From Bacteroides coprosuis DSM 18011 (GTDB taxonomy: Bacteria; Bacteroidota; Bacteroidia; Bacteroidales; Bacteroidaceae): a stretch of DNA of 64,000 nucleotides. A program made the translations under genes and the position numbers. The DNA is taken from the NCBI GenBank assembly GCA_000212915.1, contig CM001167.1:297780-361779 (forward strand), given 5' to 3'. This document shows positions 1-64,000 of this stretch, piece after piece (position 1 is the first letter of the stretch; each line of letters opens with the position of its first letter). A model generated the notes under the pieces. That model was not told where the DNA came from and made no database searches. It saw only the letters and a program-made list of their open reading frames with translations.

Positions 1-438
1 AAGATTATTATCATGACCGATGCTGATGTCGATGGTTCACACATTGACACATTGATTATGACTTTCTTCTTTAGATATATGCCTCAAATGATTCAAAATG
101 GCTATCTATATATTGCAACTCCTCCATTATACCTTTGCCGAAAAGGAAAAACAGAAGAATATTGCTGGACAGAAGAACAACGTTTAGCTTTTATCAATAA
201 TTATGGTGGAGGTTCTGAAAGTGGTATTCACATCCAACGCTACAAAGGTCTCGGAGAAATGAATGCACATCAGCTATGGGAAACCACAATGGATCCCGAC
301 AATAGAATGCTTAAGCAAGTGACTATTGATAACGCATCTGATGCAGATAGAATATTCTCTATGCTAATGGGTGAAGATGTTGGACCAAGAAGAGAATTTA
401 TTGAAGAAAATGCAACTTATGCTAATATTGACGCATAA
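1..438 (+). CDS. gyrB: DNA gyrase subunit B, C-terminal part (5'-truncated by window edge)
   Basis: This is the C-terminal end of a type IIA topoisomerase B subunit; the reading frame is open from base 1 and ends at the TAA at 436-438. The TOPRIM metal-binding motif MTDADVDGSHI is near the start, followed by QRYKGLGEMNAHQLWETTM and the ending RREFIEENATYANIDA, which is the GyrB-type tail. GyrB is the ATPase subunit that, with GyrA, introduces negative supercoils. ParE is the only serious alternative; the short tail and the YANIDA-type ending fit Bacteroidetes GyrB better. Most of the protein (ATPase and transducer domains) lies outside the window. A hairpin at 496-524 follows the stop. Confidence 0.9.
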   Translation, partial: KIIIMTDADVDGSHIDTLIMTFFFRYMPQMIQNGYLYIATPPLYLCRKGKTEEYCWTEEQRLAFINNYGGGSESGIHIQRYKGLGEMNAHQLWETTMDPDNRMLKQVTIDNASDADRIFSMLMGEDVGPRREFIEENATYANIDA

Positions 439-495
439 GATGATACTATAATTAAATAATACGTAAATCCGACCTCACATCTTACAGAGGAAAAA

Positions 496-524
496 AGCGA
501 GTAATGAACCAATCATTACTCGCT
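496..524. terminator. Bidirectional terminator between gyrB and the DUF3109 gene
   Basis: There is a perfect 12-bp stem (AGCGAGTAATGA / TCATTACTCGCT) with a 5-nt loop, A-rich on the left and T-rich on the right. It lies between two convergent genes and can serve both. Confidence 0.85.
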
Positions 525-549
525 TACTTTTTATAGCCTAAAACAAAGT

Positions 550-1137
550 TTATTCTTTAATATAACCTGCCTTTTTTAATTCATCTACTGCTATTTCTAA
601 TTCATCAAACCAAGCTTGACCAAATTTACGTATTAAGGGCTTTTCCAAGAACTTATAGACAGGAACACCTTCTTTCTCACCTAATAGTACAGCAGCTTTA
701 CAAATCTCCCATCTATGGTAATTAACAGCTTTATATTTACCAAAGTTTGAAACTCTAATAGGATATAGGTGACAAGAAACAGGCTTGTAAAAATCTGTCT
801 TACCTGCACGATATGCTTTTTCAATAGCACAATAACAGAACCCTTTTTCATCATAACAGGTAAAAACGCAATCTTTCCCATTCACTATTGATGTGACAAT
901 ATCTCCTTCTTCATCCACATATACTACTCCTTGCTCGTTGATAATTTCTTTAGCATTATCTGCTAAATCATCCCAGATAATAGGCAACACTTCTTCAAGT
1001 TTGGCAACTTCTTCTTTCTCAACAGGAGCACCAGCATCACCCTCAATACAGCATGCACCTTTACACACTCCAAGGTCGCAGATAAACTTCTCACGTAGTA
1101 CATCTAAAGTAACTACAACATCATCTATTTGAATCAT
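550..1137 (-). CDS. DUF3109 family cysteine-rich protein
   Basis: This 195-residue protein matches the DUF3109 family, which is common in Bacteroidetes and has no settled function. The visible hallmark is a set of conserved cysteines: CDLGVCKGACC near residue 20, then CVFTCYDEKGFCYC in the middle and SCHLYP after that. This arrangement resembles YkgJ-type zinc or iron-sulphur binding clusters, so metal binding is a reasonable inference. There is no signal peptide or membrane segment, so it is probably cytosolic. It is the last gene before the convergent gyrB and is separated from gpmI upstream by a terminator at 1157-1184, so it is probably transcribed alone. Confidence 0.8.
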   Translation of the reverse strand: MIQIDDVVVTLDVLREKFICDLGVCKGACCIEGDAGAPVEKEEVAKLEEVLPIIWDDLADNAKEIINEQGVVYVDEEGDIVTSIVNGKDCVFTCYDEKGFCYCAIEKAYRAGKTDFYKPVSCHLYPIRVSNFGKYKAVNYHRWEICKAAVLLGEKEGVPVYKFLEKPLIRKFGQAWFDELEIAVDELKKAGYIKE

Positions 1138-1156
1138 ATTGAAATATAACTATAAA

Positions 1157-1184
1157 AAATGCCCAAGCAATTGCTAGGGCATTT
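1157..1184 (-). terminator. Terminator downstream of gpmI
   Basis: An 8-bp stem (AAATGCCC / GGGCATTT) continues inward, after one A/A mismatch, into AGCAATTGCT. On the minus strand it is followed by a T/A-rich tract, and it lies 22 bp beyond the gpmI stop. Confidence 0.8.
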
Positions 1185-1205
1185 ATATGAAAATAGCCCT
1201 GCAGA

Positions 1206-2723
1206 CTATTCTTTAATCAAAACTTTTCCTGCCATTTCTGCTGGAGCTTCTAATCCCATAATATGTAGAATAGATGGAGCTACATCAGCTAAACGACCAT
1301 TGTCCACCTCTACATCCATCTTTTCACTTACATATACACAAGGAACAGGGTTTAGAGAGTGAGCAGTATTAGGAGAACCATCAGCATTTACTGCATTATC
1401 AGCATTACCATGATCGGCTATAATTATAGCTTCATATCCTGTTGCTTTAGCAGCTTCAATAGTTTCTTTTAAGCAAGCATCAACAGCAACTACAGCTTTT
1501 TCAATAGCTTCGTAAACACCAGTATGTCCTACCATGTCACCATTTGCATAATTCACAACGATAAAATCGTATTTATCTTCTTGGATAGCAGCAACTAATT
1601 TATCTTTCACTTCATAAGCACTCATTTCTGGCTTTAAGTCATAAGTAGCTACCTTAGGAGAAGGAACAAGAATTCTATCTTCATTATTATAAGGCTGTTC
1701 ACGACCACCATTAAAAAAGAATGTTACGTGTGCATATTTTTCGGTTTCAGCAATATGAAGTTGAGTAAGACCTTTTGATGCCACATATTCACCTAAAGTG
1801 TTCTGAACATTTTCCTTATCAAATAAGACATGAACACCTTTAAACGAGGCATCATATGGAGTCATACAATAATATTGAAGATTAGGAACAATATTCATTC
1901 CTGCATCGGGCATATCTTGCTGTGTCAGAACAATAGTAAGTTCTTTGGCACGATCATTTCGGTAATTAAAGAAAATAACGACATCACCTTCTTGAATTTT
2001 ACCATTAATAGAGCTATTTACAATTGGCTTAATGAACTCATCAGTCACACCTGCATCATAAGAAGCTTGTACAGCATCTACCATTGATGTAGCCTCAACA
2101 CCCTTACCATGTACCAACAAATCGTATGATTCTTTTACACGCTCCCAACGTTTATCACGATCCATAGCATAATAACGACCAATAACAGATGCTATTTTCC
2201 CTGTAGATTTAGCACAGTGCGCTTCCAACTGTTCGATGAATCCTTTACCACTCTTAGGATCGGTATCACGACCATCCATAAAACAATGAATGAATGTGTT
2301 TTCAATAGCATATTCCTTAGCAATATCACAAAGTTTATATAAGTGATCTAAAGAACTATGCACACCACCATCCGAAGTAAGACCCATGAAGTGAATGTTC
2401 TTGTTATTCTCTTTAGCATAGGTAAATGCAGAAACAATTTCTGGATTTTTCATAATGCTATTGTCTTCACAAGCTTTATTGATTTTCACAAGGTCTTGAT
2501 CTACTACACGGCCTGCTCCAATATTCAAGTGTCCTACCTCTGAATTACCCATTTGTCCATCAGGTAAACCTACATTTTCACCACTTGCTTGTAATTCAGA
2601 ATGTGGATATGTTTTTAGAAGATAATCCCAGTATGGAGTTGGAGTATTAAATATTACATCTTCTTTACCTTTATCTCCTATACCCCATCCATCAAGGATT
2701 ACTAATAGTGCTTTCTTTTTCAT
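1206..2723 (-). CDS. gpmI: 2,3-bisphosphoglycerate-independent phosphoglycerate mutase
   Basis: This glycolytic enzyme interconverts 3- and 2-phosphoglycerate using two Mn2+ ions, in the cytosol. At 505 residues it has the usual length of the family. The N-terminus [11 protein letters not shown] carries the first metal Asp, [17 protein letters not shown] carries the phosphorylated Ser (in NSEVGH), and [10 protein letters not shown] near residue 440 is the C-terminal metal motif of the alkaline-phosphatase superfamily. [14 protein letters not shown] marks the transferase domain. The ATG at 2723 places DGWG at the canonical distance from the N-terminus. It has its own promoter box (2767-2774) and terminator, so it is likely monocistronic. 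Confidence 0.95.
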
Positions 2724-2766
2724 TATAAATATTTTTAGATCTTGTTATCCATTATTTATTGAGGCA

Positions 2767-2774
2767 CAAAGGTA
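2767..2774 (-). promoter_or_regulatory. Putative -7 box for gpmI
   Basis: CAAAGGTA on the plus strand reads TACCTTTG on the minus strand, a match to the Bacteroidetes -7 consensus TAnnTTTG, about 44 bp upstream of the gpmI ATG. A clear -33 TTG is not present at the usual 19-nt spacing. Confidence 0.55.
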
Positions 2775-2915
2775 CAAAAAACACAGCGTATTAAGTATTT
2801 CTTTAAAATCAATTAATATAATAAGTCAATCAAAACTGATTTTACACATTATTTTGCTAGTTGGGTATCTCATAAGCAGTTAAAAGCTCTTTGTTTAAGA
2901 ATAAAATCAAATAAA

Positions 2916-2947
2916 AAGCCTCCACTTGTTTAAACAAATGGAGGCTT
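2916..2947 (-). terminator. Terminator downstream of the second sufC-sufD pair
   Basis: A 16-bp near-perfect stem (arms 2916-2931 and 2932-2947) begins AAGCCTCCA and ends TGGAGGCTT. The only non-Watson-Crick pair is a G·U when read on the minus strand but a C/A clash on the plus strand, so it has been kept for leftward transcription from sufD. Confidence 0.85.
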
Positions 2948-2970
2948 GCAAATTAATTGAACCTATATTA

Positions 2971-4311
2971 TTATTTAATATCCGATCCAGAGCAATTACA
3001 CAACTCTCCTTTAAACCTCTTTTCAACCAATACATGAAGACGTTCTTTAAGAGGTTCAATCTTAATCTTATCTACGACCTCATTAATGAATGCAAACATA
3101 AGAAGTAAGCGTGCTTCATACATAGACATACCTCTAGTACGCATATAAAACAATGCATCTTCATCTAGCTGGCCTACTGTGGCTCCATGCGCACACTTTA
3201 CATCATCCGCATAAATTTCTAACTGTGGACGAGCATACATACGCGCATCTTTTGTTAGACAAATGCTTCTATTCGTTTGAATCGAATCTGTCTTTTGTGC
3301 ATTCGGTCGAACCAAAATCATACCTGTAAAAGCTCCTACTGACTTGTCATCTAATACATATTTATAGAGTTCATGACTTGTGCAGTGAGGAACCGAATGT
3401 TCAATAAGCGTAATATTATCAACATGTTGTTCCTTATCTGTAATAGCCATACCATTACAATCAGCATGAGCACCTTCTCCAGCAAGATAGAAATTTGTAC
3501 AATTACAGCTAATGCCGTTATGAAGTGTCATTCCATTGACTTGGACAGTACTATTTGATTCTTGATAAACAAAAGTATGATTGAATCTTTTCGACTTAGA
3601 GTTATTCTCCTCTATTTCATAAAAGTTCACATGAGCATTTTCACCTGCAAAGATCTCAGTGACCCCTGTCATTAAAAAACTTACAGGATCAATTGTATGA
3701 TTACAAAGTAAAAAGTTTACTTGACTATTTTCTTCGGCAATGATTAATAAGCGTCTATTCACCATCAAATTCTCTTTTGAAGTAAGAATATTGATTAGTT
3801 GGATAGGCATATCGACTACGGTGTTTTTAGGAATATAAATAAAGACACCATCTTGAACAAGAGCTGTATTCAATGCAACTATAGCATCTTCTCTCGTATC
3901 AGCTATCTTGCCATAATACTTGGCAAACCATTCTAAAAACCTCTCCGACATGGCATTTAACCCACCAATGGTAACACCTCTTGGTAAGATATCCTTTTTA
4001 GTAATCTCTGGATGAAAACTATCATTAACTAGAAAAGCCTGAGCAGTATCTAAATAAGGTACATCACATTTAAAAACTTCATCCACTTTCAAGGACGAAG
4101 GAGCTCTATTAAAATTCACTTTGTAATCCCCCTCAAAAAACTGAGCAACATCAGTATATTTGTATTTTTCAAGCTTTCGAGTAGGCAACCCCAACTTTTT
4201 AAAGCTAGAAATAGCACTAGGCCGAGTTCCATTAAGGATATAAGAACAATTCTCTTCAATTATCCCTCTTTCCCTCTTATATAACTCTAATAACTTTTCT
4301 GTAGTATCCAT
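2971..4311 (-). CDS. sufD: FeS assembly protein SufD, second copy
   Basis: This SufD-family scaffold protein (446 residues) partners SufB and SufC in Fe-S cluster assembly. It has the beta-helix core of the SufB/SufD family with the conserved C-terminal stretch DDVKCAHGATVGQLDEDALFYMRTRG. The ATG at 4311 was chosen because it sits 1 nt after the sufC stop and is preceded by GGAGAG inside the sufC end; an upstream in-frame ATG at 4383 would overlap sufC by 71 bp. It is clearly paralogous to the sufD at 7793-9136 but diverged over its full length. Its C-terminus reads CNCSGSDIK rather than CSGCAVCK, losing two cysteines. Whether the pair is redundant or specialised cannot be told from the sequence. 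Confidence 0.88.
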   Translation of the reverse strand: MDTTEKLLELYKRERGIIEENCSYILNGTRPSAISSFKKLGLPTRKLEKYKYTDVAQFFEGDYKVNFNRAPSSLKVDEVFKCDVPYLDTAQAFLVNDSFHPEITKKDILPRGVTIGGLNAMSERFLEWFAKYYGKIADTREDAIVALNTALVQDGVFIYIPKNTVVDMPIQLINILTSKENLMVNRRLLIIAEENSQVNFLLCNHTIDPVSFLMTGVTEIFAGENAHVNFYEIEENNSKSKRFNHTFVYQESNSTVQVNGMTLHNGISCNCTNFYLAGEGAHADCNGMAITDKEQHVDNITLIEHSVPHCTSHELYKYVLDDKSVGAFTGMILVRPNAQKTDSIQTNRSICLTKDARMYARPQLEIYADDVKCAHGATVGQLDEDALFYMRTRGMSMYEARLLLMFAFINEVVDKIKIEPLKERLHVLVEKRFKGELCNCSGSDIK

Positions 4312-4312
4312 A

Positions 4313-5065
4313 TTATTTCTCTCCTTCCTCTTTAATCCAATCATACCCTTTCTCTTCCAAAAGTAAAGCCAACTCTGGACCACCCGACTTTACAATTTTT
4401 CCCCCATAAAGGACATGAACATAATCAGGTTTAATATAGTCTAGTAATCTTTGATAATGAGTAATAATAATAAAACTTCTTTCAGGAGATTTATATTGGT
4501 TGACGCCATTAGCTACAATTCTTAAGGCATCAATATCCAACCCTGAATCGGTTTCATCTAGAATACTCAATGTCGGTTCAAGAAGAGCCATCTGAAATAT
4601 TTCATTCCTTTTTTTCTCCCCTCCCGAGAATCCTTCATTTACAGCTCTAGAGGTTAAATTTCCATCTAGCTTAACAAGGTCTCTTTTTTCCTTCATTATC
4701 TTCAGGAAATCTTCTGCACTTACGTGAGGTAAGCCTCTATATTCTCTCTGTCCATTCATTGCTGAACGAAGAAAACGTGTCATACTTACACCTGGTATCT
4801 CCACAGGATACTGAAAACTCAAAAATAAGCCTTCGCCAGCACGTTCCTCAGGCTCTAACTGAAGCAGATCTTTATCAAGATACTCTACAGTACCCTTCGT
4901 AATTTCATAATTGGGATTCCCAATCAAAACATTTCCTAAAGTACTCTTACCTGAACCATTAGGTCCCATTATAGCATGAGTTTCTCCTCTATTTATACTT
5001 AGGTTGATCCCTTTTAGAATTTCATTTCCGTTAATACTAGCATGCAAGTTTTTTATTTTTAACAT
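4313..5065 (-). CDS. sufC: FeS assembly ATPase SufC, second copy
   Basis: This is the ABC-type ATPase of the SUF machinery, 250 residues, cytosolic, energising SufB-SufD scaffolds. The Walker [10 protein letters not shown], signature [11 protein letters not shown], Walker [13 protein letters not shown] and switch His in ITHYQR are all intact, so it should be catalytically competent. An ungapped hand alignment with the other SufC in this window (9139-9891) gives 186 of 250 identical residues, about 74%. The differences are spread evenly and spare all ATPase motifs, so this is an old duplication or an acquired paralogue rather than a recent copy. It is followed directly by its own sufD. Confidence 0.92.
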   Translation of the reverse strand: MLKIKNLHASINGNEILKGINLSINRGETHAIMGPNGSGKSTLGNVLIGNPNYEITKGTVEYLDKDLLQLEPEERAGEGLFLSFQYPVEIPGVSMTRFLRSAMNGQREYRGLPHVSAEDFLKIMKEKRDLVKLDGNLTSRAVNEGFSGGEKKRNEIFQMALLEPTLSILDETDSGLDIDALRIVANGVNQYKSPERSFIIITHYQRLLDYIKPDYVHVLYGGKIVKSGGPELALLLEEKGYDWIKEEGEK

Positions 5066-5343
5066 AGATAGATCTTTTTATAGAATGAATTATTGGCATA
5101 AGTCTATATATCATTCAAATTGACTAGTGATAAGTAAGCTCCTATCAAAGTCTTATGCTATATCTAGATTAAATTAATCCACCACGATTTTCAATAGACT
5201 TAAAATGACAACTATTGTTATAGTACTCAAAAAAGAGTATTATGAATCAGGATAAACTTAACCTTTACATATTAATGATTTAAGAGGCTGAAATGTTCTA
5301 TTTATTTAGATGTATTCTATATTAAAAGTTTTATATATAAAAA
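5066..5343. other. Intergenic region upstream of the second sufCD pair
   Basis: About 275 bp are AT-rich without a credible gene on either strand. It should hold the promoter of the second sufC-sufD pair, but no convincing TAnnTTTG box was found on the minus strand. No riboswitch-like or IscR-like palindrome was recognised. Confidence 0.5.
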
Positions 5344-5364
5344 AAGCACTATAAAATAGTGCTT
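5344..5364 (-). terminator. Terminator downstream of rnhB
   Basis: An 8-bp perfect stem (AAGCACTA / TAGTGCTT) has a 5-nt loop and is followed on the minus strand by a run of Ts. It separates the main suf operon and rnhB from the second sufCD pair. Confidence 0.85.
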
Positions 5365-5389
5365 AACATTAAAATTGAATTTTAATCAT

Positions 5390-5989
5390 TTAGAAAATTG
5401 AGAGCTGTTTATCTTTTAACAATCGAAAAGTATGGCGATGTAGCGGAGTAATTCCATACTTCTCAATAGCTTCTCTATGCTTCTTTGTTGGATACCCTTT
5501 GTTATGATTCCAGTCATAGTTTGGATATTTATTATGTTGAGCTAGCATATAATCATCACGATAAGTCTTAGCTAATATTGAGGCTGCAGCAATAGATAGA
5601 AAAGTAGCATCACCTTTCACTATAGTTGTATGCTTTATACCGTCATAAGGGTTAAAACGATTACCATCAATCAATAAATGCTCTGGTCTTACTTTAAGGC
5701 AATCAATAGCTCTATGCATTGCTAAAAAGGAAGCATTTAAAATATTAATTTTATCTATTTCTTCAACAGAAACTACTCCAACTCCACATGCTAATGCTTC
5801 ATTCTCTATAATAACACGCAGTTCATAACGTTTTTTCTCTGACAACTGCTTGGAGTCATTTAGTAAGTTGTTTTCGAAATCAGAAGGTAAAATTACTGCC
5901 GCAGCAAAAACAGGACCTGCTAAACATCCTCTGCCTGCTTCATCACAGCCTGCCTCTATACGTTCTTTTAATAAATATTGTTTCAACAT
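5390..5989 (-). CDS. rnhB: Ribonuclease HII
   Basis: This enzyme cleaves RNA in RNA-DNA hybrids and at single embedded ribonucleotides. At 199 residues it has the normal length. The [14 protein letters not shown] motif carries the first two acidic catalytic residues (DEAGRG), LLIDGNRF holds the next Asp, and [14 protein letters not shown] is the typical conserved helix. The tail ends [10 protein letters not shown], also typical of the family. It lies downstream of the lipoprotein gene with a terminator between them, and its own terminator follows at 5344-5364. A type 1 RNase H is also present at 41889-42527. Confidence 0.95.
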
Positions 5990-6052
5990 TATCTAAAACT
6001 TTTTACAAATATACTGATATCAAAAACTAGGAGAAGCAATATACACCATAAA

Positions 6053-6080
6053 AAAGGCACCTCAAGAAAGAGATGCCTTT
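6053..6080 (-). terminator. Terminator downstream of the NlpE-like lipoprotein gene
   Basis: The 11-bp stem AAAGGCACCTC / GAGATGCCTTT has a 6-nt loop. The single imperfect pair is a G·U only on the minus strand, in keeping with leftward transcription. It probably ends the long rimP-to-suf transcript. Confidence 0.8.
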
Positions 6081-6103
6081 AAATGTATATTTTAAAATTC
6101 TTA

Positions 6104-6559
6104 TTATTCAAATACTTCAGTTTGATTTAAGATGTAATGAGGTGCTAATTCACTTGTCACTTCTTCTTGATCCTGAGTAAGCATTTTAAGTCTACCTTCT
6201 TCTACTTTATAGTATGATTTTTCATTTTCATTTCTAAATAAAGTAAGAACATTCTCATTTAAAGAATAAGAACCTTTTTCTTGAAACTCTCCATCTTCTT
6301 TATCAATGAATGTTTCATGAAGTTCATAGCTATTGTCATCATTAAGAATTAATGTAACTTGAATACCTGGAGCATCAGCAGCAGGAATGACCCCTTGATA
6401 AATACCACAATAACTTAATGAATTTTCAGCATTGTGCATATCCACAACTTGTTCCGTATTATTCTGAGCCACAACTTCATTCTTATTCTCAGATTTATTG
6501 GTGTTTTTACAAGCGACTACACTTAAACACACACATAAGGTTAAGATTATTTTTTTCAT
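6104..6559 (-). CDS. NlpE N-terminal domain-like lipoprotein
   Basis: This 151-residue protein has a lipoprotein signal (MKKIILTLCVCLSVVAC, lipidated Cys17), so it is anchored to the inner or outer membrane facing the periplasm. Residues 50-145 follow the NlpE_N pattern: GIYQGVIPAADAPGIQVTL, then LNDDNSYEL, a KGSYSL turn and a YYKVEEGRLKML strand. In classical NlpE the first motif reads PCADCPGI; here both cysteines of the CxxC are replaced by Ala, so copper or redox chemistry through that motif is not possible. It sits 13 bp downstream of sufS and is probably part of that operon. The function is unknown, possibly envelope stress sensing by analogy. Confidence 0.75.
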   Translation of the reverse strand: MKKIILTLCVCLSVVACKNTNKSENKNEVVAQNNTEQVVDMHNAENSLSYCGIYQGVIPAADAPGIQVTLILNDDNSYELHETFIDKEDGEFQEKGSYSLNENVLTLFRNENEKSYYKVEEGRLKMLTQDQEEVTSELAPHYILNQTEVFE

Positions 6560-6572
6560 TTCTATCTATTGT

Positions 6573-7784
6573 TTAAAACATTGAGCAAACTCTATTTATC
6601 CCATTTATAAGGATATCTACTTCTTCTTTAGTATTGTATAATGCAAATGATGCTCTTACTGTACCTTCTATTCCTAAACGAATCATCAAGGGTTGAGCAC
6701 AATGATGCCCTGTTCTGACAGCAATACCTAAACGATCCAATAAAGTACCCATATCAAAGTGATGGATATTTCCAACTAAGAATGAAACAACACTTGTCTT
6801 CTCTTTTGCCGTACCGATCAACCGCATACCCTCTATCTCACTCAAGCGAGCCATAGCATAATGAGTTAATTCAAGTTCGTGAGCAGCTATTTTATCTAAA
6901 CCAATACTATCTATATACTCTAAAGCTTTAGCTAAGCCAGTTGTTCCAACATAGTCCGGAGTACCAGCTTCAAACTTAAAAGGCAACTCATTAAATACAG
7001 TTTTTTCAAAGCTGACAGATTGAATCATTTCTCCACCGCCTTGATAGGGAGGCATTTTATCAAGCCACTTTTCTTTACCATAAAGAACTCCAACACCTGT
7101 TGGTCCATAAGCCTTATGAGCAGAGAACACATAGAAATCAACATCTAAAGCTTGTACATCAACGGCTTTATGAGGAATGGCTTGTGCACCATCTAGCAGT
7201 ACAGGAACATCATGCGAATGTGCTATTTCAATGATTTCTCGAACAGGATTTATCGTTCCTAACACATTTGATACATGAGCTAAACTAACTAGTTTTGTTT
7301 TGTTATTGAATATCTTTCGATATTCATCCATACACAACTCACCTTCATTTGTTATGGGTACCACTCGTAAAACAATTCCTTTACGCTGTTCTAACAACTG
7401 CCAAGGCACAATATTACTATGATGCTCCATTTCCGATACAATCACCTCGTCTCCCTCTTTGAGAAAAGCTTCACCAAAACATGAAGCTACAAGGTTAATA
7501 GACTCGGTAGTCCCTCGAGTAAAGATAACCTCACCAACGGAAGCAGCATTTATATGCCTTCTAACTATTTCTCTTGCACCTTCATGCAGTTCTGTAGCTT
7601 GTTGAGAAAGGTAGTGAACACCACGATGAACATTTGCATTTACAGTAAAATATTCATCAGACATTGCATCTACCACTACTCTAGGTTTTTGAGAAGTAGC
7701 TCCGTTATCTAAATAAACGAGAGGTTTACCATATACTTCTCTTGAAAGTATAGGAAAGTCTGCTCTAATTTTATCTAAATCCAT
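6573..7784 (-). CDS. sufS: Cysteine desulfurase SufS
   Basis: This PLP-dependent class V aminotransferase-fold enzyme takes sulphur from L-cysteine, leaving alanine and an enzyme persulfide for Fe-S assembly. At 403 residues it has the usual SufS length. The PLP lysine lies in SAHKAYGPTGVG, the early YLDNGATSQKP motif is typical, and the catalytic persulfide Cys is in RTGHHCAQPL near residue 360. The gene starts 8 bp after sufD, completing sufB-C-D-S. No sufE or sufU sulphur-transfer partner is seen in this window; a partner may be encoded elsewhere. Confidence 0.95.
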   Translation of the reverse strand: MDLDKIRADFPILSREVYGKPLVYLDNGATSQKPRVVVDAMSDEYFTVNANVHRGVHYLSQQATELHEGAREIVRRHINAASVGEVIFTRGTTESINLVASCFGEAFLKEGDEVIVSEMEHHSNIVPWQLLEQRKGIVLRVVPITNEGELCMDEYRKIFNNKTKLVSLAHVSNVLGTINPVREIIEIAHSHDVPVLLDGAQAIPHKAVDVQALDVDFYVFSAHKAYGPTGVGVLYGKEKWLDKMPPYQGGGEMIQSVSFEKTVFNELPFKFEAGTPDYVGTTGLAKALEYIDSIGLDKIAAHELELTHYAMARLSEIEGMRLIGTAKEKTSVVSFLVGNIHHFDMGTLLDRLGIAVRTGHHCAQPLMIRLGIEGTVRASFALYNTKEEVDILINGINRVCSMF

Positions 7785-7792
7785 TTTATTAA

Positions 7793-9136
7793 TTATTTAC
7801 AAACAGCACAACCCGAGCATTTACTCAATTCTCCTCTAAAGCGTTTTTCAACTAAAATATGTAAGCGATCTTTCAATGCTTCGATTGAAATTGTATCAAT
7901 AACTTCATTTACAAAAGCAAACATAAGCAATAAACGAGCTTCATGCTTTGATATTCCTCTTGCACGCATATAAAATAAAGCGGTTTCATCTAGCTGACCT
8001 ACTGTAGCTCCATGTCCACATTTCACATCATCAGCATAAATTTCCAATTGTGGTCGAGCATACATCCGTGCATCTTTAGTAACGCATAGGTTGCGATTCG
8101 TTTGTTGTGAATTCGTTTTTTGTGCATCTGGACGCACTAATACTAATCCTGTAAAAGCACCTACAGAGTGATCATCTAGAACATATTTAAATAGCTCATT
8201 ACTTGTACAATTAGGCACAACGTGATCAATTAATGTTGTGTTATCCACATGCTGGTTCTTATCCTCTATTGCCATACCATGACAATCAATATGTGCTCCC
8301 TCACCCAATAGTTTTACTTCAATAGTATTACGAGTAGCACCATTATGTAAAGTCATATTATTTAGCAACACATTACTGTTAGCATCCTGACTAACAAATA
8401 CATTGTTAAAACGAGCTGTTCTAGTGTGTGTTTCTTCTAACTCATAGAAGTCGAAGTTTGCATTTTCTCCCACAAAGATTTCCGTAACTCCTGTTGAGAG
8501 AAATTCAACCTCATCTACAGCATGATTACATATTAACATTTTAGCCTGGGCTCCTCTTTCTAGAATGATTAACAAACGACGATTAGACATTAAATTCACA
8601 TCTGCTCGTAGAAGATTAATCAGTTGTATAGGTTCTTCTATGATTACATTTTTGGGAATGTACAAAAGGATTCCATCTTGAGCAAACGCCGTGTTCAAAG
8701 CAGAAATAGCATCCTTAGACGTATCAGCCAACTGCCCATAATACTTTTCTACTATATCTGCATATTTATCACCTAAATCCTTCAAACTACCAAAAACGAC
8801 ACCATCAGGAATTAATGATTGCTTTCTAACTTCAGGATAAAAAACATCATTAACCATAAAGCATTCAATAGTATTTAAATTGGGGACATCACATTTAAAT
8901 ACACTATCTGGATTTGCAGGAATATTTAATCTTTTTAAATTAATACCATAATCAGGTTCAAAGAACTTGGCTACATCGGTATATTTAAAATCCTCTAGTT
9001 TCTTAGTTGGAAAACCTTGTTTTTCAAAATCAGAAATAGCATTTTTTCTAAGCCTATTCATTATGACTGAACTATTGCTATTAATCACCTTTTCTGATTG
9101 AGAGAACAGATCTATATATTGTTTTTCTGCACCCAT
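7793..9136 (-). CDS. sufD: FeS assembly protein SufD (main operon copy)
   Basis: This 447-residue SufD-family protein lies in the canonical position between sufC and sufS. The C-terminal half carries the family signature DDVKCGHGATVGQLDETALFYMRARG, and the extreme C-terminus is CSGCAVCK, a cysteine-rich tail absent from the paralogue at 2971-4311. SufD forms the SufBC2D scaffold and is linked to iron entry. Intergenic gaps to sufC (2 bp) and sufS (8 bp) indicate co-translation. Confidence 0.93.
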   Translation of the reverse strand: MGAEKQYIDLFSQSEKVINSNSSVIMNRLRKNAISDFEKQGFPTKKLEDFKYTDVAKFFEPDYGINLKRLNIPANPDSVFKCDVPNLNTIECFMVNDVFYPEVRKQSLIPDGVVFGSLKDLGDKYADIVEKYYGQLADTSKDAISALNTAFAQDGILLYIPKNVIIEEPIQLINLLRADVNLMSNRRLLIILERGAQAKMLICNHAVDEVEFLSTGVTEIFVGENANFDFYELEETHTRTARFNNVFVSQDANSNVLLNNMTLHNGATRNTIEVKLLGEGAHIDCHGMAIEDKNQHVDNTTLIDHVVPNCTSNELFKYVLDDHSVGAFTGLVLVRPDAQKTNSQQTNRNLCVTKDARMYARPQLEIYADDVKCGHGATVGQLDETALFYMRARGISKHEARLLLMFAFVNEVIDTISIEALKDRLHILVEKRFRGELSKCSGCAVCK

Positions 9137-9138
9137 AA

Positions 9139-9891
9139 TTACTCTCCAATTTCTTTCTTAATCCAATCGTAGCCTCTTTCTTCTAACTCAAGAGCTAATT
9201 CTGGACCAGCTGTTTTCACTATTTGTCCCTTATATAAAACATGAACTATATCGGGTTTTATATAATCTAATAAACGTTGGTAGTGGGTAATTAGGATACA
9301 ACTATTTTCTGGAGTCTTCAACTTATTCACACCATCAGCGACAATACGAAGAGCATCAATATCCAAGCCTGAATCTGTTTCATCGAGAATACTTAATTTG
9401 GGTTCTAGCATTGCCATCTGAAATATCTCATTACGCTTTTTTTCTCCTCCAGAGAAACCTTCGTTTACCGAACGATTGGTTAGTTTGTTATCTAATTCAA
9501 CGATCGCTCTCTTCTCACGCATTAGCTTTAAAAACTCGCTTGCTGTTAATGGAGGAAGATTACGATATTTACGCTGCTCATTTACTGCAGAGCGCATAAA
9601 GTTTACCATACTCACTCCTGGTATTTCAACAGGATATTGAAAACTGAGGAATATACCTTCATGACTTCTATCTTCTGGAGCCAAATCTAGCAGGTTTTTA
9701 CCCATAAACTCTACAGATCCCTTTGTTACTTCAAAGTTCGGATTACCTACTAAAACACTACTTAGAGTACTTTTACCAGAACCATTAGGTCCCATAATAG
9801 CATGCACTTCTCCTGGTTTAACTTCAAGGTTGATTCCCTTTAATATCTCCTTACCATTAATACTGGCATGTAGGTCTTTTATCTTTAGCAT
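9139..9891 (-). CDS. sufC: FeS assembly ATPase SufC (main operon copy)
   Basis: This ABC ATPase of the SUF system has 250 residues. Walker [10 protein letters not shown], signature [11 protein letters not shown], Walker [13 protein letters not shown] and His in ITHYQR are present. It is preceded by a 78-bp gap from sufB and followed 2 bp later by sufD. The copy at 4313-5065 is about 74% identical by ungapped hand count. Confidence 0.95.
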
Positions 9892-9969
9892 AATTATTGT
9901 TTATATTCTGGGGTGACACATATTCAAATGTATCATCTTTATATTGTATGTATAATTTATTTTAATTCG

Positions 9970-11418
9970 TTATCCAACACTACCTTCTAGTGAAATAGAC
10001 AATAGTTTTTGTGCTTCTACTGCAAACTCCATAGGAAGCTTATTTATAACCTCTTTGGCATAGCCATTTACAATTAGCCCAATGGCATCTTCTGTACTAA
10101 TACCTCTTTGGTTACAATAGAAAATTTGATCTTCATTAATTTTACTAGTAGTTGCCTCGTGCTCAATGACAGCTGTCTCATTATGAATATCCATATAAGG
10201 GAAAGTGTGTGCACCACATTTATCTCCTAGTAAAAGAGAGTCACACTCACTATAATTTCTAGCATTTTCAGCCTTCTCAGCAACACGCACTAAACCTCTA
10301 TAAGAGTTTTCACTGTGTCCTGCAGATATACCTTTACTAATGATAGTACTACTGGTATTTTTTCCTAAGTGAATCATCTTTGTTCCTGTATCAGCCTGCT
10401 GATAATTGTTAGTAACAGCAACACTATAAAATTCGGCCGTAGAATTATCTCCACTTAAGATACATGAAGGATATTTCCATGTAATTGCTGAACCTGTTTC
10501 CACTTGAGTCCATGACAATTTACTATTAATACCTTTACAATGACCACGTTTAGTAACAAAGTTGTAAACACCACCTTTACCTTGAGCATCTCCTGGATAC
10601 CAGTTTTGAACGGTGCTATATTTCACTTCAGCTCTATCATTCACTATAATTTCAACAATAGCAGCATGAAGTTGATTTTCATCTCTCATAGGAGCAGTAC
10701 AACCTTCCAAATAAGACACATAAGCATCATCATCTGCCACAATTAAAGTGCGTTCAAATTGCCCTGTATTCATTGCATTAATACGGAAATAGGTAGATAG
10801 CTCCATAGGACATCTTACTCCTTTAGGAATATAAACAAATGACCCATCCGAGAATACTGCAGAATTTAAAGCGGCAAAGAAATTATCTCTATAACCTACA
10901 ACACTACCCATATATTGACGGACTAAATCAGGATGTTCCCTCACTGCCTCACTAAATGAGCAGAAGATAATCCCTTTTTCCATCAATGTTTCTTTGAAGG
11001 TAGTTTTAACAGACACAGAGTCCATTACAGCATCAACAGCAATTCCACTTAAAGCCATTTGTTCCTCAAGAGGAATCCCCAGTTTATTAAATGTCTTAAG
11101 AACTTCTGGATCTACTTCATCAAGACTCTTTGGACCTTCTTTCTTCTTTGTTGGGTCTGCATAATAAGAAATAGCTTGATAATCTATTTCTGGTATTCTC
11201 AAGTGTGCCCATTTAGGCATCTCTAATGTTAACCAATGACGATAAGCTTTTAGTCTAAAATCTAAAAGCCAATCGGGTTCACCTTTTTTTTCTGAAATTA
11301 AACGAACTACATCTTCATTTAGTCCTTTTTCAATGATTTCAGTATGGACATCAGTAGTAAATCCATATTTATATTTCTCTTTGGTGAGCTCCTTTACGTA
11401 TTTATTAGCTTCTTCCAT
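9970..11418 (-). CDS. sufB: FeS assembly scaffold protein SufB
   Basis: SufB (482 residues) is the scaffold on which Fe-S clusters are built in the SufBC2D complex. Recognisable blocks include [38 protein letters not shown] and [32 protein letters not shown], all characteristic of SufB rather than SufD, as is the ending [14 protein letters not shown] region. It heads the suf genes, 47 bp downstream of the cvpA-like gene. There is only one sufB in the window, so both SufC/SufD pairs would have to share it unless another copy exists elsewhere. Confidence 0.96.
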
Positions 11419-11465
11419 CCTTAATAACTCTTTTAATTGATTATCAATATTGACAATATATATAT

Positions 11466-11972
11466 TTAGTCAACTTGCTCATATTCAAAGCAAGTATCTT
11501 TAACGACAAAAAATAAAACTTTTGTCACAGACTTTGTTGGTCTATATAACACAGACTCAGTCTTCTTTGTTTCACTTATAATTTTATTATCAGAATCTAT
11601 AAAATCAAATACACAAAGAATAATACTGAGTAGCAGGATATATTTTATAACTCCCACTACTATCCCTAATAAGCGATTAACCCATCCTAAATAGATTTTA
11701 TCCATTATAAAGGTTAACAATGACGCTAATATACTAAAGACAATAGGAACTAAAATCCATATTCCTATAAAAGAAATAGCTTGAGCTACAGATATCGAAT
11801 CTATTACTCTAGGGGAAATTTCTTCTGCTACAGAGCTAAAATACTCTTTAGCTACATAAAGTCCAACTATGAACCCCAAGAGAGAGGCTAGCTGGTGCAA
11901 TAAACCTTTCCGGTACCCCGCAAATATACCTAATCCTACGAATAAAAGTATAGCTATATCCAAAGGTTGCAT
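11466..11972 (-). CDS. CvpA family membrane protein
   Basis: This 168-residue protein has about four hydrophobic segments and the family opening [39 protein letters not shown], matching the CvpA/colicin V production family. It is an inner-membrane protein of poorly defined role, linked in other bacteria to envelope integrity. It lies between infB and sufB, a gene order I know from Bacteroides-type genomes. Two hairpins separate it from infB, so its level may be set separately from the translation factors upstream. Confidence 0.85.
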
Positions 11973-11996
11973 TCTTTTTCCATTTATTTATAAAAA

Positions 11997-12052
11997 GTGC
12001 CGATAAATCACTACAAACGGATAATTTTCGATTTGCAATGATTCATCGGCAC
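11997..12052 (-). promoter_or_regulatory. Large hairpin between infB and cvpA (possible attenuator)
   Basis: A 14-bp stem (GTGCCGATAAATCA / TGATTCATCGGCAC) encloses a 28-nt loop. The one imperfect pair is a U·G on the minus strand only, suggesting that the RNA structure in the leftward transcript is what is kept. There is no strong U-tract, so partial attenuation or mRNA processing is more likely than full termination. Confidence 0.5.
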
Positions 12053-12065
12053 AATATTTTAAAAG

Positions 12066-12085
12066 CTAGTGCTCTAAGGCGCTAG
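12066..12085 (-). terminator. Weak hairpin directly after infB
   Basis: A 7-bp stem with one mismatch (CTAGTGC / GCGCTAG) starts 2 nt past the infB stop and is followed on the minus strand by CTTTTAAAATATT. It is a weak or partial terminator, which would lower cvpA-suf expression relative to infB. Confidence 0.45.
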
Positions 12086-12087
12086 TA

Positions 12088-15018
12088 TTATAATTTTTGT
12101 TTGATTTCTACTTCTTCGTATCCTTCAATTATATCATTAGGTTTAATATCATTGAAGTTTGTTAAACTGATACCACATTCAAAGTTTGAACCAACCTCTT
12201 TCACGTCATCTTTGAAACGTTTTAGAGCAGCCATTTGACCAGAGAAGATTACTATACCGTCACGGATTAAACGAACCTTATCAGAACGTTTTATTTTACC
12301 CGTCTTAACAAGACATCCTGCAACTTGACCTACCTTAGTAATGTTAAATACTTCTTTAACTTCTATAGTAGCAGTAACTTGTTCCTTTATAATAGGCTCA
12401 AGCATACCTTCCATTGCAGATTTCACTTCCTCTATAGCGTCGTAAATAATAGAGTATTTACGGATATCAACACCTTCATTCTCTGCCATTCTTTCAGCCA
12501 TATTAGATGGTCTCACTTGGAAACCAATAATAATCGCATCAGAAGCTGCAGCAAGAGATACATCAGATTCAGATATTTGTCCTACGCCCTTATGAATTAC
12601 ATTTATTTGTATTTGTTCAGTAGACAATTTGATCAGGGAGTCACTTAACGCCTCAACCGAACCATCCACGTCACCCTTAACAATAACATTAAGTTCTTGG
12701 AAGTTACCTAGAGCAATACGTCTACCCACTTCATCCAAAGTAAGAAGTTTCTGAGTACGAATACCTTGTTCTCTCTGAAGCTGTTTACGTTTGGTTGTGA
12801 TTTCTCTTGCTTCTTGTTCTGTTTCAATAACATGGAATGTATCACCAGCAGCTGGAGCACCATCTAAACCTAAAATCAATACTGGTTCAGAAGGACCAGC
12901 TTCTTCAATAGCTTGATTACGCTCATTAAACATTGCTTTAATTTTACCAAAGCTTGTTCCTGCAAGAACGATATCTCCCATTCTTAGTGTACCATTTGAC
13001 ACAAGCATTGTAGCCACATAACCTCTACCTTTATCCAAAGTAGATTCAATTATAGAACCAGTACCTGGTCTATCAGGGTTGGCTTTAAGGTCTAGCAATT
13101 CTGCTTCAAGAAGAACTTTTTCTAGAAGTTCTTGAACCCCAGTACCCTTTTTAGCTGAAATATCTTGAGATTGATATTGACCACCCCATTCTTCTACTAA
13201 GTAGTTCATTTCGGCCAATTCAGTTTTAATCTTATCTGGATTAGCTGTTGGTTTATCAACCTTATTAATAGCAAATACAATAGGAACGCCTGCTGCCATA
13301 GCATGATTGATAGCTTCTTTTGTCTGAGGCATCACATTATCATCAGCAGCAACAATTACAATTGCAATATCTGTAACTTTAGCACCACGAGCACGCATCG
13401 CTGTAAACGCTTCGTGACCTGGAGTATCCAAGAATGTTATTTTTCTATTATCAGGTAAAGTAACGTGATAAGCACCAATGTGCTGAGTAATACCACCAGC
13501 TTCACCAGCAATCACATTTGCCTTACGAATAGAGTCTAGTAAAGATGTCTTACCGTGGTCAACGTGACCCATTACAGTTACGATTGGAGCACGATGTTCT
13601 AGATCTTCAGGTTCATCATCTTCCTCTTCAATAGCTTGAGAAACCTCCGCACTCACGTATTCTGTCTTAAAGCCAAATTCTTCTGCAACGAGGTTAATTG
13701 TTTCTGCATCCAAGCGTTGGTTGATAGAAACCATAATACCAATAGTCATACAAGTACTAATAACCTGTGTAACGGATACATCCATCAGACTAGCTAGTTC
13801 ACTTACAGTAACAAACTCTGTAAGTTGAATTACTTTTTCTGCAGCTGTTTCTTGTTTCTCCTTTTGCTGAGCACGAACAGAAGCTTGTTCTCTCTTTTCT
13901 TTTCTATAGCGTGAAGCTTTATTACGACCTTTAGAAGTTAATCTAGCAAGAGTTTCTTTTATTTGTTTTGCTACATCCTCTTCACTTACCTCTTGTTTTT
14001 GTAGAGGTTTTTTGAAGCGATTCTTATTTTTGGTAAACTTCTTACGTTCTGGGCGTGGAGTTTGAGTACCTTGATTAGAAGAAGCTGCCTTGTCTATATC
14101 TACTTTCTCTTTAGTTATACGACGACGTTTTCTAATCTTTTTTGTATTAGTTGTACCACTTGTATTAGCGCGATTCTTATCTTTTTCCTCGCGTTCTTTT
14201 TTACGTTCTTCTTTAGACTTTTTCTTAGGACGAGTTGATTGGTTTATTGCATCCAAGTCAATATGTCCGACAACGTTTATACTTGTTTTTAACTCTGAAG
14301 AACCTAAAGTAAATACTTCATCTTTTTTCTTAGTACTTGCTCCGTCACCTTTAACCTCAGTTTTAGCAACTTTAACTTCTTGTTTAGCAGTTGTTCTAGT
14401 ACTTGTCTTTACGGATTTCTTATCCTTAGACTCCTGTTTTTTAACCTCTTTCACGTTCACGCTCTCTTTTACAGCCTTTTTAATAGGTTCAGCCTTTTCC
14501 TCGCGTGGCTTTTCCTTTTTAGTCACAGGCTCTTTCTTTTTGTCTGCAACAGCTGTTTTCTTATTTTCTAAATTAGACTTAATATTTTCGGAATTTTCAG
14601 TTTTTACTGCATCAGCAGGAGTAGATTTCTCTTCTTTTTTCTCTTCCACTTTTTTACGACCAGGGTTGTCTAAATCAATTTTACCAACTGGTTTAACTTT
14701 GGGACGTACCTCCTCTGGAACTACAGTCTCGATAACCTCTTTCTTTTCAGTAGTTGGTTTCTTAGACTCGTAACCATCAATAGCAACAGATGCTTTGTTG
14801 CGTTTTTTGTCTTCTTGACGTTCTTGAATAAAACGTTCAGACTTTATTCTAAGAGTCTTATCTGTACTAAACTCTTTCACGAGTAAAGAGTATTGCTCTT
14901 TGGTAATTTTCGTATTTGGGTTTTCATCAACCTCTATTCCCTTCTTTTTTAAGAACTCAACTACCGTAGCAATGCCAACATTTAAGTCTCTTGTTACTTT
15001 ATTTAACCTTATCGTCAT
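12088..15018 (-). CDS. infB: Translation initiation factor IF-2
   Basis: IF-2 is the GTPase that places initiator tRNA on the ribosome. At 976 residues it is long because of a Lys/Glu-rich, poorly ordered linker at roughly residues 60-400, as is common in Bacteroidetes. The N-terminus has the IF2_N fold ([22 protein letters not shown]), and the G domain shows [18 protein letters not shown] and NKVDKP; the C-terminal domains follow in normal order. It is flanked by nusA and cvpA in one leftward operon. Confidence 0.97.
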
Positions 15019-15134
15019 ATTAATAATTTAATAAATAAATGGAGAGAGAAGCAAAAATCTCTAATGTAACTTTCCGCTATAGACGATATTAAGATTGAAA
15101 TCTACATGCCTATTATCGTCTACTCATAAGTCTT

Positions 15135-16397
15135 TTAGTTTTCATCTTCTTCAAACTCCGATTTCAAAATACTCAATACCTCATCAACTGTCTCTTCTTC
15201 TAAGTCAGCATCTTCAATTAATCGATTACGAGGTACTTCTAATACAGCCTTTGCTGTAGTAAGGCCTAGACCTTTAATTGCATCAATTACCCATCCTTCA
15301 ATCTCATCAGAGAATTCATCAAGATAGATATCCTCACCTTCAGTTTCATCAAGTTCACGGAATACATCAATAGTGTATTCTGTTAACATACTAGCTAGTT
15401 TAATATTCAAACCACCTTTACCTATGGCTAAAGATACTTCATCTGGTTGAAGGAAGATTTCGGCTTTATGCTCTTCTTCATTCAAACGGATAGATGAAAT
15501 AGTAGCAGGGCTTAAAGATCTTTGAATAAATAGCTGAATATTTGATGTGTAATTTATTACATCAATATTTTCATTGCATAGTTCTCGTACGATACCATGA
15601 ATACGGCTACCTTTCACACCTACACATGCTCCTACTGGATCAATACGATCATCATAAGATTCAACAGCAACTTTAGCACGTTCACCTGGGATACGAGCAA
15701 CTTTTTTGATAGTTATCAAGCCATCATTGATTTCAGGAACTTCTAATTCAAAAAGACGTTCCAAAAACAAAGGAGATGTTCTTGACAAAATAATTTTCGG
15801 ATTATTATTCTTATTATCAACACGAGCCACTACAGCACGAACGCTTTCTCCTTTACGGAAGAAATCTCTTGGTATTTGCTCCGATTTAGGTAGTATCAAT
15901 TCATTACCCTCATCATCAACAAGAAGTATTTCTTTTTTCCAGATTTGATAGACTTCTGCTGAAACAATCATTCCAACACGCTCTATATACTTGTTATATA
16001 GACTGTCTTTTTCTAACTCTAGAATTTTTGAAGCCAATGTTTGACGAAGATTCAAGATAGCACGACGACCAAAGCTTTCAAAGTGGACTTTATCTGTTAC
16101 TTCTTCTCCAATCTCATATGACTCATCTGTTTTTCTAGCTTCTGTCAATGAAATCTGCATGTTTTCGTCGGTAACATCACCGTCAGCTACTACCTCACGA
16201 TTACGCCATATTTCAAAGTCACCCTGATCAGGGTTTACAATTACATCGTAATTTTCATCAGTTCCAACGATCTTCGCGATTACGCTACGAAAAGACTCTT
16301 CAAGAACACTAATCATAGTGGTCTTGTCAATTTTCTTATTTTCTTTAAAATCAGAAAACGTATCAATTAGACTGATGTTGTCTTCTTTCTTGGCCAT
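15135..16397 (-). CDS. nusA: Transcription termination/antitermination factor NusA
   Basis: NusA binds RNA polymerase and nascent RNA to modulate pausing, termination and antitermination. The protein (420 residues) has the N-terminal polymerase-binding domain, an S1 domain around residues 130-200, and two KH domains (CVGVKGSRIHGIVREL and VSLAIGKGGLNIKLAS). It ends in an acidic helix-hairpin-helix-like tail (ETVDEVLSILKSEFEEDEN). It is 2 bp downstream of rimP, the classical rimP-nusA-infB order. Confidence 0.96.
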   Translation of the reverse strand: MAKKEDNISLIDTFSDFKENKKIDKTTMISVLEESFRSVIAKIVGTDENYDVIVNPDQGDFEIWRNREVVADGDVTDENMQISLTEARKTDESYEIGEEVTDKVHFESFGRRAILNLRQTLASKILELEKDSLYNKYIERVGMIVSAEVYQIWKKEILLVDDEGNELILPKSEQIPRDFFRKGESVRAVVARVDNKNNNPKIILSRTSPLFLERLFELEVPEINDGLITIKKVARIPGERAKVAVESYDDRIDPVGACVGVKGSRIHGIVRELCNENIDVINYTSNIQLFIQRSLSPATISSIRLNEEEHKAEIFLQPDEVSLAIGKGGLNIKLASMLTEYTIDVFRELDETEGEDIYLDEFSDEIEGWVIDAIKGLGLTTAKAVLEVPRNRLIEDADLEEETVDEVLSILKSEFEEDEN

Positions 16398-16399
16398 AA

Positions 16400-16867
16400 T
16401 TATTTAAAACTAATTAAGTATTTAGTATATTTTATTTTCTCAAATGGAATATCTTCTTCCACAGCGATTAGTTTAGGACGCTTTGAGCCTTCAACTTTAA
16501 CCTTCTTTTCAACGGCAACTTTAATACCGTCCTCAGTCACATCAAGAAGTTCTCCAATCAACTTTATTCCAGTTTTTTCTAAAACTTCAACTTGACGACC
16601 AATATGGTTATAATACTGCTGCAGCACTTTGAATGGTTGACCAACTCCTGCAGAGCCTACTTCAAGTTCATAGTCTTCTTCATCTCTGTTTAACTTGGAT
16701 TCGATGAAACGACTTAGGTCTACACAATCTTCGATCCACACGCCTTCAGCGTGATCAATCTCAACAACAATTTTATCATCAGATTCTACTGAGACTTCTA
16801 CGAGGAAATATTCCTTTCCTTCTAGCCACTCTTCAACTATCTGATGAACAGTTCTTTTATCTATCAT
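16400..16867 (-). CDS. rimP: Ribosome maturation factor RimP
   Basis: RimP (155 residues) assists 30S subunit maturation. The RimP N-domain motif DCVDLSRFIESKLNRDEEDYELEVGSAGVGQPF is clear, with the SxG..rPf-type core written here as SAGVGQPF. It is the first gene of the leftward rimP-nusA-infB-cvpA-sufBCDS run. A well-formed promoter lies 67-97 bp upstream of the ATG. Confidence 0.93.
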   Translation of the reverse strand: MIDKRTVHQIVEEWLEGKEYFLVEVSVESDDKIVVEIDHAEGVWIEDCVDLSRFIESKLNRDEEDYELEVGSAGVGQPFKVLQQYYNHIGRQVEVLEKTGIKLIGELLDVTEDGIKVAVEKKVKVEGSKRPKLIAVEEDIPFEKIKYTKYLISFK

Positions 16868-16933
16868 TAATTAACTATTAAGAACAAAAAAAGGAAGCTT
16901 TATCGCCCCCTCCTCAATCATCCATATCGCGAA

Positions 16934-16964
16934 CAAAGATACTAATAATCTATTCGAATACAAA
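16934..16964 (-). promoter_or_regulatory. Promoter of the rimP-nusA-infB-cvpA-suf operon
   Basis: On the minus strand TATCTTTG (16941-16934) matches the -7 consensus TAnnTTTG, and TTTTG ends exactly 19 nt upstream of it (CAAA at 16961-16964 on plus), matching the Bacteroidetes -33 TTTG. It is one of the two best full promoters in the window. Confidence 0.75.
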
Positions 16965-16974
16965 ATATTAGAAA

Positions 16975-17023
16975 AAAAATGTATTTACCTGCTATGTATT
17001 CAGGGCCAGGTAAATACATTTTT
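16975..17023 (-). terminator. Terminator downstream of the GH20 gene (lipoprotein copy)
   Basis: A 17-bp perfect stem (arms 16975-16991 and 17007-17023) has a 15-nt loop and Ts on both sides. It insulates the rimP promoter from the glycosidase operon upstream. Confidence 0.85.
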
Positions 17024-17056
17024 CATATTTTAAGTTTAAACAACTTACATATTTGT

Positions 17057-19381
17057 TTAGTTTACTCCGATTTCATCTATAAATAAGAAACCAGGCTTTC
17101 CTTTTCCATCATGCCACTCAGGTAGATTATGCTCAGAAAGACCTTTAACTTTAATATATTGAGCATGAATAGGATCAAAAGTTAAATGGTAAGTTTTTAT
17201 TCCATTTTCATCTGTTTCTTTCATCGGTAAATATGATTCTGTCAACACATTTTTGAAGTTTTCTCCATCTGTAGAAACAGATATTTCAAACCCCCTTGAA
17301 TCGAACACCCAATCACTTTTATCGACAAACACTCTAATATCCACTGAACTTACTTCTTGTTCTGATTTCAAATTGATAACTGCCTCTAGATCATTTCCAG
17401 AAAGACCTAACCAACGAGTGGTTCTTAAAGTTAGATTGCCTTTTAAGCCATCTACCAAGGTCGTTTCTCCACCATATTTATATCTTTCATTTAGTGGTTG
17501 AAGCAAAGTAATAGGCTTCATGGTTGCTTTATTAAAGTCGATCTCTTCGCTAAACACTTTACTATTTCCTGATGTCCGAACCGCTATTGCCCTAAAAGAG
17601 CAAGTTTCATTTAATTTTAGAACTCCCTCATAATGTACTGAAGCCTCAGTAGGTTGTGAGCCATCTAAAGTATAATAAATTGGAGCATCATCAATTGTAT
17701 TTAGGTGTACTTCAATAACTCCTTCATTAATATTAGGAATTAACTTCGCTTGAATATCAAATACATGTTTAGCATAATTATAACCCTCTAAAGCATAAAT
17801 TTCCATTAAGCCAGGTAGGCGTTTAATAAAGTTGACATAGTCTTTCTGTTCAGGAACACACCATTGAACTTCTGCTAATGCAGCCATACGAGGTAAGACC
17901 ATATATTCTACTTGTTCGGTAGTAGGAATATATTCTGTCCACAAGTTTGCCTGAGTACCTATTATATATTTTTGTTCTTCAACAGTTAATTCAGCAGGAG
18001 CAGGCTCCAAACTATATACAGTTTGAATAGGAACATACCCTCCAATTGCTATAGGCTCATTTTCTACATCCTGAGTTTGGTAGTAATCGAAATAAACATG
18101 AGATGTTGGAGCCATAACTACATCATGTTTCATTTTTGCTGCCTCAATACCTCCAGAGAGTCCTCTCCAAGACATAACTGTAGCATTTGGAGCTATATCT
18201 CCTTCCATAATCTCATCCCAGCCAATAATTTGACGCCCATTATCATTAAGGTATTTTTCAACATGCGACATTATAAAGCTTTGCAAATAATCTTCAGCCG
18301 AATGCTTTTTATCTGCTTTCAAACCTAATGTTTTAATGCGAGATTGGCACTTAGGACACTCTTGCCATCTTGATTTGGGGCACTCATCTCCTCCAATATG
18401 GATATATTCTGATGGAAATATTTCCATAATTTCATCCATTACATCTATAAGAAATTCTAGGACATCATCATTACCAGCACAAAGAACATCTTCAGATACT
18501 CCCCATTGCTTCCAAACTTCATAAGGGCCTCCAGTACAACCCAAATTTGGGTATGCAGCTAATGCAGCTTGCATATGTCCAGGTAAGTCTATTTCAGGAA
18601 TAACAGTAATAAAATGATCAGCTGCATATTCCACTATTTCTTTAGCTTCTTCTTGTGTGAAAAAACCACCATAAGGTATACCATCGTATTCTCCTGAGTT
18701 ATGCCCAATAACAGTTTCTGTTCTTTGTGAACCTATTTCTGTCAATTTAGGATATTTTTTTATCTCAATTCTCCAGCCTTGATCATCAGTTAGATGCCAA
18801 TGGAACGTATTAATATTATGTAAGGCTAAAATATCAATATATCTTTTAATAAAATCAAGAGGGAAGAAATGACGAGATACATCCAGCATCATTCCTCTAT
18901 AAGAGAAACGAGGCTCATCTTTAATTTCTACAGCAGGTAATGACACCTTTAGATTCTTACCTATTGGTAGTGATTTGCGTAAGGTTTGAATTCCATAAAA
19001 AACACCAGCTTCGGATGTACCATGAATTGAAACTTTATTAGCCTCAACAACAAGAGTATATGCCTCTTTATTTTCTCCCTCCACTAAATCAAGAATAATA
19101 GCATTTGTGGATTTGAGATCAGTTGTTAATGACAGTTTTAAACCCAACATTTCATGCAAGTAATCCGAAAGGAAGTTTGCATTTTTTTCCATCTTCTCAT
19201 TTTCTGCAGGATAGGCTATAAGAGTCGCCTTATCTAAATTAAAAGCTTCACCCTCTCCTTTCACTATTGTTTTAGGTAAGGGAATTACTTCATAATTAGC
19301 TTTTTTCATTTCAGGCGACGAACAAGCAACAAGAGCTATACATGCCACCAGTGTACTACAAATTGTTAACAGTTTTTTCAT
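17057..19381 (-). CDS. GH20 beta-N-acetylhexosaminidase, lipoprotein
   Basis: This exo-acting enzyme releases terminal beta-GlcNAc or GalNAc. The ATG at 19381 was chosen because it gives a clean lipoprotein signal with Cys20 in LVAC; an ATG two codons upstream is possible. Domains are a GH20b N-terminal domain to about residue 150, then the catalytic barrel with FRYRGMMLDVSRHFF and the acid pair in HIGGDECPKSRW near residue 330. A chitobiase/CBM-like region and a C-terminal discoidin-like domain finish it. It is co-transcribed with the GH2 beta-mannosidase just upstream. A second GH20 (29921-31987) sits in the neighbouring operon. Confidence 0.92.
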   Translation of the reverse strand: MKKLLTICSTLVACIALVACSSPEMKKANYEVIPLPKTIVKGEGEAFNLDKATLIAYPAENEKMEKNANFLSDYLHEMLGLKLSLTTDLKSTNAIILDLVEGENKEAYTLVVEANKVSIHGTSEAGVFYGIQTLRKSLPIGKNLKVSLPAVEIKDEPRFSYRGMMLDVSRHFFPLDFIKRYIDILALHNINTFHWHLTDDQGWRIEIKKYPKLTEIGSQRTETVIGHNSGEYDGIPYGGFFTQEEAKEIVEYAADHFITVIPEIDLPGHMQAALAAYPNLGCTGGPYEVWKQWGVSEDVLCAGNDDVLEFLIDVMDEIMEIFPSEYIHIGGDECPKSRWQECPKCQSRIKTLGLKADKKHSAEDYLQSFIMSHVEKYLNDNGRQIIGWDEIMEGDIAPNATVMSWRGLSGGIEAAKMKHDVVMAPTSHVYFDYYQTQDVENEPIAIGGYVPIQTVYSLEPAPAELTVEEQKYIIGTQANLWTEYIPTTEQVEYMVLPRMAALAEVQWCVPEQKDYVNFIKRLPGLMEIYALEGYNYAKHVFDIQAKLIPNINEGVIEVHLNTIDDAPIYYTLDGSQPTEASVHYEGVLKLNETCSFRAIAVRTSGNSKVFSEEIDFNKATMKPITLLQPLNERYKYGGETTLVDGLKGNLTLRTTRWLGLSGNDLEAVINLKSEQEVSSVDIRVFVDKSDWVFDSRGFEISVSTDGENFKNVLTESYLPMKETDENGIKTYHLTFDPIHAQYIKVKGLSEHNLPEWHDGKGKPGFLFIDEIGVN

Positions 19382-19391
19382 AATCATTTTA

Positions 19392-21962
19392 TCAATATGT
19401 GTTTTTTATATGATTTATTTTCACTTCAGTATTTTGAATTTCTTTACTTCTTCCTTCCAAGCTCAAGCTTACAATCTTTTTCTCTCCATGTAGCAAGTCA
19501 AAGAAATTATCTGTGAAGCGTACCCCTTGAATAGGAATTTCAATAAATACGTCTTTAGCCAAAGTTTTTGATTTTAAGGTTAATTCAATCCCTTCGGTTG
19601 TTTTCTTTATTTGAGTTGTAACTTTTGCCTCAGGTAATTCTAGATTTTTTGTGACATCGAAAAAGTAGTGATCCTCTACCAATATACCCTTTTTCTGTTT
19701 TAACTTTAAGTTTAGAAATACTTTGTTTTTATCTAAACCAGACAACCACTCTGTCAGATTCTTTGACACTAATTGAGTACTGCTATTTGATTTTACAGAT
19801 AAGTTATGAAAGGAACCTTTTTTCAATTTCTTTCCATGAAAATCGATTATTTCATAATCAAGAACTAAATTTTCATAGTCTCGTAATTCATCTGATAAAA
19901 GATACACATTAACATTCTCTCCTTCTTGAATAGTATTCAATGCCAATGGAGCAAAAGCTCTTTTGGCTTGATAGTGCATAGCCTTCCAATTTCCGTAATA
20001 ATCAATACTCGACCAAGAGACCACAGGCCAACTATCGTTTAATTGCCAGTACAGAGTACCCATACAATAGGGTTTATTTCTTCTATGAGCTTCAAATCCA
20101 TGTTTCATCCCCTGGCCTTGCAATACAAGTCCTACATAAACAAAGTCTTCAAATCGCTCTGGTACATTATAATACCGTTTCATACTGGCTTCTACTAATT
20201 CATTCCCTACAGAACTTTTTTGGTGGCCATTCATTACATCAGATTCTAACTGATAATCTTTAGGCTCCGCAAAAGTGGATATGGTTTTCATTTCAGGAAA
20301 AGATTGAAATCCAAATTCGCTCATAAAGCGAGAAAGCTCGGTATCCAAACTTTCAAAAGGCTTTCTCCCATACCAAATACCCCAGTTATGGCTATCTCCA
20401 TACTTCCAAGATTCTGGCCTACCCCAATTAGCTGAGTAAGGAGAACTATGAACATAAGATCGAAGGGGGTCTAAATCACTCACAACTTCAGGTAGTAGTT
20501 GATTAAATAATATTTCATATCCCTCTTTCATATCACTATAAACAGCAGGAGAGAATCGCTTATCCCAACCCCAATATTTAATACCTTCTAATATTTCATT
20601 ATTTCCACACCAGAGTGCTACAGAGGCATAGTTCCTTAATCTCTTTATATTATACGTCGCTTCTTCCTTTACTTTTTTTAAAAACAGAGAATCGTGAGGA
20701 TACGTTGTACAAGCAAACATAAAATCTTGCCAAATCAAAATACCGTTTTCATCAGCCAATTGATAAAACACATCATTTTCATAAGTTCCACCTCCCCATA
20801 TTCTAATCATATTCATGTTTGCATCTTTAATATCTCTAAATAGATTTTGATATCTATCCACTGAAATATTAGGAAGCAGAGCATCATCAGGAATATAGTT
20901 AGCACCTTTAGCAAACATGGGCTCGCCATTCACTTCAAAGAAAAAAGATCGTCCATTCTGATCCTCTTCGTGAATTAAGCGTATCGTCCTTAAGCCTGTT
21001 CTTACTTGTTTTGTAGCAAAAACATCACCATCAGGATTTGACAAATTTATCCCAAAATCATATAAATTAGGATCACCCCAACCATTTGGCATCCATAATT
21101 CTGGATTCACTATATTTATCGGAATTTGCTTCTTATTAAGTCCTTTTTTGAGATCTAAGTTTTGAATAAGAATCTCTAAGTTAGTACCTATACCATAGAG
21201 TAATTCTAGTCGTACATCCTCCACATCTACGAGACTATTGATCTCTAAGTTTAAATTGAGATCTGCCGATTCTTTTGATATTTCCCTCTGCTCTACGTAC
21301 ATGTCATCTATGCGAGCAATATCATATAATGTCAGACTAATAGGTCGCCAGACTCCAGATGTAACCATGCGTATACCCCAATCCCACCCATAACTATAGG
21401 GCGCTTTACGAGTAAAGACACTTAGTTTTTGATTATGATGATCGTTATCTGCAGGATAGTCAAATCCTCTAGCAGCCCATTGGGGAATAACGTGATTTAT
21501 AGGAGAATGAAAATAAATATAAAGTAAATTCTCTCCTTCTCGCAAAATATTTCTCACCTCTTCTTTATAACCTACAAACATATTATCTGCTTTAAAAAGC
21601 AGTGTTCCATTGAGATAAACATCAGCATAAGTATCTAGTCCTTCCAAAAACAACATAGCGCCGGAATGAGCTAAGTCTTTATCGGTAAGAATAAAAGAGG
21701 TTCGATACTCCCAATCATAATTCTCTACCCATTGAATTTTTTCTTCATTTAAACCCCAGAAAGGATTTGGCAATAAGTTATGATTAATTAAATCTTGATG
21801 TACAGTACCAGGAACTGTTGCTGGTCGCCATTCATTTTTATGAGCTTGGGAGAATTCCCAATTCTGAGAAATATCTATTTGACACATTCTATCCGTATTT
21901 GAAGCCAAAAGACAGGAGGTAACTAAAAAAGAGAATAATAGAGATAAATAATATTTAGTCAT
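19392..21962 (-). CDS. GH2 beta-mannosidase, exported
   Basis: This 856-residue GH2 enzyme is of the beta-mannosidase type, expected to remove the beta-1,4-mannose of the N-glycan core or mannan ends. The N-terminal block WRPATVPGTVHQDLI and the WGLNEEKIQWVENYDWEYR stretch are typical of beta-mannosidases. The acid/base Glu is in WCGNNEILEG and the nucleophile Glu in MSEFGFQSFPE. The N-terminus has a signal with a possible lipobox VTSC at Cys17. A -7 box at 22017-22024 suggests its own promoter. The downstream GH20 gene follows within about 10 bp. Confidence 0.9.
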   Translation of the reverse strand: MTKYYLSLLFSFLVTSCLLASNTDRMCQIDISQNWEFSQAHKNEWRPATVPGTVHQDLINHNLLPNPFWGLNEEKIQWVENYDWEYRTSFILTDKDLAHSGAMLFLEGLDTYADVYLNGTLLFKADNMFVGYKEEVRNILREGENLLYIYFHSPINHVIPQWAARGFDYPADNDHHNQKLSVFTRKAPYSYGWDWGIRMVTSGVWRPISLTLYDIARIDDMYVEQREISKESADLNLNLEINSLVDVEDVRLELLYGIGTNLEILIQNLDLKKGLNKKQIPINIVNPELWMPNGWGDPNLYDFGINLSNPDGDVFATKQVRTGLRTIRLIHEEDQNGRSFFFEVNGEPMFAKGANYIPDDALLPNISVDRYQNLFRDIKDANMNMIRIWGGGTYENDVFYQLADENGILIWQDFMFACTTYPHDSLFLKKVKEEATYNIKRLRNYASVALWCGNNEILEGIKYWGWDKRFSPAVYSDMKEGYEILFNQLLPEVVSDLDPLRSYVHSSPYSANWGRPESWKYGDSHNWGIWYGRKPFESLDTELSRFMSEFGFQSFPEMKTISTFAEPKDYQLESDVMNGHQKSSVGNELVEASMKRYYNVPERFEDFVYVGLVLQGQGMKHGFEAHRRNKPYCMGTLYWQLNDSWPVVSWSSIDYYGNWKAMHYQAKRAFAPLALNTIQEGENVNVYLLSDELRDYENLVLDYEIIDFHGKKLKKGSFHNLSVKSNSSTQLVSKNLTEWLSGLDKNKVFLNLKLKQKKGILVEDHYFFDVTKNLELPEAKVTTQIKKTTEGIELTLKSKTLAKDVFIEIPIQGVRFTDNFFDLLHGEKKIVSLSLEGRSKEIQNTEVKINHIKNTY

Positions 21963-22016
21963 AACTTATTAGGATTCATTTGTTTTCTTAGGCAGAAGAA
22001 TCTACTTACTCTCCAA

Positions 22017-22024
22017 CAAAGATA
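22017..22024 (-). promoter_or_regulatory. Putative -7 box for the GH2-GH20 pair
   Basis: CAAAGATA (TATCTTTG on the minus strand) matches TAnnTTTG about 55 bp upstream of the GH2 start. A TTG occurs 21 nt further upstream instead of the usual 19. Confidence 0.5.
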
Positions 22025-22106
22025 ACAATTAAACCCTATGTATATCAACTATATATACCACTAATTATTGAAGGGATGATTAAATTCAACCCTTGAGTAG
22101 CCATAT

Positions 22107-23219
22107 TTAATTAGAAAAAAACTTGATACAAACGGGCATACTAATATTTATAGAGAAAGGAGTCGGTAATAAACGCCCTGTTTTATAATCAATCTCATAA
22201 AACTCTATGGAGTCTTCATCTCTACAAGCAACTACTAAATATTTACCATTAGGAGTTATGTTTATATTTCTAGGATGCTTTCCTGTAAACTGATACCCTA
22301 TCCTCTCAAGTCCACCTGTTTTAGGGTCAACTCTAAAGATAGCCACACCATCTCCAGCTAGTCTATTTGAAGCATACAAGAATTTGCCATTAGGTGAAAT
22401 TTGAATATCTCCAGAGCCCTGAACTTGTAAACTATCCGCTATAATAGACTGAAACTCATGTAATATTCCATCTTGATATTTATAAGCAACAACCTCACCT
22501 GATAGTTCTGTTATAGTATAAGCCCATTTCTGATTAGGATGGAATACAGTATGACGAGGTCCTGCCCCTGGTTTTAGAGGGAAACAAACATCTGAAAGTC
22601 CCAACCCAACAGAATCAAGATTAAAACGATATATTTTATCTGAACCTAAATCATTTGCAAACAGATAATGATCATCGGGAGAAAGATAGACACAATGTAA
22701 ATGCGATTGTTCTTGTCTTTCTTTAATAGGACCATTACCAAAAAAAGGTATTATCTCTACTAAGTCTACAAGATTATTATTGTCATCTTGTGTAAATACT
22801 GAAATACTACCACTCATATAGTTTGCTGTAACCACCTTATGACTAGAAGGTATTTCCAATACATAACAAGGAGCGGCTCCTTGTGTTAATATAGAATGTT
22901 CTAATTGAAGCTTCCCTTTCTCTTTATCTATTGCCACTTGATGTACAGCATCACGCATCATATCATTACTTTCTGTTACTATATACATTTTATCTTGGGT
23001 AGAAGAGATTGTTAAATAAGAAGGATTTTCCACCTCAAGGGTATCTACAAAGAGAGATTCTCCCGTTTCCGTATTTAGTTTCAATAGATAAACTCCCTCA
23101 CTCTCTTTCTGTGTATATGTTCCTACAGCCATATACACATCATAATTCTTATCTTTGTGCTTCATGCAAGAGCTAAATATTCCCAGTACTGATATAAGTA
23201 TGAATAATTTCTGAATCAT
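22107..23219 (-). CDS. Lactonase-family seven-bladed propeller lipoprotein
   Basis: This 370-residue protein has the lactonase / YbhE-type 6-phosphogluconolactonase fold family pattern (VGTYTQKESEGVYLLKLNTETG, HCVYLSPDDHYLFANDLGSDKIYRF, GAGPRHTVFHPNQKWAYTITELSGEV). A lipobox (GIFSSC, Cys18) places it in the cell envelope, so a role in cytosolic pentose phosphate metabolism is unlikely. It lies 19 bp after the YfcC-type carrier gene and upstream of the glycosidases, suggesting work on a sugar lactone or simply ligand binding. The substrate is unknown. Confidence 0.8.
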   Translation of the reverse strand: MIQKLFILISVLGIFSSCMKHKDKNYDVYMAVGTYTQKESEGVYLLKLNTETGESLFVDTLEVENPSYLTISSTQDKMYIVTESNDMMRDAVHQVAIDKEKGKLQLEHSILTQGAAPCYVLEIPSSHKVVTANYMSGSISVFTQDDNNNLVDLVEIIPFFGNGPIKERQEQSHLHCVYLSPDDHYLFANDLGSDKIYRFNLDSVGLGLSDVCFPLKPGAGPRHTVFHPNQKWAYTITELSGEVVAYKYQDGILHEFQSIIADSLQVQGSGDIQISPNGKFLYASNRLAGDGVAIFRVDPKTGGLERIGYQFTGKHPRNINITPNGKYLVVACRDEDSIEFYEIDYKTGRLLPTPFSINISMPVCIKFFSN

Positions 23220-23238
23220 ATTAAAATTTTAAATATCC

Positions 23239-24834
23239 CTAAAACCCATTTAAGGATATAGTGACAGTAGGAATCAATAATAAGAATCCTACAAGGATAA
23301 AAAACAATAGGTATTTAAAAAACCATTTCAGCCAGACTCCATAAGGAATCTTCGCTATACCCAATACACCTAGCAATACGGCTGACGTGGGTGCAACCAT
23401 ATTTGTAAACCCATCACCAAACTGAAATGCCACAACTGTCGCTTGTCTTGAAATCCCTATTACATCTGAGAATGGAGCCATAATAGGCATAGTCAATGCG
23501 GCCTTAGCTGTTCCAGAAGGGATAATTAGGTTTATTAGGGATTGTATAATATACATTATAGTCAGAGAGAATACTTTACTTGTTTCTCCAAGTAATGAAG
23601 CTAAGCCATGTAATATCGGATCAATGATAGAGCCATCTTCTAATATTTGAATAATACCCCCTGCTAGGCCAACTACAATCGCTGCAGACAGCATATCTTT
23701 TGCTCCATCTTGAAAATGCTTTATCAAACTATCTGTTTTTAACCCATCTGCAAATCCAGCCATAACACCCATTGCTAAAAATATACCCGAAATCTCGGGT
23801 AGATACCAGCCATGTGCCATTACTCCTACAATAAGGAATATAATGGTAAACGCTAAGATGGTTAATATAAAAAAATGATTCGATTTTCTCAAACCTACAA
23901 ACCCTAGTAAAGCATATAAAACTGTTAAGACTGGTGTGACTAGCAATGTAGAGCTTTTACCCCCTAATTCAAAAGTACTATAAGGATATTGAATGGAGAA
24001 TAAAACCAAAGCTATGAGTATTAAACCATAAACAACTTTTGAAGAACGAGTTGTCTTATACTCAAGAGCTATATCTTCGCTATCTTCTTTACTCCTCCAG
24101 TAACTATCTATTTCGTACATAGGAGAAGCTTTGGGATTCTTTTTTATTTTAGCAGCATAACGCAACACAAAAAAGATGATTAAAGTAGTTAGTACCACCC
24201 AGCAAAAAAGTCGATATTCTATCCCTGAAAATAAAGGTAGATCAGAAAACCCCTGTGCAATACCCACAGTAAAGGGATTGAGCATTGCTCCTGAAAAACC
24301 AATATGAGCTGCCACATAAACCATACATACTCCTACAATAGAATCATACCCCATGCGAATAGCTAGCGGCATCACTAAAATAGTAAAAGCTATAGTTTCT
24401 TCCGACATTCCAAAGACTGCTCCAAAAAGACTAAAGAGAAGCATTACAGACACAATGATGAGATTATTGACACCAATCCGTTGCATCCATTTATGTTTTT
24501 CAAACTTTTGAGTATAGTTTAAAAATGAAAAAATACCAATATCAATAGACCGAGTTACATTCATTACCTGAAAAGCTCCTCCCATGATTAAAAGAAATGC
24601 AATAATTCCAGCCTGCCTTTCAAAACCCACAAGTAGAGAACTAAAGACCTGCCAAGTTTGGGGAGATTGTTCTACTAAGTGAAAAGAGTTCTCAACTATT
24701 ACAGTTTTTTCTACACCATTTACTAGTATTTGTTCTCGATCATATTCTCCGGCAGGAATAACCCAAGATAATACAGCACATAATAATATTGCTACAGAAA
24801 TAATTGTGTAAGCGTGTGGTATTCGTTTTGTCAT
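23239..24834 (-). CDS. YfcC family membrane carrier
   Basis: This 531-residue polytopic inner-membrane protein has about a dozen hydrophobic segments. The opening RIPHAYTIISVAILLCAVLSWVIPAGEYDR is the signature of the YfcC / DcuC-related carriers, often annotated as C4-dicarboxylate or basic amino acid transporters. The C-terminal NLIIPSGTAKAALTMPIMAPFSDVIG stretch with polar residues in a broken helix fits an ion-transporter-like re-entrant loop. It is the first gene of a leftward run with the lactonase, beta-mannosidase and hexosaminidase. The substrate cannot be read from the sequence; a sugar acid would fit the lactonase neighbour but is only a guess. Confidence 0.85.
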   Translation of the reverse strand: MTKRIPHAYTIISVAILLCAVLSWVIPAGEYDREQILVNGVEKTVIVENSFHLVEQSPQTWQVFSSLLVGFERQAGIIAFLLIMGGAFQVMNVTRSIDIGIFSFLNYTQKFEKHKWMQRIGVNNLIIVSVMLLFSLFGAVFGMSEETIAFTILVMPLAIRMGYDSIVGVCMVYVAAHIGFSGAMLNPFTVGIAQGFSDLPLFSGIEYRLFCWVVLTTLIIFFVLRYAAKIKKNPKASPMYEIDSYWRSKEDSEDIALEYKTTRSSKVVYGLILIALVLFSIQYPYSTFELGGKSSTLLVTPVLTVLYALLGFVGLRKSNHFFILTILAFTIIFLIVGVMAHGWYLPEISGIFLAMGVMAGFADGLKTDSLIKHFQDGAKDMLSAAIVVGLAGGIIQILEDGSIIDPILHGLASLLGETSKVFSLTIMYIIQSLINLIIPSGTAKAALTMPIMAPFSDVIGISRQATVVAFQFGDGFTNMVAPTSAVLLGVLGIAKIPYGVWLKWFFKYLLFFILVGFLLLIPTVTISLNGF

Positions 24835-24855
24835 GTCATCAGTTTAGTTATAACA

Positions 24856-24863
24856 CAAAGTTA
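24856..24863 (-). promoter_or_regulatory. Putative -7 box for the YfcC-lactonase genes
   Basis: CAAAGTTA (TAACTTTG on the minus strand) matches TAnnTTTG 22 bp upstream of the ATG. The nearest TTG is 16 nt further upstream, shorter than the usual spacing. Confidence 0.5.
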
Positions 24864-24970
24864 TGTAATATAAATGTAACAAGGAGAATCAAGTATGCGT
24901 TCTAAAAATTAAATATAGCATTAAAAGCAAATTTATATGTTGTATAACATGTTATATTCAAAAGAAGTCG

Positions 24971-24978
24971 TATCTTTG
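24971..24978 (+). promoter_or_regulatory. Putative -7 box for the small 47-codon gene
   Basis: TATCTTTG matches TAnnTTTG exactly, 59 bp upstream of the small ORF. The -33 position reads ATG rather than TTG, so the match is partial. Confidence 0.55.
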
Positions 24979-25036
24979 CAGTGATAATTAAAAGAAATAA
25001 AAAAAACCGATCTTCAAAACGTGAGGATCACAAAAG

Positions 25037-25180
25037 ATGAACAAGATGAAAAAGAACGAAAATGAAATTATGATGTTGCAGTACCGTATCAAAAGATACC
25101 AAGCAATGGGAAATGGAATCATGAGCCAAAGATTAAATGGCCAATTACAAAAGTTACTTTCCAAAAAAGTAACTCTTTAA
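25037..25180 (+). CDS. Small basic protein of 47 residues (hypothetical)
   Basis: A short reading frame starts MNKMKKNENEIMMLQYRIKR and ends QLQKLLSKKVTL. It is Met- and Lys-rich and probably helical. I do not recognise a family. It is supported by context: a -7 box at 24971-24978 on the same strand, a hairpin at 25009-25029 just before the ATG, and a strand-biased terminator at 25211-25241, so it forms a complete transcription unit in an otherwise empty 0.6-kb gap between divergent features. The hairpin arm (GAGGATC) overlaps the only purine-rich stretch before the ATG and could limit translation. The unit could alternatively be a small RNA whose ORF is incidental. Confidence 0.55.
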   Translation: MNKMKKNENEIMMLQYRIKRYQAMGNGIMSQRLNGQLQKLLSKKVTL

Positions 25181-25210
25181 TTAGAAAAAAGATTTATTTA
25201 GATATATAGA

Positions 25211-25241
25211 AAGAGGGTTTGCTACTTAAGCAAGCCCTCTT
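25211..25241 (+). terminator. Terminator of the small-gene transcript
   Basis: A 13-bp stem (AAGAGGGTTTGCT / AGCAAGCCCTCTT) has one pair that is U·G on the plus strand but A/C on the minus strand, and is followed by TTTATTTT. It therefore serves rightward transcription. Confidence 0.85.
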
Positions 25242-25313
25242 TTATTTTGGTACAAACTCCTTAGCAGAATGAAGGGAATAGAAGATTCTAATCAAGTTGC
25301 ATTAACTACATAA

Positions 25314-25364
25314 CACCGACATGAGGATACTTTGACACCGACATGTCATCCTCATGTCGGCGTC
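25314..25364. repeat. Repeated CACCGACATG motif with hairpin
   Basis: CACCGACATG occurs at 25314-25323 and 25336-25345, and a near-complement CATGTCGGCG lies at 25353-25362. The last two form a 12-bp hairpin (GACACCGACATG / CATGTCGGCGTC, loop 7 nt). The stretch GACACCGACATGTCATC (25334-25350) recurs exactly at 49701-49717 beside the second IS copy. Confidence 0.6.
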
Positions 25365-25419
25365 AAAAGAGTTCTATGATTCCTCTTAAAACACTATTTA
25401 AACCTCAATCAGGCACAAA

Positions 25420-25440
25420 AAAAGCCTATCTAAAACAAAT
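25420..25440 (-). terminator. Left half of a terminator split by IS copy 1
   Basis: The arm AAAAGCCTATCTAA (25420-25433) plus loop bases pairs with the arm TTAGACAGGCTTTT at 27206-27219 on the other side of the IS. The odd pair is U·G only on the minus strand, so the intact hairpin terminated the leftward MFS-to-transglutaminase operon. Bases 25433-25440 (AAACAAAT) are the target duplication. Confidence 0.85.
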
Positions 25441-25488
25441 GAGGGCACTGAAAAAGTCTCCGTTTTAGATGGGTACTAACAAAAGAAT

Positions 25489-25526
25489 AATCTGGTAAAA
25501 GAAAATATACTTTCTTTTGCCAGATT
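25489..25526. terminator. Internal hairpin near the left end of IS copy 1
   Basis: A 16-bp stem (AATCTGGTAAAAGAAA / TTTCTTTTGCCAGATT) has one U·G pair on the plus strand and is followed on the plus strand by TTCTTTTAAAA. It lies downstream of the transposase stop and may end its mRNA or stop rightward transcription entering from outside. The same hairpin is at 49835-49872 in copy 2. Confidence 0.65.
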
Positions 25527-25628
25527 TTCTTTTAAAAGCTCACGGATTGTTTTTGGAACACAAAACAGTCTTTTATTTAGGCTATAATAGGTTCTATTTA
25601 CGATAAAAAAGCACTACTCCTTAGTAAA

Positions 25629-27080
25629 TCACATATTCAATTTGAGTATTCGCTTTAAATTCACAACGAAAATAGCCATCGCTCCTTGCATTTGCATATT
25701 TTTAATGCCATAGGAAGAGGCTCTGCCATATCCGTGTACATTTTTCAGTTCACTATTCTTAGCTTCAACTTTATATCTGTGTTTTGACTTCTCTCTAAAG
25801 TAATCTGATTCCTGAAAAGTCATTTGATCTCTGTGCTCATCAGATTTAATGGTTACAGCATAAGTTTTAGACTTTGCCCCAGGCTTATAACAACCATCTT
25901 TAAGAGCACAAGTTTTACATTTTTCAATATCAAAAAGGTATGTATAAGTTTGATTTTTACCACTGTTCTTTTTCCCTTGACGTGCTTTTCTAATAGCTAA
26001 GTGACCAGCTGGGCATACGAACATTCCTGCATCCTTATTGTAGTCAAACTTATCTTCTTGCTTCCTATGACCTTGAGTAATCCCTGGATTCAATTTGGCA
26101 ACAACTTTTATACCTTGTTCATTTGCTAATTTTAAATTTTCCTTTCCTGAATATGCGGTATCACCAATAATTGTGTTGACTTGAATTCCATTTTGCTTGC
26201 TTATCTTTAATAATTCTGGAAGCTGGGGACCATCTCCCTTTTCTGCTGAGGTGATGGTTGCTGCCGTAATAATTCGTTCTTCTGTTATAGCTATATGAGT
26301 TTTGAATCCAAAGAATGAGGAGTCAGAACTTTTATGACCTGTCCGTGCATCAGTATCTTTAGATAACGTATAATGATCTTTTGTGTCTTCAATTGCTTCT
26401 TTTAATAGATTGAGCTTCTCCTTAACCTTGGGCAATGAGCTCAATGCAAGATCTGATCCTATTTCCTTTTCAAGCTTATCACAATAATCAAGTTCACTTG
26501 ATAAATCATTGTTTTCATTCTTTGGGGGTAAACTTCCTTGCTTTACTTGATTTACGGAATAAACGACCTTACGAACTTGTTTAGCTCGTTCTTTAAGAAC
26601 ATCTATTGGTGAGATTGGATTGGAGCGGGAAAGTGTATGGGTAGCGTCTACAATAATGGACTTAGATTGAATAATACCTTTTTCAATAGCTATGGAAACA
26701 GTCTTGCTTATCAATAAATTGAGTAGGTCTGTATCTTTTAAACGAAGCTTCCTAAATTTAGTAAGCGAGCTGGGATTGATAACTTCATCCTCTGGAGTCA
26801 TTTCTAGAAAGTATTTAAAGGACATATCATAACCAGAGCGTTCTACTACATCGACATCAGAGATATTATAGATAGTTTTGAGTAGTAAGTATTTGAACAT
26901 ACGGATGGGACTTTCCGCATTTCTACCATTATTATGGCAATACTTTTCGACTAGCTCATCATATACAAAAGTAAAATCGATTAGCTCATTTATTTTACGA
27001 AGTAAATTGTCTTTAGGAATTACTAAATCGTACAAATCTGAATATGAGCTTAGCTGAAGTTTTTGTTGTTGTACTAACAT
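25629..27080 (-). CDS. IS1182-family transposase (copy 1)
   Basis: This 483-residue DDE transposase has the IS1182 layout: an N-terminal DUF772-type domain (SPIRMFKYLLLKTIYNISD), then the catalytic Asp in SIIVDATH (Asp145), the second Asp in TIIGDTAY (Asp307), and the Glu in YKVEAKNSELKNVHGYGRA (Glu439 or Glu444). A cysteine cluster (CPAGH, CKTC, DGCYKPG) lies between the second Asp and the Glu, as in related transposases. The reading frame is intact and identical to copy 2, so the element is probably active. Translation starts 118 bp inside the right end, after an inward-facing terminator. Confidence 0.93.
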   Translation of the reverse strand: MLVQQQKLQLSSYSDLYDLVIPKDNLLRKINELIDFTFVYDELVEKYCHNNGRNAESPIRMFKYLLLKTIYNISDVDVVERSGYDMSFKYFLEMTPEDEVINPSSLTKFRKLRLKDTDLLNLLISKTVSIAIEKGIIQSKSIIVDATHTLSRSNPISPIDVLKERAKQVRKVVYSVNQVKQGSLPPKNENNDLSSELDYCDKLEKEIGSDLALSSLPKVKEKLNLLKEAIEDTKDHYTLSKDTDARTGHKSSDSSFFGFKTHIAITEERIITAATITSAEKGDGPQLPELLKISKQNGIQVNTIIGDTAYSGKENLKLANEQGIKVVAKLNPGITQGHRKQEDKFDYNKDAGMFVCPAGHLAIRKARQGKKNSGKNQTYTYLFDIEKCKTCALKDGCYKPGAKSKTYAVTIKSDEHRDQMTFQESDYFREKSKHRYKVEAKNSELKNVHGYGRASSYGIKNMQMQGAMAIFVVNLKRILKLNM

Positions 27081-27111
27081 ATAAGTGCTTGAATATTACA
27101 CTTAAAGATAC

Positions 27112-27162
27112 AAAAAAACAGCAGATAACTGGTAATCAAACCAATGTATTTGCTGCTTTTTT
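27112..27162 (-). terminator. Inward-facing terminator at the right end of IS copy 1
   Basis: Read on the minus strand (entering the element toward the transposase), AAAAAAGCAGCAAATA pairs with TATCTGCTGTTTTTTT over 15 of 16 positions (one G·U, one A/C mismatch), with a 19-nt loop and a terminal U-tract. It would stop read-through from the host operon before the transposase start at 27080. The same sequence is at 51458-51508 in copy 2. Confidence 0.7.
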
Positions 27163-27198
27163 AAAGAATTAATTCATAAGGACTTTTTCAGTGCCCTC

Positions 27199-27219
27199 AA
27201 ACAAATTAGACAGGCTTTT
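27199..27219 (-). terminator. Right half of the terminator split by IS copy 1
   Basis: Bases 27199-27206 repeat AAACAAAT, and 27206-27219 (TTAGACAGGCTTTT) is the second arm of the hairpin whose first arm lies at 25420-25433. It begins 25 bp beyond the stop of the transglutaminase-like gene. Confidence 0.85.
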
Positions 27220-27243
27220 ATGCTCATTTATATATTTTAAATT

Positions 27244-29913
27244 TTACAATCCATGTATCGTCTTCATTAATTGGTTTCCTAGTCCGATAGTATAACCTTG
27301 AGATACAAAAACTACTCTATTGAAGGTATCTGCTATAATAAAAATAGGTAATGCCGATTTATTCAACTTCATAGACTCTGCAATATCTCTTTGTACAATT
27401 CCATCAACATCTATACCATATATTATAGTTGAAGGAAGATTAGGGAAATCGTCCTTTTTAAACTTGTCAGCTTTTTGCTGATCTGGAAACAATAAGACCA
27501 TTCCTCTACCCCATTTTTCTAAATCTTCTTTTACCGCAGCAATATCTTTCAATGCATGATTGGTCGGCTCTTGCCCAACGCCAAGTATCCCGACAACAAA
27601 ATATCCTCTACCTGTCGTTTGAAGAATACTCTTCAGCTCCGTTTCCTCTAGTGGTAGATACTTTGATTCAGAGTTAAAGTTTCCTATTACTTGAACTTGT
27701 TCACTATCTTCTCTCATCACTAAATTGACCGTAGTAGTTTTTCCCTCATTCACTGTAAATAAATTCACAGATGAAAGAACTGCACCACTAGCTAAACGAG
27801 TACCTGTCACCAACATATAACTACCAGTATCCAATTTTAAGCCTTTTTCTAGTAAATTGGACCATGTAGCCCCTTCTCCCATATCAGAATCTCCACTATC
27901 AAAATTTAAAAGGTGATATGTTCCATTTTCATATTTAGAAATAGTAAAGTGTGTATAGTATTTAGGGTCACTTAACGTCTTTATTGGTTTGTATTTAGCT
28001 ATAACAGTTCCTTGTGGTGCTTTAGTTTCTTCATCCGCAGAGAAATCTACATCAAATACCTCTCTCGTTATGAGATTTCGATACTGTACTTTATTTGTTA
28101 CTTCATCTTTCCAAGCAGGTATGCCCAAGCTCCTGGCAACAGCTACAAAAAAGATATCTCTTGATAAATTATCTGTTGTCCTAGAAAGCCAAACTCCTTG
28201 AGGAGACATTCTTATTTTTTGAGCATTCAGTTCATTAAAAACAGTAATTTCACGATTGCACCAATTTACTAGCATCAAAGGATTCTTACGCATTTCTACA
28301 GCTTCATCTTCTTCTATTTTTTCCTGAAAGTATCCTTTATAAGCTGTCAGCATCTCATTTTCAACACGAGGATTAAGAATTTCTTTATATGTCTCTAATG
28401 TTAAGTCTTTAGGTAATAAACTATTGTATAAGTGATCTTCTAGTACTTCTAAAGAAATATCTCGTAAATCTTTAGCTGAAAGAACATTTAAAAGTTCTAA
28501 TGCCAAATCACCTTGTTTCTCAACAACTGCTTGAGCTAAGAAAGAAGAAATAATTTCATGATTTCCTCTTGAGCCTATTAGAAATTTTGCAACCTTTTCC
28601 TTATTCAATTGCCACTCATCCGCTTTTTGAGCCGCTTGATCTTTGGTAACAAAAGTACTTACATAAGCTTTACGAATAGCATCTTCTTCAGCCATCCTCT
28701 TATCATTTTGAGCTCTTTGCTCTGGAGTAACCTCGGGTAAATGAGCACTTTCAACTGGAGGAACTATATCTAGTTCTACATTAAAATGATCATCAGCAGA
28801 ATGATTTAAGACTATTTCAACTTCTTGTTCTTCACCAAAAGAGCATTTCGTGAAGCCAAATCGATCTCCTTTTGAAGCCCATACCAGCATATCTCCCTTT
28901 CCTGCTGTCAGTGATGTGTAACCTTCACCATTCGTGAATTTTTGAGCAACCGTATAGAACTCAGCATAATTGTAAACTTTAAACTCTACTTTAGCACCCG
29001 AAACAAATTCTCTACTATCGTCTAATACAAAAACTTTTGCATTGGCTGTAGGGGCATAGTTTTCAATCACATTTATCTCTGTATAGTTTAGAGTTTCCTC
29101 CATAATCTCCTCGGGACCATTGTAGCGACCAAACACTTTTGTATGCATCAACATACCTCTACTTGCAGGAGAATTAAACCAACCTAAATTCAAAACGGGT
29201 TCAGGTTCACAAGCACCTAGGAAATACCATTCCCCATCTGCCCAAGCCTCAACCCATGCATGGTTATCATCGGTATGTGCCCAACGAGGAGTATAAACTT
29301 GTCGAGCAGGAATTCCTACCGAACGTAATGCTGCTACAGCGAAAGTTGACTCCTCTCCACAGCGTCCATAAGCAGTTTTCACAGAGGCCAATGGTGAACT
29401 TGTTCTTGCATCACTGGGTTGGTAAACCACCTTCTCATGACACCAATGATTAACTTCTAAAATAGCATCTTTCATACTAAGGTCTTTAACCCTATCTTTG
29501 AGTTCAGAATAAAAAACATCTCGGGATGTATCTAAGTTTTCATTGTTTACACGAATTGGCAACACGAAATGACGAACTAATTCTTCTGGAACAGATGTAC
29601 CCCAACTCATCTCTTTCTCAGCTTGAAAGGTTAAGCGTACATTTTCTAAAAAATAAGAAGTGGAATAGTCTGTAATATCTGAAGAGGGCATATAAGCATA
29701 CAGAAACATCATGGCTTCTCGTTCCGCTTTAGTCATTTTAAGAAGACGCAAATCATCAAAAAAGTTCCCTTGTTGCATAGAACGTTCTTTCGACTCATAA
29801 TCTTGAGTCAATTGCTGTAGATAAGTCTCATCATTAATAAAGTGTGCCTGACTACATCCCCCTAAAATCAATAAAGTGAATGCAAAGAGACAAAGTTTAA
29901 GTTGTTTAGTCAT
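27244..29913 (-). CDS. Transglutaminase-like lipoprotein with a second, degenerate transglutaminase domain
   Basis: This is an 889-residue lipoprotein (LILGGC, Cys20). Residues 130-250 form a transglutaminase-core domain with the nucleophile in GRCGEES (Cys185), the His in DDNHAW (His218) and an acidic residue in GACEPEP in place of the usual Asp. A beta-sandwich-like region follows. Around residues 570-640 a second transglutaminase-like stretch (SRDIFFVAVARSLGIPAW) mirrors the first (STFAVAALRSVGIPAR) but lacks the cysteine. The last 130 residues resemble a thioredoxin-like fold without active-site cysteines. It is the last gene of the operon with GH20, GH92, GH130 and an MFS transporter. 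Activity may be peptide cleavage or deamidation on glycopeptides; peptide:N-glycanase belongs to the same superfamily, so glycan release is possible but unproven. Confidence 0.82.
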   Translation of the reverse strand: MTKQLKLCLFAFTLLILGGCSQAHFINDETYLQQLTQDYESKERSMQQGNFFDDLRLLKMTKAEREAMMFLYAYMPSSDITDYSTSYFLENVRLTFQAEKEMSWGTSVPEELVRHFVLPIRVNNENLDTSRDVFYSELKDRVKDLSMKDAILEVNHWCHEKVVYQPSDARTSSPLASVKTAYGRCGEESTFAVAALRSVGIPARQVYTPRWAHTDDNHAWVEAWADGEWYFLGACEPEPVLNLGWFNSPASRGMLMHTKVFGRYNGPEEIMEETLNYTEINVIENYAPTANAKVFVLDDSREFVSGAKVEFKVYNYAEFYTVAQKFTNGEGYTSLTAGKGDMLVWASKGDRFGFTKCSFGEEQEVEIVLNHSADDHFNVELDIVPPVESAHLPEVTPEQRAQNDKRMAEEDAIRKAYVSTFVTKDQAAQKADEWQLNKEKVAKFLIGSRGNHEIISSFLAQAVVEKQGDLALELLNVLSAKDLRDISLEVLEDHLYNSLLPKDLTLETYKEILNPRVENEMLTAYKGYFQEKIEEDEAVEMRKNPLMLVNWCNREITVFNELNAQKIRMSPQGVWLSRTTDNLSRDIFFVAVARSLGIPAWKDEVTNKVQYRNLITREVFDVDFSADEETKAPQGTVIAKYKPIKTLSDPKYYTHFTISKYENGTYHLLNFDSGDSDMGEGATWSNLLEKGLKLDTGSYMLVTGTRLASGAVLSSVNLFTVNEGKTTTVNLVMREDSEQVQVIGNFNSESKYLPLEETELKSILQTTGRGYFVVGILGVGQEPTNHALKDIAAVKEDLEKWGRGMVLLFPDQQKADKFKKDDFPNLPSTIIYGIDVDGIVQRDIAESMKLNKSALPIFIIADTFNRVVFVSQGYTIGLGNQLMKTIHGL

Positions 29914-29920
29914 GACTTTA

Positions 29921-31987
29921 CTATTTTATTATAATTTCATCTGTGAAAATCCAACCTCCTAAGTCTTTACTAGATCTAGCTACGAATCTTACAAAACGAC
30001 CACTAGCTTGACCTTCCCAAGCGTATTTTTTTATCAAAATGGACGATCCTTTTTCAACTTCGAAGGTTTTATTCATCAAGGTAGTAAAATTTTCACCATC
30101 TTCAGAAACTTCTATCAATATTTGAGAAGGTAAATAAACCTCAGCACCAGGACTTTGCATGATATCAGCTGAAATTTCATGAATATCTTCGATCTTTTCC
30201 AAATCAATAATCACATCTAGTCGTTCGGGAGAAATAAAGCCCTGCCAACGCTTATCACCATAAGTCCAACCACCTCTAATACCGTCTGTTAGAGTTTCAT
30301 CACCATTTGCTATATAGCTAGAACTATAGGGAGCGTTGTACTGCACTTTTTTTCCTCTAGCAAGATGTTCACATAGTTCTTTTGCTTCTACTCTATTTCC
30401 TACTTCTTGACTCAATTCAAAAGGATGATAGCCCCATTTTTTCATTAGTTCAACCATCTGTAACGATTTTTGATTGAAACTATTCCAATCTTTCCTCGCT
30501 GGCTCAGTCCAAGCTACTTCTGCTAGAGCAAATAGACGAGGATAAATCATCAACTCCACATGATCTGTTGTAGGTACATATTCTGTCCATAAATTTGCTT
30601 GTACACCATCAATCAGATTTTTTTGATCCTCAGTAAAAGAACTAATAATTGGATCGTAGCTATATACCTTTTCTAATGGTAAATATCCTCCAATAGCTTC
30701 TGGTAAAGTATAAGGAGCATCTTGATAGGTATCAAAATAACAAAATTCTCCAGGAGTCATTACAGCATGGTGACCCGTTTCCACCGCATGAATTCCCCCT
30801 TCTATTCCTCTCCAAGACATTACAGTAGCTCCCTCGGCTAATCCTCCTTGTATTATTTCATCCCAACCTAAAAGCTTTCTTCCTTTCGATTTTAAAAAAA
30901 GGTTCATACGCTCCATAAAGTAACTTTGAAGTTCATCAACATCCTTCAAATTGTTTTCTTTTATTCTTTGCTGGCATTTAGGACATGTTTTCCAAGCTCC
31001 TTTTCCTGCTTCATCACCCCCAACATGAATATATTCAGAAGGGAACAGCTCAATAACTTCAGATAAAACATTTTCAAGGAAAGTAAATACCGAATCATTA
31101 CCTGCACAAAAATCAGAGTTTTTATAAGGTACACCAGCACATGATAATTCTGGGTATGCAGCGAGTACCTCTTCAGAGTGCCCTGGCATTTCGATTTCTG
31201 GAATAATTGTAATATGCTTTTTGGAAGCGTATGCAACCATTTCTTTAATATCTTCTTGCGTATAATAACCTCCAAAACCTTGAGAAGAACCCTTTTCTAC
31301 ATATTTTCGATCCCCATTCCACCATTTTTTCCAGCTAGCATCTGTTCTCCATGCAGCAAATTCTGTTAAGCGAGGATATTTTTTAATCTCAATACGCCAA
31401 CCAGCAGCATCAGTAAGATGCAAGTGTAGCCTATTCAATTTAAAAAATGACAGCGCATCAATTTGTTTTTTCACAAATTCTTTAGGGAAAAAGTGCCTAG
31501 AAACATCAAGCATAAACCCACGATACCCAAACCTAGGTTCATCATGTATTCTCACACAAGGCAAGGTCTTACTAAAATAATTAGATCGATCTGTCGCAAT
31601 TTGAATTAAACTTTGCAATCCGTAAAAAAGCCCTGCTTCAGAAGTAGCTTTAATCACAATCTGATTTTTATTAATCTCTAACTCATAGGCCTCTTCTTGT
31701 ATTAAAGATGAATCTAGCTGATTGACTAAGACTAAAGCTATTTGACTTTTTCTTAATGAAGTTTGATTCCAATCTTTTATATCTAAGCTCTTAGTTAATA
31801 ACTCTTGATAATGTTTCTGAGCCTGCTTATCAGTATTTGAATACCATTTAAGCTTATTGCCCAACTTGAACTCTCCTTGAATGTCTTCTATTGATAAAGG
31901 AGTAGGGATTACTGACACCTTTTGCGCATCAACAACCCCTACACCAACAATAATAAGACTTAGTAAAAAAAATACTCTTCTTATCAT
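29921..31987 (-). CDS. GH20 beta-N-acetylhexosaminidase, exported
   Basis: This 688-residue enzyme has a cleavable-type signal (MIRRVFFLLSLIIVGVGVVDAQ). A GH20b domain precedes the catalytic barrel, with FGYRGFMLDVSRHFF, HLHLTDAAGWRIEIKKYPRLTE and the catalytic Asp-Glu in HVGGDEAGKGAW. The C-terminal 130 residues look like a discoidin/F5-8 type C sugar-binding domain. It is 26 bp after the GH92 gene and 7 bp before the transglutaminase-like gene, so it is part of that operon. It is expected to remove terminal GlcNAc from glycoprotein glycans. It is distinct from the lipoprotein GH20 at 17057-19381. Confidence 0.92.
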   Translation of the reverse strand: MIRRVFFLLSLIIVGVGVVDAQKVSVIPTPLSIEDIQGEFKLGNKLKWYSNTDKQAQKHYQELLTKSLDIKDWNQTSLRKSQIALVLVNQLDSSLIQEEAYELEINKNQIVIKATSEAGLFYGLQSLIQIATDRSNYFSKTLPCVRIHDEPRFGYRGFMLDVSRHFFPKEFVKKQIDALSFFKLNRLHLHLTDAAGWRIEIKKYPRLTEFAAWRTDASWKKWWNGDRKYVEKGSSQGFGGYYTQEDIKEMVAYASKKHITIIPEIEMPGHSEEVLAAYPELSCAGVPYKNSDFCAGNDSVFTFLENVLSEVIELFPSEYIHVGGDEAGKGAWKTCPKCQQRIKENNLKDVDELQSYFMERMNLFLKSKGRKLLGWDEIIQGGLAEGATVMSWRGIEGGIHAVETGHHAVMTPGEFCYFDTYQDAPYTLPEAIGGYLPLEKVYSYDPIISSFTEDQKNLIDGVQANLWTEYVPTTDHVELMIYPRLFALAEVAWTEPARKDWNSFNQKSLQMVELMKKWGYHPFELSQEVGNRVEAKELCEHLARGKKVQYNAPYSSSYIANGDETLTDGIRGGWTYGDKRWQGFISPERLDVIIDLEKIEDIHEISADIMQSPGAEVYLPSQILIEVSEDGENFTTLMNKTFEVEKGSSILIKKYAWEGQASGRFVRFVARSSKDLGGWIFTDEIIIK

Positions 31988-32013
31988 TTTATAAGTATTA
32001 TGTGTTTATATTC

Positions 32014-34266
32014 TTATTTGGTTGATTTCAGATCAAAGATCAGATGCCCACCATGAACTAATTCATCATGAGTGATACGATATTTCTTTATCTGTTTGCC
32101 TCCTAAAGTCACTTTGTCTATATAAATATCTTCAGGTGAATTTCTATTAACTTCAATTATCAATTCATTTTCTTTATACCACTTAGGGCTTAACTCAATA
32201 GTAACCTTATCGAATACAGGCGAAACAAGTGTATATTCCGGCAAACCAGGACAATCAGGATAGAATCCTATCATATTAAAAATAGCCCATGTAGAAAGCG
32301 TTCCAGTATCGTCATTACCCGGTATTCCATCAGGTTTCGTAGTATAATATTTTTTTAATAGACGATGAACTTCATTAGATGTTCTCCATTCTTCTCCTTT
32401 AAAATAAGAGAACAAGTATGGATATGCAATGTCTGGCTCATTAGCTGGATCGTAATACCCTTTATCAAAAACCATTTGTAACTTATTGATAAACTTGGTT
32501 TTTCCATCCATCAGCTTAGCTAGTCCATACACATCATGTGGTACATAGAATGTATAATTCCATGAATTGCCCTCATGAAAACCTGGGTTTGGTTCAAAAT
32601 CAGCACCTTGCAGTGGATTAAAAGGAGTATAGAATGTTCCATCAGGTAGCTTAGGACGGAATGTTCCAAACTCTTTACTATAATAATGTTTATAGTTTAA
32701 TGAACGACTATAGAACATCTTAGCATCTTCTTTCTTTCCTAGAGCCTGAGCAAATTTGGACAAAGAATAATCAGCGATATAGTACTCTAAGGCATGAGAA
32801 ACAGAATTATCATATTTTTCACGCAATGGAACATAACCCAAACTCAAATAATCATCATTGTCGGGGCGCATTAAATTTTCATTCCCAGGAAGAGTAGCCG
32901 ATTTATACATTGCTTCGTAAGCTAAATCCACATCAAAATCGCGCAATCCTTTCATCCATGAATCAACTATTACTGGGATACTTGGGTCTCCTTCCATGGT
33001 TAAAGTTTCTCTACCATATAGTTCCCACTTAGGTAACCAACCATGCTCTCTATACATATCAAGCATCGTCTGTACCATTTCCATCTGACGTTCAGGATAA
33101 ACTAAAGTCAATAATTGATGTACATTTCGATACGTATCCCACAATGAAAACACAGTATAACGATTACCCTTTGTTGTTAATATTTTATCACTTTCCATTG
33201 CAGGATATTCCCCATTTACGTCTTGAAGAATATTAGGATGAATAAGTAAATGATAAAGTGATGTATAGAATATTTTTCTTTGATCTTCTGTACCACCTTC
33301 TACCGTGATACGAGCTAAATTCTTTTCCCATAAGTTGCGAGCATCTTGATAGATCTTATCGAAATGGTTATCTTTTTGTTCTGTCTCTAGGTTCAAACGA
33401 GCATTTTCAATACTAACAAAGGATACTCCCATTTGCACCTCAACTTGCTCGTTTTCTTCGGTATCAAAAGAAAAATAAACTCCTATATCATCTCCTGCAA
33501 TCTCTTTACCATATTTTGTATAAAGCTTGTTTTTACCTTGATCAGCATCCCATTCAGCCTCCGCTGTCATTGGACGTTGTTTTTTCCAGTACCCAGTTTC
33601 TGCTGGAACTTTACTAATGCGCATAACAAAGTAAATAGGAAAAACTGCTTGGGAGTTATAACAAAAAGTCCCAAGCAGTTTCATTCCTTCATATTCTTGA
33701 TTATTTACACGTCTAACCATAGCTCCCGACTCATTCGTCAAGCCTTCTCCTAAATTAAGTAAAACGTTACCTTGCCCCTTAGGGAAAGTGAAACGAGCTA
33801 AACCAGTTCGTGGGGTAGCAGTTACTTCAGTTTTTATATTATATTTAGTTAAGAAGTTACTATAATAACCAGGAGTAGCAACCTCATCTTTGTATTTACT
33901 TCCATATTGAGTATAATCTACATTTAGTTCTCCAGTCGTTGGCATTAAAAGTAGTGATCCTAACTCAGGACAACCCACACCACTTAAATTAACATGAGAG
34001 TAACCAGTGAAAAAATTGTTTGTATACTCATAAGGTGTTGACCACCATCGAGCATCTTTGTCATATGTATTTTCGCTGGATCCCATTACATTAAATGGAA
34101 CAACCGACATTAATCCATTAGGCGTAATAGCACCAGGATTGGTAGTACCAAAGTTTGTAGTACCTATAAAAGGATCTACATAATCAACTAATGCTTTCTG
34201 TGAATTTTGAGCACTCATAGAAAGACAAAAAGAAAATAAAAAGATAGAGGTTAACAGTTTTTTCAT
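32014..34266 (-). CDS. GH92 alpha-mannosidase, exported
   Basis: This 750-residue Ca2+-dependent exo-alpha-mannosidase of family GH92 has a signal peptide (MKKLLTSIFLFSFCLSMSAQ). Family landmarks are VDYVDPFIGTTNFGTTNPGA at the N-terminus, HLLIHPNILQDVNGEY and SLWDTYRNVHQLLTLVYPE in the middle, and the C-terminal GNDDTGTLSTWAIFNMIGFYPDCPG. GH92 enzymes act on alpha-1,2, 1,3, 1,4 or 1,6 mannose in N-glycans and yeast mannan; linkage cannot be read here. The operon partner GH130 suggests N-glycan degradation. Confidence 0.94.
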   Translation of the reverse strand: MKKLLTSIFLFSFCLSMSAQNSQKALVDYVDPFIGTTNFGTTNPGAITPNGLMSVVPFNVMGSSENTYDKDARWWSTPYEYTNNFFTGYSHVNLSGVGCPELGSLLLMPTTGELNVDYTQYGSKYKDEVATPGYYSNFLTKYNIKTEVTATPRTGLARFTFPKGQGNVLLNLGEGLTNESGAMVRRVNNQEYEGMKLLGTFCYNSQAVFPIYFVMRISKVPAETGYWKKQRPMTAEAEWDADQGKNKLYTKYGKEIAGDDIGVYFSFDTEENEQVEVQMGVSFVSIENARLNLETEQKDNHFDKIYQDARNLWEKNLARITVEGGTEDQRKIFYTSLYHLLIHPNILQDVNGEYPAMESDKILTTKGNRYTVFSLWDTYRNVHQLLTLVYPERQMEMVQTMLDMYREHGWLPKWELYGRETLTMEGDPSIPVIVDSWMKGLRDFDVDLAYEAMYKSATLPGNENLMRPDNDDYLSLGYVPLREKYDNSVSHALEYYIADYSLSKFAQALGKKEDAKMFYSRSLNYKHYYSKEFGTFRPKLPDGTFYTPFNPLQGADFEPNPGFHEGNSWNYTFYVPHDVYGLAKLMDGKTKFINKLQMVFDKGYYDPANEPDIAYPYLFSYFKGEEWRTSNEVHRLLKKYYTTKPDGIPGNDDTGTLSTWAIFNMIGFYPDCPGLPEYTLVSPVFDKVTIELSPKWYKENELIIEVNRNSPEDIYIDKVTLGGKQIKKYRITHDELVHGGHLIFDLKSTK

Positions 34267-34299
34267 GTAAACAGTCTTTTAAAGTTTTAGATAATCAAA

Positions 34300-35292
34300 T
34301 TATATGATGCTTGTTCGTTTTGTAAACTCAACAATTTCATCAATATAACCAAAGGCAACTCCAGTTACAGTATCAGCAGCACCATAATAAACAGCAACTT
34401 TTTTACCATCTTGTAAAGCAGCACATGGGAAAACCACATTAGGAACATCACCTTGAAGCTCATAGGGAGCAGCTGGTCCTAGTAAGTATTCACGAGTACG
34501 ATATAACACTTTAGATGGATCATCTTTATCTAAAATTGCTGACCCCATAGCATAACGAAAACCATTACAAGTAGTAATCACTCCATGATAGAACATTAAC
34601 CAGCCTTCTTCCACTAAGAAAGGAACTGAACCAGCACCAATTTTAGTACATTGCCAAGCACTTTCTGGGAATGGAGTAACTTTCATAACACTACGATGTT
34701 CTCCCCAATATTTCATATCAGGACTATAGCTAATATAAATATCACCAAAAGGTGTGTGACCATTATCACTTGGGCGACTTAACATAGCATATTTCCCGTC
34801 AATCTTTTGAGGAAATAATACTCCATTACGATTAAATGGTAGAAAAGCATTCTCACATTGAAAAAACTCTTTGAAGTCGAAAGTATATCCAATTCCAATA
34901 GTTGGTCCATGATAACCATTACACCAAGTTATCCAATAACGATCTTCTATCCATGTAACTCGAGGATCATATTTATATTCAGATTCAATCATTTCGGTAT
35001 TACCCGCTTTGAACTGAATAGGTTCGTGGTTTATATCCCAATTAATACCATCCTTGCTAAAACCTGCGAAGATATTCATCTGAACAGCTTTATTGTCACA
35101 GCGGAATACACCGGCAAAACCATCCTCAAAAGGAACAACTGCACTATTAAAGATACTATTTGATGAAGGAATTTGATAACGTCCAATAACAGGGTTCTTT
35201 GAATAACGCCACATTACATCTTTACATCCTTCGGGTCTATCTTCCCAAGGCATTTCTGGCATTACAGGACCTACATTTTTAAGTTTGCTCAT
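34300..35292 (-). CDS. GH130 beta-1,4-mannoside phosphorylase, cytosolic
   Basis: This 330-residue protein of family GH130 has no signal peptide. The five-bladed propeller pattern includes [48 protein letters not shown] and [22 protein letters not shown]130 phosphorylases split beta-mannosides with phosphate to give alpha-mannose 1-phosphate. The neighbouring GH92, GH20 and MFS genes point to a beta-1,4-mannosyl-N-acetylglucosamine phosphorylase acting on imported Man-GlcNAc from N-glycan cores, as known for Bacteroides thetaiotaomicron. Activity on mannosyl-glucose remains the main alternative. Confidence 0.88.
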
Positions 35293-35314
35293 AATATTAA
35301 TAAATAGAAGTTTA

Positions 35315-36601
35315 TTATTCTTTCACTGGATCTCCATTGTCATAAGTAAAAGGGACTAATGCCGTTACTATGAATGCTGGAATAGCAGCTACTAGAACTA
35401 TGATAAAAAAGTTTTTATATCCAACACTTTCAGCAATTAACCCACTTATTGCACCAGGTACTAACACACCTAAGTTCATAATTCCAGAAGCAAAGGCATA
35501 GTGAGCCATTTTATGCTTTCCTGGAGCTACTTGCTGCATCATAAATAGGGTTAAACCTACAAATCCGAAACCATAACCAAACCATTCAAAAGTGACACCT
35601 AAACCGATTGCAGGAAGTGAGCTTGGCTGGTATATTGCAAATAATAAATAGATAACAAAGGGTATATTGAAAATACAACATAGTGAGAATAAGGTTTTTT
35701 TCAAACTAAATCTACTAATATAATATCCTCCTAGTATAGAGCCTATTACAAAAGCCAAAGCTCCACAGATTCCATTTATAATACCTATTTGCTCAGTTCT
35801 TAATCCTAACCCTCCATTCACAACATCATCTGCCAAGAACAAAGGTAAAACCTTCATTGCTAAACCCTCTGCAGATCTATATAGAACTATGAAGATAATA
35901 TACCAAATAATATGTTTTTTCTTAAAGAAAGAGATAATTATCTCAATTAATTCATGATATGTTTCTTTGACTGATCTCACTTGGTCCTGAGATTGTCCTC
36001 CTGTTGGCAAAACTTTTATATGATATAAAGCTGCACAAACCATTATAGCAGAAAAAATTCCCATAATAATAGTCCAAGCTTCAAGTGCTCCTAAACTATT
36101 TTTAAGTACACCGGCGACATAAACTAATCCACCAAAAGATAGAAGTTTAGCCATATTATAAAAGGCACCCTGCCAACCAATGTATTGAGCCTGAACTTTT
36201 GGTGATAAAACTGATAAATAGATTCCATCTAGAGCTATATCATGAGTAGCTCCACTTATAGCAATAACCCCCATAAGGGCAATAGCTATTTGAAAAAATT
36301 CAGGAAGATGTAAACTAAATGCAACTAAAGCAAAAGTGATACCTGTTACCAACTGTGTCAATACAACAAAGAATTTCTTTGTCTTAAATAATTCAAGAAA
36401 AGGGCTCCATAAAGGTTTTAATGTCCATGGGAGTGTAATAATTGATAACCAGAAAGTTATACTAGCTTTGGATACCCCTAAGTCTTGGAACATCAAAACA
36501 GAGACCATACTTAAAACAATAAAAGGAAGTCCCATAGCAAAATATGCCGTTGGAATCCATTTAAGGGGATTTTGTGATTGTGAAGTTTGTTTGTTTTCCA
36601 T
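35315..36601 (-). CDS. MFS transporter, probable sugar importer
   Basis: This 428-residue protein has about twelve membrane segments and belongs to the AmpG-like branch of the major facilitator superfamily ([68 protein letters not shown]). It is the first gene of the operon, 22 bp upstream of the GH130 phosphorylase. This placement supports uptake of the disaccharide that GH130 then phosphorolyses, most likely mannosyl-GlcNAc. Muropeptide import, the role of AmpG itself, is less likely in this context. Confidence 0.88.
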
Positions 36602-37080
36602 AATATTTTTGCGTATTCTGCAAAATTACAGATTTACACGCTATTTTGTACGATTTTACTATTTATTAAGATAATTATCACCTCTTTTATCTCTATTTTT
36701 CATAAAAAAGGACCAAAACGGAACACCTAATAATATCAGATGAAGTTTTTTCATTGCATTTTAAAGTCATAGATAGACCTTTTAATAATAATACCACTAC
36801 AAGGTATCTCTTACTAATAGTATGACCTTTTTTTAAGGATATTTATTAAGCTATTTTAATGAAACAAAATAGAGGAAAACACTCCCCCACTTCAAAAACA
36901 CTTTTAGAAGCTCCCCCTTTCTTATTCTTTTTAACATCAATACGATACCAAAAAAACAAATGTGAGAATTCAATAATAAGACAAGCAATCAAGATAAACT
37001 ACTCAATATCTTGATAATTTAAAGGTCTAGATCCTTAAATCTAACTTTAATAGTTATTTTTGTCCTTATAAATAATTGAT
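36602..37080. other. Long intergenic region between divergent genes
   Basis: This 479-bp region lies between the MFS operon and a rightward membrane-protein gene. A -7 box for the MFS operon (CAAAATTA, 36621-36628) and one for the rightward gene (TATTTTTG, 37055-37062) lie at its ends. An 8-bp inverted repeat (TCAAGATA / TATCTTGA, 36989-37014) lies near the right end. No gene I would defend is present; regulatory sites for the glycan operon are likely here. Confidence 0.5.
36621..36628 (-). promoter_or_regulatory. Putative -7 box for the MFS-GH130-GH92-GH20-transglutaminase operon
   Basis: CAAAATTA (TAATTTTG on the minus strand) matches TAnnTTTG 20 bp upstream of the MFS start. No TTG lies at the 19-nt spacing, which would fit an activator-dependent promoter. 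Confidence 0.5.
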
Positions 37081-37476
37081 ATGAGTAAGCACTTAAATAC
37101 AAACAAACAATTTATGATAGGCAATGGTATGCTAGCCTTTGCCGTTATATTTATTGTCGTAATCTTCATCTATATGAGTTTACGCCTAAACAGTAAAAAT
37201 GAAGAAACTTTTGAAGGGATATACGAGATAACACTTTCCGAGGGCTTTTTAAATGAGATGACAGAAATTCATCTAAATGACAGCATACTATTTCATGATG
37301 TAGTAATCAAGGAACCTATGAAGCTTGAAATACACCAGTTTGCATCCCAAAATGCACTTCTATTTGTAGATCAAGAAACGAATGGGATTTCTATTTTCAA
37401 CCTATCTGATAAAGGTGGTAATTACAAATTCAAAAAAGATATCCATAGTAATAAGGTCACTCTTTTGAATAATTAA
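37081..37476 (+). CDS. Hypothetical single-pass membrane protein
   Basis: This 131-residue protein of unrecognised family has one N-terminal membrane segment (GNGMLAFAVIFIVVIFIYMSL, about residues 14-34), so the remaining 95 residues probably face the periplasm. That region is rich in short beta-type stretches. A -7 box (TATTTTTG) lies 18 bp upstream of the ATG. Its 3' end overlaps the convergent metallopeptidase gene by 20 bp. I cannot assign a function. Confidence 0.65.
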   Translation: MSKHLNTNKQFMIGNGMLAFAVIFIVVIFIYMSLRLNSKNEETFEGIYEITLSEGFLNEMTEIHLNDSILFHDVVIKEPMKLEIHQFASQNALLFVDQETNGISIFNLSDKGGNYKFKKDIHSNKVTLLNN

Positions 37477-38185
37477 AAATTGAAGTGTGATAGTTTTTCA
37501 GTTCTTCATTTAGTTCTTCAGCTCTGCCTTCAGTTAGATTATTCAACAATGCCCAGAAATTTGGACCATGATTCATCTCATAAGTATGACATAGTTCATG
37601 CAAAAGAACATAATCAATCAAATGCTTTGGAAGAAGGACTAAATAAACTGATAAATTTATATTCTTTCGTCCAGAACAGCTACCCCATCTCCCCTCACTT
37701 GTATTTATTTTAAGTTGATTGTAGGGGATATTGTGTTTTTGTGAAAGCATATATAGTTTAGGGGCCAAAATAATTTTCGCATTTCTTCTAAGGGCCTCTA
37801 TAATCACTCTTTTCAGCCACTCTTGAAGCTGTACATCATTAAAATCAACAGACTTAGGAGCAATAATAGACAGCTCACCCAATTCAGAACGAGCTAAAAA
37901 TCGTTCCCTATTTCCTTCCTCAATTTTAAGTTTAAAAAATTCAGTATCAATTGAAAAATTTAAATCAATAAGAGGGTTTGTATTATTAGATAACAGTTTT
38001 TTTAGTTTATCATACATAGAGGATACAGCCTGATACATTTCTTTTTTAGAGGAATATTTAGGCGTAGTCATTTGCAGCCGATTATCTTTCACCCGAAAGA
38101 CAAATCGTTTAGCGCGTGCGTTAGGCTTTATAATAATATCTCCCAAGCCTTCGTATCTTAATATATTATCCTCTTTTTTAATCAT
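37457..38185 (-). CDS. YgjP-like (DUF45) metallopeptidase
   Basis: This 242-residue protein has the YgjP/WLM-type zinc site: RWGSCSGRKNINLSVYLVLLP followed by LLHELCHTYEMNHGPNFWALL, i.e. HExxH plus a downstream His. It has no signal peptide, so it is cytosolic. Members are predicted zinc proteases related to SprT; substrates are not established. It lies 9 bp after argB and may be transcribed with it. Confidence 0.88.
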   Translation of the reverse strand: MIKKEDNILRYEGLGDIIIKPNARAKRFVFRVKDNRLQMTTPKYSSKKEMYQAVSSMYDKLKKLLSNNTNPLIDLNFSIDTEFFKLKIEEGNRERFLARSELGELSIIAPKSVDFNDVQLQEWLKRVIIEALRRNAKIILAPKLYMLSQKHNIPYNQLKINTSEGRWGSCSGRKNINLSVYLVLLPKHLIDYVLLHELCHTYEMNHGPNFWALLNNLTEGRAEELNEELKNYHTSIFNYSKE

Positions 38186-38194
38186 TCCTTTTAT

Positions 38195-38971
38195 TTAGTC
38201 CAGTTTTATAGAGGTACCACCAGATGAAGATAGTTGATCAACAGATGTAATAATAACCTTTTCAACCCCTTTATTTAAAGCAGAAAAGGCATTTTCTAGT
38301 TTAGGAATCATTCCTCCTTCAACAACCTCATCAGCAACAAGTTTTTTGAATAGTTGAGGCGTTATCTTATCAATTACACTATTATTATCAGAAGCATCAG
38401 ATAATACACCTCTTTTTTCAAAACAATAAATCAAACTAACTTGAAAAAACTCAGTCAAAGCCAAGGCACAGCTACTAGCAATTGTATCTGCATTAGTATT
38501 TAATAGAGAACCTCTTCCATCATGAGTTAATGGAGCCATAACAGGTACTAATTCACTATACATCAATTGACTTAGTAATAAAGAGTTTACTGAATCTATA
38601 TCCCCTACGTAACCATAATCAACATCTCCAACTTCTCTTTTATGGGCACGCATAACATCTCCATCAGCACCAGTCAGCCCTATTGCATTAATTCCTGAAC
38701 TTTGAAGTTTAGCGACAATATTCTTATTTATCAAACCTCCATATACCATGGTTACTACCTTTAGCATTTCTCGATCTGTAATTCTTCGACCATCTACCAT
38801 AGAAGTCTGAATACCTAATTGTTCTGCCATTTGAGTAGCTGATCTTCCTCCCCCATGTACAAGAATCTTTTTCCCAGGTATCAGTTTGAATTTTAATATC
38901 AAATTATTGAGTGATTTCTCATCTTCAACAATTTTTCCTCCCACTTTTACAATTGTTAGTTGTTCTTTCAT
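38195..38971 (-). CDS. argB: Acetylglutamate kinase
   Basis: This amino-acid kinase family enzyme phosphorylates N-acetylglutamate (or N-acetylornithine-pathway variants such as succinylglutamate in some Bacteroidetes) in arginine synthesis. Landmarks are VKVGGKIVED, VHGGGRSATQMAEQLGI and the C-terminal GGMIPKLENAFSALNKGVEKVIIT. The ATG at 38971 is preferred over the in-frame GTG at 38977, because a -7-like box (CAAATATA, 38977-38984 on plus) overlaps the GTG. That box would place the transcript start almost at the ATG, so read-through from speA may be the main source. Other arg genes are not in the window. Confidence 0.9.
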   Translation of the reverse strand: MKEQLTIVKVGGKIVEDEKSLNNLILKFKLIPGKKILVHGGGRSATQMAEQLGIQTSMVDGRRITDREMLKVVTMVYGGLINKNIVAKLQSSGINAIGLTGADGDVMRAHKREVGDVDYGYVGDIDSVNSLLLSQLMYSELVPVMAPLTHDGRGSLLNTNADTIASSCALALTEFFQVSLIYCFEKRGVLSDASDNNSVIDKITPQLFKKLVADEVVEGGMIPKLENAFSALNKGVEKVIITSVDQLSSSGGTSIKLD

Positions 38972-38990
38972 ATTCACAAATATAGAAAAA

Positions 38991-39024
38991 TATAGCCTAT
39001 AAGTTTAACAACTCATAGGCTATA
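38991..39024 (-). terminator. Terminator downstream of speA
   Basis: A 10-bp perfect stem (TATAGCCTAT / ATAGGCTATA) extends inward through AGTT/AACT and is followed on the minus strand by TTTTTCTATATTTG. Confidence 0.75.
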
Positions 39025-39052
39025 AATATTTTAGATTTTAGTAATCTTTCAA

Positions 39053-40948
39053 TTATTGTTCAAGATATGTGTATCCATACAATCCTGATCGATAGTTTGC
39101 TAAAAACTCCTTACCTTCTTCTAGTGTGATCTTACCAGCTTTAACAGACTTAGATACCCAACCTTCTAAAGCACGTACAAGTTTCTTTGGATTATATTCT
39201 ACATATTCTAGTACCTCAGCAACAGTTTCACCATCGATAATCTGGTCAATAACATGTGTTTTTGAGTTTACTGATACGTGCACTACATTTGTATCACCAA
39301 ATAGATTGTGCAGGTCTCCTAAAATTTCCTGATAGGCACCTACTAAAAATACTCCAATATAGTATGATTCATTTGGCTTCACTGCATGTACTGGCAAATG
39401 GTGCGACACACTACGAGGAGAAATAAAGTTGGCAATCTTTCCATCCGAATCGCAGGTAACATCTTGCAATGTAGCTAATCTACCAGGCTTTTCATCCAAT
39501 CTCTGAATTGGTATAATTGGGAAGATCTGATCAATAGCCCAAGAGTCTGGTAAAGACTGGAATAAAGAGAAGTTACAAAAATATTTATCTGCTAACAATT
39601 TTGACAACCCAACAAACTCTTCAGGAGTATGCTTTAATCCTGATGCAATCTGGTTGATTTCTCTTGTAATAGACCAATATAAACGTTCTATTTGGGCTCT
39701 TGTTTTTAAATCTACGATACCATGGCTAAATAAATCCAACCCTTCTTCTCTAATCTGTTGAGCATCGTGCCAAGACTCTAACATCGAGTTTTGATTTAAA
39801 GAATCCCAAATACTATATAATTCACGAACCAGCTCATGATCATTTTCAGAAACTACCATTTCATCATCCCATTCAGGAAGAGATGTTGTTTCCAGAACCT
39901 CAAAGATTAATACAGAGTGATGTGCTGTCAAGGCTCTCCCACTCTCTGTTATAATATTAGGATGAGGCAAGCCATTTTTATCACTCGCATCTACCATAGA
40001 AGAGATAGAGTCGTTTACATACTCTTGCAAAGTATAGTTAACGCTGCTTCCTGTGCTTGCCGAACGAGTACCATCGTAGTCGACACCTAGACCACCACCT
40101 ACATCTACAAACTCAACAGCGAAGCCCAATTTGTGTAATTGGACATAAAATTGAGAAGCCTCACGTAGAGCAGTTTTAATTCTCCTAATTTTAGTTACTT
40201 GACTACCAATATGGAAGTGGATCAGTTTTAAGCAATCTTTCATATCTTTGCTTTCTAAGTAATCCAAAGCTTCTAGTAACTCACTTGATGTCAATCCAAA
40301 TTTACTTGCATCACCACCTGAATCTTCCCATTTTCCACTACCTGATGAAGCTAATTTAATACGAATACCTATATTAGGACGTACGTTCAGCTTTTTACCC
40401 AAACGAGCAATCAGCTTTAATTCATTCATCTTTTCAACAACAAGAAAGATTCTCTTACCCATTTTTTGAGCAAGAAGAGCTAGTTCAATATAACTTTCAT
40501 CTTTATATCCATTACAAATAATTAAAGATTCTGAGTCTGTATTGATAGCTATAACAGCATGTAATTCTGGTTTAGACCCTGCTTCTAAGCCAAGGTTAAA
40601 CTTTTTACCATGACTTATAATTTCACTTACCACAGGCTGCATTTGATTTACCTTAATAGGGTAAATAATAAAGTTTTGAGCTTTATAATTGTACTCTTCA
40701 GATGCCTGTTTAAAACATTGAGCGGTGTTTTCAATACGATGATCCAATATATCAGGAAATCGTACCAAAAGAGGTGTGGCAATATCCTTTAGTTGCATCT
40801 CATCTATAAGCTCTCTTAAGTCTACAGATGCAGCGTTCTCACGAGGGGTTACTTCAACATTTCCTTTTTCATTAATACGGAAATATGGGTTTCCCCAACC
40901 ATTGATATTATACATCTCCTCAGAATCTTCAATTCTCCATTTTCTCAT
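39053..40948 (-). CDS. speA: Biosynthetic arginine decarboxylase
   Basis: This 631-residue PLP enzyme of the alanine-racemase-fold decarboxylase group converts arginine to agmatine, the first step to polyamines. Markers are YPIKVNQMQPVVSEI with the PLP Lys, the substrate-side HIGSQVTKIRR, VDVGGGLGVDYDGT, and the long SpeA-type insertions absent from ornithine decarboxylases. The length is normal. A complete promoter (40989-41018) precedes it. Confidence 0.95.
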   Translation of the reverse strand: MRKWRIEDSEEMYNINGWGNPYFRINEKGNVEVTPRENAASVDLRELIDEMQLKDIATPLLVRFPDILDHRIENTAQCFKQASEEYNYKAQNFIIYPIKVNQMQPVVSEIISHGKKFNLGLEAGSKPELHAVIAINTDSESLIICNGYKDESYIELALLAQKMGKRIFLVVEKMNELKLIARLGKKLNVRPNIGIRIKLASSGSGKWEDSGGDASKFGLTSSELLEALDYLESKDMKDCLKLIHFHIGSQVTKIRRIKTALREASQFYVQLHKLGFAVEFVDVGGGLGVDYDGTRSASTGSSVNYTLQEYVNDSISSMVDASDKNGLPHPNIITESGRALTAHHSVLIFEVLETTSLPEWDDEMVVSENDHELVRELYSIWDSLNQNSMLESWHDAQQIREEGLDLFSHGIVDLKTRAQIERLYWSITREINQIASGLKHTPEEFVGLSKLLADKYFCNFSLFQSLPDSWAIDQIFPIIPIQRLDEKPGRLATLQDVTCDSDGKIANFISPRSVSHHLPVHAVKPNESYYIGVFLVGAYQEILGDLHNLFGDTNVVHVSVNSKTHVIDQIIDGETVAEVLEYVEYNPKKLVRALEGWVSKSVKAGKITLEEGKEFLANYRSGLYGYTYLEQ

Positions 40949-40988
40949 ATTATCAAAACCTTATTAAATAAGTAAAACAATTGGGTCG

Positions 40989-41018
40989 CAAAAATAGATA
41001 TTAATCTAGATTAAACAA
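40989..41018 (-). promoter_or_regulatory. Promoter of speA
   Basis: On the minus strand TATTTTTG (40996-40989) fits TAnnTTTG, with TTG (CAA at 41016-41018 on plus) exactly 19 nt upstream. Its spacing matches the Bacteroidetes -33/-7 architecture. Confidence 0.75.
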
Positions 41019-41206
41019 CTTCTATTGCCACAAAATATTTAAAACTAATTGTATTTATCAAACAAGGTATTCAACAGATAGTTCAAAAGCAAGAGAATGA
41101 GGGTATAACTAATTCATTATCCGAAGATTTAATCGAAATAGTTTGAATGAAAGAATAATATTACTTTTTAGGGTAAAGAATGTCTTATTTATTTACACAA
41201 AGAGCA

Positions 41207-41749
41207 CTAATACCTTTTAACTCTCTCATTTATAGTCCTAGCTATAAGTTTAGCTGTCCGTGTTACAGACTCTACACTATTCAAATCATCTACTAAAAAT
41301 TGATGATGACATTTACGATAAATATTGACTCTTTTTGACAAAGATTCTTCTATGAAGCTAAGTAATTCATTATCTGTTTTATCTTTTAATATGGGACGTT
41401 TTCTCCTACCCAACTTTAAACGTTCAAATAACACGGATGTACTTACCTCCAAATAAATAGTAGTTCCAGCCTTATTCATCACATCCATATTGTCAAAATG
41501 ACAAGGAGTTCCTCCACCAGTAGAAATCACTATATCCTCAAATTCTGCAACCTCTTTTAATGTTTTCTGCTCAATTAAACGAAACTCTTGCTCTCCATAT
41601 TCATGAAATAGTTCATTAATCGTCTTATGATACCGTTTCTCTATAAAAATATCAAGATCGATAAAAGACATACCAAGCTCTTTGGCCAAAGGAGAACCTA
41701 AAGTAGTCTTACCAGCCCCCATATATCCTATTAAAAATATTCGTTGCAT
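41207..41749 (-). CDS. aroK: Shikimate kinase
   Basis: This 180-residue P-loop kinase phosphorylates shikimate in the aromatic amino acid pathway. The Walker A motif is GYMGAGKTTLG, the shikimate-binding Asp lies in FIDLDIFIEKRY, ISTGGGTPC holds the GGG motif, and the LID region contains RRKRPILKD. A -7 box (CAAAGTTA at 41768-41775) lies about 19 bp upstream of the start. It appears monocistronic. Confidence 0.94.
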   Translation of the reverse strand: MQRIFLIGYMGAGKTTLGSPLAKELGMSFIDLDIFIEKRYHKTINELFHEYGEQEFRLIEQKTLKEVAEFEDIVISTGGGTPCHFDNMDVMNKAGTTIYLEVSTSVLFERLKLGRRKRPILKDKTDNELLSFIEESLSKRVNIYRKCHHQFLVDDLNSVESVTRTAKLIARTINERVKRY

Positions 41750-41862
41750 ACCCTATTTTATTTATAACAAAGTTAAAAAGTTTTTTAAGAGCTGAGAGCA
41801 TAGATTTCATAATTTATAGATCCTTTCACTGCCAACTATTTTATCATACTAATAGATATGCG

Positions 41863-41870
41863 TAACTTTG
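41863..41870 (+). promoter_or_regulatory. -7 box of the viroplasmin-type RNase H gene
   Basis: TAACTTTG matches TAnnTTTG. Its position rules out the upstream in-frame TTG (41868) and ATG (41871) as starts and points to the ATG at 41889. Confidence 0.6.
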
Positions 41871-41888
41871 ATGAAAATTATTGGTTAT

Positions 41889-42527
41889 ATGGCAAAAAAG
41901 CAGAAATATTATGTTGTTTGGAAGGGTGTTAACCCAGGTATCTATACAAGCTGGACAGACTGTCAACTTCAGATAAATGGTTATGAAGGCGCTCTTTATA
42001 AGTCTTTTCCTACACTTGAAAAAGCAGAATATGCCTATGCTTCTTCACCTTATGATTTTTTTCAGAAGAAAACTAGCACTAATTCTGACCCCAAAGACTT
42101 ACAAAAGCAACAAATTCCTGCCGAGGTTTTTGAAAACAGTCTGTGTGTAGATGCTGCTTGTAGTGGAAATCCTGGTCCAATGGAATATAGAGGTGTATAC
42201 ACAGCTACTGGTCAGCAATTGTTTCATTATGGTCCTATTCAAGGCACAAATAACATAGGAGAATTCTTAGCTTTAGTGCATGGCCTTGCATATTTAAAGC
42301 AACAAGGATGGGATATGCCAATTTATAGCGATAGTCGAAATGCGATCAGCTGGATTAAACAAAAAAAATGCAAGACCAAATTAGAAAGAAACACAAAAAC
42401 AGCCACTGTTTATGACCTAATTGCTAGGGCAGAAAAGTGGCTGAAATCTAATTCTTACTCAACTCCTATTTACAAATGGGAAACTGAGAAATGGGGTGAA
42501 ATACCTGCAGACTTTGGTCGCAAATAA
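41889..42527 (+). CDS. Ribonuclease H type 1 with viroplasmin N-terminal domain
   Basis: This 212-residue protein combines a caulimovirus-viroplasmin hybrid-binding domain (KKQKYYVVWKGVNPGIYTSWTDCQLQINGYEGALYKSF) with an RNase HI catalytic domain. The catalytic acids are visible in CVDAACSGNPGP, GEFLALVHGL (Glu) and IYSDSRNA (Asp). It degrades RNA in RNA-DNA hybrids. The start at 41889 is taken because the promoter box overlaps the earlier in-frame codons. It ends 2 bp from the convergent MsbA-like gene with no terminator between them. Confidence 0.9.
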   Translation: MAKKQKYYVVWKGVNPGIYTSWTDCQLQINGYEGALYKSFPTLEKAEYAYASSPYDFFQKKTSTNSDPKDLQKQQIPAEVFENSLCVDAACSGNPGPMEYRGVYTATGQQLFHYGPIQGTNNIGEFLALVHGLAYLKQQGWDMPIYSDSRNAISWIKQKKCKTKLERNTKTATVYDLIARAEKWLKSNSYSTPIYKWETEKWGEIPADFGRK

Positions 42528-42529
42528 AC

Positions 42530-44365
42530 TTACAAGCTCTGCATATCATTCAATCTTCTATAATAACCATTTCGAGCTAGTAGCTCTTCATGTTTTCCTC
42601 GCTCTACTATTTCTCCTTCATAAAGGACACAGATTTCATCTGCGTTCTTTATAGTGGATAGACGATGTGCAATCGCTATCGTGGTACGTGATTTCATCAA
42701 GTGCTCTAATGCCTCTTGTACAAGTCTTTCAGACTCTGTATCCAATGCTGACGTAGCTTCATCGAGTATTAATATAGGAGGATTTTTAAGGATAGCACGA
42801 GCAATACTGATACGCTGACGTTGACCTCCAGAAAGTTTACTTCCACGATCACCTATATTCGTATTATACCCATCTTCTGTTTCCATAATAAACTCATGGG
42901 CATTAGCTATTTTGGCTGCTTCCATAACCTCTTCCAAAGTAGCAGATTCTACTCCAAAAGCTATATTATTTAAGAATGTATCATTAAAAAGAATAGCCTC
43001 TTGATTGACATTTCCTATAATACTTCGTAAGTCGGATATTTTAATATCTCTAACATCAATTCCATCAATACTTATTTCTCCCGATGTAACATCATGATAG
43101 CGAGGAAGCAAATCTACCAAAGTGGATTTACCAGATCCAGACTGACCAACAAGAGCAATTGTCTGACCTTTTTTAACGCTTAAGTTGATGTTCTTCAATA
43201 CGTCTCTAACAGAGTCATAGCTAAAACTGACATTCTTAAACTCTATAGAATCTTGAAGGGTATTGAGTGATTTAGCATTTTCCTTGTCTACAATAGTACT
43301 TTCTGCTTGCAGTATTTTATCAATACGTTCCATTGAAGCCAAGCCTTTTGGAATGTTATAACCTGCTTTTGAGAACTCTTTTAATGGGTTTATTAAGCTA
43401 TATAGCATAGCCATATAAACCATAAACGCAGGAGCATCAATAGCCGAATTATTGCTTAATATTAAAGTTCCACCAAACCATAATACTATCACAATCAGGA
43501 TTGTTCCTAAAAACTCACTCATAGGATGGGCTAGAGTTTGACGTGTTGCCACTCTATTAATGGCAGAACGATACTCATTACTTGATTGCAAAAATCGAGC
43601 AGACATTTTCTTCTCAGCAACAAAGGCTTTTATAATTCTAAGCCCACCTAAAGTTTCTTCCATTTGAGACATAGAATTACTCCATTTCTCTTGTGCCTCT
43701 AAAGATTGTCTTTTTAATCTTCTACCTATAATGCCCATAAACCATCCCATAAAAGGCAGTACAATAAGGGTAAATAAGGTTAACTCCCAACTAATAATTA
43801 GCAGTGTAGAGAAATAAACAACAATTAAAATAGGATTCTTTAAAAGCATATCCAAAGAGCTGGTCACCGAATTTTCAACTTCGGAGACATCACCACTCAT
43901 ACGCGTAATAATATCTCCTTTCCTTTCTTCTGAGAAAAAAGCAATCGGCAAATCAAGCACTTTATTATATAACTGTGTGCGGATATCTCTTACAATACCG
44001 GTTCTTAAAGGAATCATCACTGCAGATGAACCAAAATAACAAGCGGTCTTTAATAAAGTTCCAACAACAAGAAACACTCCGAGAATCATCAACGTAGTCG
44101 ATCCTCCGTAAGTATTTATTAAATCAGTCACATAATAATAAGCATTATTATAGAGGATTTCCTTGGTATTTAAACCTTCAGTTTCCCAGGGTATAAAATG
44201 ATATACGGCTTTATCTGTTTCAAATAGAATAGATAAAATGGGGGCAATCAGTGTAAATGAAAAGATATTCAATACAGCTGATAGAAGATTTAAAACAGTA
44301 GCCCATATTACATACGCTTTATATGGAGGGATAAACCTCCTTAAAATCTTTAGGAAATCTTTCAT
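42530..44365 (-). CDS. MsbA-like ABC exporter (fused membrane and ATPase domains)
   Basis: This 611-residue half-transporter has six membrane helices in the first 340 residues, then an ATPase with Walker A GQSGSGKST, signature LSGGQRQRISIARAI, Walker B ILILDEATSALD and His in IAHRLST. It is of the MsbA/lipid-exporting type by overall layout; lipid A or lipid-linked precursors are plausible cargo. The adjacent leftward operon (44684-47106) for LPS-type sugar transfer supports an envelope role, although a drug exporter cannot be excluded. Confidence 0.85.
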   Translation of the reverse strand: MKDFLKILRRFIPPYKAYVIWATVLNLLSAVLNIFSFTLIAPILSILFETDKAVYHFIPWETEGLNTKEILYNNAYYYVTDLINTYGGSTTLMILGVFLVVGTLLKTACYFGSSAVMIPLRTGIVRDIRTQLYNKVLDLPIAFFSEERKGDIITRMSGDVSEVENSVTSSLDMLLKNPILIVVYFSTLLIISWELTLFTLIVLPFMGWFMGIIGRRLKRQSLEAQEKWSNSMSQMEETLGGLRIIKAFVAEKKMSARFLQSSNEYRSAINRVATRQTLAHPMSEFLGTILIVIVLWFGGTLILSNNSAIDAPAFMVYMAMLYSLINPLKEFSKAGYNIPKGLASMERIDKILQAESTIVDKENAKSLNTLQDSIEFKNVSFSYDSVRDVLKNINLSVKKGQTIALVGQSGSGKSTLVDLLPRYHDVTSGEISIDGIDVRDIKISDLRSIIGNVNQEAILFNDTFLNNIAFGVESATLEEVMEAAKIANAHEFIMETEDGYNTNIGDRGSKLSGGQRQRISIARAILKNPPILILDEATSALDTESERLVQEALEHLMKSRTTIAIAHRLSTIKNADEICVLYEGEIVERGKHEELLARNGYYRRLNDMQSL

Positions 44366-44637
44366 ATACTTTTATTATAACTTATTGTCTTTTGTCAAAC
44401 TATTAGGTATTTCTCATTTTCACTTTGAAAAGTTACTTCAACATGAACTCATGCTGTTTTCAAATCAATAACATCCCTTGAGAATACTTCTAAACAGAAA
44501 TAAATAGATATTTGGCTAAGTTAGATGAGTAGCCTTCATTACGCAAATCTCTAAAGAATAATGCTTTATATTTAACAGACTTTATTTCTTTAAACAGCTC
44601 TTAGAAGTAGTCTATTTGAGTACAAAAATAAAAAATC
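44366..44637. other. Intergenic region between the sugar-kinase operon and the MsbA-like gene
   Basis: This is AT-rich with no supportable gene. It should contain the promoter for the MsbA-like gene, but no clear TAnnTTTG box was found on the minus strand. Confidence 0.45.
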
Positions 44638-44667
44638 CACACTCAGTAATAATAATTATTATGTGTG
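44638..44667 (-). terminator. Terminator of the DUF4254-GT9-kinase operon
   Basis: The stem CACAC / GTGTG encloses an AATAATAATTATTATT palindrome, followed on the minus strand by GATTTTTTATTTTT. It lies 16 bp beyond the kinase-like gene. Confidence 0.65.
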
Positions 44668-44683
44668 CAGATTTATGATCAAT

Positions 44684-45433
44684 TTAATCAAATTTTAAAT
44701 TATATCGAACCTTATATTTCCCTGAATAATACTTCCAAAACTTCTTTCGATAATGCATTACCCATTCAATGCATTCATTTACATCAGCATCTCTATCATC
44801 AGCATATACTTTTGCTAAATATCTAAAAAAAGAAGGTTGACCCCATAATCGAGCAAAGTTAGCACAACCTTTTTCGACATTTACTGGGCCAAACTCCATT
44901 CGATTAATATCTACTAAACAAAAATCATATTCACCATCCTTCTTTCCGCACAATATATTCCCAGGTGAGTAGTCTTTATGGTATACATCTTTTTTATGCA
45001 TATCCGAAGTAAATAGAGCAAAAGCTTTCGTAAACTCCTTTATTTCATCAACCTCCATATTCCCTATTTCATAAAGGAATGATTTATAAGGAGATTGGAT
45101 ACTTACAAAGTAGGAATATTTAATTAATCCCATGGAGCGTTCTTCCATATAGGCTATAGGCTCTGGAGTATTGATACCTCGTTCAGCTAAAATATAAGGA
45201 TAGGTATAAGCTCGAAAACCCTTTGGCTTTCTAAAAAACGTATAAGCGAAGCGGTTAATTAATAAAGGTACGCCATAGCGTTTTACATTTACAGTTAGCC
45301 CTTCTACCTCAAAAACTTTTATTAAGTTACGACCAGTATATATAGTTTCGCCAGATGTCTCAAAAACATCTGGTAACTTTTCTAAAAAAGAGGTTAAATG
45401 AGTATACTTGGGGTTTATTAGTCTTTTATACAT
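44684..45433 (-). CDS. Lipopolysaccharide-kinase (InaA/WaaP-like) family protein
   Basis: This 249-residue protein of the protein-kinase-like fold has the catalytic loop HKDYSPGNILC and metal motif LVDINRMEFG. These match LPS core kinases (WaaP, KdkA, InaA family) that phosphorylate Kdo or heptose on the cytosolic face. It has no signal peptide. It follows a GT9 glycosyltransferase by 25 bp, consistent with a role in LPS core assembly. The exact acceptor sugar is unknown. Confidence 0.82.
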   Translation of the reverse strand: MYKRLINPKYTHLTSFLEKLPDVFETSGETIYTGRNLIKVFEVEGLTVNVKRYGVPLLINRFAYTFFRKPKGFRAYTYPYILAERGINTPEPIAYMEERSMGLIKYSYFVSIQSPYKSFLYEIGNMEVDEIKEFTKAFALFTSDMHKKDVYHKDYSPGNILCGKKDGEYDFCLVDINRMEFGPVNVEKGCANFARLWGQPSFFRYLAKVYADDRDADVNECIEWVMHYRKKFWKYYSGKYKVRYNLKFD

Positions 45434-45458
45434 ATAAAGATAACGCTATTTAGCCCTA

Positions 45459-46493
45459 TTACAGACTAAAATCACGTTCTATTCTATCAATAATAACTTG
45501 TGGTTCTATTCTATTTAGACAAGCATAATCTTTTCTATAACATTCCTTTTGTCCGTAAACAGAACAAGGTCTGCAAGGGAGATCTTCTATTTGAATTGTA
45601 TTGGTAGGTAATTGCTTCCAACCTAAAAATCCTGCATACGGATGAGTTGCTCCCCAGATAGATAATACAGGAACATTGACAAGTGATGCCAAATGCATAT
45701 TTGATGAATCCATAGAGAGCATTAAATCTAAGTAACTCATCAGGATAAGCTCGTGTTCCATATCAAACTTCCCAATCATAGACATAACACTCGGGTATTT
45801 TTTTACCCATTCATCAAAGACTGCTTTCTCTTTGGCTCCACCTCCAAATAAGAAAATTTTGACTCTTTTCTCATTTGCAAAATGAGCGAGAACCTTTTCC
45901 ATCTTTTCTATTGGATAGATTTTACCTTTATGCTGAGCAAAAGGAGCTATACCTAACCATTTCTGATTTTTATCTCCTACTACTTCTTTTATTTTAGAAA
46001 AATCGCCTTTACCCTCTCCAAAGATAGAATCAAAATTGGCTGAAATTGGGAAACCTAAATATTCTAAGACATCAGTATATCTCTGAAAAAGACTTTTTTG
46101 TCGAACAAAGACTTTGTTATTTCTTCTTACTAATTTACGTTTACCTGCACGCCCTTTAAAGACAGTAGCTACAGGCACTCCCTCTAGCTTGAATCTCAAT
46201 CCCAAATATTTTGATCTCAAGACATTGTGAAAATCTGCAACATAGTCGAACTTGTACTTTTTCAACTCTTTGAATAGTTTATTCAAGCCAGCTATTCCCT
46301 TATGTTCACCTTTTAAATCTGCCCCTAAAAATTTTACATTAGAAGGCATTTCTTTGAAAATCGGTTGAAGGAAATTACGACTAAGTACAGTAATCTCTAG
46401 CTCTGGATATTGCAGAGCTAGAGAATGTACGATAGGCGCAGTCATTGCGACGTCTCCAATCGCCGAAAATCGTATAATTAATATACGTGCCAT
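45459..46493 (-). CDS. Glycosyltransferase family 9 (heptosyltransferase-type)
   Basis: This 344-residue GT9 protein opens with ILIIRFSAIGDVAMTAPIVHSLALQYPE, the classical heptosyltransferase N-terminus. A C-terminal domain carries LDLMLSMDSSNMHLASLVNVPVLSIWGATHP, typical of the nucleotide-sugar site. It is expected to add a heptose or similar sugar to the LPS core. A cysteine group near the end (CRPCSVYGQKECYRKDYAC) is common in this Bacteroidetes branch. It lies 7 bp after the DUF4254 gene. Confidence 0.9.
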   Translation of the reverse strand: MARILIIRFSAIGDVAMTAPIVHSLALQYPELEITVLSRNFLQPIFKEMPSNVKFLGADLKGEHKGIAGLNKLFKELKKYKFDYVADFHNVLRSKYLGLRFKLEGVPVATVFKGRAGKRKLVRRNNKVFVRQKSLFQRYTDVLEYLGFPISANFDSIFGEGKGDFSKIKEVVGDKNQKWLGIAPFAQHKGKIYPIEKMEKVLAHFANEKRVKIFLFGGGAKEKAVFDEWVKKYPSVMSMIGKFDMEHELILMSYLDLMLSMDSSNMHLASLVNVPVLSIWGATHPYAGFLGWKQLPTNTIQIEDLPCRPCSVYGQKECYRKDYACLNRIEPQVIIDRIERDFSL

Positions 46494-46500
46494 GTGTTAT

Positions 46501-47106
46501 TTATTTCTTTGCATAAAGAACTGGATTCAAATTAGGATCGTTGTACATTTTCATTTGTTTGTACACTTTCATATATTTTCTACCAGCTTCGATATCTTCA
46601 ATTAATTGGTCTATAGCAGTTGATAGATCTTTTTGCTGTTCAAGCAAAACATTCAACTTAGACTTACATTGTGCTACATGTTCTTTTGAAGTATCCGTAC
46701 GTTTTGTTTCTTCATCCATGTGATAGATTTTCAATGTTAAAATTGATAATCTATCTATAGCCCAAGCAGGACTTTCTGTATTAATAGTTGCATCTTCTTT
46801 GATTTTTACGCTTTTGTATTTATCAAGGAAATAACTATCAATTAACTCTACCAAGTCTGTACGATCTTGATTTGATTTATCAATACGTCTCTTTAATTTA
46901 AGAGCTGCAATTGGATCAATATTTGGATCACGGATAATATCCTCAAAGTGCCATTGTACGGCATCAATCCAGTTTTTTAAGTATAAATAATACTCAATCG
47001 TTTTTAACTCGTATGGATTTTTAATTGTGGCATCCACACTATCAGTCACATGATAATCTTTCGTCGCTTGCAGAAAGATCTTATTACAAAGATTGCTAAA
47101 ATTCAT
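46501..47106 (-). CDS. DUF4254 domain protein
   Basis: This 201-residue protein, largely helical and soluble, belongs to DUF4254, a family I associate with Bacteroidetes LPS-related glycosyltransferase operons. Motifs include LKNWIDAVQWHFEDIIRDPNIDP, ALKLKRRIDKSNQDRTDLVELID and ESPAWAIDRLSILTLKIYHM. No catalytic signature is recognisable. It is the first gene of a three-gene operon with GT9 and the LPS-kinase-like protein, so a supporting role in core sugar transfer is a fair inference. Confidence 0.85.
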   Translation of the reverse strand: MNFSNLCNKIFLQATKDYHVTDSVDATIKNPYELKTIEYYLYLKNWIDAVQWHFEDIIRDPNIDPIAALKLKRRIDKSNQDRTDLVELIDSYFLDKYKSVKIKEDATINTESPAWAIDRLSILTLKIYHMDEETKRTDTSKEHVAQCKSKLNVLLEQQKDLSTAIDQLIEDIEAGRKYMKVYKQMKMYNDPNLNPVLYAKK

Positions 47107-47151
47107 AATGATATACTCTCTAATTTAGTGATTAAAAATAAGATTAACGCT

Positions 47152-47215
47152 TACTAAAATAGTACTAAACCACTAAAAATAGTGATTAAAGTCCTAAAAT
47201 AGTAAAGCAAAAGTA
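47152..47215 (-). promoter_or_regulatory. Leader and -7 box of the DUF4254 operon, with repeated CTAAAATAGT motif
   Basis: CAAAAGTA at 47208-47215 reads TACTTTTG on the minus strand and fits TAnnTTTG. Between it and the ATG, CTAAAATAGT or CTAAAAATAGT occurs at 47154-47163, 47173-47183 and 47194-47203, about 20 bp apart. The repeats may be binding sites or chance in AT-rich DNA. Confidence 0.45.
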
Positions 47216-47256
47216 CTCAAATCTTTAATGTAAGCCAACTTATAGTCATAGAAATA

Positions 47257-47283
47257 GAAAAGCCCCTTAATAAGGGGCTTTTC
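47257..47283 (-). terminator. Terminator downstream of rpsO
   Basis: A 13-bp perfect stem (GAAAAGCCCCTTA / TAAGGGGCTTTTC) lies 24 bp beyond the rpsO stop. Confidence 0.9.
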
Positions 47284-47307
47284 AAAGTTCTTTTTCGACT
47301 TATTAGA

Positions 47308-47577
47308 TTATCTTCTAAGTCCTAGAGCCTTAACGATGCTACGATATCTTTCAATATCTACATCTTTTAAATAGTCTAGTAAACCACGACGTTTACCTAC
47401 TAGTCTTGTAAGAGCTCTCTCTGTGCTATAATCTTTTCTATTGAGCTTCATGTGCTCAGTTAGGTGAGAAATACGGTATGAAAACAATGCTATCTGAGCC
47501 TCAGCTGAGCCAGTATCAGTGTTAGACTTTCCGTACTTTTCAAAGATTTCTTGTTTTTTAGCTACGTCTAAATACAT
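47308..47577 (-). CDS. rpsO: Ribosomal protein uS15
   Basis: This 89-residue S15 binds 16S rRNA in the central domain of the 30S subunit. The signature TDTGSAEAQIALFSYRISHLTEHMKLNRKDYSTERALTRLVGKRRGLLDYLK is complete. A -7 box (CAAAGATA, 47621-47628) lies 44 bp upstream. It is a single-gene transcript with its own terminator, divergent from typA. Confidence 0.97.
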   Translation of the reverse strand: MYLDVAKKQEIFEKYGKSNTDTGSAEAQIALFSYRISHLTEHMKLNRKDYSTERALTRLVGKRRGLLDYLKDVDIERYRSIVKALGLRR

Positions 47578-47620
47578 AATTTTTAGCTTTTGTGATATAT
47601 ATAACTATTCTTTGAGCATG

Positions 47621-47628
47621 CAAAGATA
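47621..47628 (-). promoter_or_regulatory. Putative -7 box for rpsO
   Basis: CAAAGATA reads TATCTTTG on the minus strand and fits TAnnTTTG, 44 bp upstream of the rpsO ATG. Confidence 0.55.
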
Positions 47629-47704
47629 AGTATTCTTTTTAATATATTAGCATGATTATCAGAATATATTCGCTATTTACTCAAAATATCTAATCGCTTT
47701 TTCG

Positions 47705-47712
47705 TACCTTTG
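47705..47712 (+). promoter_or_regulatory. Putative -7 box for typA
   Basis: TACCTTTG fits TAnnTTTG and lies 20 bp before the typA ATG. No TTG is found at the standard spacing. Confidence 0.6.
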
Positions 47713-47732
47713 CAGGCAAATAATAGGTATTT

Positions 47733-49532
47733 ATGCAAAATATTAGAAATATTGCAATTATTGCCCATGTTGACCATGGTAAAACCACTTTAGTAGACCG
47801 CATGTTATCTGCAGGTCAACTATTTAGAGATAACCAATCTAGTGGCGAGTTGATATTGGATAACAATGACATCGAACGTGAGCGTGGTATAACCATATTA
47901 TCGAAGAACGTATCGATCAATTACAAAGGAACAAAAATCAATATTATTGATACTCCAGGGCACAGTGATTTTGGAGGAGAAGTTGAGCGCGTTTTAAATA
48001 TGGCAGATGGCTGTATTTTGCTAGCTGATGCTTTTGAAGGTCCTATGCCTCAAACTAGATTTGTTCTTCAAAAAGCTCTAGAGATTGGATTAAAGCCAAT
48101 CGTTGTTATTAATAAGGTGGATAAACAAAACTGTAGACCGGACGAAGTAAATGAAATGGTTTTCGACTTGATGTTTAATCTTGACGCAACTGAAGATCAA
48201 TTAAACTTCCCTACTCTATATGGTTCTGCTAAAAATGGCTGGATGAGCAAAAACTGGAAACAACCAACAGATAGCATTACTCCTTTGTTGGATTGCATCA
48301 TCGAAACCATTCCTTCACCTCAAGTATTAGAAGGTACTCCTCAAATGTTGATTACTTCTTTAGACTATTCTGCATATACAGGACGTATTGCGGTAGGTCG
48401 TGTACACAGAGGTACCCTAAAAGAAGGTATGAACATCACCTTATCTAAAAGAGATGGCTCTACCGTAAAATCAAAAATCAAAGAACTTCATGTTTTTGAA
48501 GGACTTGGTCGAGTAAAAGCTCAAGAAGTTTCTTCTGGCGATATATGTGCTATTGTAGGTGTTGATGGATTTGAAATTGGTGATACTATCTGCGATTATG
48601 AAAATCCAGAACCATTGGCTCCAATTAAAATTGATGAACCTACCATGAGTATGTTATTTACAATTAACGACTCTCCTTTCTTTGGTAAAGATGGTAAGTT
48701 TGTTACTTCTAGACATATTCACGAACGCTTGGTCAAAGAACTTGATAAAAACTTAGCTCTTCGTGTACAAAAGAGTGAAGAAGACGGAAAGTGGATTGTG
48801 TCTGGTCGTGGCGTGCTACACTTATCTGTACTTATTGAAACTATGCGCCGTGAAGGTTATGAGCTTCAAGTTGGTCAGCCTCAGGTTATTTTCAAACAAA
48901 TTGAGGGTCAAAGATGTGAACCAATTGAAGAGCTTACAATTAATGTTCCTGAAGAATACTCTAGCCGTATTATTGATATGGTAACTCGCCGTAAAGGTGA
49001 AATGGTTATGATGGAAAATACTGGAGACCGTATCAATCTACAATTTGATATGCCTTCTCGTGGTATTATTGGACTTCGTACCAATGTTCTTACAGCCTCA
49101 GCTGGTGAAGCTATTATGGCACACAGATTCAAAGAATATCAAGCATTCAAAGGTCCTATAGAACGTAGATCTAATGGATCAATGATTGCAATGGAAGCAG
49201 GTACAGCTTTTGCTTATGCCATAGACAAACTTCAAGATAGAGGTAAGTTCTTTATTTTCCCTCAAGAAGATGTTTATGCAGGACAAGTTGTGGGTGAACA
49301 TATTCATGAAAAAGATTTAGTAATCAATGTTACTAAATCTAAGAAGCTAACCAATATGCGTGCTTCAGGCTCTGATGATAAAGCATCTATCACTCCTCCT
49401 ATTCAATTCTCTCTAGAAGAAGCTTTAGAATATATCAAGGAAGATGAGTACGTAGAAGTTACTCCGAACCACATGCGTATGCGTAAAGTTATTCTTGATG
49501 AATTAGAACGAAAGAAAGCAAACAAACAGTAA
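47733..49532 (+). CDS. typA: GTP-binding ribosome-associated protein TypA/BipA
   Basis: This 599-residue translational GTPase has [37 protein letters not shown] and [14 protein letters not shown] in the G domain, and the TypA-type C-terminus with [17 protein letters not shown] and [18 protein letters not shown]. TypA/BipA assists ribosome assembly, mainly under stress or cold. It has its own promoter box and terminator and is divergent from rpsO. Confidence 0.97.
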
Positions 49533-49554
49533 TCTGTGTTGTTTTTTAGATATT

Positions 49555-49592
49555 AAAAAGAGTTGGTTAATTAAGTTTAACCAACTCTTTTT
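49555..49592 (+). terminator. Terminator of typA
   Basis: A 16-bp perfect stem (arms 49555-49570 and 49577-49592, core AGAGTTGGTTAA / TTAACCAACTCT) with a 6-nt loop and a T-tract lies 22 bp beyond the typA stop. Confidence 0.92.
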
Positions 49593-49700
49593 TATTTTAC
49601 CTGAATGTCTAGTCCTAACATAGCGTTACACTATACTCAAAACTATTATAAATTATAACCCTGACAAGATGAAGACATGACTAAGTCAAGATCTTATCAT

Positions 49701-49717
49701 GACACCGACATGTCATC
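49701..49717. repeat. Second copy of the GACACCGACATGTCATC repeat
   Basis: This 17-base sequence is identical to 25334-25350. Here it lies 70 bp left of IS copy 2; the other lies 91 bp left of IS copy 1. It is outside both elements. Confidence 0.55.
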
Positions 49718-49759
49718 ATCATATCCCTATGGGAAAGTCAATACATTGAAGAGAATGAA

Positions 49760-49786
49760 CATAGAAAAAGGCTATCTCGAAGTATT
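49760..49786. terminator. Left half of a terminator split by IS copy 2
   Basis: The arm 49760-49778 (core AAAAAGGCTATCTC) pairs perfectly over 19 bp with 51553-51571 (core GAGATAGCCTTTTT). The 8-bp duplicated GAAGTATT (49779-49786) is exactly the original loop. The intact hairpin was fully symmetrical and could end the leftward PAP2 operon and back up typA. Confidence 0.88.
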
Positions 49787-49834
49787 GAGGGCACTGAAAA
49801 AGTCTCCGTTTTAGATGGGTACTAACAAAAGAAT

Positions 49835-49872
49835 AATCTGGTAAAAGAAAATATACTTTCTTTTGCCAGATT
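49835..49872. terminator. Internal hairpin near the left end of IS copy 2
   Basis: It is the same 16-bp stem as at 25489-25526 in copy 1, downstream of the transposase stop. Confidence 0.65.
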
Positions 49873-49974
49873 TTCTTTTAAAAGCTCACGGATTGTTTTT
49901 GGAACACAAAACAGTCTTTTATTTAGGCTATAATAGGTTCTATTTACGATAAAAAAGCACTACTCCTTAGTAAA

Positions 49975-51426
49975 TCACATATTCAATTTGAGTATTCGCT
50001 TTAAATTCACAACGAAAATAGCCATCGCTCCTTGCATTTGCATATTTTTAATGCCATAGGAAGAGGCTCTGCCATATCCGTGTACATTTTTCAGTTCACT
50101 ATTCTTAGCTTCAACTTTATATCTGTGTTTTGACTTCTCTCTAAAGTAATCTGATTCCTGAAAAGTCATTTGATCTCTGTGCTCATCAGATTTAATGGTT
50201 ACAGCATAAGTTTTAGACTTTGCCCCAGGCTTATAACAACCATCTTTAAGAGCACAAGTTTTACATTTTTCAATATCAAAAAGGTATGTATAAGTTTGAT
50301 TTTTACCACTGTTCTTTTTCCCTTGACGTGCTTTTCTAATAGCTAAGTGACCAGCTGGGCATACGAACATTCCTGCATCCTTATTGTAGTCAAACTTATC
50401 TTCTTGCTTCCTATGACCTTGAGTAATCCCTGGATTCAATTTGGCAACAACTTTTATACCTTGTTCATTTGCTAATTTTAAATTTTCCTTTCCTGAATAT
50501 GCGGTATCACCAATAATTGTGTTGACTTGAATTCCATTTTGCTTGCTTATCTTTAATAATTCTGGAAGCTGGGGACCATCTCCCTTTTCTGCTGAGGTGA
50601 TGGTTGCTGCCGTAATAATTCGTTCTTCTGTTATAGCTATATGAGTTTTGAATCCAAAGAATGAGGAGTCAGAACTTTTATGACCTGTCCGTGCATCAGT
50701 ATCTTTAGATAACGTATAATGATCTTTTGTGTCTTCAATTGCTTCTTTTAATAGATTGAGCTTCTCCTTAACCTTGGGCAATGAGCTCAATGCAAGATCT
50801 GATCCTATTTCCTTTTCAAGCTTATCACAATAATCAAGTTCACTTGATAAATCATTGTTTTCATTCTTTGGGGGTAAACTTCCTTGCTTTACTTGATTTA
50901 CGGAATAAACGACCTTACGAACTTGTTTAGCTCGTTCTTTAAGAACATCTATTGGTGAGATTGGATTGGAGCGGGAAAGTGTATGGGTAGCGTCTACAAT
51001 AATGGACTTAGATTGAATAATACCTTTTTCAATAGCTATGGAAACAGTCTTGCTTATCAATAAATTGAGTAGGTCTGTATCTTTTAAACGAAGCTTCCTA
51101 AATTTAGTAAGCGAGCTGGGATTGATAACTTCATCCTCTGGAGTCATTTCTAGAAAGTATTTAAAGGACATATCATAACCAGAGCGTTCTACTACATCGA
51201 CATCAGAGATATTATAGATAGTTTTGAGTAGTAAGTATTTGAACATACGGATGGGACTTTCCGCATTTCTACCATTATTATGGCAATACTTTTCGACTAG
51301 CTCATCATATACAAAAGTAAAATCGATTAGCTCATTTATTTTACGAAGTAAATTGTCTTTAGGAATTACTAAATCGTACAAATCTGAATATGAGCTTAGC
51401 TGAAGTTTTTGTTGTTGTACTAACAT
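49975..51426 (-). CDS. IS1182-family transposase (copy 2)
   Basis: This 483-residue DDE transposase is identical in sequence to the one at 25629-27080, with Asp145, Asp307 and Glu439/444 as probable catalytic residues. Absence of any protein difference implies very recent transposition or gene conversion between the two copies. Confidence 0.93.
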   Translation of the reverse strand: MLVQQQKLQLSSYSDLYDLVIPKDNLLRKINELIDFTFVYDELVEKYCHNNGRNAESPIRMFKYLLLKTIYNISDVDVVERSGYDMSFKYFLEMTPEDEVINPSSLTKFRKLRLKDTDLLNLLISKTVSIAIEKGIIQSKSIIVDATHTLSRSNPISPIDVLKERAKQVRKVVYSVNQVKQGSLPPKNENNDLSSELDYCDKLEKEIGSDLALSSLPKVKEKLNLLKEAIEDTKDHYTLSKDTDARTGHKSSDSSFFGFKTHIAITEERIITAATITSAEKGDGPQLPELLKISKQNGIQVNTIIGDTAYSGKENLKLANEQGIKVVAKLNPGITQGHRKQEDKFDYNKDAGMFVCPAGHLAIRKARQGKKNSGKNQTYTYLFDIEKCKTCALKDGCYKPGAKSKTYAVTIKSDEHRDQMTFQESDYFREKSKHRYKVEAKNSELKNVHGYGRASSYGIKNMQMQGAMAIFVVNLKRILKLNM

Positions 51427-51457
51427 ATAAGTGCTTGAATATTACACTTAAAGATAC

Positions 51458-51508
51458 AAAAAAACAGCAGATAACTGGTAATCAAACCAATGTATTTGCT
51501 GCTTTTTT
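51458..51508 (-). terminator. Inward-facing terminator at the right end of IS copy 2
   Basis: The same hairpin with a minus-strand U-tract as at 27112-27162 of copy 1. It would stop read-through from the PAP2 operon before the transposase start at 51426. Confidence 0.7.
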
Positions 51509-51544
51509 AAAGAATTAATTCATAAGGACTTTTTCAGTGCCCTC

Positions 51545-51571
51545 GAAGTATTGAGATAGCCTTTTTCTATG
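51545..51571. terminator. Right half of the terminator split by IS copy 2
   Basis: Bases 51545-51552 repeat GAAGTATT, and 51553-51571 is the perfect complement of 49760-49778. It begins 20 bp beyond the PAP2-family stop codon. Confidence 0.88.
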
Positions 51572-51590
51572 CTATATTCTTACTTTAAGT

Positions 51591-52580
51591 CTACTTAGAA
51601 ATCGTATAACACTTTAAGGAAAAATCATTTTGTTTAAAAAAAGAATTATAGCCATACAACACCACTCCGTATATTATAAAAGCAGAAACAAACCCTGCTA
51701 AAACATCAATGGCATAGTGAGCCTGAATATATACAGTTGCTCCACAAAGCAAGAGATAAAAAGGAAACATAAAGCCAAAAATACTTTTATTTACCCTCCA
51801 TGCTAATATCATTAAGATGGTAGATATCCCAACATGAGAGCTAGGAAAAGCTGCTGTAGGACGTTCTCCTACTTGCTGAGACGTCTCAACCAACTGACAA
51901 AATAATCCCTTTTCAGTATATGGACCAACATGAAGTGTCTGACTATAATTAAAAAAATCACCAATAGAAGGAAAGACTCCAGCGTGTACATTGTCTAGAC
52001 CAATTGCAGGAAAATAAAACTGAGGACCAGCTACTGGAATAAAAATATATAGAAAATAGTAGAGGAAGAAAGATCCAACAAGTATAAAAGCTACTTTACT
52101 AAACTCCTCATAGCGTTGAAAAAAATAGGCTAAAGTAACCAAAGCAATCATAGGGTAGTAAGAAAAATAGCCCATATTAAAAGCCTCACTAATCCATAGT
52201 TTAGGATATTGAACACTAAACTCCAATGCAGGTTGAAAACCGAACAAGCTTTGCTCTATAGTAGCAAAGACATGGTCTAGGTTTTGGAATAATCTATTAA
52301 ATTCATAAGTATCAGGATACCAATAAGACAGTAACCCCATTTGGAATCCGACACGAACCAAAACCATCAATTTATTAGGCCACCATGCACCCAGTAATGA
52401 AAGCCCCAATGTAATACCTACAATAGCAAATCGTTCCAACAACATTTGGATAGGATGATCCATTCTTGGAAAAAGAATGAGTATCATAATTCCTGTTATT
52501 AAACTATATGCTAGTGAAATCTTTTCAACACTAAAAAGATTTCTTTTCACTCCAATAGCCTTTGTCAACTCTAAATCCAT
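51591..52580 (-). CDS. PAP2-superfamily membrane phosphatase/phosphotransferase (Aur1-like)
   Basis: This 329-residue polytopic protein has the PAP2 motifs AAFPSSHVGIS and AHYAIDVLAGF, which hold the catalytic His residues. The upstream GPQFYFPAIG and RPTAAFPSSH arrangement and long membrane segments resemble eukaryote-type inositolphosphotransferases of the Aur1 group rather than small PgpB-type phosphatases. A role in inositol- or ethanolamine-phosphoryl sphingolipid synthesis is therefore possible; a simple lipid phosphatase is the alternative. It overlaps the SDR gene by 10 bp. Confidence 0.8.
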   Translation of the reverse strand: MDLELTKAIGVKRNLFSVEKISLAYSLITGIMILILFPRMDHPIQMLLERFAIVGITLGLSLLGAWWPNKLMVLVRVGFQMGLLSYWYPDTYEFNRLFQNLDHVFATIEQSLFGFQPALEFSVQYPKLWISEAFNMGYFSYYPMIALVTLAYFFQRYEEFSKVAFILVGSFFLYYFLYIFIPVAGPQFYFPAIGLDNVHAGVFPSIGDFFNYSQTLHVGPYTEKGLFCQLVETSQQVGERPTAAFPSSHVGISTILMILAWRVNKSIFGFMFPFYLLLCGATVYIQAHYAIDVLAGFVSAFIIYGVVLYGYNSFFKQNDFSLKCYTISK

Positions 52581-53578
52581 TTTTCTTTTTTATACCAATC
52601 GACAGCTTCCTCAACACCCTTCTCTAACTTATATTTAGGCTCATAACCTAACTCTTCAATGGTTGGAGTTATGTCACATCTCCAGTTTCGCTGTTTCATA
52701 ATCTTATACTTATCAGAATTCAAAGTACTACTTTTACCAAGAATCCCTGAAATAAATTCAGCGCACAAAGATATTACTTTTAAGATAATTAGGGGACTTT
52801 TTATGTGAAGAACAAATGGGATCCCTAATTCTTTTTGAATTAAATCAGAAAAAGCTCTACTGCTATATACCTCTCCATCAGTTACTGAGTAGGCTCTACG
52901 CACTACTTTTTTCTCAATCGCCAAAAAAATAGCCTCAACAAGATCTTTCACATAAACAAATGTAAGATCTTGCCTTTTATACCCTACAGAAAAGTCTATA
53001 TGCCCTTTAATAGACTTTACCATAAGGAAGTAATCGCTTTCACGCGGACCATAAACTCCTGTTGGTCTAAATATAACAAAGGGAAAATCAACTAAGCTTT
53101 CAAGATACCTCTCTGATTTCAGTTTGCTTAATCCATAAGCCGTATTAGGCTTTTTTATATCATCTTCAGCAATCGGTTGATAAGATTTCTCATGAATAGG
53201 ACCAAAAACACTTAGAGTACTTATATAAAGGAATTGTTTTGGAACCATCTCTAGCTCAATAAGAACATCTACAAAATCTTTCGTTTGCTGATAATTGACT
53301 TCTATAAAGTCATTTTTACTTATGCATTTAGTCACTCCTGCACAATGCACGATGTAATCAAAGTTGCCATTATCTTTTTTGAATAAACTCAATACTTCCC
53401 TAAGTTTTTGCTTATCTGAAAAGTCTAACTCAATAAAATTAATTCGATTATCAATTAGATATCTTTTACTACTAGTAGACCTTATCCCAGCAAAGGTTTC
53501 TAAGCCTTTTTCAACTGCAGCTTCAGTAATAAAGCTTCCAATAAAGCCACTGGCTCCTGTAACAAGTATTTTCGCCAT
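52571..53578 (-). CDS. NAD(P)-dependent epimerase/dehydratase-type SDR
   Basis: This 335-residue extended short-chain dehydrogenase has a Rossmann motif GASGFIGSFI near the N-terminus and the catalytic YGLSKLKSERYL, with Tyr and Lys. It resembles 3-beta-hydroxysteroid-dehydrogenase-like or sugar epimerases. It overlaps the CDF gene by 1 bp (TAATG) and the PAP2 gene by 10 bp, so the three are translationally coupled. With a PAP2 partner, a lipid substrate (for example a keto-sphingoid or ceramide) is conceivable, but nothing in the sequence proves it. Confidence 0.82.
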   Translation of the reverse strand: MAKILVTGASGFIGSFITEAAVEKGLETFAGIRSTSSKRYLIDNRINFIELDFSDKQKLREVLSLFKKDNGNFDYIVHCAGVTKCISKNDFIEVNYQQTKDFVDVLIELEMVPKQFLYISTLSVFGPIHEKSYQPIAEDDIKKPNTAYGLSKLKSERYLESLVDFPFVIFRPTGVYGPRESDYFLMVKSIKGHIDFSVGYKRQDLTFVYVKDLVEAIFLAIEKKVVRRAYSVTDGEVYSSRAFSDLIQKELGIPFVLHIKSPLIILKVISLCAEFISGILGKSSTLNSDKYKIMKQRNWRCDITPTIEELGYEPKYKLEKGVEEAVDWYKKEKWI

Positions 53579-54480
53579 TATTTATCTGGTTCTATATGTA
53601 TATTGATGTAAGTATTCTGACCAAACTTCTTTCTTAACCGAACTTCTACTTCATCAGAGAAACTATGTGCTTCACGCAAATTTAAATTTCCATTAATTAA
53701 AATATCAAATTCTATGGCATAATAATTTCCAATTCTACGAGTACGGAGTTCTTGAACTCCCTTAACACCATCAACAGAACTAGCTATTTTTATAATTTCA
53801 CCCTCAGTATCACAAGGCAGAGAACGTTCAAGAAGTTCATCCAAGCACGAAGTTAGCAATTTTATTGCCTCAATTATAATCAAAACACTAACAACTATTG
53901 CAGCAATCGGGTCTAAAATACTCCAATTCTTCCCTAGTAGTATAGCTCCACCAATACCAATTGTAGTACCAATAGAAGATAGAGCATCACTTCTATGATG
54001 CCAAGCATTGGCTATCACAGCTTGAGACTCTATCTTTCTCCCTACCCTAATCGTATACTGATATAGTAATTCTTTAGAAACCAAAGAAAGTATTGCAGCA
54101 ATAAGAGCAATCATTGTTGGAGAAGCAAGAGATTCTTTTTTCACTAATACAGCATAAATATCTACCCCTCCACTCCACATAATACCAACACCTACCATCA
54201 ATAAAAAAATACCTATTATAGCTGTAGCCAATGTTTCATACTTACCATGACCAAAATCATGATTTTCATCTTGTGGCCTACTCGAAATTCTAACAAAGAC
54301 AATGACTATAAAGTCTGTAATGAAATCTGTTAATGAATGGACGGCATCAGCAATCATTGCAGAACTTCTACCAAAAAAGCCTGCTATAAATTTGAATATC
54401 ATCAAAGCAAAGTTTATAATACTACCTTGCAAAGTGACCTTATATATCTCTTTTTCTCTGTTACTTATTTTCTTAATCAT
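53578..54480 (-). CDS. Cation diffusion facilitator (CDF) metal exporter
   Basis: This 300-residue protein has six membrane helices with the metal motifs SSAMIADAVHSLTDF (helix 2) and NAWHHRSDALSS (helix 5), followed by a cytosolic ferredoxin-like C-terminal domain. CDF proteins export Zn2+, Fe2+, Co2+ or Mn2+ in exchange for protons. The DxxxD/HxxxD pattern does not settle the metal by eye. It is first in the coupled CDF-SDR-PAP2 operon. Confidence 0.9.
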   Translation of the reverse strand: MIKKISNREKEIYKVTLQGSIINFALMIFKFIAGFFGRSSAMIADAVHSLTDFITDFIVIVFVRISSRPQDENHDFGHGKYETLATAIIGIFLLMVGVGIMWSGGVDIYAVLVKKESLASPTMIALIAAILSLVSKELLYQYTIRVGRKIESQAVIANAWHHRSDALSSIGTTIGIGGAILLGKNWSILDPIAAIVVSVLIIIEAIKLLTSCLDELLERSLPCDTEGEIIKIASSVDGVKGVQELRTRRIGNYYAIEFDILINGNLNLREAHSFSDEVEVRLRKKFGQNTYINIHIEPDK

Positions 54481-54799
54481 AATTTATAAACATTGGATAA
54501 CTAAAAATAGTTACTAAAATAGATGAATTCTTTCGCGTTTTAACAGGAACCAACTTAAATTCTCCTTAAGATTAAGAGAACTACACAATCGATAAATTGT
54601 TATACACATATAATATTTACTTTCAATTGTATCTCATATAAATAAAATAAAGCGAGCTGTTAATAAAAAATTAAATGGTTTGAAGTGCTATTTAAACGAT
54701 ATCTAGACTTATATTTTATGTTTATAAGAGAGATAAAGTAGTTTTATTTATTTACTTTGTTAAAAAGAAAGATTAAAATACAGTATAAAATACCATTAT
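54481..54799. other. Intergenic region between divergent CDF operon and rnr
   Basis: This 319-bp AT-rich region has no credible gene and should hold both divergent promoters. TTTACTTTG about 45 bp upstream of rnr resembles the -7 box with one base missing. No other motif was recognised. Confidence 0.45.
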
Positions 54800-56971
54800 A
54801 TGGCAAAAAAAAGTAAAAAGGGAAACAAGAAACGATTAAATAAAAAAGAATTAACCAATCTATTGGTTAATCTTTTTGAAGCTAAGTCTAGAGAGAAGCT
54901 TTCCTTTAAATATATCTGCTCGGAATTAAGACTAACCACTCATCCTTCGAAGATGCTATGCAAAGATATTCTTAGTAATATGATTGGAGATGAGTATGTT
55001 ATTGAATCTGCACGTGGGAAGTTTTCTTTAAATCAAAGAGGTGTAGAAATAGTGGGTATCTTCCAACGCAAAAGCAATGGAAAAAACTCATTCCTTCCTG
55101 AAGATGGTGGAGATCCAATTTTTATTGCAGAAAGAAACTCTGCCCATGCCATGAATAATGATAAAGTACGCATTGCCTTCTACGCAAAACGTAAAAATCA
55201 TGAATCTGAGGGTGAAGTAATTGAAATATTAGAAAGAGCAAATGATACATTTGTAGGGACACTTGAGGTTTCTAAATCTTATGCCTTCCTTGTTACAGAA
55301 AATAGAACTTTAGCTAATGACATTTTTATCCCAGCTGATAAACTTAAAAATGGGCAAACAGGAGATAAAGCTGTAGTTAAAGTTATAGAATGGCCTGATA
55401 AAGCAAAAAACCCAATCGGCGAAGTGTTGGATATCCTTGGAAAAGCAGGAAACAATGACACTGAAATGCACGCAATCTTAGCAGAGTTTGGTTTACCTTA
55501 TTCCTATCCTAAAGAAGTAGAGCTGTTTGCTGACAAAATATCTGCTGAAATTCCTAAAGATGAAATAGAGAAAAGAGAAGACTTCAGAAACATTGCCACC
55601 TTTACTATTGACCCTAAAGATGCTAAAGATTTTGATGATGCTTTATCTATTCGCCAACTTAAAAATGGGAACTGGGAAGTAGGTGTTCATATTGCAGATG
55701 TAACACACTATGTTCAAGAAGGAGATATCATAGACCAAGAAGCAGAAAAAAGAGCTACATCTATTTATTTGGTAGATAGAACTATACCTATGCTACCTGA
55801 GCGCTTATGCAATTTTATATGCTCACTAAGACCTAATGAAGAGAAATTAGCTTTCTCCGTAATTTTTGAGTTGGATGAAGCTGGAGAGGTTAAGCATTCT
55901 CATGTTGCTCATACTGTAATAAAGTCCGACAGAAGATTTACTTATGAAGAAGCTCAAGCAATCATAGAAAGTAAAGAAGGTGAATATGCTACAGAAATAC
56001 TAATGCTCAATCACCTCGCTCAAGAACTTCGTAAACTAAGATTCAGTGATGGAGCCTTAAACTTTGAACGAGTTGAGGTGAAGTTTGAAATTGATGAAAA
56101 AGGAAAACCTATTAGTGTCTATTTTAAAGAATCAAAAGAGGCAAACAAGCTTATTGAGGAGTTTATGCTGTTAGCTAATCGTACAGTAGCAGAAAAGGTT
56201 GGAAAAGTAGGACACAATAAAAAAGCGAAAGTATTGCCATATAGAATTCACGACTTACCTGACCCTGATAAGCTGGATAACCTTTCACAGTTTATAGCAC
56301 GCTTTGGATACAAAATTAGAACATCTGGTTCAAAGAGTACAGTCGCACACTCATTAAATGTCTTATTAGAAGATATTCAAGGCAAAAAAGAAGCTAATCT
56401 AATAGAAACAATTTCAATAAGAGCAATGCAAAAAGCACGCTATTCTACACATAACATAGGACATTATGGATTAGCGTTTGATTATTATACGCATTTTACA
56501 TCTCCTATCCGTCGTTACCCCGATATGATGGTACATCGACTAATCACGAGATATATGGATGGAGGAAGTGATGTTTCAGAAGACAAGTATGAAGACTTAT
56601 GTGACCACTGCTCAAATATGGAACTAATTGCTTCCAATGCCGAAAGAGCTTCTATTAAGTATAAACAAGTAGAGTTTATGGGAGAGAGACTTGGAAATGA
56701 ATACGATGGAGTTATTTCTGGTGTTACGGAATGGGGACTGTATGTGGAACTCAATGAAAACAAATGTGAAGGTATGATTCCTATTCGTGATTTAGGAGAC
56801 GACTACTATGAGTTTGATGAAAAGAATTATTGCTTAATAGGCAGACGTACACACAAAGTATATTCTTTAGGCGATCCTATTCGTATCAAAGTAGCAAGAG
56901 CAAATCTAGAAAAGAAACAACTTGATTTTGCTTTAGTAGAAAAAGACTCATCATCTGACGATAACAAATGA
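54800..56971 (+). CDS. rnr: Ribonuclease R
   Basis: This 723-residue 3'-5' exoribonuclease degrades structured RNA. Order of domains: a basic helix-turn-helix start, two cold-shock OB domains, the RNB catalytic domain with FTIDPKDAKDFDDALS (the cluster of catalytic Asp residues) and HYGLAFDYYTHFTSPIRRYPD, then an S1 domain (YDGVISGVTEWGLYVEL). It is one residue-frame upstream of the PPOX gene, overlapping by 4 bp (ATGA). Confidence 0.96.
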   Translation: MAKKSKKGNKKRLNKKELTNLLVNLFEAKSREKLSFKYICSELRLTTHPSKMLCKDILSNMIGDEYVIESARGKFSLNQRGVEIVGIFQRKSNGKNSFLPEDGGDPIFIAERNSAHAMNNDKVRIAFYAKRKNHESEGEVIEILERANDTFVGTLEVSKSYAFLVTENRTLANDIFIPADKLKNGQTGDKAVVKVIEWPDKAKNPIGEVLDILGKAGNNDTEMHAILAEFGLPYSYPKEVELFADKISAEIPKDEIEKREDFRNIATFTIDPKDAKDFDDALSIRQLKNGNWEVGVHIADVTHYVQEGDIIDQEAEKRATSIYLVDRTIPMLPERLCNFICSLRPNEEKLAFSVIFELDEAGEVKHSHVAHTVIKSDRRFTYEEAQAIIESKEGEYATEILMLNHLAQELRKLRFSDGALNFERVEVKFEIDEKGKPISVYFKESKEANKLIEEFMLLANRTVAEKVGKVGHNKKAKVLPYRIHDLPDPDKLDNLSQFIARFGYKIRTSGSKSTVAHSLNVLLEDIQGKKEANLIETISIRAMQKARYSTHNIGHYGLAFDYYTHFTSPIRRYPDMMVHRLITRYMDGGSDVSEDKYEDLCDHCSNMELIASNAERASIKYKQVEFMGERLGNEYDGVISGVTEWGLYVELNENKCEGMIPIRDLGDDYYEFDEKNYCLIGRRTHKVYSLGDPIRIKVARANLEKKQLDFALVEKDSSSDDNK

Positions 56972-57501
56972 AAACAGTGCAAATAGATAATAAAGAGCAA
57001 GTTGAGAACATCATCTCTTCTTGCTGTATTTGCTATGTAGGCCTGATCGATACGGATAATACTCCATACGTTATCCCTATGAACTTCGGATACAAAGATG
57101 GGGTAGTTTATTTACACTCAGCACCCGATGGACATCTTGTCGATTGTATTTACAAAAACTCAAAAATATGCATAACGTTTAATTTAGGACAAGAGTTAGT
57201 GTTTCAGCATCCCAAAGTAGCTTGTAGCTATCGAATGAGGTCTAAAAGTGTAGTATGCAAAGGAAAGGTAAACTTTATTGAAGATTTACAAGAGAAAGAA
57301 GAAATACTAAATGTTATTATGGCAAAATATGTTCCAGACAAAGCCTTTTCTTACTCTGAGCCAGCTCTAAAAAATGTAAAAGTATGGGAAATACCTCTAG
57401 ATAAAGTCTCTGCAAAAGAATTTGCAGCACCCCATGGAAAGCCTAAAATAATTTATGGCAATTCATCTGTAAACATAGTTTCTGATCATTCAAATAAATG
57501 A
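56968..57501 (+). CDS. Pyridoxamine 5'-phosphate oxidase-like flavoprotein (NimA-type)
   Basis: This 177-residue protein has the split-barrel FMN-binding fold: CYVGLIDTDNTPYVIPMNFGYKDGVVYLHSAPDGH and a C-terminal VWEIPLDKVSAKEFAAPHG. Members include nitroimidazole-resistance NimA-type proteins and others of unknown role. The start overlaps the rnr stop by 4 bp, so it is translated with rnr. The true substrate is unknown; a resistance role is only a family-level possibility. Confidence 0.82.
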   Translation: MKTVQIDNKEQVENIISSCCICYVGLIDTDNTPYVIPMNFGYKDGVVYLHSAPDGHLVDCIYKNSKICITFNLGQELVFQHPKVACSYRMRSKSVVCKGKVNFIEDLQEKEEILNVIMAKYVPDKAFSYSEPALKNVKVWEIPLDKVSAKEFAAPHGKPKIIYGNSSVNIVSDHSNK

Positions 57502-57510
57502 TATTAAAAT

Positions 57511-57546
57511 AAAAACGGCAAAGATAAATAAACCTTTGCCGTTTTT
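57511..57546. terminator. Bidirectional terminator between the PPOX gene and cysK
   Basis: A 13-bp perfect stem (AAAAACGGCAAAG / CTTTGCCGTTTTT) with a 10-nt loop lies between two convergent genes. Confidence 0.9.
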
Positions 57547-57556
57547 TCTATCCTAT

Positions 57557-58504
57557 TTACAATGGATATGTTTCAAAAGCATATAAATCAGTGGATAAAT
57601 AGCGCTCCCCCGTATCTGGCAGTAAGACAACAATCATTTTACCTTTATTCTCGGGACGTTTAGCTAACTGGGTAGCTGCTGCTACAGCTGCTCCAGAAGA
57701 GATACCCACTAAAAGCCCTTCTTTTTTAGAGAGTTCTCTACTTGTACGGATCGCATCATCATTTTCTATTTTCATCACCTCATCTACAACTTTTGCATTA
57801 TATGTTTTAGGTATAAAGTTCGCTCCAATACCTTGTATCTTATGAGGTCCTGGTTTTCCTCCTGATAAAATTGGTGAACTAGCTGGTTCAACTGCTACAA
57901 TTTTCACTTTAGGATTATGTTTTTTTAGAGCCTCTCCAACTCCACTAACCGTGCCACCAGTTCCGACGCCTGCAACAAAAATATCTACTTTTCCATCTGT
58001 ATCATTCCATATTTCCTGACCTGTAGTCTTAATATGTATAGCTGGATTTGCAGGATTTTCAAACTGTTGTAGTATTATAGAACCATTAATTTCTTCTTTT
58101 AAAGCTTCTGCTTTATTTATAGCCCCTTTCATGCCTTCAGCCCCAGGAGTTAATACTAATTCTGCACCCAATGCTTTCAATAGGTTTCTACGTTCAACAC
58201 TCATAGAATCGGGCATAGTCAAAATTAAACGATACCCTTTCACGGAAGAAACAAAAGCTAAACCTACACCCGTATTTCCACTTGTGGGTTCAATGATAGT
58301 TCCTCCTTGCTTTAGAAAACCTTTAGATTCGGCATCCTCAACCATAGCTAGTGCTATACGATCTTTAACACTACCAGCTGGGTTAAAATACTCTAGCTTA
58401 GCAATTAAAGTTGCTTCTAGATTTTTGGTTTCATTATAGCTTGCAAGCTCTAACATTGGAGTTGAGCCTATTAAATCAGTTAATTTTTTTACAATCTTTT
58501 TCAT
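57557..58504 (-). CDS. cysK: Cysteine synthase (O-acetylserine sulfhydrylase)
   Basis: This 315-residue PLP enzyme makes cysteine from O-acetylserine and sulphide. The PLP Lys is in [28 protein letters not shown] is the substrate loop, [14 protein letters not shown] binds phosphate, and the C-terminus has [11 protein letters not shown]. It is divergent from serine acetyltransferase, whose product it uses; the two proteins form the cysteine synthase complex in other bacteria. Confidence 0.96.
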
Positions 58505-58620
58505 ACTTTTCTATTTAATCCTATTTATCAATACGTTATATTTATGTAAATATAACAGAAAGAGCCAAAAGCTTGACTCGGTATAGGGTATTTTATCTTT
58601 TTTTTTAGCGGTATTATACC

Positions 58621-58628
58621 TACCTTTG
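58621..58628 (+). promoter_or_regulatory. -7 box of the serine acetyltransferase gene
   Basis: TACCTTTG fits TAnnTTTG. It covers the upstream in-frame TTG codon at 58626, so translation must begin downstream, at the ATG at 58662. Confidence 0.6.
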
Positions 58629-58661
58629 CGTCGTATATCACTTCATTTTAAGCATATCCGA

Positions 58662-59561
58662 ATGAACCCTTTAGACCACACACATCACTTGACTGACTCT
58701 ATCGACAAGTTATCAAGGAGTGAATCTTATCAAGAACTTTTTCATCAACAGAGAGATGGAGAACTATTGCCTTCTTCTAAAGAATTAGATACCATAGTAG
58801 AGTTAGCTCGTACTATCCTTTTTCCTGGTTATTATGGAAACTCTAGTATCAATAGTAGAACTATTGAATATCACATTGGTGTCAATGTAGAAAAGCTCTA
58901 TGAGCTTTTAACAGAACAAATATTTGCTGGATTATGTTTTGTACGCACCCACGAAGATGATGACTGTCGAGAAATTAAGCGTAATGAGGCAGCGAAACAT
59001 GCCATCCACTTTATAGGTAAACTACCCGAGTTAAGACACACATTAGCAACTGACGTTAAAGCTGCTTACGACGGGGATCCTGCTGCTGTTAGCATTGGAG
59101 AGGTTATATTGTGCTATCCTGCGATTAAAGCTATTTGTAATTACAGAATAGCCCATGAATTACTTTCAATAGGCGTACCTCTTATACCTAGAATGATAAC
59201 CGAGATGGCTCATAGTGAAACAGGCATAGACATACATCCTGGCGCACGCATTGGAAAGTACTTCACGATAGACCATGGCACAGGAGTAGTAATTGGAGCT
59301 ACAACAATTATAGGACATCATGTCAAATTATACCAAGGAGTTACTCTTGGTGCTAAAAGTTTCCCTTTAGATGAAAATGGACAACCCATCAAGGGCATAG
59401 ATCGCCATCCAATTATAGAAGATAACGTAATAATATATTCTAATGCGACAATTCTTGGTCGCATAACCATAGGAGAAGGAGCCGTAATTGGTGGAAACAT
59501 ATGGGTCACTGAAGATGTTCCACAAGGAGAACGTATCGTTCAGAGAAAAGCAAGAAAGTAA
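58662..59561 (+). CDS. cysE: Serine O-acetyltransferase
   Basis: This 299-residue hexapeptide-repeat enzyme converts serine to O-acetylserine with acetyl-CoA, the first step to cysteine. The left-handed helix region begins with GIDIHPGARIGKYFTIDHGTGVVIGATTIIG and contains GVTLGAKSF. The ATG at 58662 (MNPLDHTHH) is used because a promoter -7 box lies over the more upstream start. It is divergent from cysK; shared control of the pair from the 157-bp gap is likely. Confidence 0.93.
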   Translation: MNPLDHTHHLTDSIDKLSRSESYQELFHQQRDGELLPSSKELDTIVELARTILFPGYYGNSSINSRTIEYHIGVNVEKLYELLTEQIFAGLCFVRTHEDDDCREIKRNEAAKHAIHFIGKLPELRHTLATDVKAAYDGDPAAVSIGEVILCYPAIKAICNYRIAHELLSIGVPLIPRMITEMAHSETGIDIHPGARIGKYFTIDHGTGVVIGATTIIGHHVKLYQGVTLGAKSFPLDENGQPIKGIDRHPIIEDNVIIYSNATILGRITIGEGAVIGGNIWVTEDVPQGERIVQRKARK

Positions 59562-59586
59562 GAAAGATTAAATTAATATAGATTTA

Positions 59587-61104
59587 ATGAGTAAACATTT
59601 TCCAATGATTGCTAAAACCTTCCAGGGATTGGAAGAGGTTTTAGCTCAAGAACTAACTGAGTTAGGAGCTAATGATGTAGAGATTGGTCGCCGAATGGTA
59701 TCATTCTCTGGAGACAAAGAGATGATGTACAAAGCAAACTTCTGCTTACGTACAGCAATTCGTATCTTAAAACCAATTAAACAATTTAATGCAAGTAATG
59801 CTGATGAAGTATACGAAGCAGTAAAAGCAATTGATTGGGAAGAATTCTTAGATGTAAATAAAACCTTTGCTGTAGACTCTGTCGTTTTCAGCAATGAATT
59901 TAGACATTCAAAATTTGTTTCATATAAAGTAAAGGATGCCATTGTCGATCACTTTCGTGAAAAAACAGGTAAGCGCCCATCTGTACGTATTCACCGTCCA
60001 GAAATTTCTTTAAATATCCACATTGCAGAAACCAAGTGTACTCTATCTTTAGATTCTTCTGGTGAATCACTTCATAGAAGAGGCTATAGACAAGAAGCTG
60101 TTGAAGCTCCTCTCAATGAAGTTTTAGCTGCAGGGATTATCCTTCAAACAGGTTGGAATGGAGAATGTGACCTAATTGATCCTATGTCGGGCTCTGGTAC
60201 TATTCCTATTGAAGCTGCATTAATTGCTAGAAATATCTATCCAGGTGTATTCAGAAAAGAATTTGCATTTGAAAGATGGAGTGACTTCGATCAAGAAATG
60301 TTTGAGAGAATTTATAATGACGACAGTCAAGAAAAGGAGTTTGGACATAAAATTTATGCTTATGACAATAGTCCTTCAGCTATAGATATTGCTACACACA
60401 ATATCAAAGCTGCTGGAGTTTCAAAAGACATTATTCTTAAACTCCACCCTATCCAACGATTTGAACAACCTGAAGAAAAAGCAATTATTATTACAAACCC
60501 TCCTTATGGAGAACGTATTTCTACTGATGACTTATTGGGATTGTACAATACGATAGGAGAAAGATTGAAACATGCATTTAAGGGTAACACAGCTTGGATT
60601 TTATCTTATCGAGAAGAATGCTTCAACCAAATTGGCTTAAAACCAACGTCTAAAACACCTTTATACAACGGAGCTCTAGAGTGTGAAGTTCGTAAATATG
60701 AAATCTTCGATGGCAAACTAAAAGATTTTAAAGAAGACCAGAACCAAGCAGGATACTCTGATCAATCATTTAAAAAGGAAAGCTTTAGAAGAAGTGATGA
60801 CAGAAAATCACGTGATCGCAAACCTTTTAGAAGTGATAGAAGAGAAAGAGATAATGAAAGAGTTTCTAGTTTTACTCGCAAAGAAAAAGAGTTTAGGCCT
60901 AGAAGAGATGACTCTGACAGAGATGATAACAGATCCAAATTTTCTAAAGGTGGTAAAACTTTCAAGGCTCCAAGAAGAGATAGGGATGACTCACAAGAAG
61001 GTTTTAAAAGAGATCGCATAGGAGACAAGGAAATGTATCGTCAACATTACGAAAGAACAAAAGAAATAAATCGCAATATTGAAGAATCAAACTCTGAGAA
61101 CTAG
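59587..61104 (+). CDS. THUMP-domain 23S rRNA guanine methyltransferase (RlmL type) with charged disordered tail
   Basis: This 505-residue protein has an N-terminal THUMP domain (residues 1-160) and a Rossmann methyltransferase domain with DLIDPMSGSGTIPIEAALIARN and the catalytic IITNPPYGERIS. This combination matches RlmL/YcbY N-terminal half or YpsC, which make N2-methylguanine in 23S rRNA. From about residue 395 a 110-residue tail is almost entirely Arg, Lys, Asp, Glu and Ser (RRSDDRKSRDRKPFRSDRRE). The tail resembles RNA-binding or helicase-type RG/RD-rich extensions and is not part of the core enzyme. Confidence 0.88.
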   Translation: MSKHFPMIAKTFQGLEEVLAQELTELGANDVEIGRRMVSFSGDKEMMYKANFCLRTAIRILKPIKQFNASNADEVYEAVKAIDWEEFLDVNKTFAVDSVVFSNEFRHSKFVSYKVKDAIVDHFREKTGKRPSVRIHRPEISLNIHIAETKCTLSLDSSGESLHRRGYRQEAVEAPLNEVLAAGIILQTGWNGECDLIDPMSGSGTIPIEAALIARNIYPGVFRKEFAFERWSDFDQEMFERIYNDDSQEKEFGHKIYAYDNSPSAIDIATHNIKAAGVSKDIILKLHPIQRFEQPEEKAIIITNPPYGERISTDDLLGLYNTIGERLKHAFKGNTAWILSYREECFNQIGLKPTSKTPLYNGALECEVRKYEIFDGKLKDFKEDQNQAGYSDQSFKKESFRRSDDRKSRDRKPFRSDRRERDNERVSSFTRKEKEFRPRRDDSDRDDNRSKFSKGGKTFKAPRRDRDDSQEGFKRDRIGDKEMYRQHYERTKEINRNIEESNSEN

Positions 61105-61117
61105 CAATAGTTCCAGA
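61091..61117 (+). terminator. Possible weak terminator after the rRNA methyltransferase gene
   Basis: CTCTG / CAGAG plus GAACT / AGTTC form an interrupted hairpin overlapping the stop codon, followed by CCCTTTT. Partial termination is possible. Confidence 0.35.
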
Positions 61118-61136
61118 GCCCTTTTAAACCCAAAGA

Positions 61137-63269
61137 ATGAAACACAAATTTAACCTAATTTTAAGCCTATTGCTATTTAGTATAACACTTATGGCTCAAG
61201 ACACATTAAAACAACCTACACTAGAAAATCTAATGCCTGGTGGTAATAGTTATCTTTTCACTGAAAATATCTACGGATTAAATTGGTGGGGAGATACTTG
61301 CCTCAAGCCAGGAATGAGTGAAATTAAAGCGATTAACCCTTCAACAGGCAAAGAAGAGGTCTTCTTAAAAATTGAGGATGTAAACGCAATTCTTTCATCT
61401 AATAAGATGGCTGAATTAACAAACCTTTATCAGGTAGAATTTCCATGGGATAATGAGGAAAAACTTCTGATTACAAGAGAGGGGAAATATATCTCTCTTG
61501 ATTGGAAAAACAAAACTGTTGAAGTAATTCAAAACATCTCGACTAAGGCAGAAAATATTGACTATCAAATAAAAGCAAATCAAATAGCCTATACCATTGA
61601 AGGAGATTTATGGGTAAACAACAAAAAAATTACTCAGAACCTAGAAGGTGTTGTTGCTGGAGAAACAGTGCATCGTAGTGAATTCGGCATTCGCAAAGGT
61701 ACTTTTTGGAGTCCATCAGGCTCATTACTAGCTTTCTATAAAAAAGATGAAAGTATGGTTACTGAGTATCCTTTAGTTGACATAACAACTCGCATTGCTA
61801 CAGTAGAGAATGTAAGATATCCAATGGCTGGCATGCCTAGCCATAAAGTAGAAATAGGTATTTATGATGTAAAAACAGAGAAAATTACCTATTTAAATAC
61901 AGGAGATCCTACGGATCGCTTCTTTACAAATATAAGTTGGGCACCCGATGAAAAATCAGTGTACTTGATAGAAGTTAATCGAGACCAAAATCATGCACAG
62001 CTTTGCCAGTTTGATATTCAATCAGGAGAGTTAATTCAAGTGTTATATGAAGAATCTCATCCTAAATATGTGGAACCTCAGAATCCAATTGTGTTTTTAC
62101 CTTGGAATAACAAACAGTTTATTTATCAAAGTGAAAAAGATGGGTTCAATCATCTATATCTTTATGATGTGGAAGGAAAGCTAATTCGTCAATTAACTCA
62201 AGGTGAATGGCTAGTTCAATCTATTGTAGGTTTCAATGAAAAACAAAAAGAAATAATTCTTACTACCACAACCTATTCACCGCTACAAAGTAACTTAATA
62301 GCAGTATCTGTAAATAGTGGAAAAAGACGTAGCCTTGATAATAAGGAGGGTGTACACAGACCAAACTTAAGCACTTCAGGAAAGTATCTTATAGATAATT
62401 ATAGCTCGCCAAATACTCCTAGATCTATAGATATTCTGTCATTAAAAAGCAACAAAAGAATAAATCTTCTAAATGCTGAAGATCCATATAAAGACTACCA
62501 ACAACCAGAAATAACTATCGGTACCATAAAAGCTGCTGATGGAAAAACTGATCTGTATTATAGATTAGTAAAATCTAAAGATATTGATACATCCAAGAAA
62601 CATCCTGCCATAATATATGTCTATGGTGGACCTCATGCGCAGATGATCAATGCTGGCTGGAACTACGGCGTAAGAGGATGGGATATTTATATGGCAAACA
62701 AAGGTTATGTTGTATTTACCTTAGACAATAGAGGCAGTGATAATCGCGGAATAGATTTTGAAAATGCAACCTTCAGAGAACTAGGAATAAAAGAAGCTGA
62801 GGACCAAGTTAAAGGAGTAGATTTCTTAAAATCTTTAGGCTATATAGACATGAATAGAATAGGTGTACACGGCTGGAGCTTTGGTGGTCATATGACGACA
62901 GCTTTAATGTTACACTATCCTAACATCTTTAAAGTAGGCGTTGCTGGTGGACCTGTTATCAAATGGGAATACTATGAAATTATGTACGGAGAACGCTATA
63001 TGGATACTCCACAAAGTAATCCTGAGGGGTATAAAAAAACGAATCTCTGTAATTTCGCTAATCAACTAAAAGGTCACTTACTTCTGATACACGATGACCA
63101 TGATTCTACTTGTGTTCCTCAACATACCCTTTCCTTTTTAAAGGCATGTATTGATGCGCGCACATATCCAGATCTATTTATATATCCTGGACATGCTCAC
63201 AATGTTATTGGTAAGGACAGAGTACATTTGTATGAGAAAATAACTCGTTATTTCGAAGATTATCTATAA
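61137..63269 (+). CDS. S9B-type prolyl dipeptidyl peptidase (DPP IV family), exported
   Basis: This 710-residue protein has a signal peptide (MKHKFNLILSLLLFSITLMAQ). An eight-bladed propeller (DPPIV_N, to about residue 460) precedes an alpha/beta-hydrolase domain with the nucleophile in GVHGWSFGGHMTT, the Asp in LLIHDDHDSTCV and the His in PGHAHNV. Such periplasmic enzymes remove Xaa-Pro dipeptides from peptides. It lies 32 bp downstream of the methyltransferase gene and 18 bp upstream of purD, on the same strand. Confidence 0.92.
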   Translation: MKHKFNLILSLLLFSITLMAQDTLKQPTLENLMPGGNSYLFTENIYGLNWWGDTCLKPGMSEIKAINPSTGKEEVFLKIEDVNAILSSNKMAELTNLYQVEFPWDNEEKLLITREGKYISLDWKNKTVEVIQNISTKAENIDYQIKANQIAYTIEGDLWVNNKKITQNLEGVVAGETVHRSEFGIRKGTFWSPSGSLLAFYKKDESMVTEYPLVDITTRIATVENVRYPMAGMPSHKVEIGIYDVKTEKITYLNTGDPTDRFFTNISWAPDEKSVYLIEVNRDQNHAQLCQFDIQSGELIQVLYEESHPKYVEPQNPIVFLPWNNKQFIYQSEKDGFNHLYLYDVEGKLIRQLTQGEWLVQSIVGFNEKQKEIILTTTTYSPLQSNLIAVSVNSGKRRSLDNKEGVHRPNLSTSGKYLIDNYSSPNTPRSIDILSLKSNKRINLLNAEDPYKDYQQPEITIGTIKAADGKTDLYYRLVKSKDIDTSKKHPAIIYVYGGPHAQMINAGWNYGVRGWDIYMANKGYVVFTLDNRGSDNRGIDFENATFRELGIKEAEDQVKGVDFLKSLGYIDMNRIGVHGWSFGGHMTTALMLHYPNIFKVGVAGGPVIKWEYYEIMYGERYMDTPQSNPEGYKKTNLCNFANQLKGHLLLIHDDHDSTCVPQHTLSFLKACIDARTYPDLFIYPGHAHNVIGKDRVHLYEKITRYFEDYL

Positions 63270-63287
63270 CCCAATCTTAAAATTAAA

Positions 63288-64000
63288 ATGAAATTATTAT
63301 TACTTGGCTCTGGAGGTAGAGAACATGCTTTAGCTTGGAAAATAGCTCAAAGTTCACTAATTGAACAACTTTATATTGCGCCAGGAAACACTGGTACAAA
63401 AGAAGTGGGGACAAATGTGAATTTGGATATCAATGACTTCAATGCAATAAAAAACTTTTGCATTAAAGAATCTATTCAGATGATCCTCGTTGGTCCTGAA
63501 GCTCCATTAGTAAATGGTATTTACGATTATTTTGCTAATCATGTAGAGACAAAGCACATTACAGTAATTGGTCCATCACAAGAAGGAGCAAAACTAGAGG
63601 GTAGCAAGGAATTTGCCAAGCAATTCATGTTTAAGTATGGAATTCCTACAGCAAAGTATAAGAGTATAACCCACAACAATTTAGAAGAAGGTTTTGCTTT
63701 TTTAGAATCATTAGAAGCACCCTATGTTTTAAAAGCAGATGGCCTTTGTGCAGGAAAAGGTGTACTTATTTTATCAGACTTAGAAGAAGCAAAAAAAGAA
63801 TTAAAAGAAATGCTTTCGGGAAGATTTGGAGATGCAAGTACAACTGTCGTTATTGAAGAGTTCTTAAGTGGAATAGAATGCTCTGTGTTTGTACTAACTG
63901 ACGGAGAAAATTACAAAATTCTTCCTGTAGCCAAAGATTATAAGAGAATTGGAGAAGGAGATACAGGTCTTAACACTGGTGGCATGGGTAGTATTTCTCC
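63288..64000 (+). CDS. purD: Phosphoribosylamine-glycine ligase, N-terminal part (cut by window end)
   Basis: The reading frame opens at the ATG at 63288 (MKLLLLGSGGREHALAWKIA) and is still open at base 64000. The opening and the block ILVGPEAPLVNG followed by FAKQFMFKYGIPTA and LKADGLCAGKGV are characteristic of PurD, an ATP-grasp enzyme that makes glycinamide ribonucleotide in purine synthesis. The last bases read NTGGMGSIS, the conserved GGMG motif. About 237 codons of the usual 420 or so are present. Confidence 0.93.
   Translation, partial: MKLLLLGSGGREHALAWKIAQSSLIEQLYIAPGNTGTKEVGTNVNLDINDFNAIKNFCIKESIQMILVGPEAPLVNGIYDYFANHVETKHITVIGPSQEGAKLEGSKEFAKQFMFKYGIPTAKYKSITHNNLEEGFAFLESLEAPYVLKADGLCAGKGVLILSDLEEAKKELKEMLSGRFGDASTTVVIEEFLSGIECSVFVLTDGENYKILPVAKDYKRIGEGDTGLNTGGMGSIS

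Follow-up and report, generated by a model that had tools for sequence, protein, structure and literature searches.

An IS1182-family element of Bacteroides coprosuis that probably specialises in host intrinsic terminators and carries inward-facing terminator-like hairpins at both ends

We describe an insertion sequence of Bacteroides coprosuis DSM 18011 and its relatives, which quite probably form an IS1182-family lineage specialised for host intrinsic terminators: the element splits the terminator loop, tends to face the terminated gene and carries inward-facing terminators of its own. It can probably stand in for the broken host terminator while shielding its own transposase gene from outside transcription, as judged from predicted structures. 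Since insertion into a terminator leaves every protein intact, such sites are plausible targets for a transposon, while loss of the terminator should cause read-through. Terminators carried by the element itself would explain how a genome could come to hold eight copies, including one that follows an rRNA operon, without obvious damage.

The element and its copies

The window (the whole stretch of DNA analysed, 64,000 nt of contig CM001167.1) contains two copies of the element, and the features discussed below are as follows.

25441..27198, minus strand: IS1182-family element, copy 1, 1758 bp; ends and 8-bp duplication AAACAAAT mapped
49787..51544, minus strand: IS1182-family element, copy 2, 1758 bp; ends and duplication GAAGTATT mapped
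25629..27080, minus strand: transposase of copy 1, 483 aa (ORF and family profile)
49975..51426, minus strand: transposase of copy 2 (ORF)
27111..27163, minus strand: inward-facing terminator-like hairpin at the transposase 5' end, copy 1 (fold, terminator scan, covariation)
51457..51509, minus strand: inward-facing terminator-like hairpin of copy 2, identical in sequence to that of copy 1
25489..25526, plus strand: second inward-facing terminator-like hairpin, at the transposase 3' end (fold, terminator scan)
49835..49872, plus strand: transposase 3'-end inward-facing terminator-like hairpin of copy 2, same sequence as 25489-25526
27103..27110, minus strand: TATCTTTA, -7-like promoter box directly after the T-tract (TAnnTT conserved in aligned relatives)
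25413..25440, no strand: left half of the split host terminator with target duplication AAACAAAT, copy 1 (site mapping)
27199..27225, no strand: target duplication with right half of the split host terminator, copy 1 (site mapping)
49763..49786, no strand: left half of the second split host terminator with duplication GAAGTATT, copy 2 (site mapping)
51545..51572, no strand: duplication with right half of the second split host terminator, copy 2 (site mapping)

The terminal inverted repeats GAGGGCACTGAAAAAGTC are present at both ends and flank the single 483-aa ORF; short repeats around one ORF are a feature of the IS1182 family. The transposase scored 367 bits against the IS1182-family profile NF033551 (cut-off 270) and is thus an IS1182-type DDE transposase; its DDE domains are PF05598, PF13751 and PF01609. 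The B. coprosuis genome (2.99 Mb, one contig) contains 8 full copies of the 1758-bp element and 1 fragment, and the transposase frame is broken in 2 of the full copies. Among the mapped loci, a truncated copy of about 410 bp (L018, 6000-6410) retained the shield hairpin with no terminator half in its flank and is probably a rearrangement remnant. In Flavobacterium sp. NK2020 (L041), the end of another copy begins directly after the duplication in the downstream flank, apparently representing two copies in tandem at one target. A repeat, CACCGACATGWCATC, was also found at 25313-25363 (palindromic there) and at 49703-49717; the genome has 22 copies of it, and for 3 of the 8 IS copies one is found at about 70-140 bp from the transposase 3' end, far above chance. 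The repeat may be a REP-like one of gene ends.

Inward-facing hairpins and the putative promoter

The first-pass annotation had noticed, just inside the right end, a terminator-like hairpin directed toward the transposase, and both this hairpin and its recurrence at 51458-51508, identical in sequence and inside the second copy, were borne out. When the minus strand of 27106-27168 was folded, a 22-pair hairpin with the 3' end TTTTTTTG was obtained at 27111-27163, between the right inverted repeat and the transposase start and pointing toward the transposase. Its folding energy was -21.1 kcal/mol compared with a shuffle mean of -7.6 (z = -6.05), and none of 200 shuffles equalled it. The stable stem-loop is followed by a run of 7 T, as in an intrinsic terminator, and the terminator scorer was also positive; a simple consensus terminator scan of the sequence did not have this hairpin among its matches, and an Rfam search gave no family above threshold near it. 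Host-IS junction transcripts (70 nt of host and the first 121 nt of the element) were predicted to form the hairpin in the 7 counted own-genome copies, and the predicted junction fold of the eighth (L016), in which one stem base is changed, still shows it. In an alignment of 28 divergent elements, 97.1% of the cells were paired and double-sided changes occurred at 8 of 10 pairs, while the covariation score was 0.647 versus 0.210 for shuffled alignments and at most 0.159 for slid controls. These results support a conserved inward-facing terminator-like structure at the 5' end. Two distant IS1182 members with mapped ends (L101 and L103, 43-52% identity; n = 2 only) had no strong 5' terminator, and their sites were without A/T tracts.

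A second inward-facing hairpin, absent from the first-pass annotation, lies at the other end of the element (25489-25526; -19.5 kcal/mol, z = -6.5) and is followed by TTCTTTT on the inward strand. In a separate terminator scan, all 31 distinct elements had an inward terminator at each end, while mid-element controls had one in 5 of 31. A terminator score of at least 10 was reached by 100% of real ends, 11% of shuffled 5' ends and 30% of shuffled 3' ends, the median score being 22.2 at the 3' end and 19.2 at the 5' end. The inbound terminator was stronger than the outbound one in 25 elements versus 5 at the 5' end (p = 0.0003) and in 29 versus 0 at the 3' end (p = 4e-9). With an inward terminator at both ends, host traffic would be covered in either insertion orientation.

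The 5' hairpin might have other functions. Read on the opposite strand it is a weaker terminator too, and since outward termination would be possible in 24 of the 31 distinct elements, it could mainly end an outward-reading antisense RNA that arises within the transposase gene and keeps the transposase repressed, as in IS10 or IS200. This is improbable, because the inward direction is found in all 31 elements and is the stronger one in 25 against 5, and the same inward bias (29:0) occurs at the 3' end, where no such antisense RNA is expected. In the mapped members it lies no more than about 90 bp from the element tip, a position that would also suit a part of the transposition machinery, namely a transposase-binding or strand-processing hairpin instead of a terminator. 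We consider this still more improbable: IS1182 transposases are DDE enzymes, and whereas the greater part of the inverted repeat is invariant, the hairpin varies in sequence by compensatory changes, which argues that the shape and the T-tract are kept, not the letters.

A TAnnTT box (TATCTTTA in the window element) is located directly 3' of the T-tract, about 30 nt before the ATG, is conserved in the aligned relatives and resembles the Bacteroidota -7 box, TAnnTTTG, which goes with a -33 TTTG 19-21 nt farther upstream. TTTG occurs 19-20 nt upstream of the box in 7 of 40 aligned elements and is clear only in some Bacteroidales relatives, where it lies inside the hairpin loop or the 3' arm; the window element is without a -33 TTTG at the right spacing. 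The transposase is probably transcribed from a promoter with this box as its -7 element, in which case the element's own mRNA would start after the hairpin and lack it.

Just before the transposase ATG, a 7-pair hairpin (AAGTGTAATATTCAAGCACTT) was observed at 27080-27108, which also folds in the own-genome junction transcripts. The greater part of its 5' arm would be missing from a transcript begun at the putative promoter, while read-through RNA would carry the whole hairpin, an arrangement comparable to IS10/IS50-type translational blocks. RNAalifold across the relatives gave no consensus pairs in this region, and a universal second hairpin blocking translation before the ATG was therefore dropped.

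Target sites and orientation

In all 8 own-genome copies, the flanks with the duplication counted once rebuild an intrinsic terminator, of which the 8-9 bp duplication is the loop; the host stems are unlike in sequence among the 8 copies. The empty site of copy 2 (including the half at 51545..51572) folds at -37.6 kcal/mol. For two Bacteroides fragilis copies, the empty site in a sister genome carries the intact terminator, showing that insertion is a simple loop duplication without deletion; the orthologous empty sites of the window copies in same-genus genomes were too diverged for base-level comparison. Some IS1182-family members prefer palindromic targets (Siguier, cited in PMC5678879), and such targets were found here for 8 of 8 own copies and, among 66 non-redundant insertion sites (the 8 own-genome copies and mapped relatives), for 46. 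The latter had a centred stem of at least 12 pairs and -12 kcal/mol or lower, found at 98 of 20,000 random window positions (0.5%); this stricter threshold was used instead of a looser one (at least 7 pairs), which 26% of random positions reach.

When the sites were aligned on the duplication, A was found at -10 to -12 (0.89-0.92) and T at +10 to +12 (0.92-0.97). At 20 sites the stem was weak or shifted, with under 6 of the 8 inner positions paired; about 11 of these had no clear stem and came mostly from one Flavobacterium genome, often from inside ORFs. Across the 20 sites the values were still 0.92 for the T-tract and 0.80 for the A-tract, and 14 of them matched 5 or 6 of the 6 tract positions, compared with 2% of random positions nearby. 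Since the tracts are largely kept where the stem is weak, the transposase seems to respond to fixed-spacing A/T tracts as well as to the palindrome. The tract spacing at hairpin-less sites makes a question about the IS1182 family testable, namely whether the DNA sequence or an extruded hairpin is read by the transposase.

Insertion had been expected to be nearly cost-free, which does not hold always, because 9-12 of the 66 insertions, all in relatives, lie inside ORFs. Two distant IS1182-family matches with TGTTGCA-type ends (L137 and L138) were also located at a palindrome centre. A second IS1182 type (L130, L183-L186), of which one genome (G201) holds six copies, has an A-run in the flank ahead of its 5' end in most of the copies compared; its tip GAAGGTGTCTAAAAAGGCACCTTCTTC can itself form a hairpin, possibly another way of replacing the terminator.

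Both window copies meet a minus-strand host gene that reads into the transposase 5' end, as the first-pass annotation had stated, with stops at 27244 and 51591, 46-47 bp outside that end. Its further claim of a split host operon failed, since the element sits between transcription units, in the terminator after the operon. The transposase 5' end faces the terminated gene in 8 of 8 own-genome copies: in 7 it faces a gene stop 45-64 bp away, and in the eighth the 3' end of the 5S rRNA, 26 bp away, so that this insertion broke the terminator of the rRNA operon. Of the sites outside long ORFs at which exactly one side has an inward gene stop within a limit of 80-150 bp, 25 have the 5' end toward the stop and 5 the 3' end (p = 0.0003; stable for thresholds of 60-250 bp), a test chosen after two cruder ones, by nearest stop (30:20) and by co-directional neighbours (13:5), were non-significant. 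The relatives alone gave 17:5 (p = 0.017), and the orientation counts are not fully independent because relatives share ancestry. Far-side T-tracts exceeded near-side A-tracts at 37 sites versus 16 (p = 0.005). Many relatives sit between converging genes, so both ends meet traffic, and at 13 of the 57 sites outside long ORFs neither flank contains an inward gene stop in its first 60 bp. The expectation that the right end always faces the terminated gene thus held as a bias and not as a strict rule, which is ruled out by five opposite cases (L032, L049, L050, L060 and L096). Opposite insertions as frequent as the expected ones, which would have spoken against the first-pass reading, were not found (8 of 8 in the own genome, 25:5 overall). 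From the mapped sites, the orientation bias is real and strong, but not absolute.

The bias could have arisen after insertion, if copies with the 3' end facing a strong gene were lost. It is indeed strongest in the own genome, the rRNA operon included, but the inward terminator at the 3' end scores no worse than that at the 5' end, so the penalty for a wrong-way insertion should be small, and we regard such selection as rather unlikely. Alternatively, the 5' hairpin may protect only the transposase, with any host benefit incidental and the orientation a by-product of T-tract reading by the transposase. The far-side T-tract is the most constant target feature and is kept better than the A-tract at weak-stem sites, and with the strong inward 3' terminator either orientation would be covered; nothing decisive stands against this possibility, which is compatible with most of the main explanation and to which we give a little less than an even chance.

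Proposed mechanism and comparison with known systems

In the mechanism we favour, that of an element specialised for terminators, the transposase would open the terminator loop at a fixed register (about 9 bp separate the 8-9 bp loop from the A-tract on one side and from the T-tract on the other), duplicating the loop as seen at the mapped sites, and would land preferentially with its 5' end toward the incoming transcript. Insertion would pull the host hairpin apart, while the conserved terminator-like structure just inside each element end would face the incoming traffic. RNA polymerase is predicted to stop within about 90 nt of the element edge, and read-through from the host and activation of the transposase should both be avoided; the host gene would keep its 3' end and the transposase would not be read from outside. 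The transposase would be started from the putative promoter just past the T-tract. A broader proposal is made tentatively: the transposase lineage may read terminators as a polar DNA signal, that is fixed-spacing A/T tracts for which the hairpin is not required, orient itself with the transcript and carry paired inward terminators, so that one host terminator is swapped for two carried by the element and host and element are both transcriptionally insulated. If a short polar DNA signal is indeed read, this mode of choosing targets would be new in kind and might offer a tool to mark gene ends.

The shield resembles that of IS200, in which transcription from outside is kept off the transposase by a terminator close inside the end and a second structure blocks translation; the IS200 enzyme differs in belonging to the Y1 class. 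To our knowledge, IS200 is known neither to target terminators nor to have a matching terminator at its other end. IS1397 and ISKpn1 are REP-targeting elements that insert into intergenic palindromes, and ISPpu9, another REP-targeting element, also inserts into intergenic palindromes (PMC8450116). The targets of these three are repeated palindromes of conserved sequence, unlike the terminators of unrelated sequence used here. Group IIC (bacterial class C) introns are likewise mobile and use intrinsic terminators as a low-cost landing site, but they are RNA retroelements inserted just after the terminator without splitting the loop (PMC8919778); the terminator survives, and no replacement is needed.

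The closest systems are IS1272 and TnSha1 of Staphylococcus, IS1182-family elements that insert into hairpins, several of which were confirmed as terminators by RNA-seq (PMC4923244, PMC5678879). They share with the present element the transposase family, the hairpin targets and the low sequence conservation of the stems. IS1272 deletes the stem-loop partly or wholly, leaves the target unduplicated and inserts either way round (PMC4923244, PMC5678879), whereas here the 8-9 bp loop is duplicated, the stem halves are retained, the orientation is biased and A/T tracts stand at a fixed distance. The present element consequently lies outside the IR-replacing subgroup of IS1272 (no duplication, hairpin deleted), the sister-genome empty sites being intact. 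The IS1272 literature concluded that structure is read and not sequence, while the insertion sites studied here suggest a response to A/T tracts.

A search for this type of element in Bacteroidota found nothing in the literature covered, which left most subscription papers and ISfinder outside, and in that literature the loop duplication, the fixed-spacing signal, the conserved two-ended shield and their combination are not described. Terminator targeting (IS1272/TnSha1) and terminator shields (IS200) are known separately, while an element that unites duplication of the loop, a biased orientation, a signal of fixed spacing and a shield at both ends looks like a new combination.
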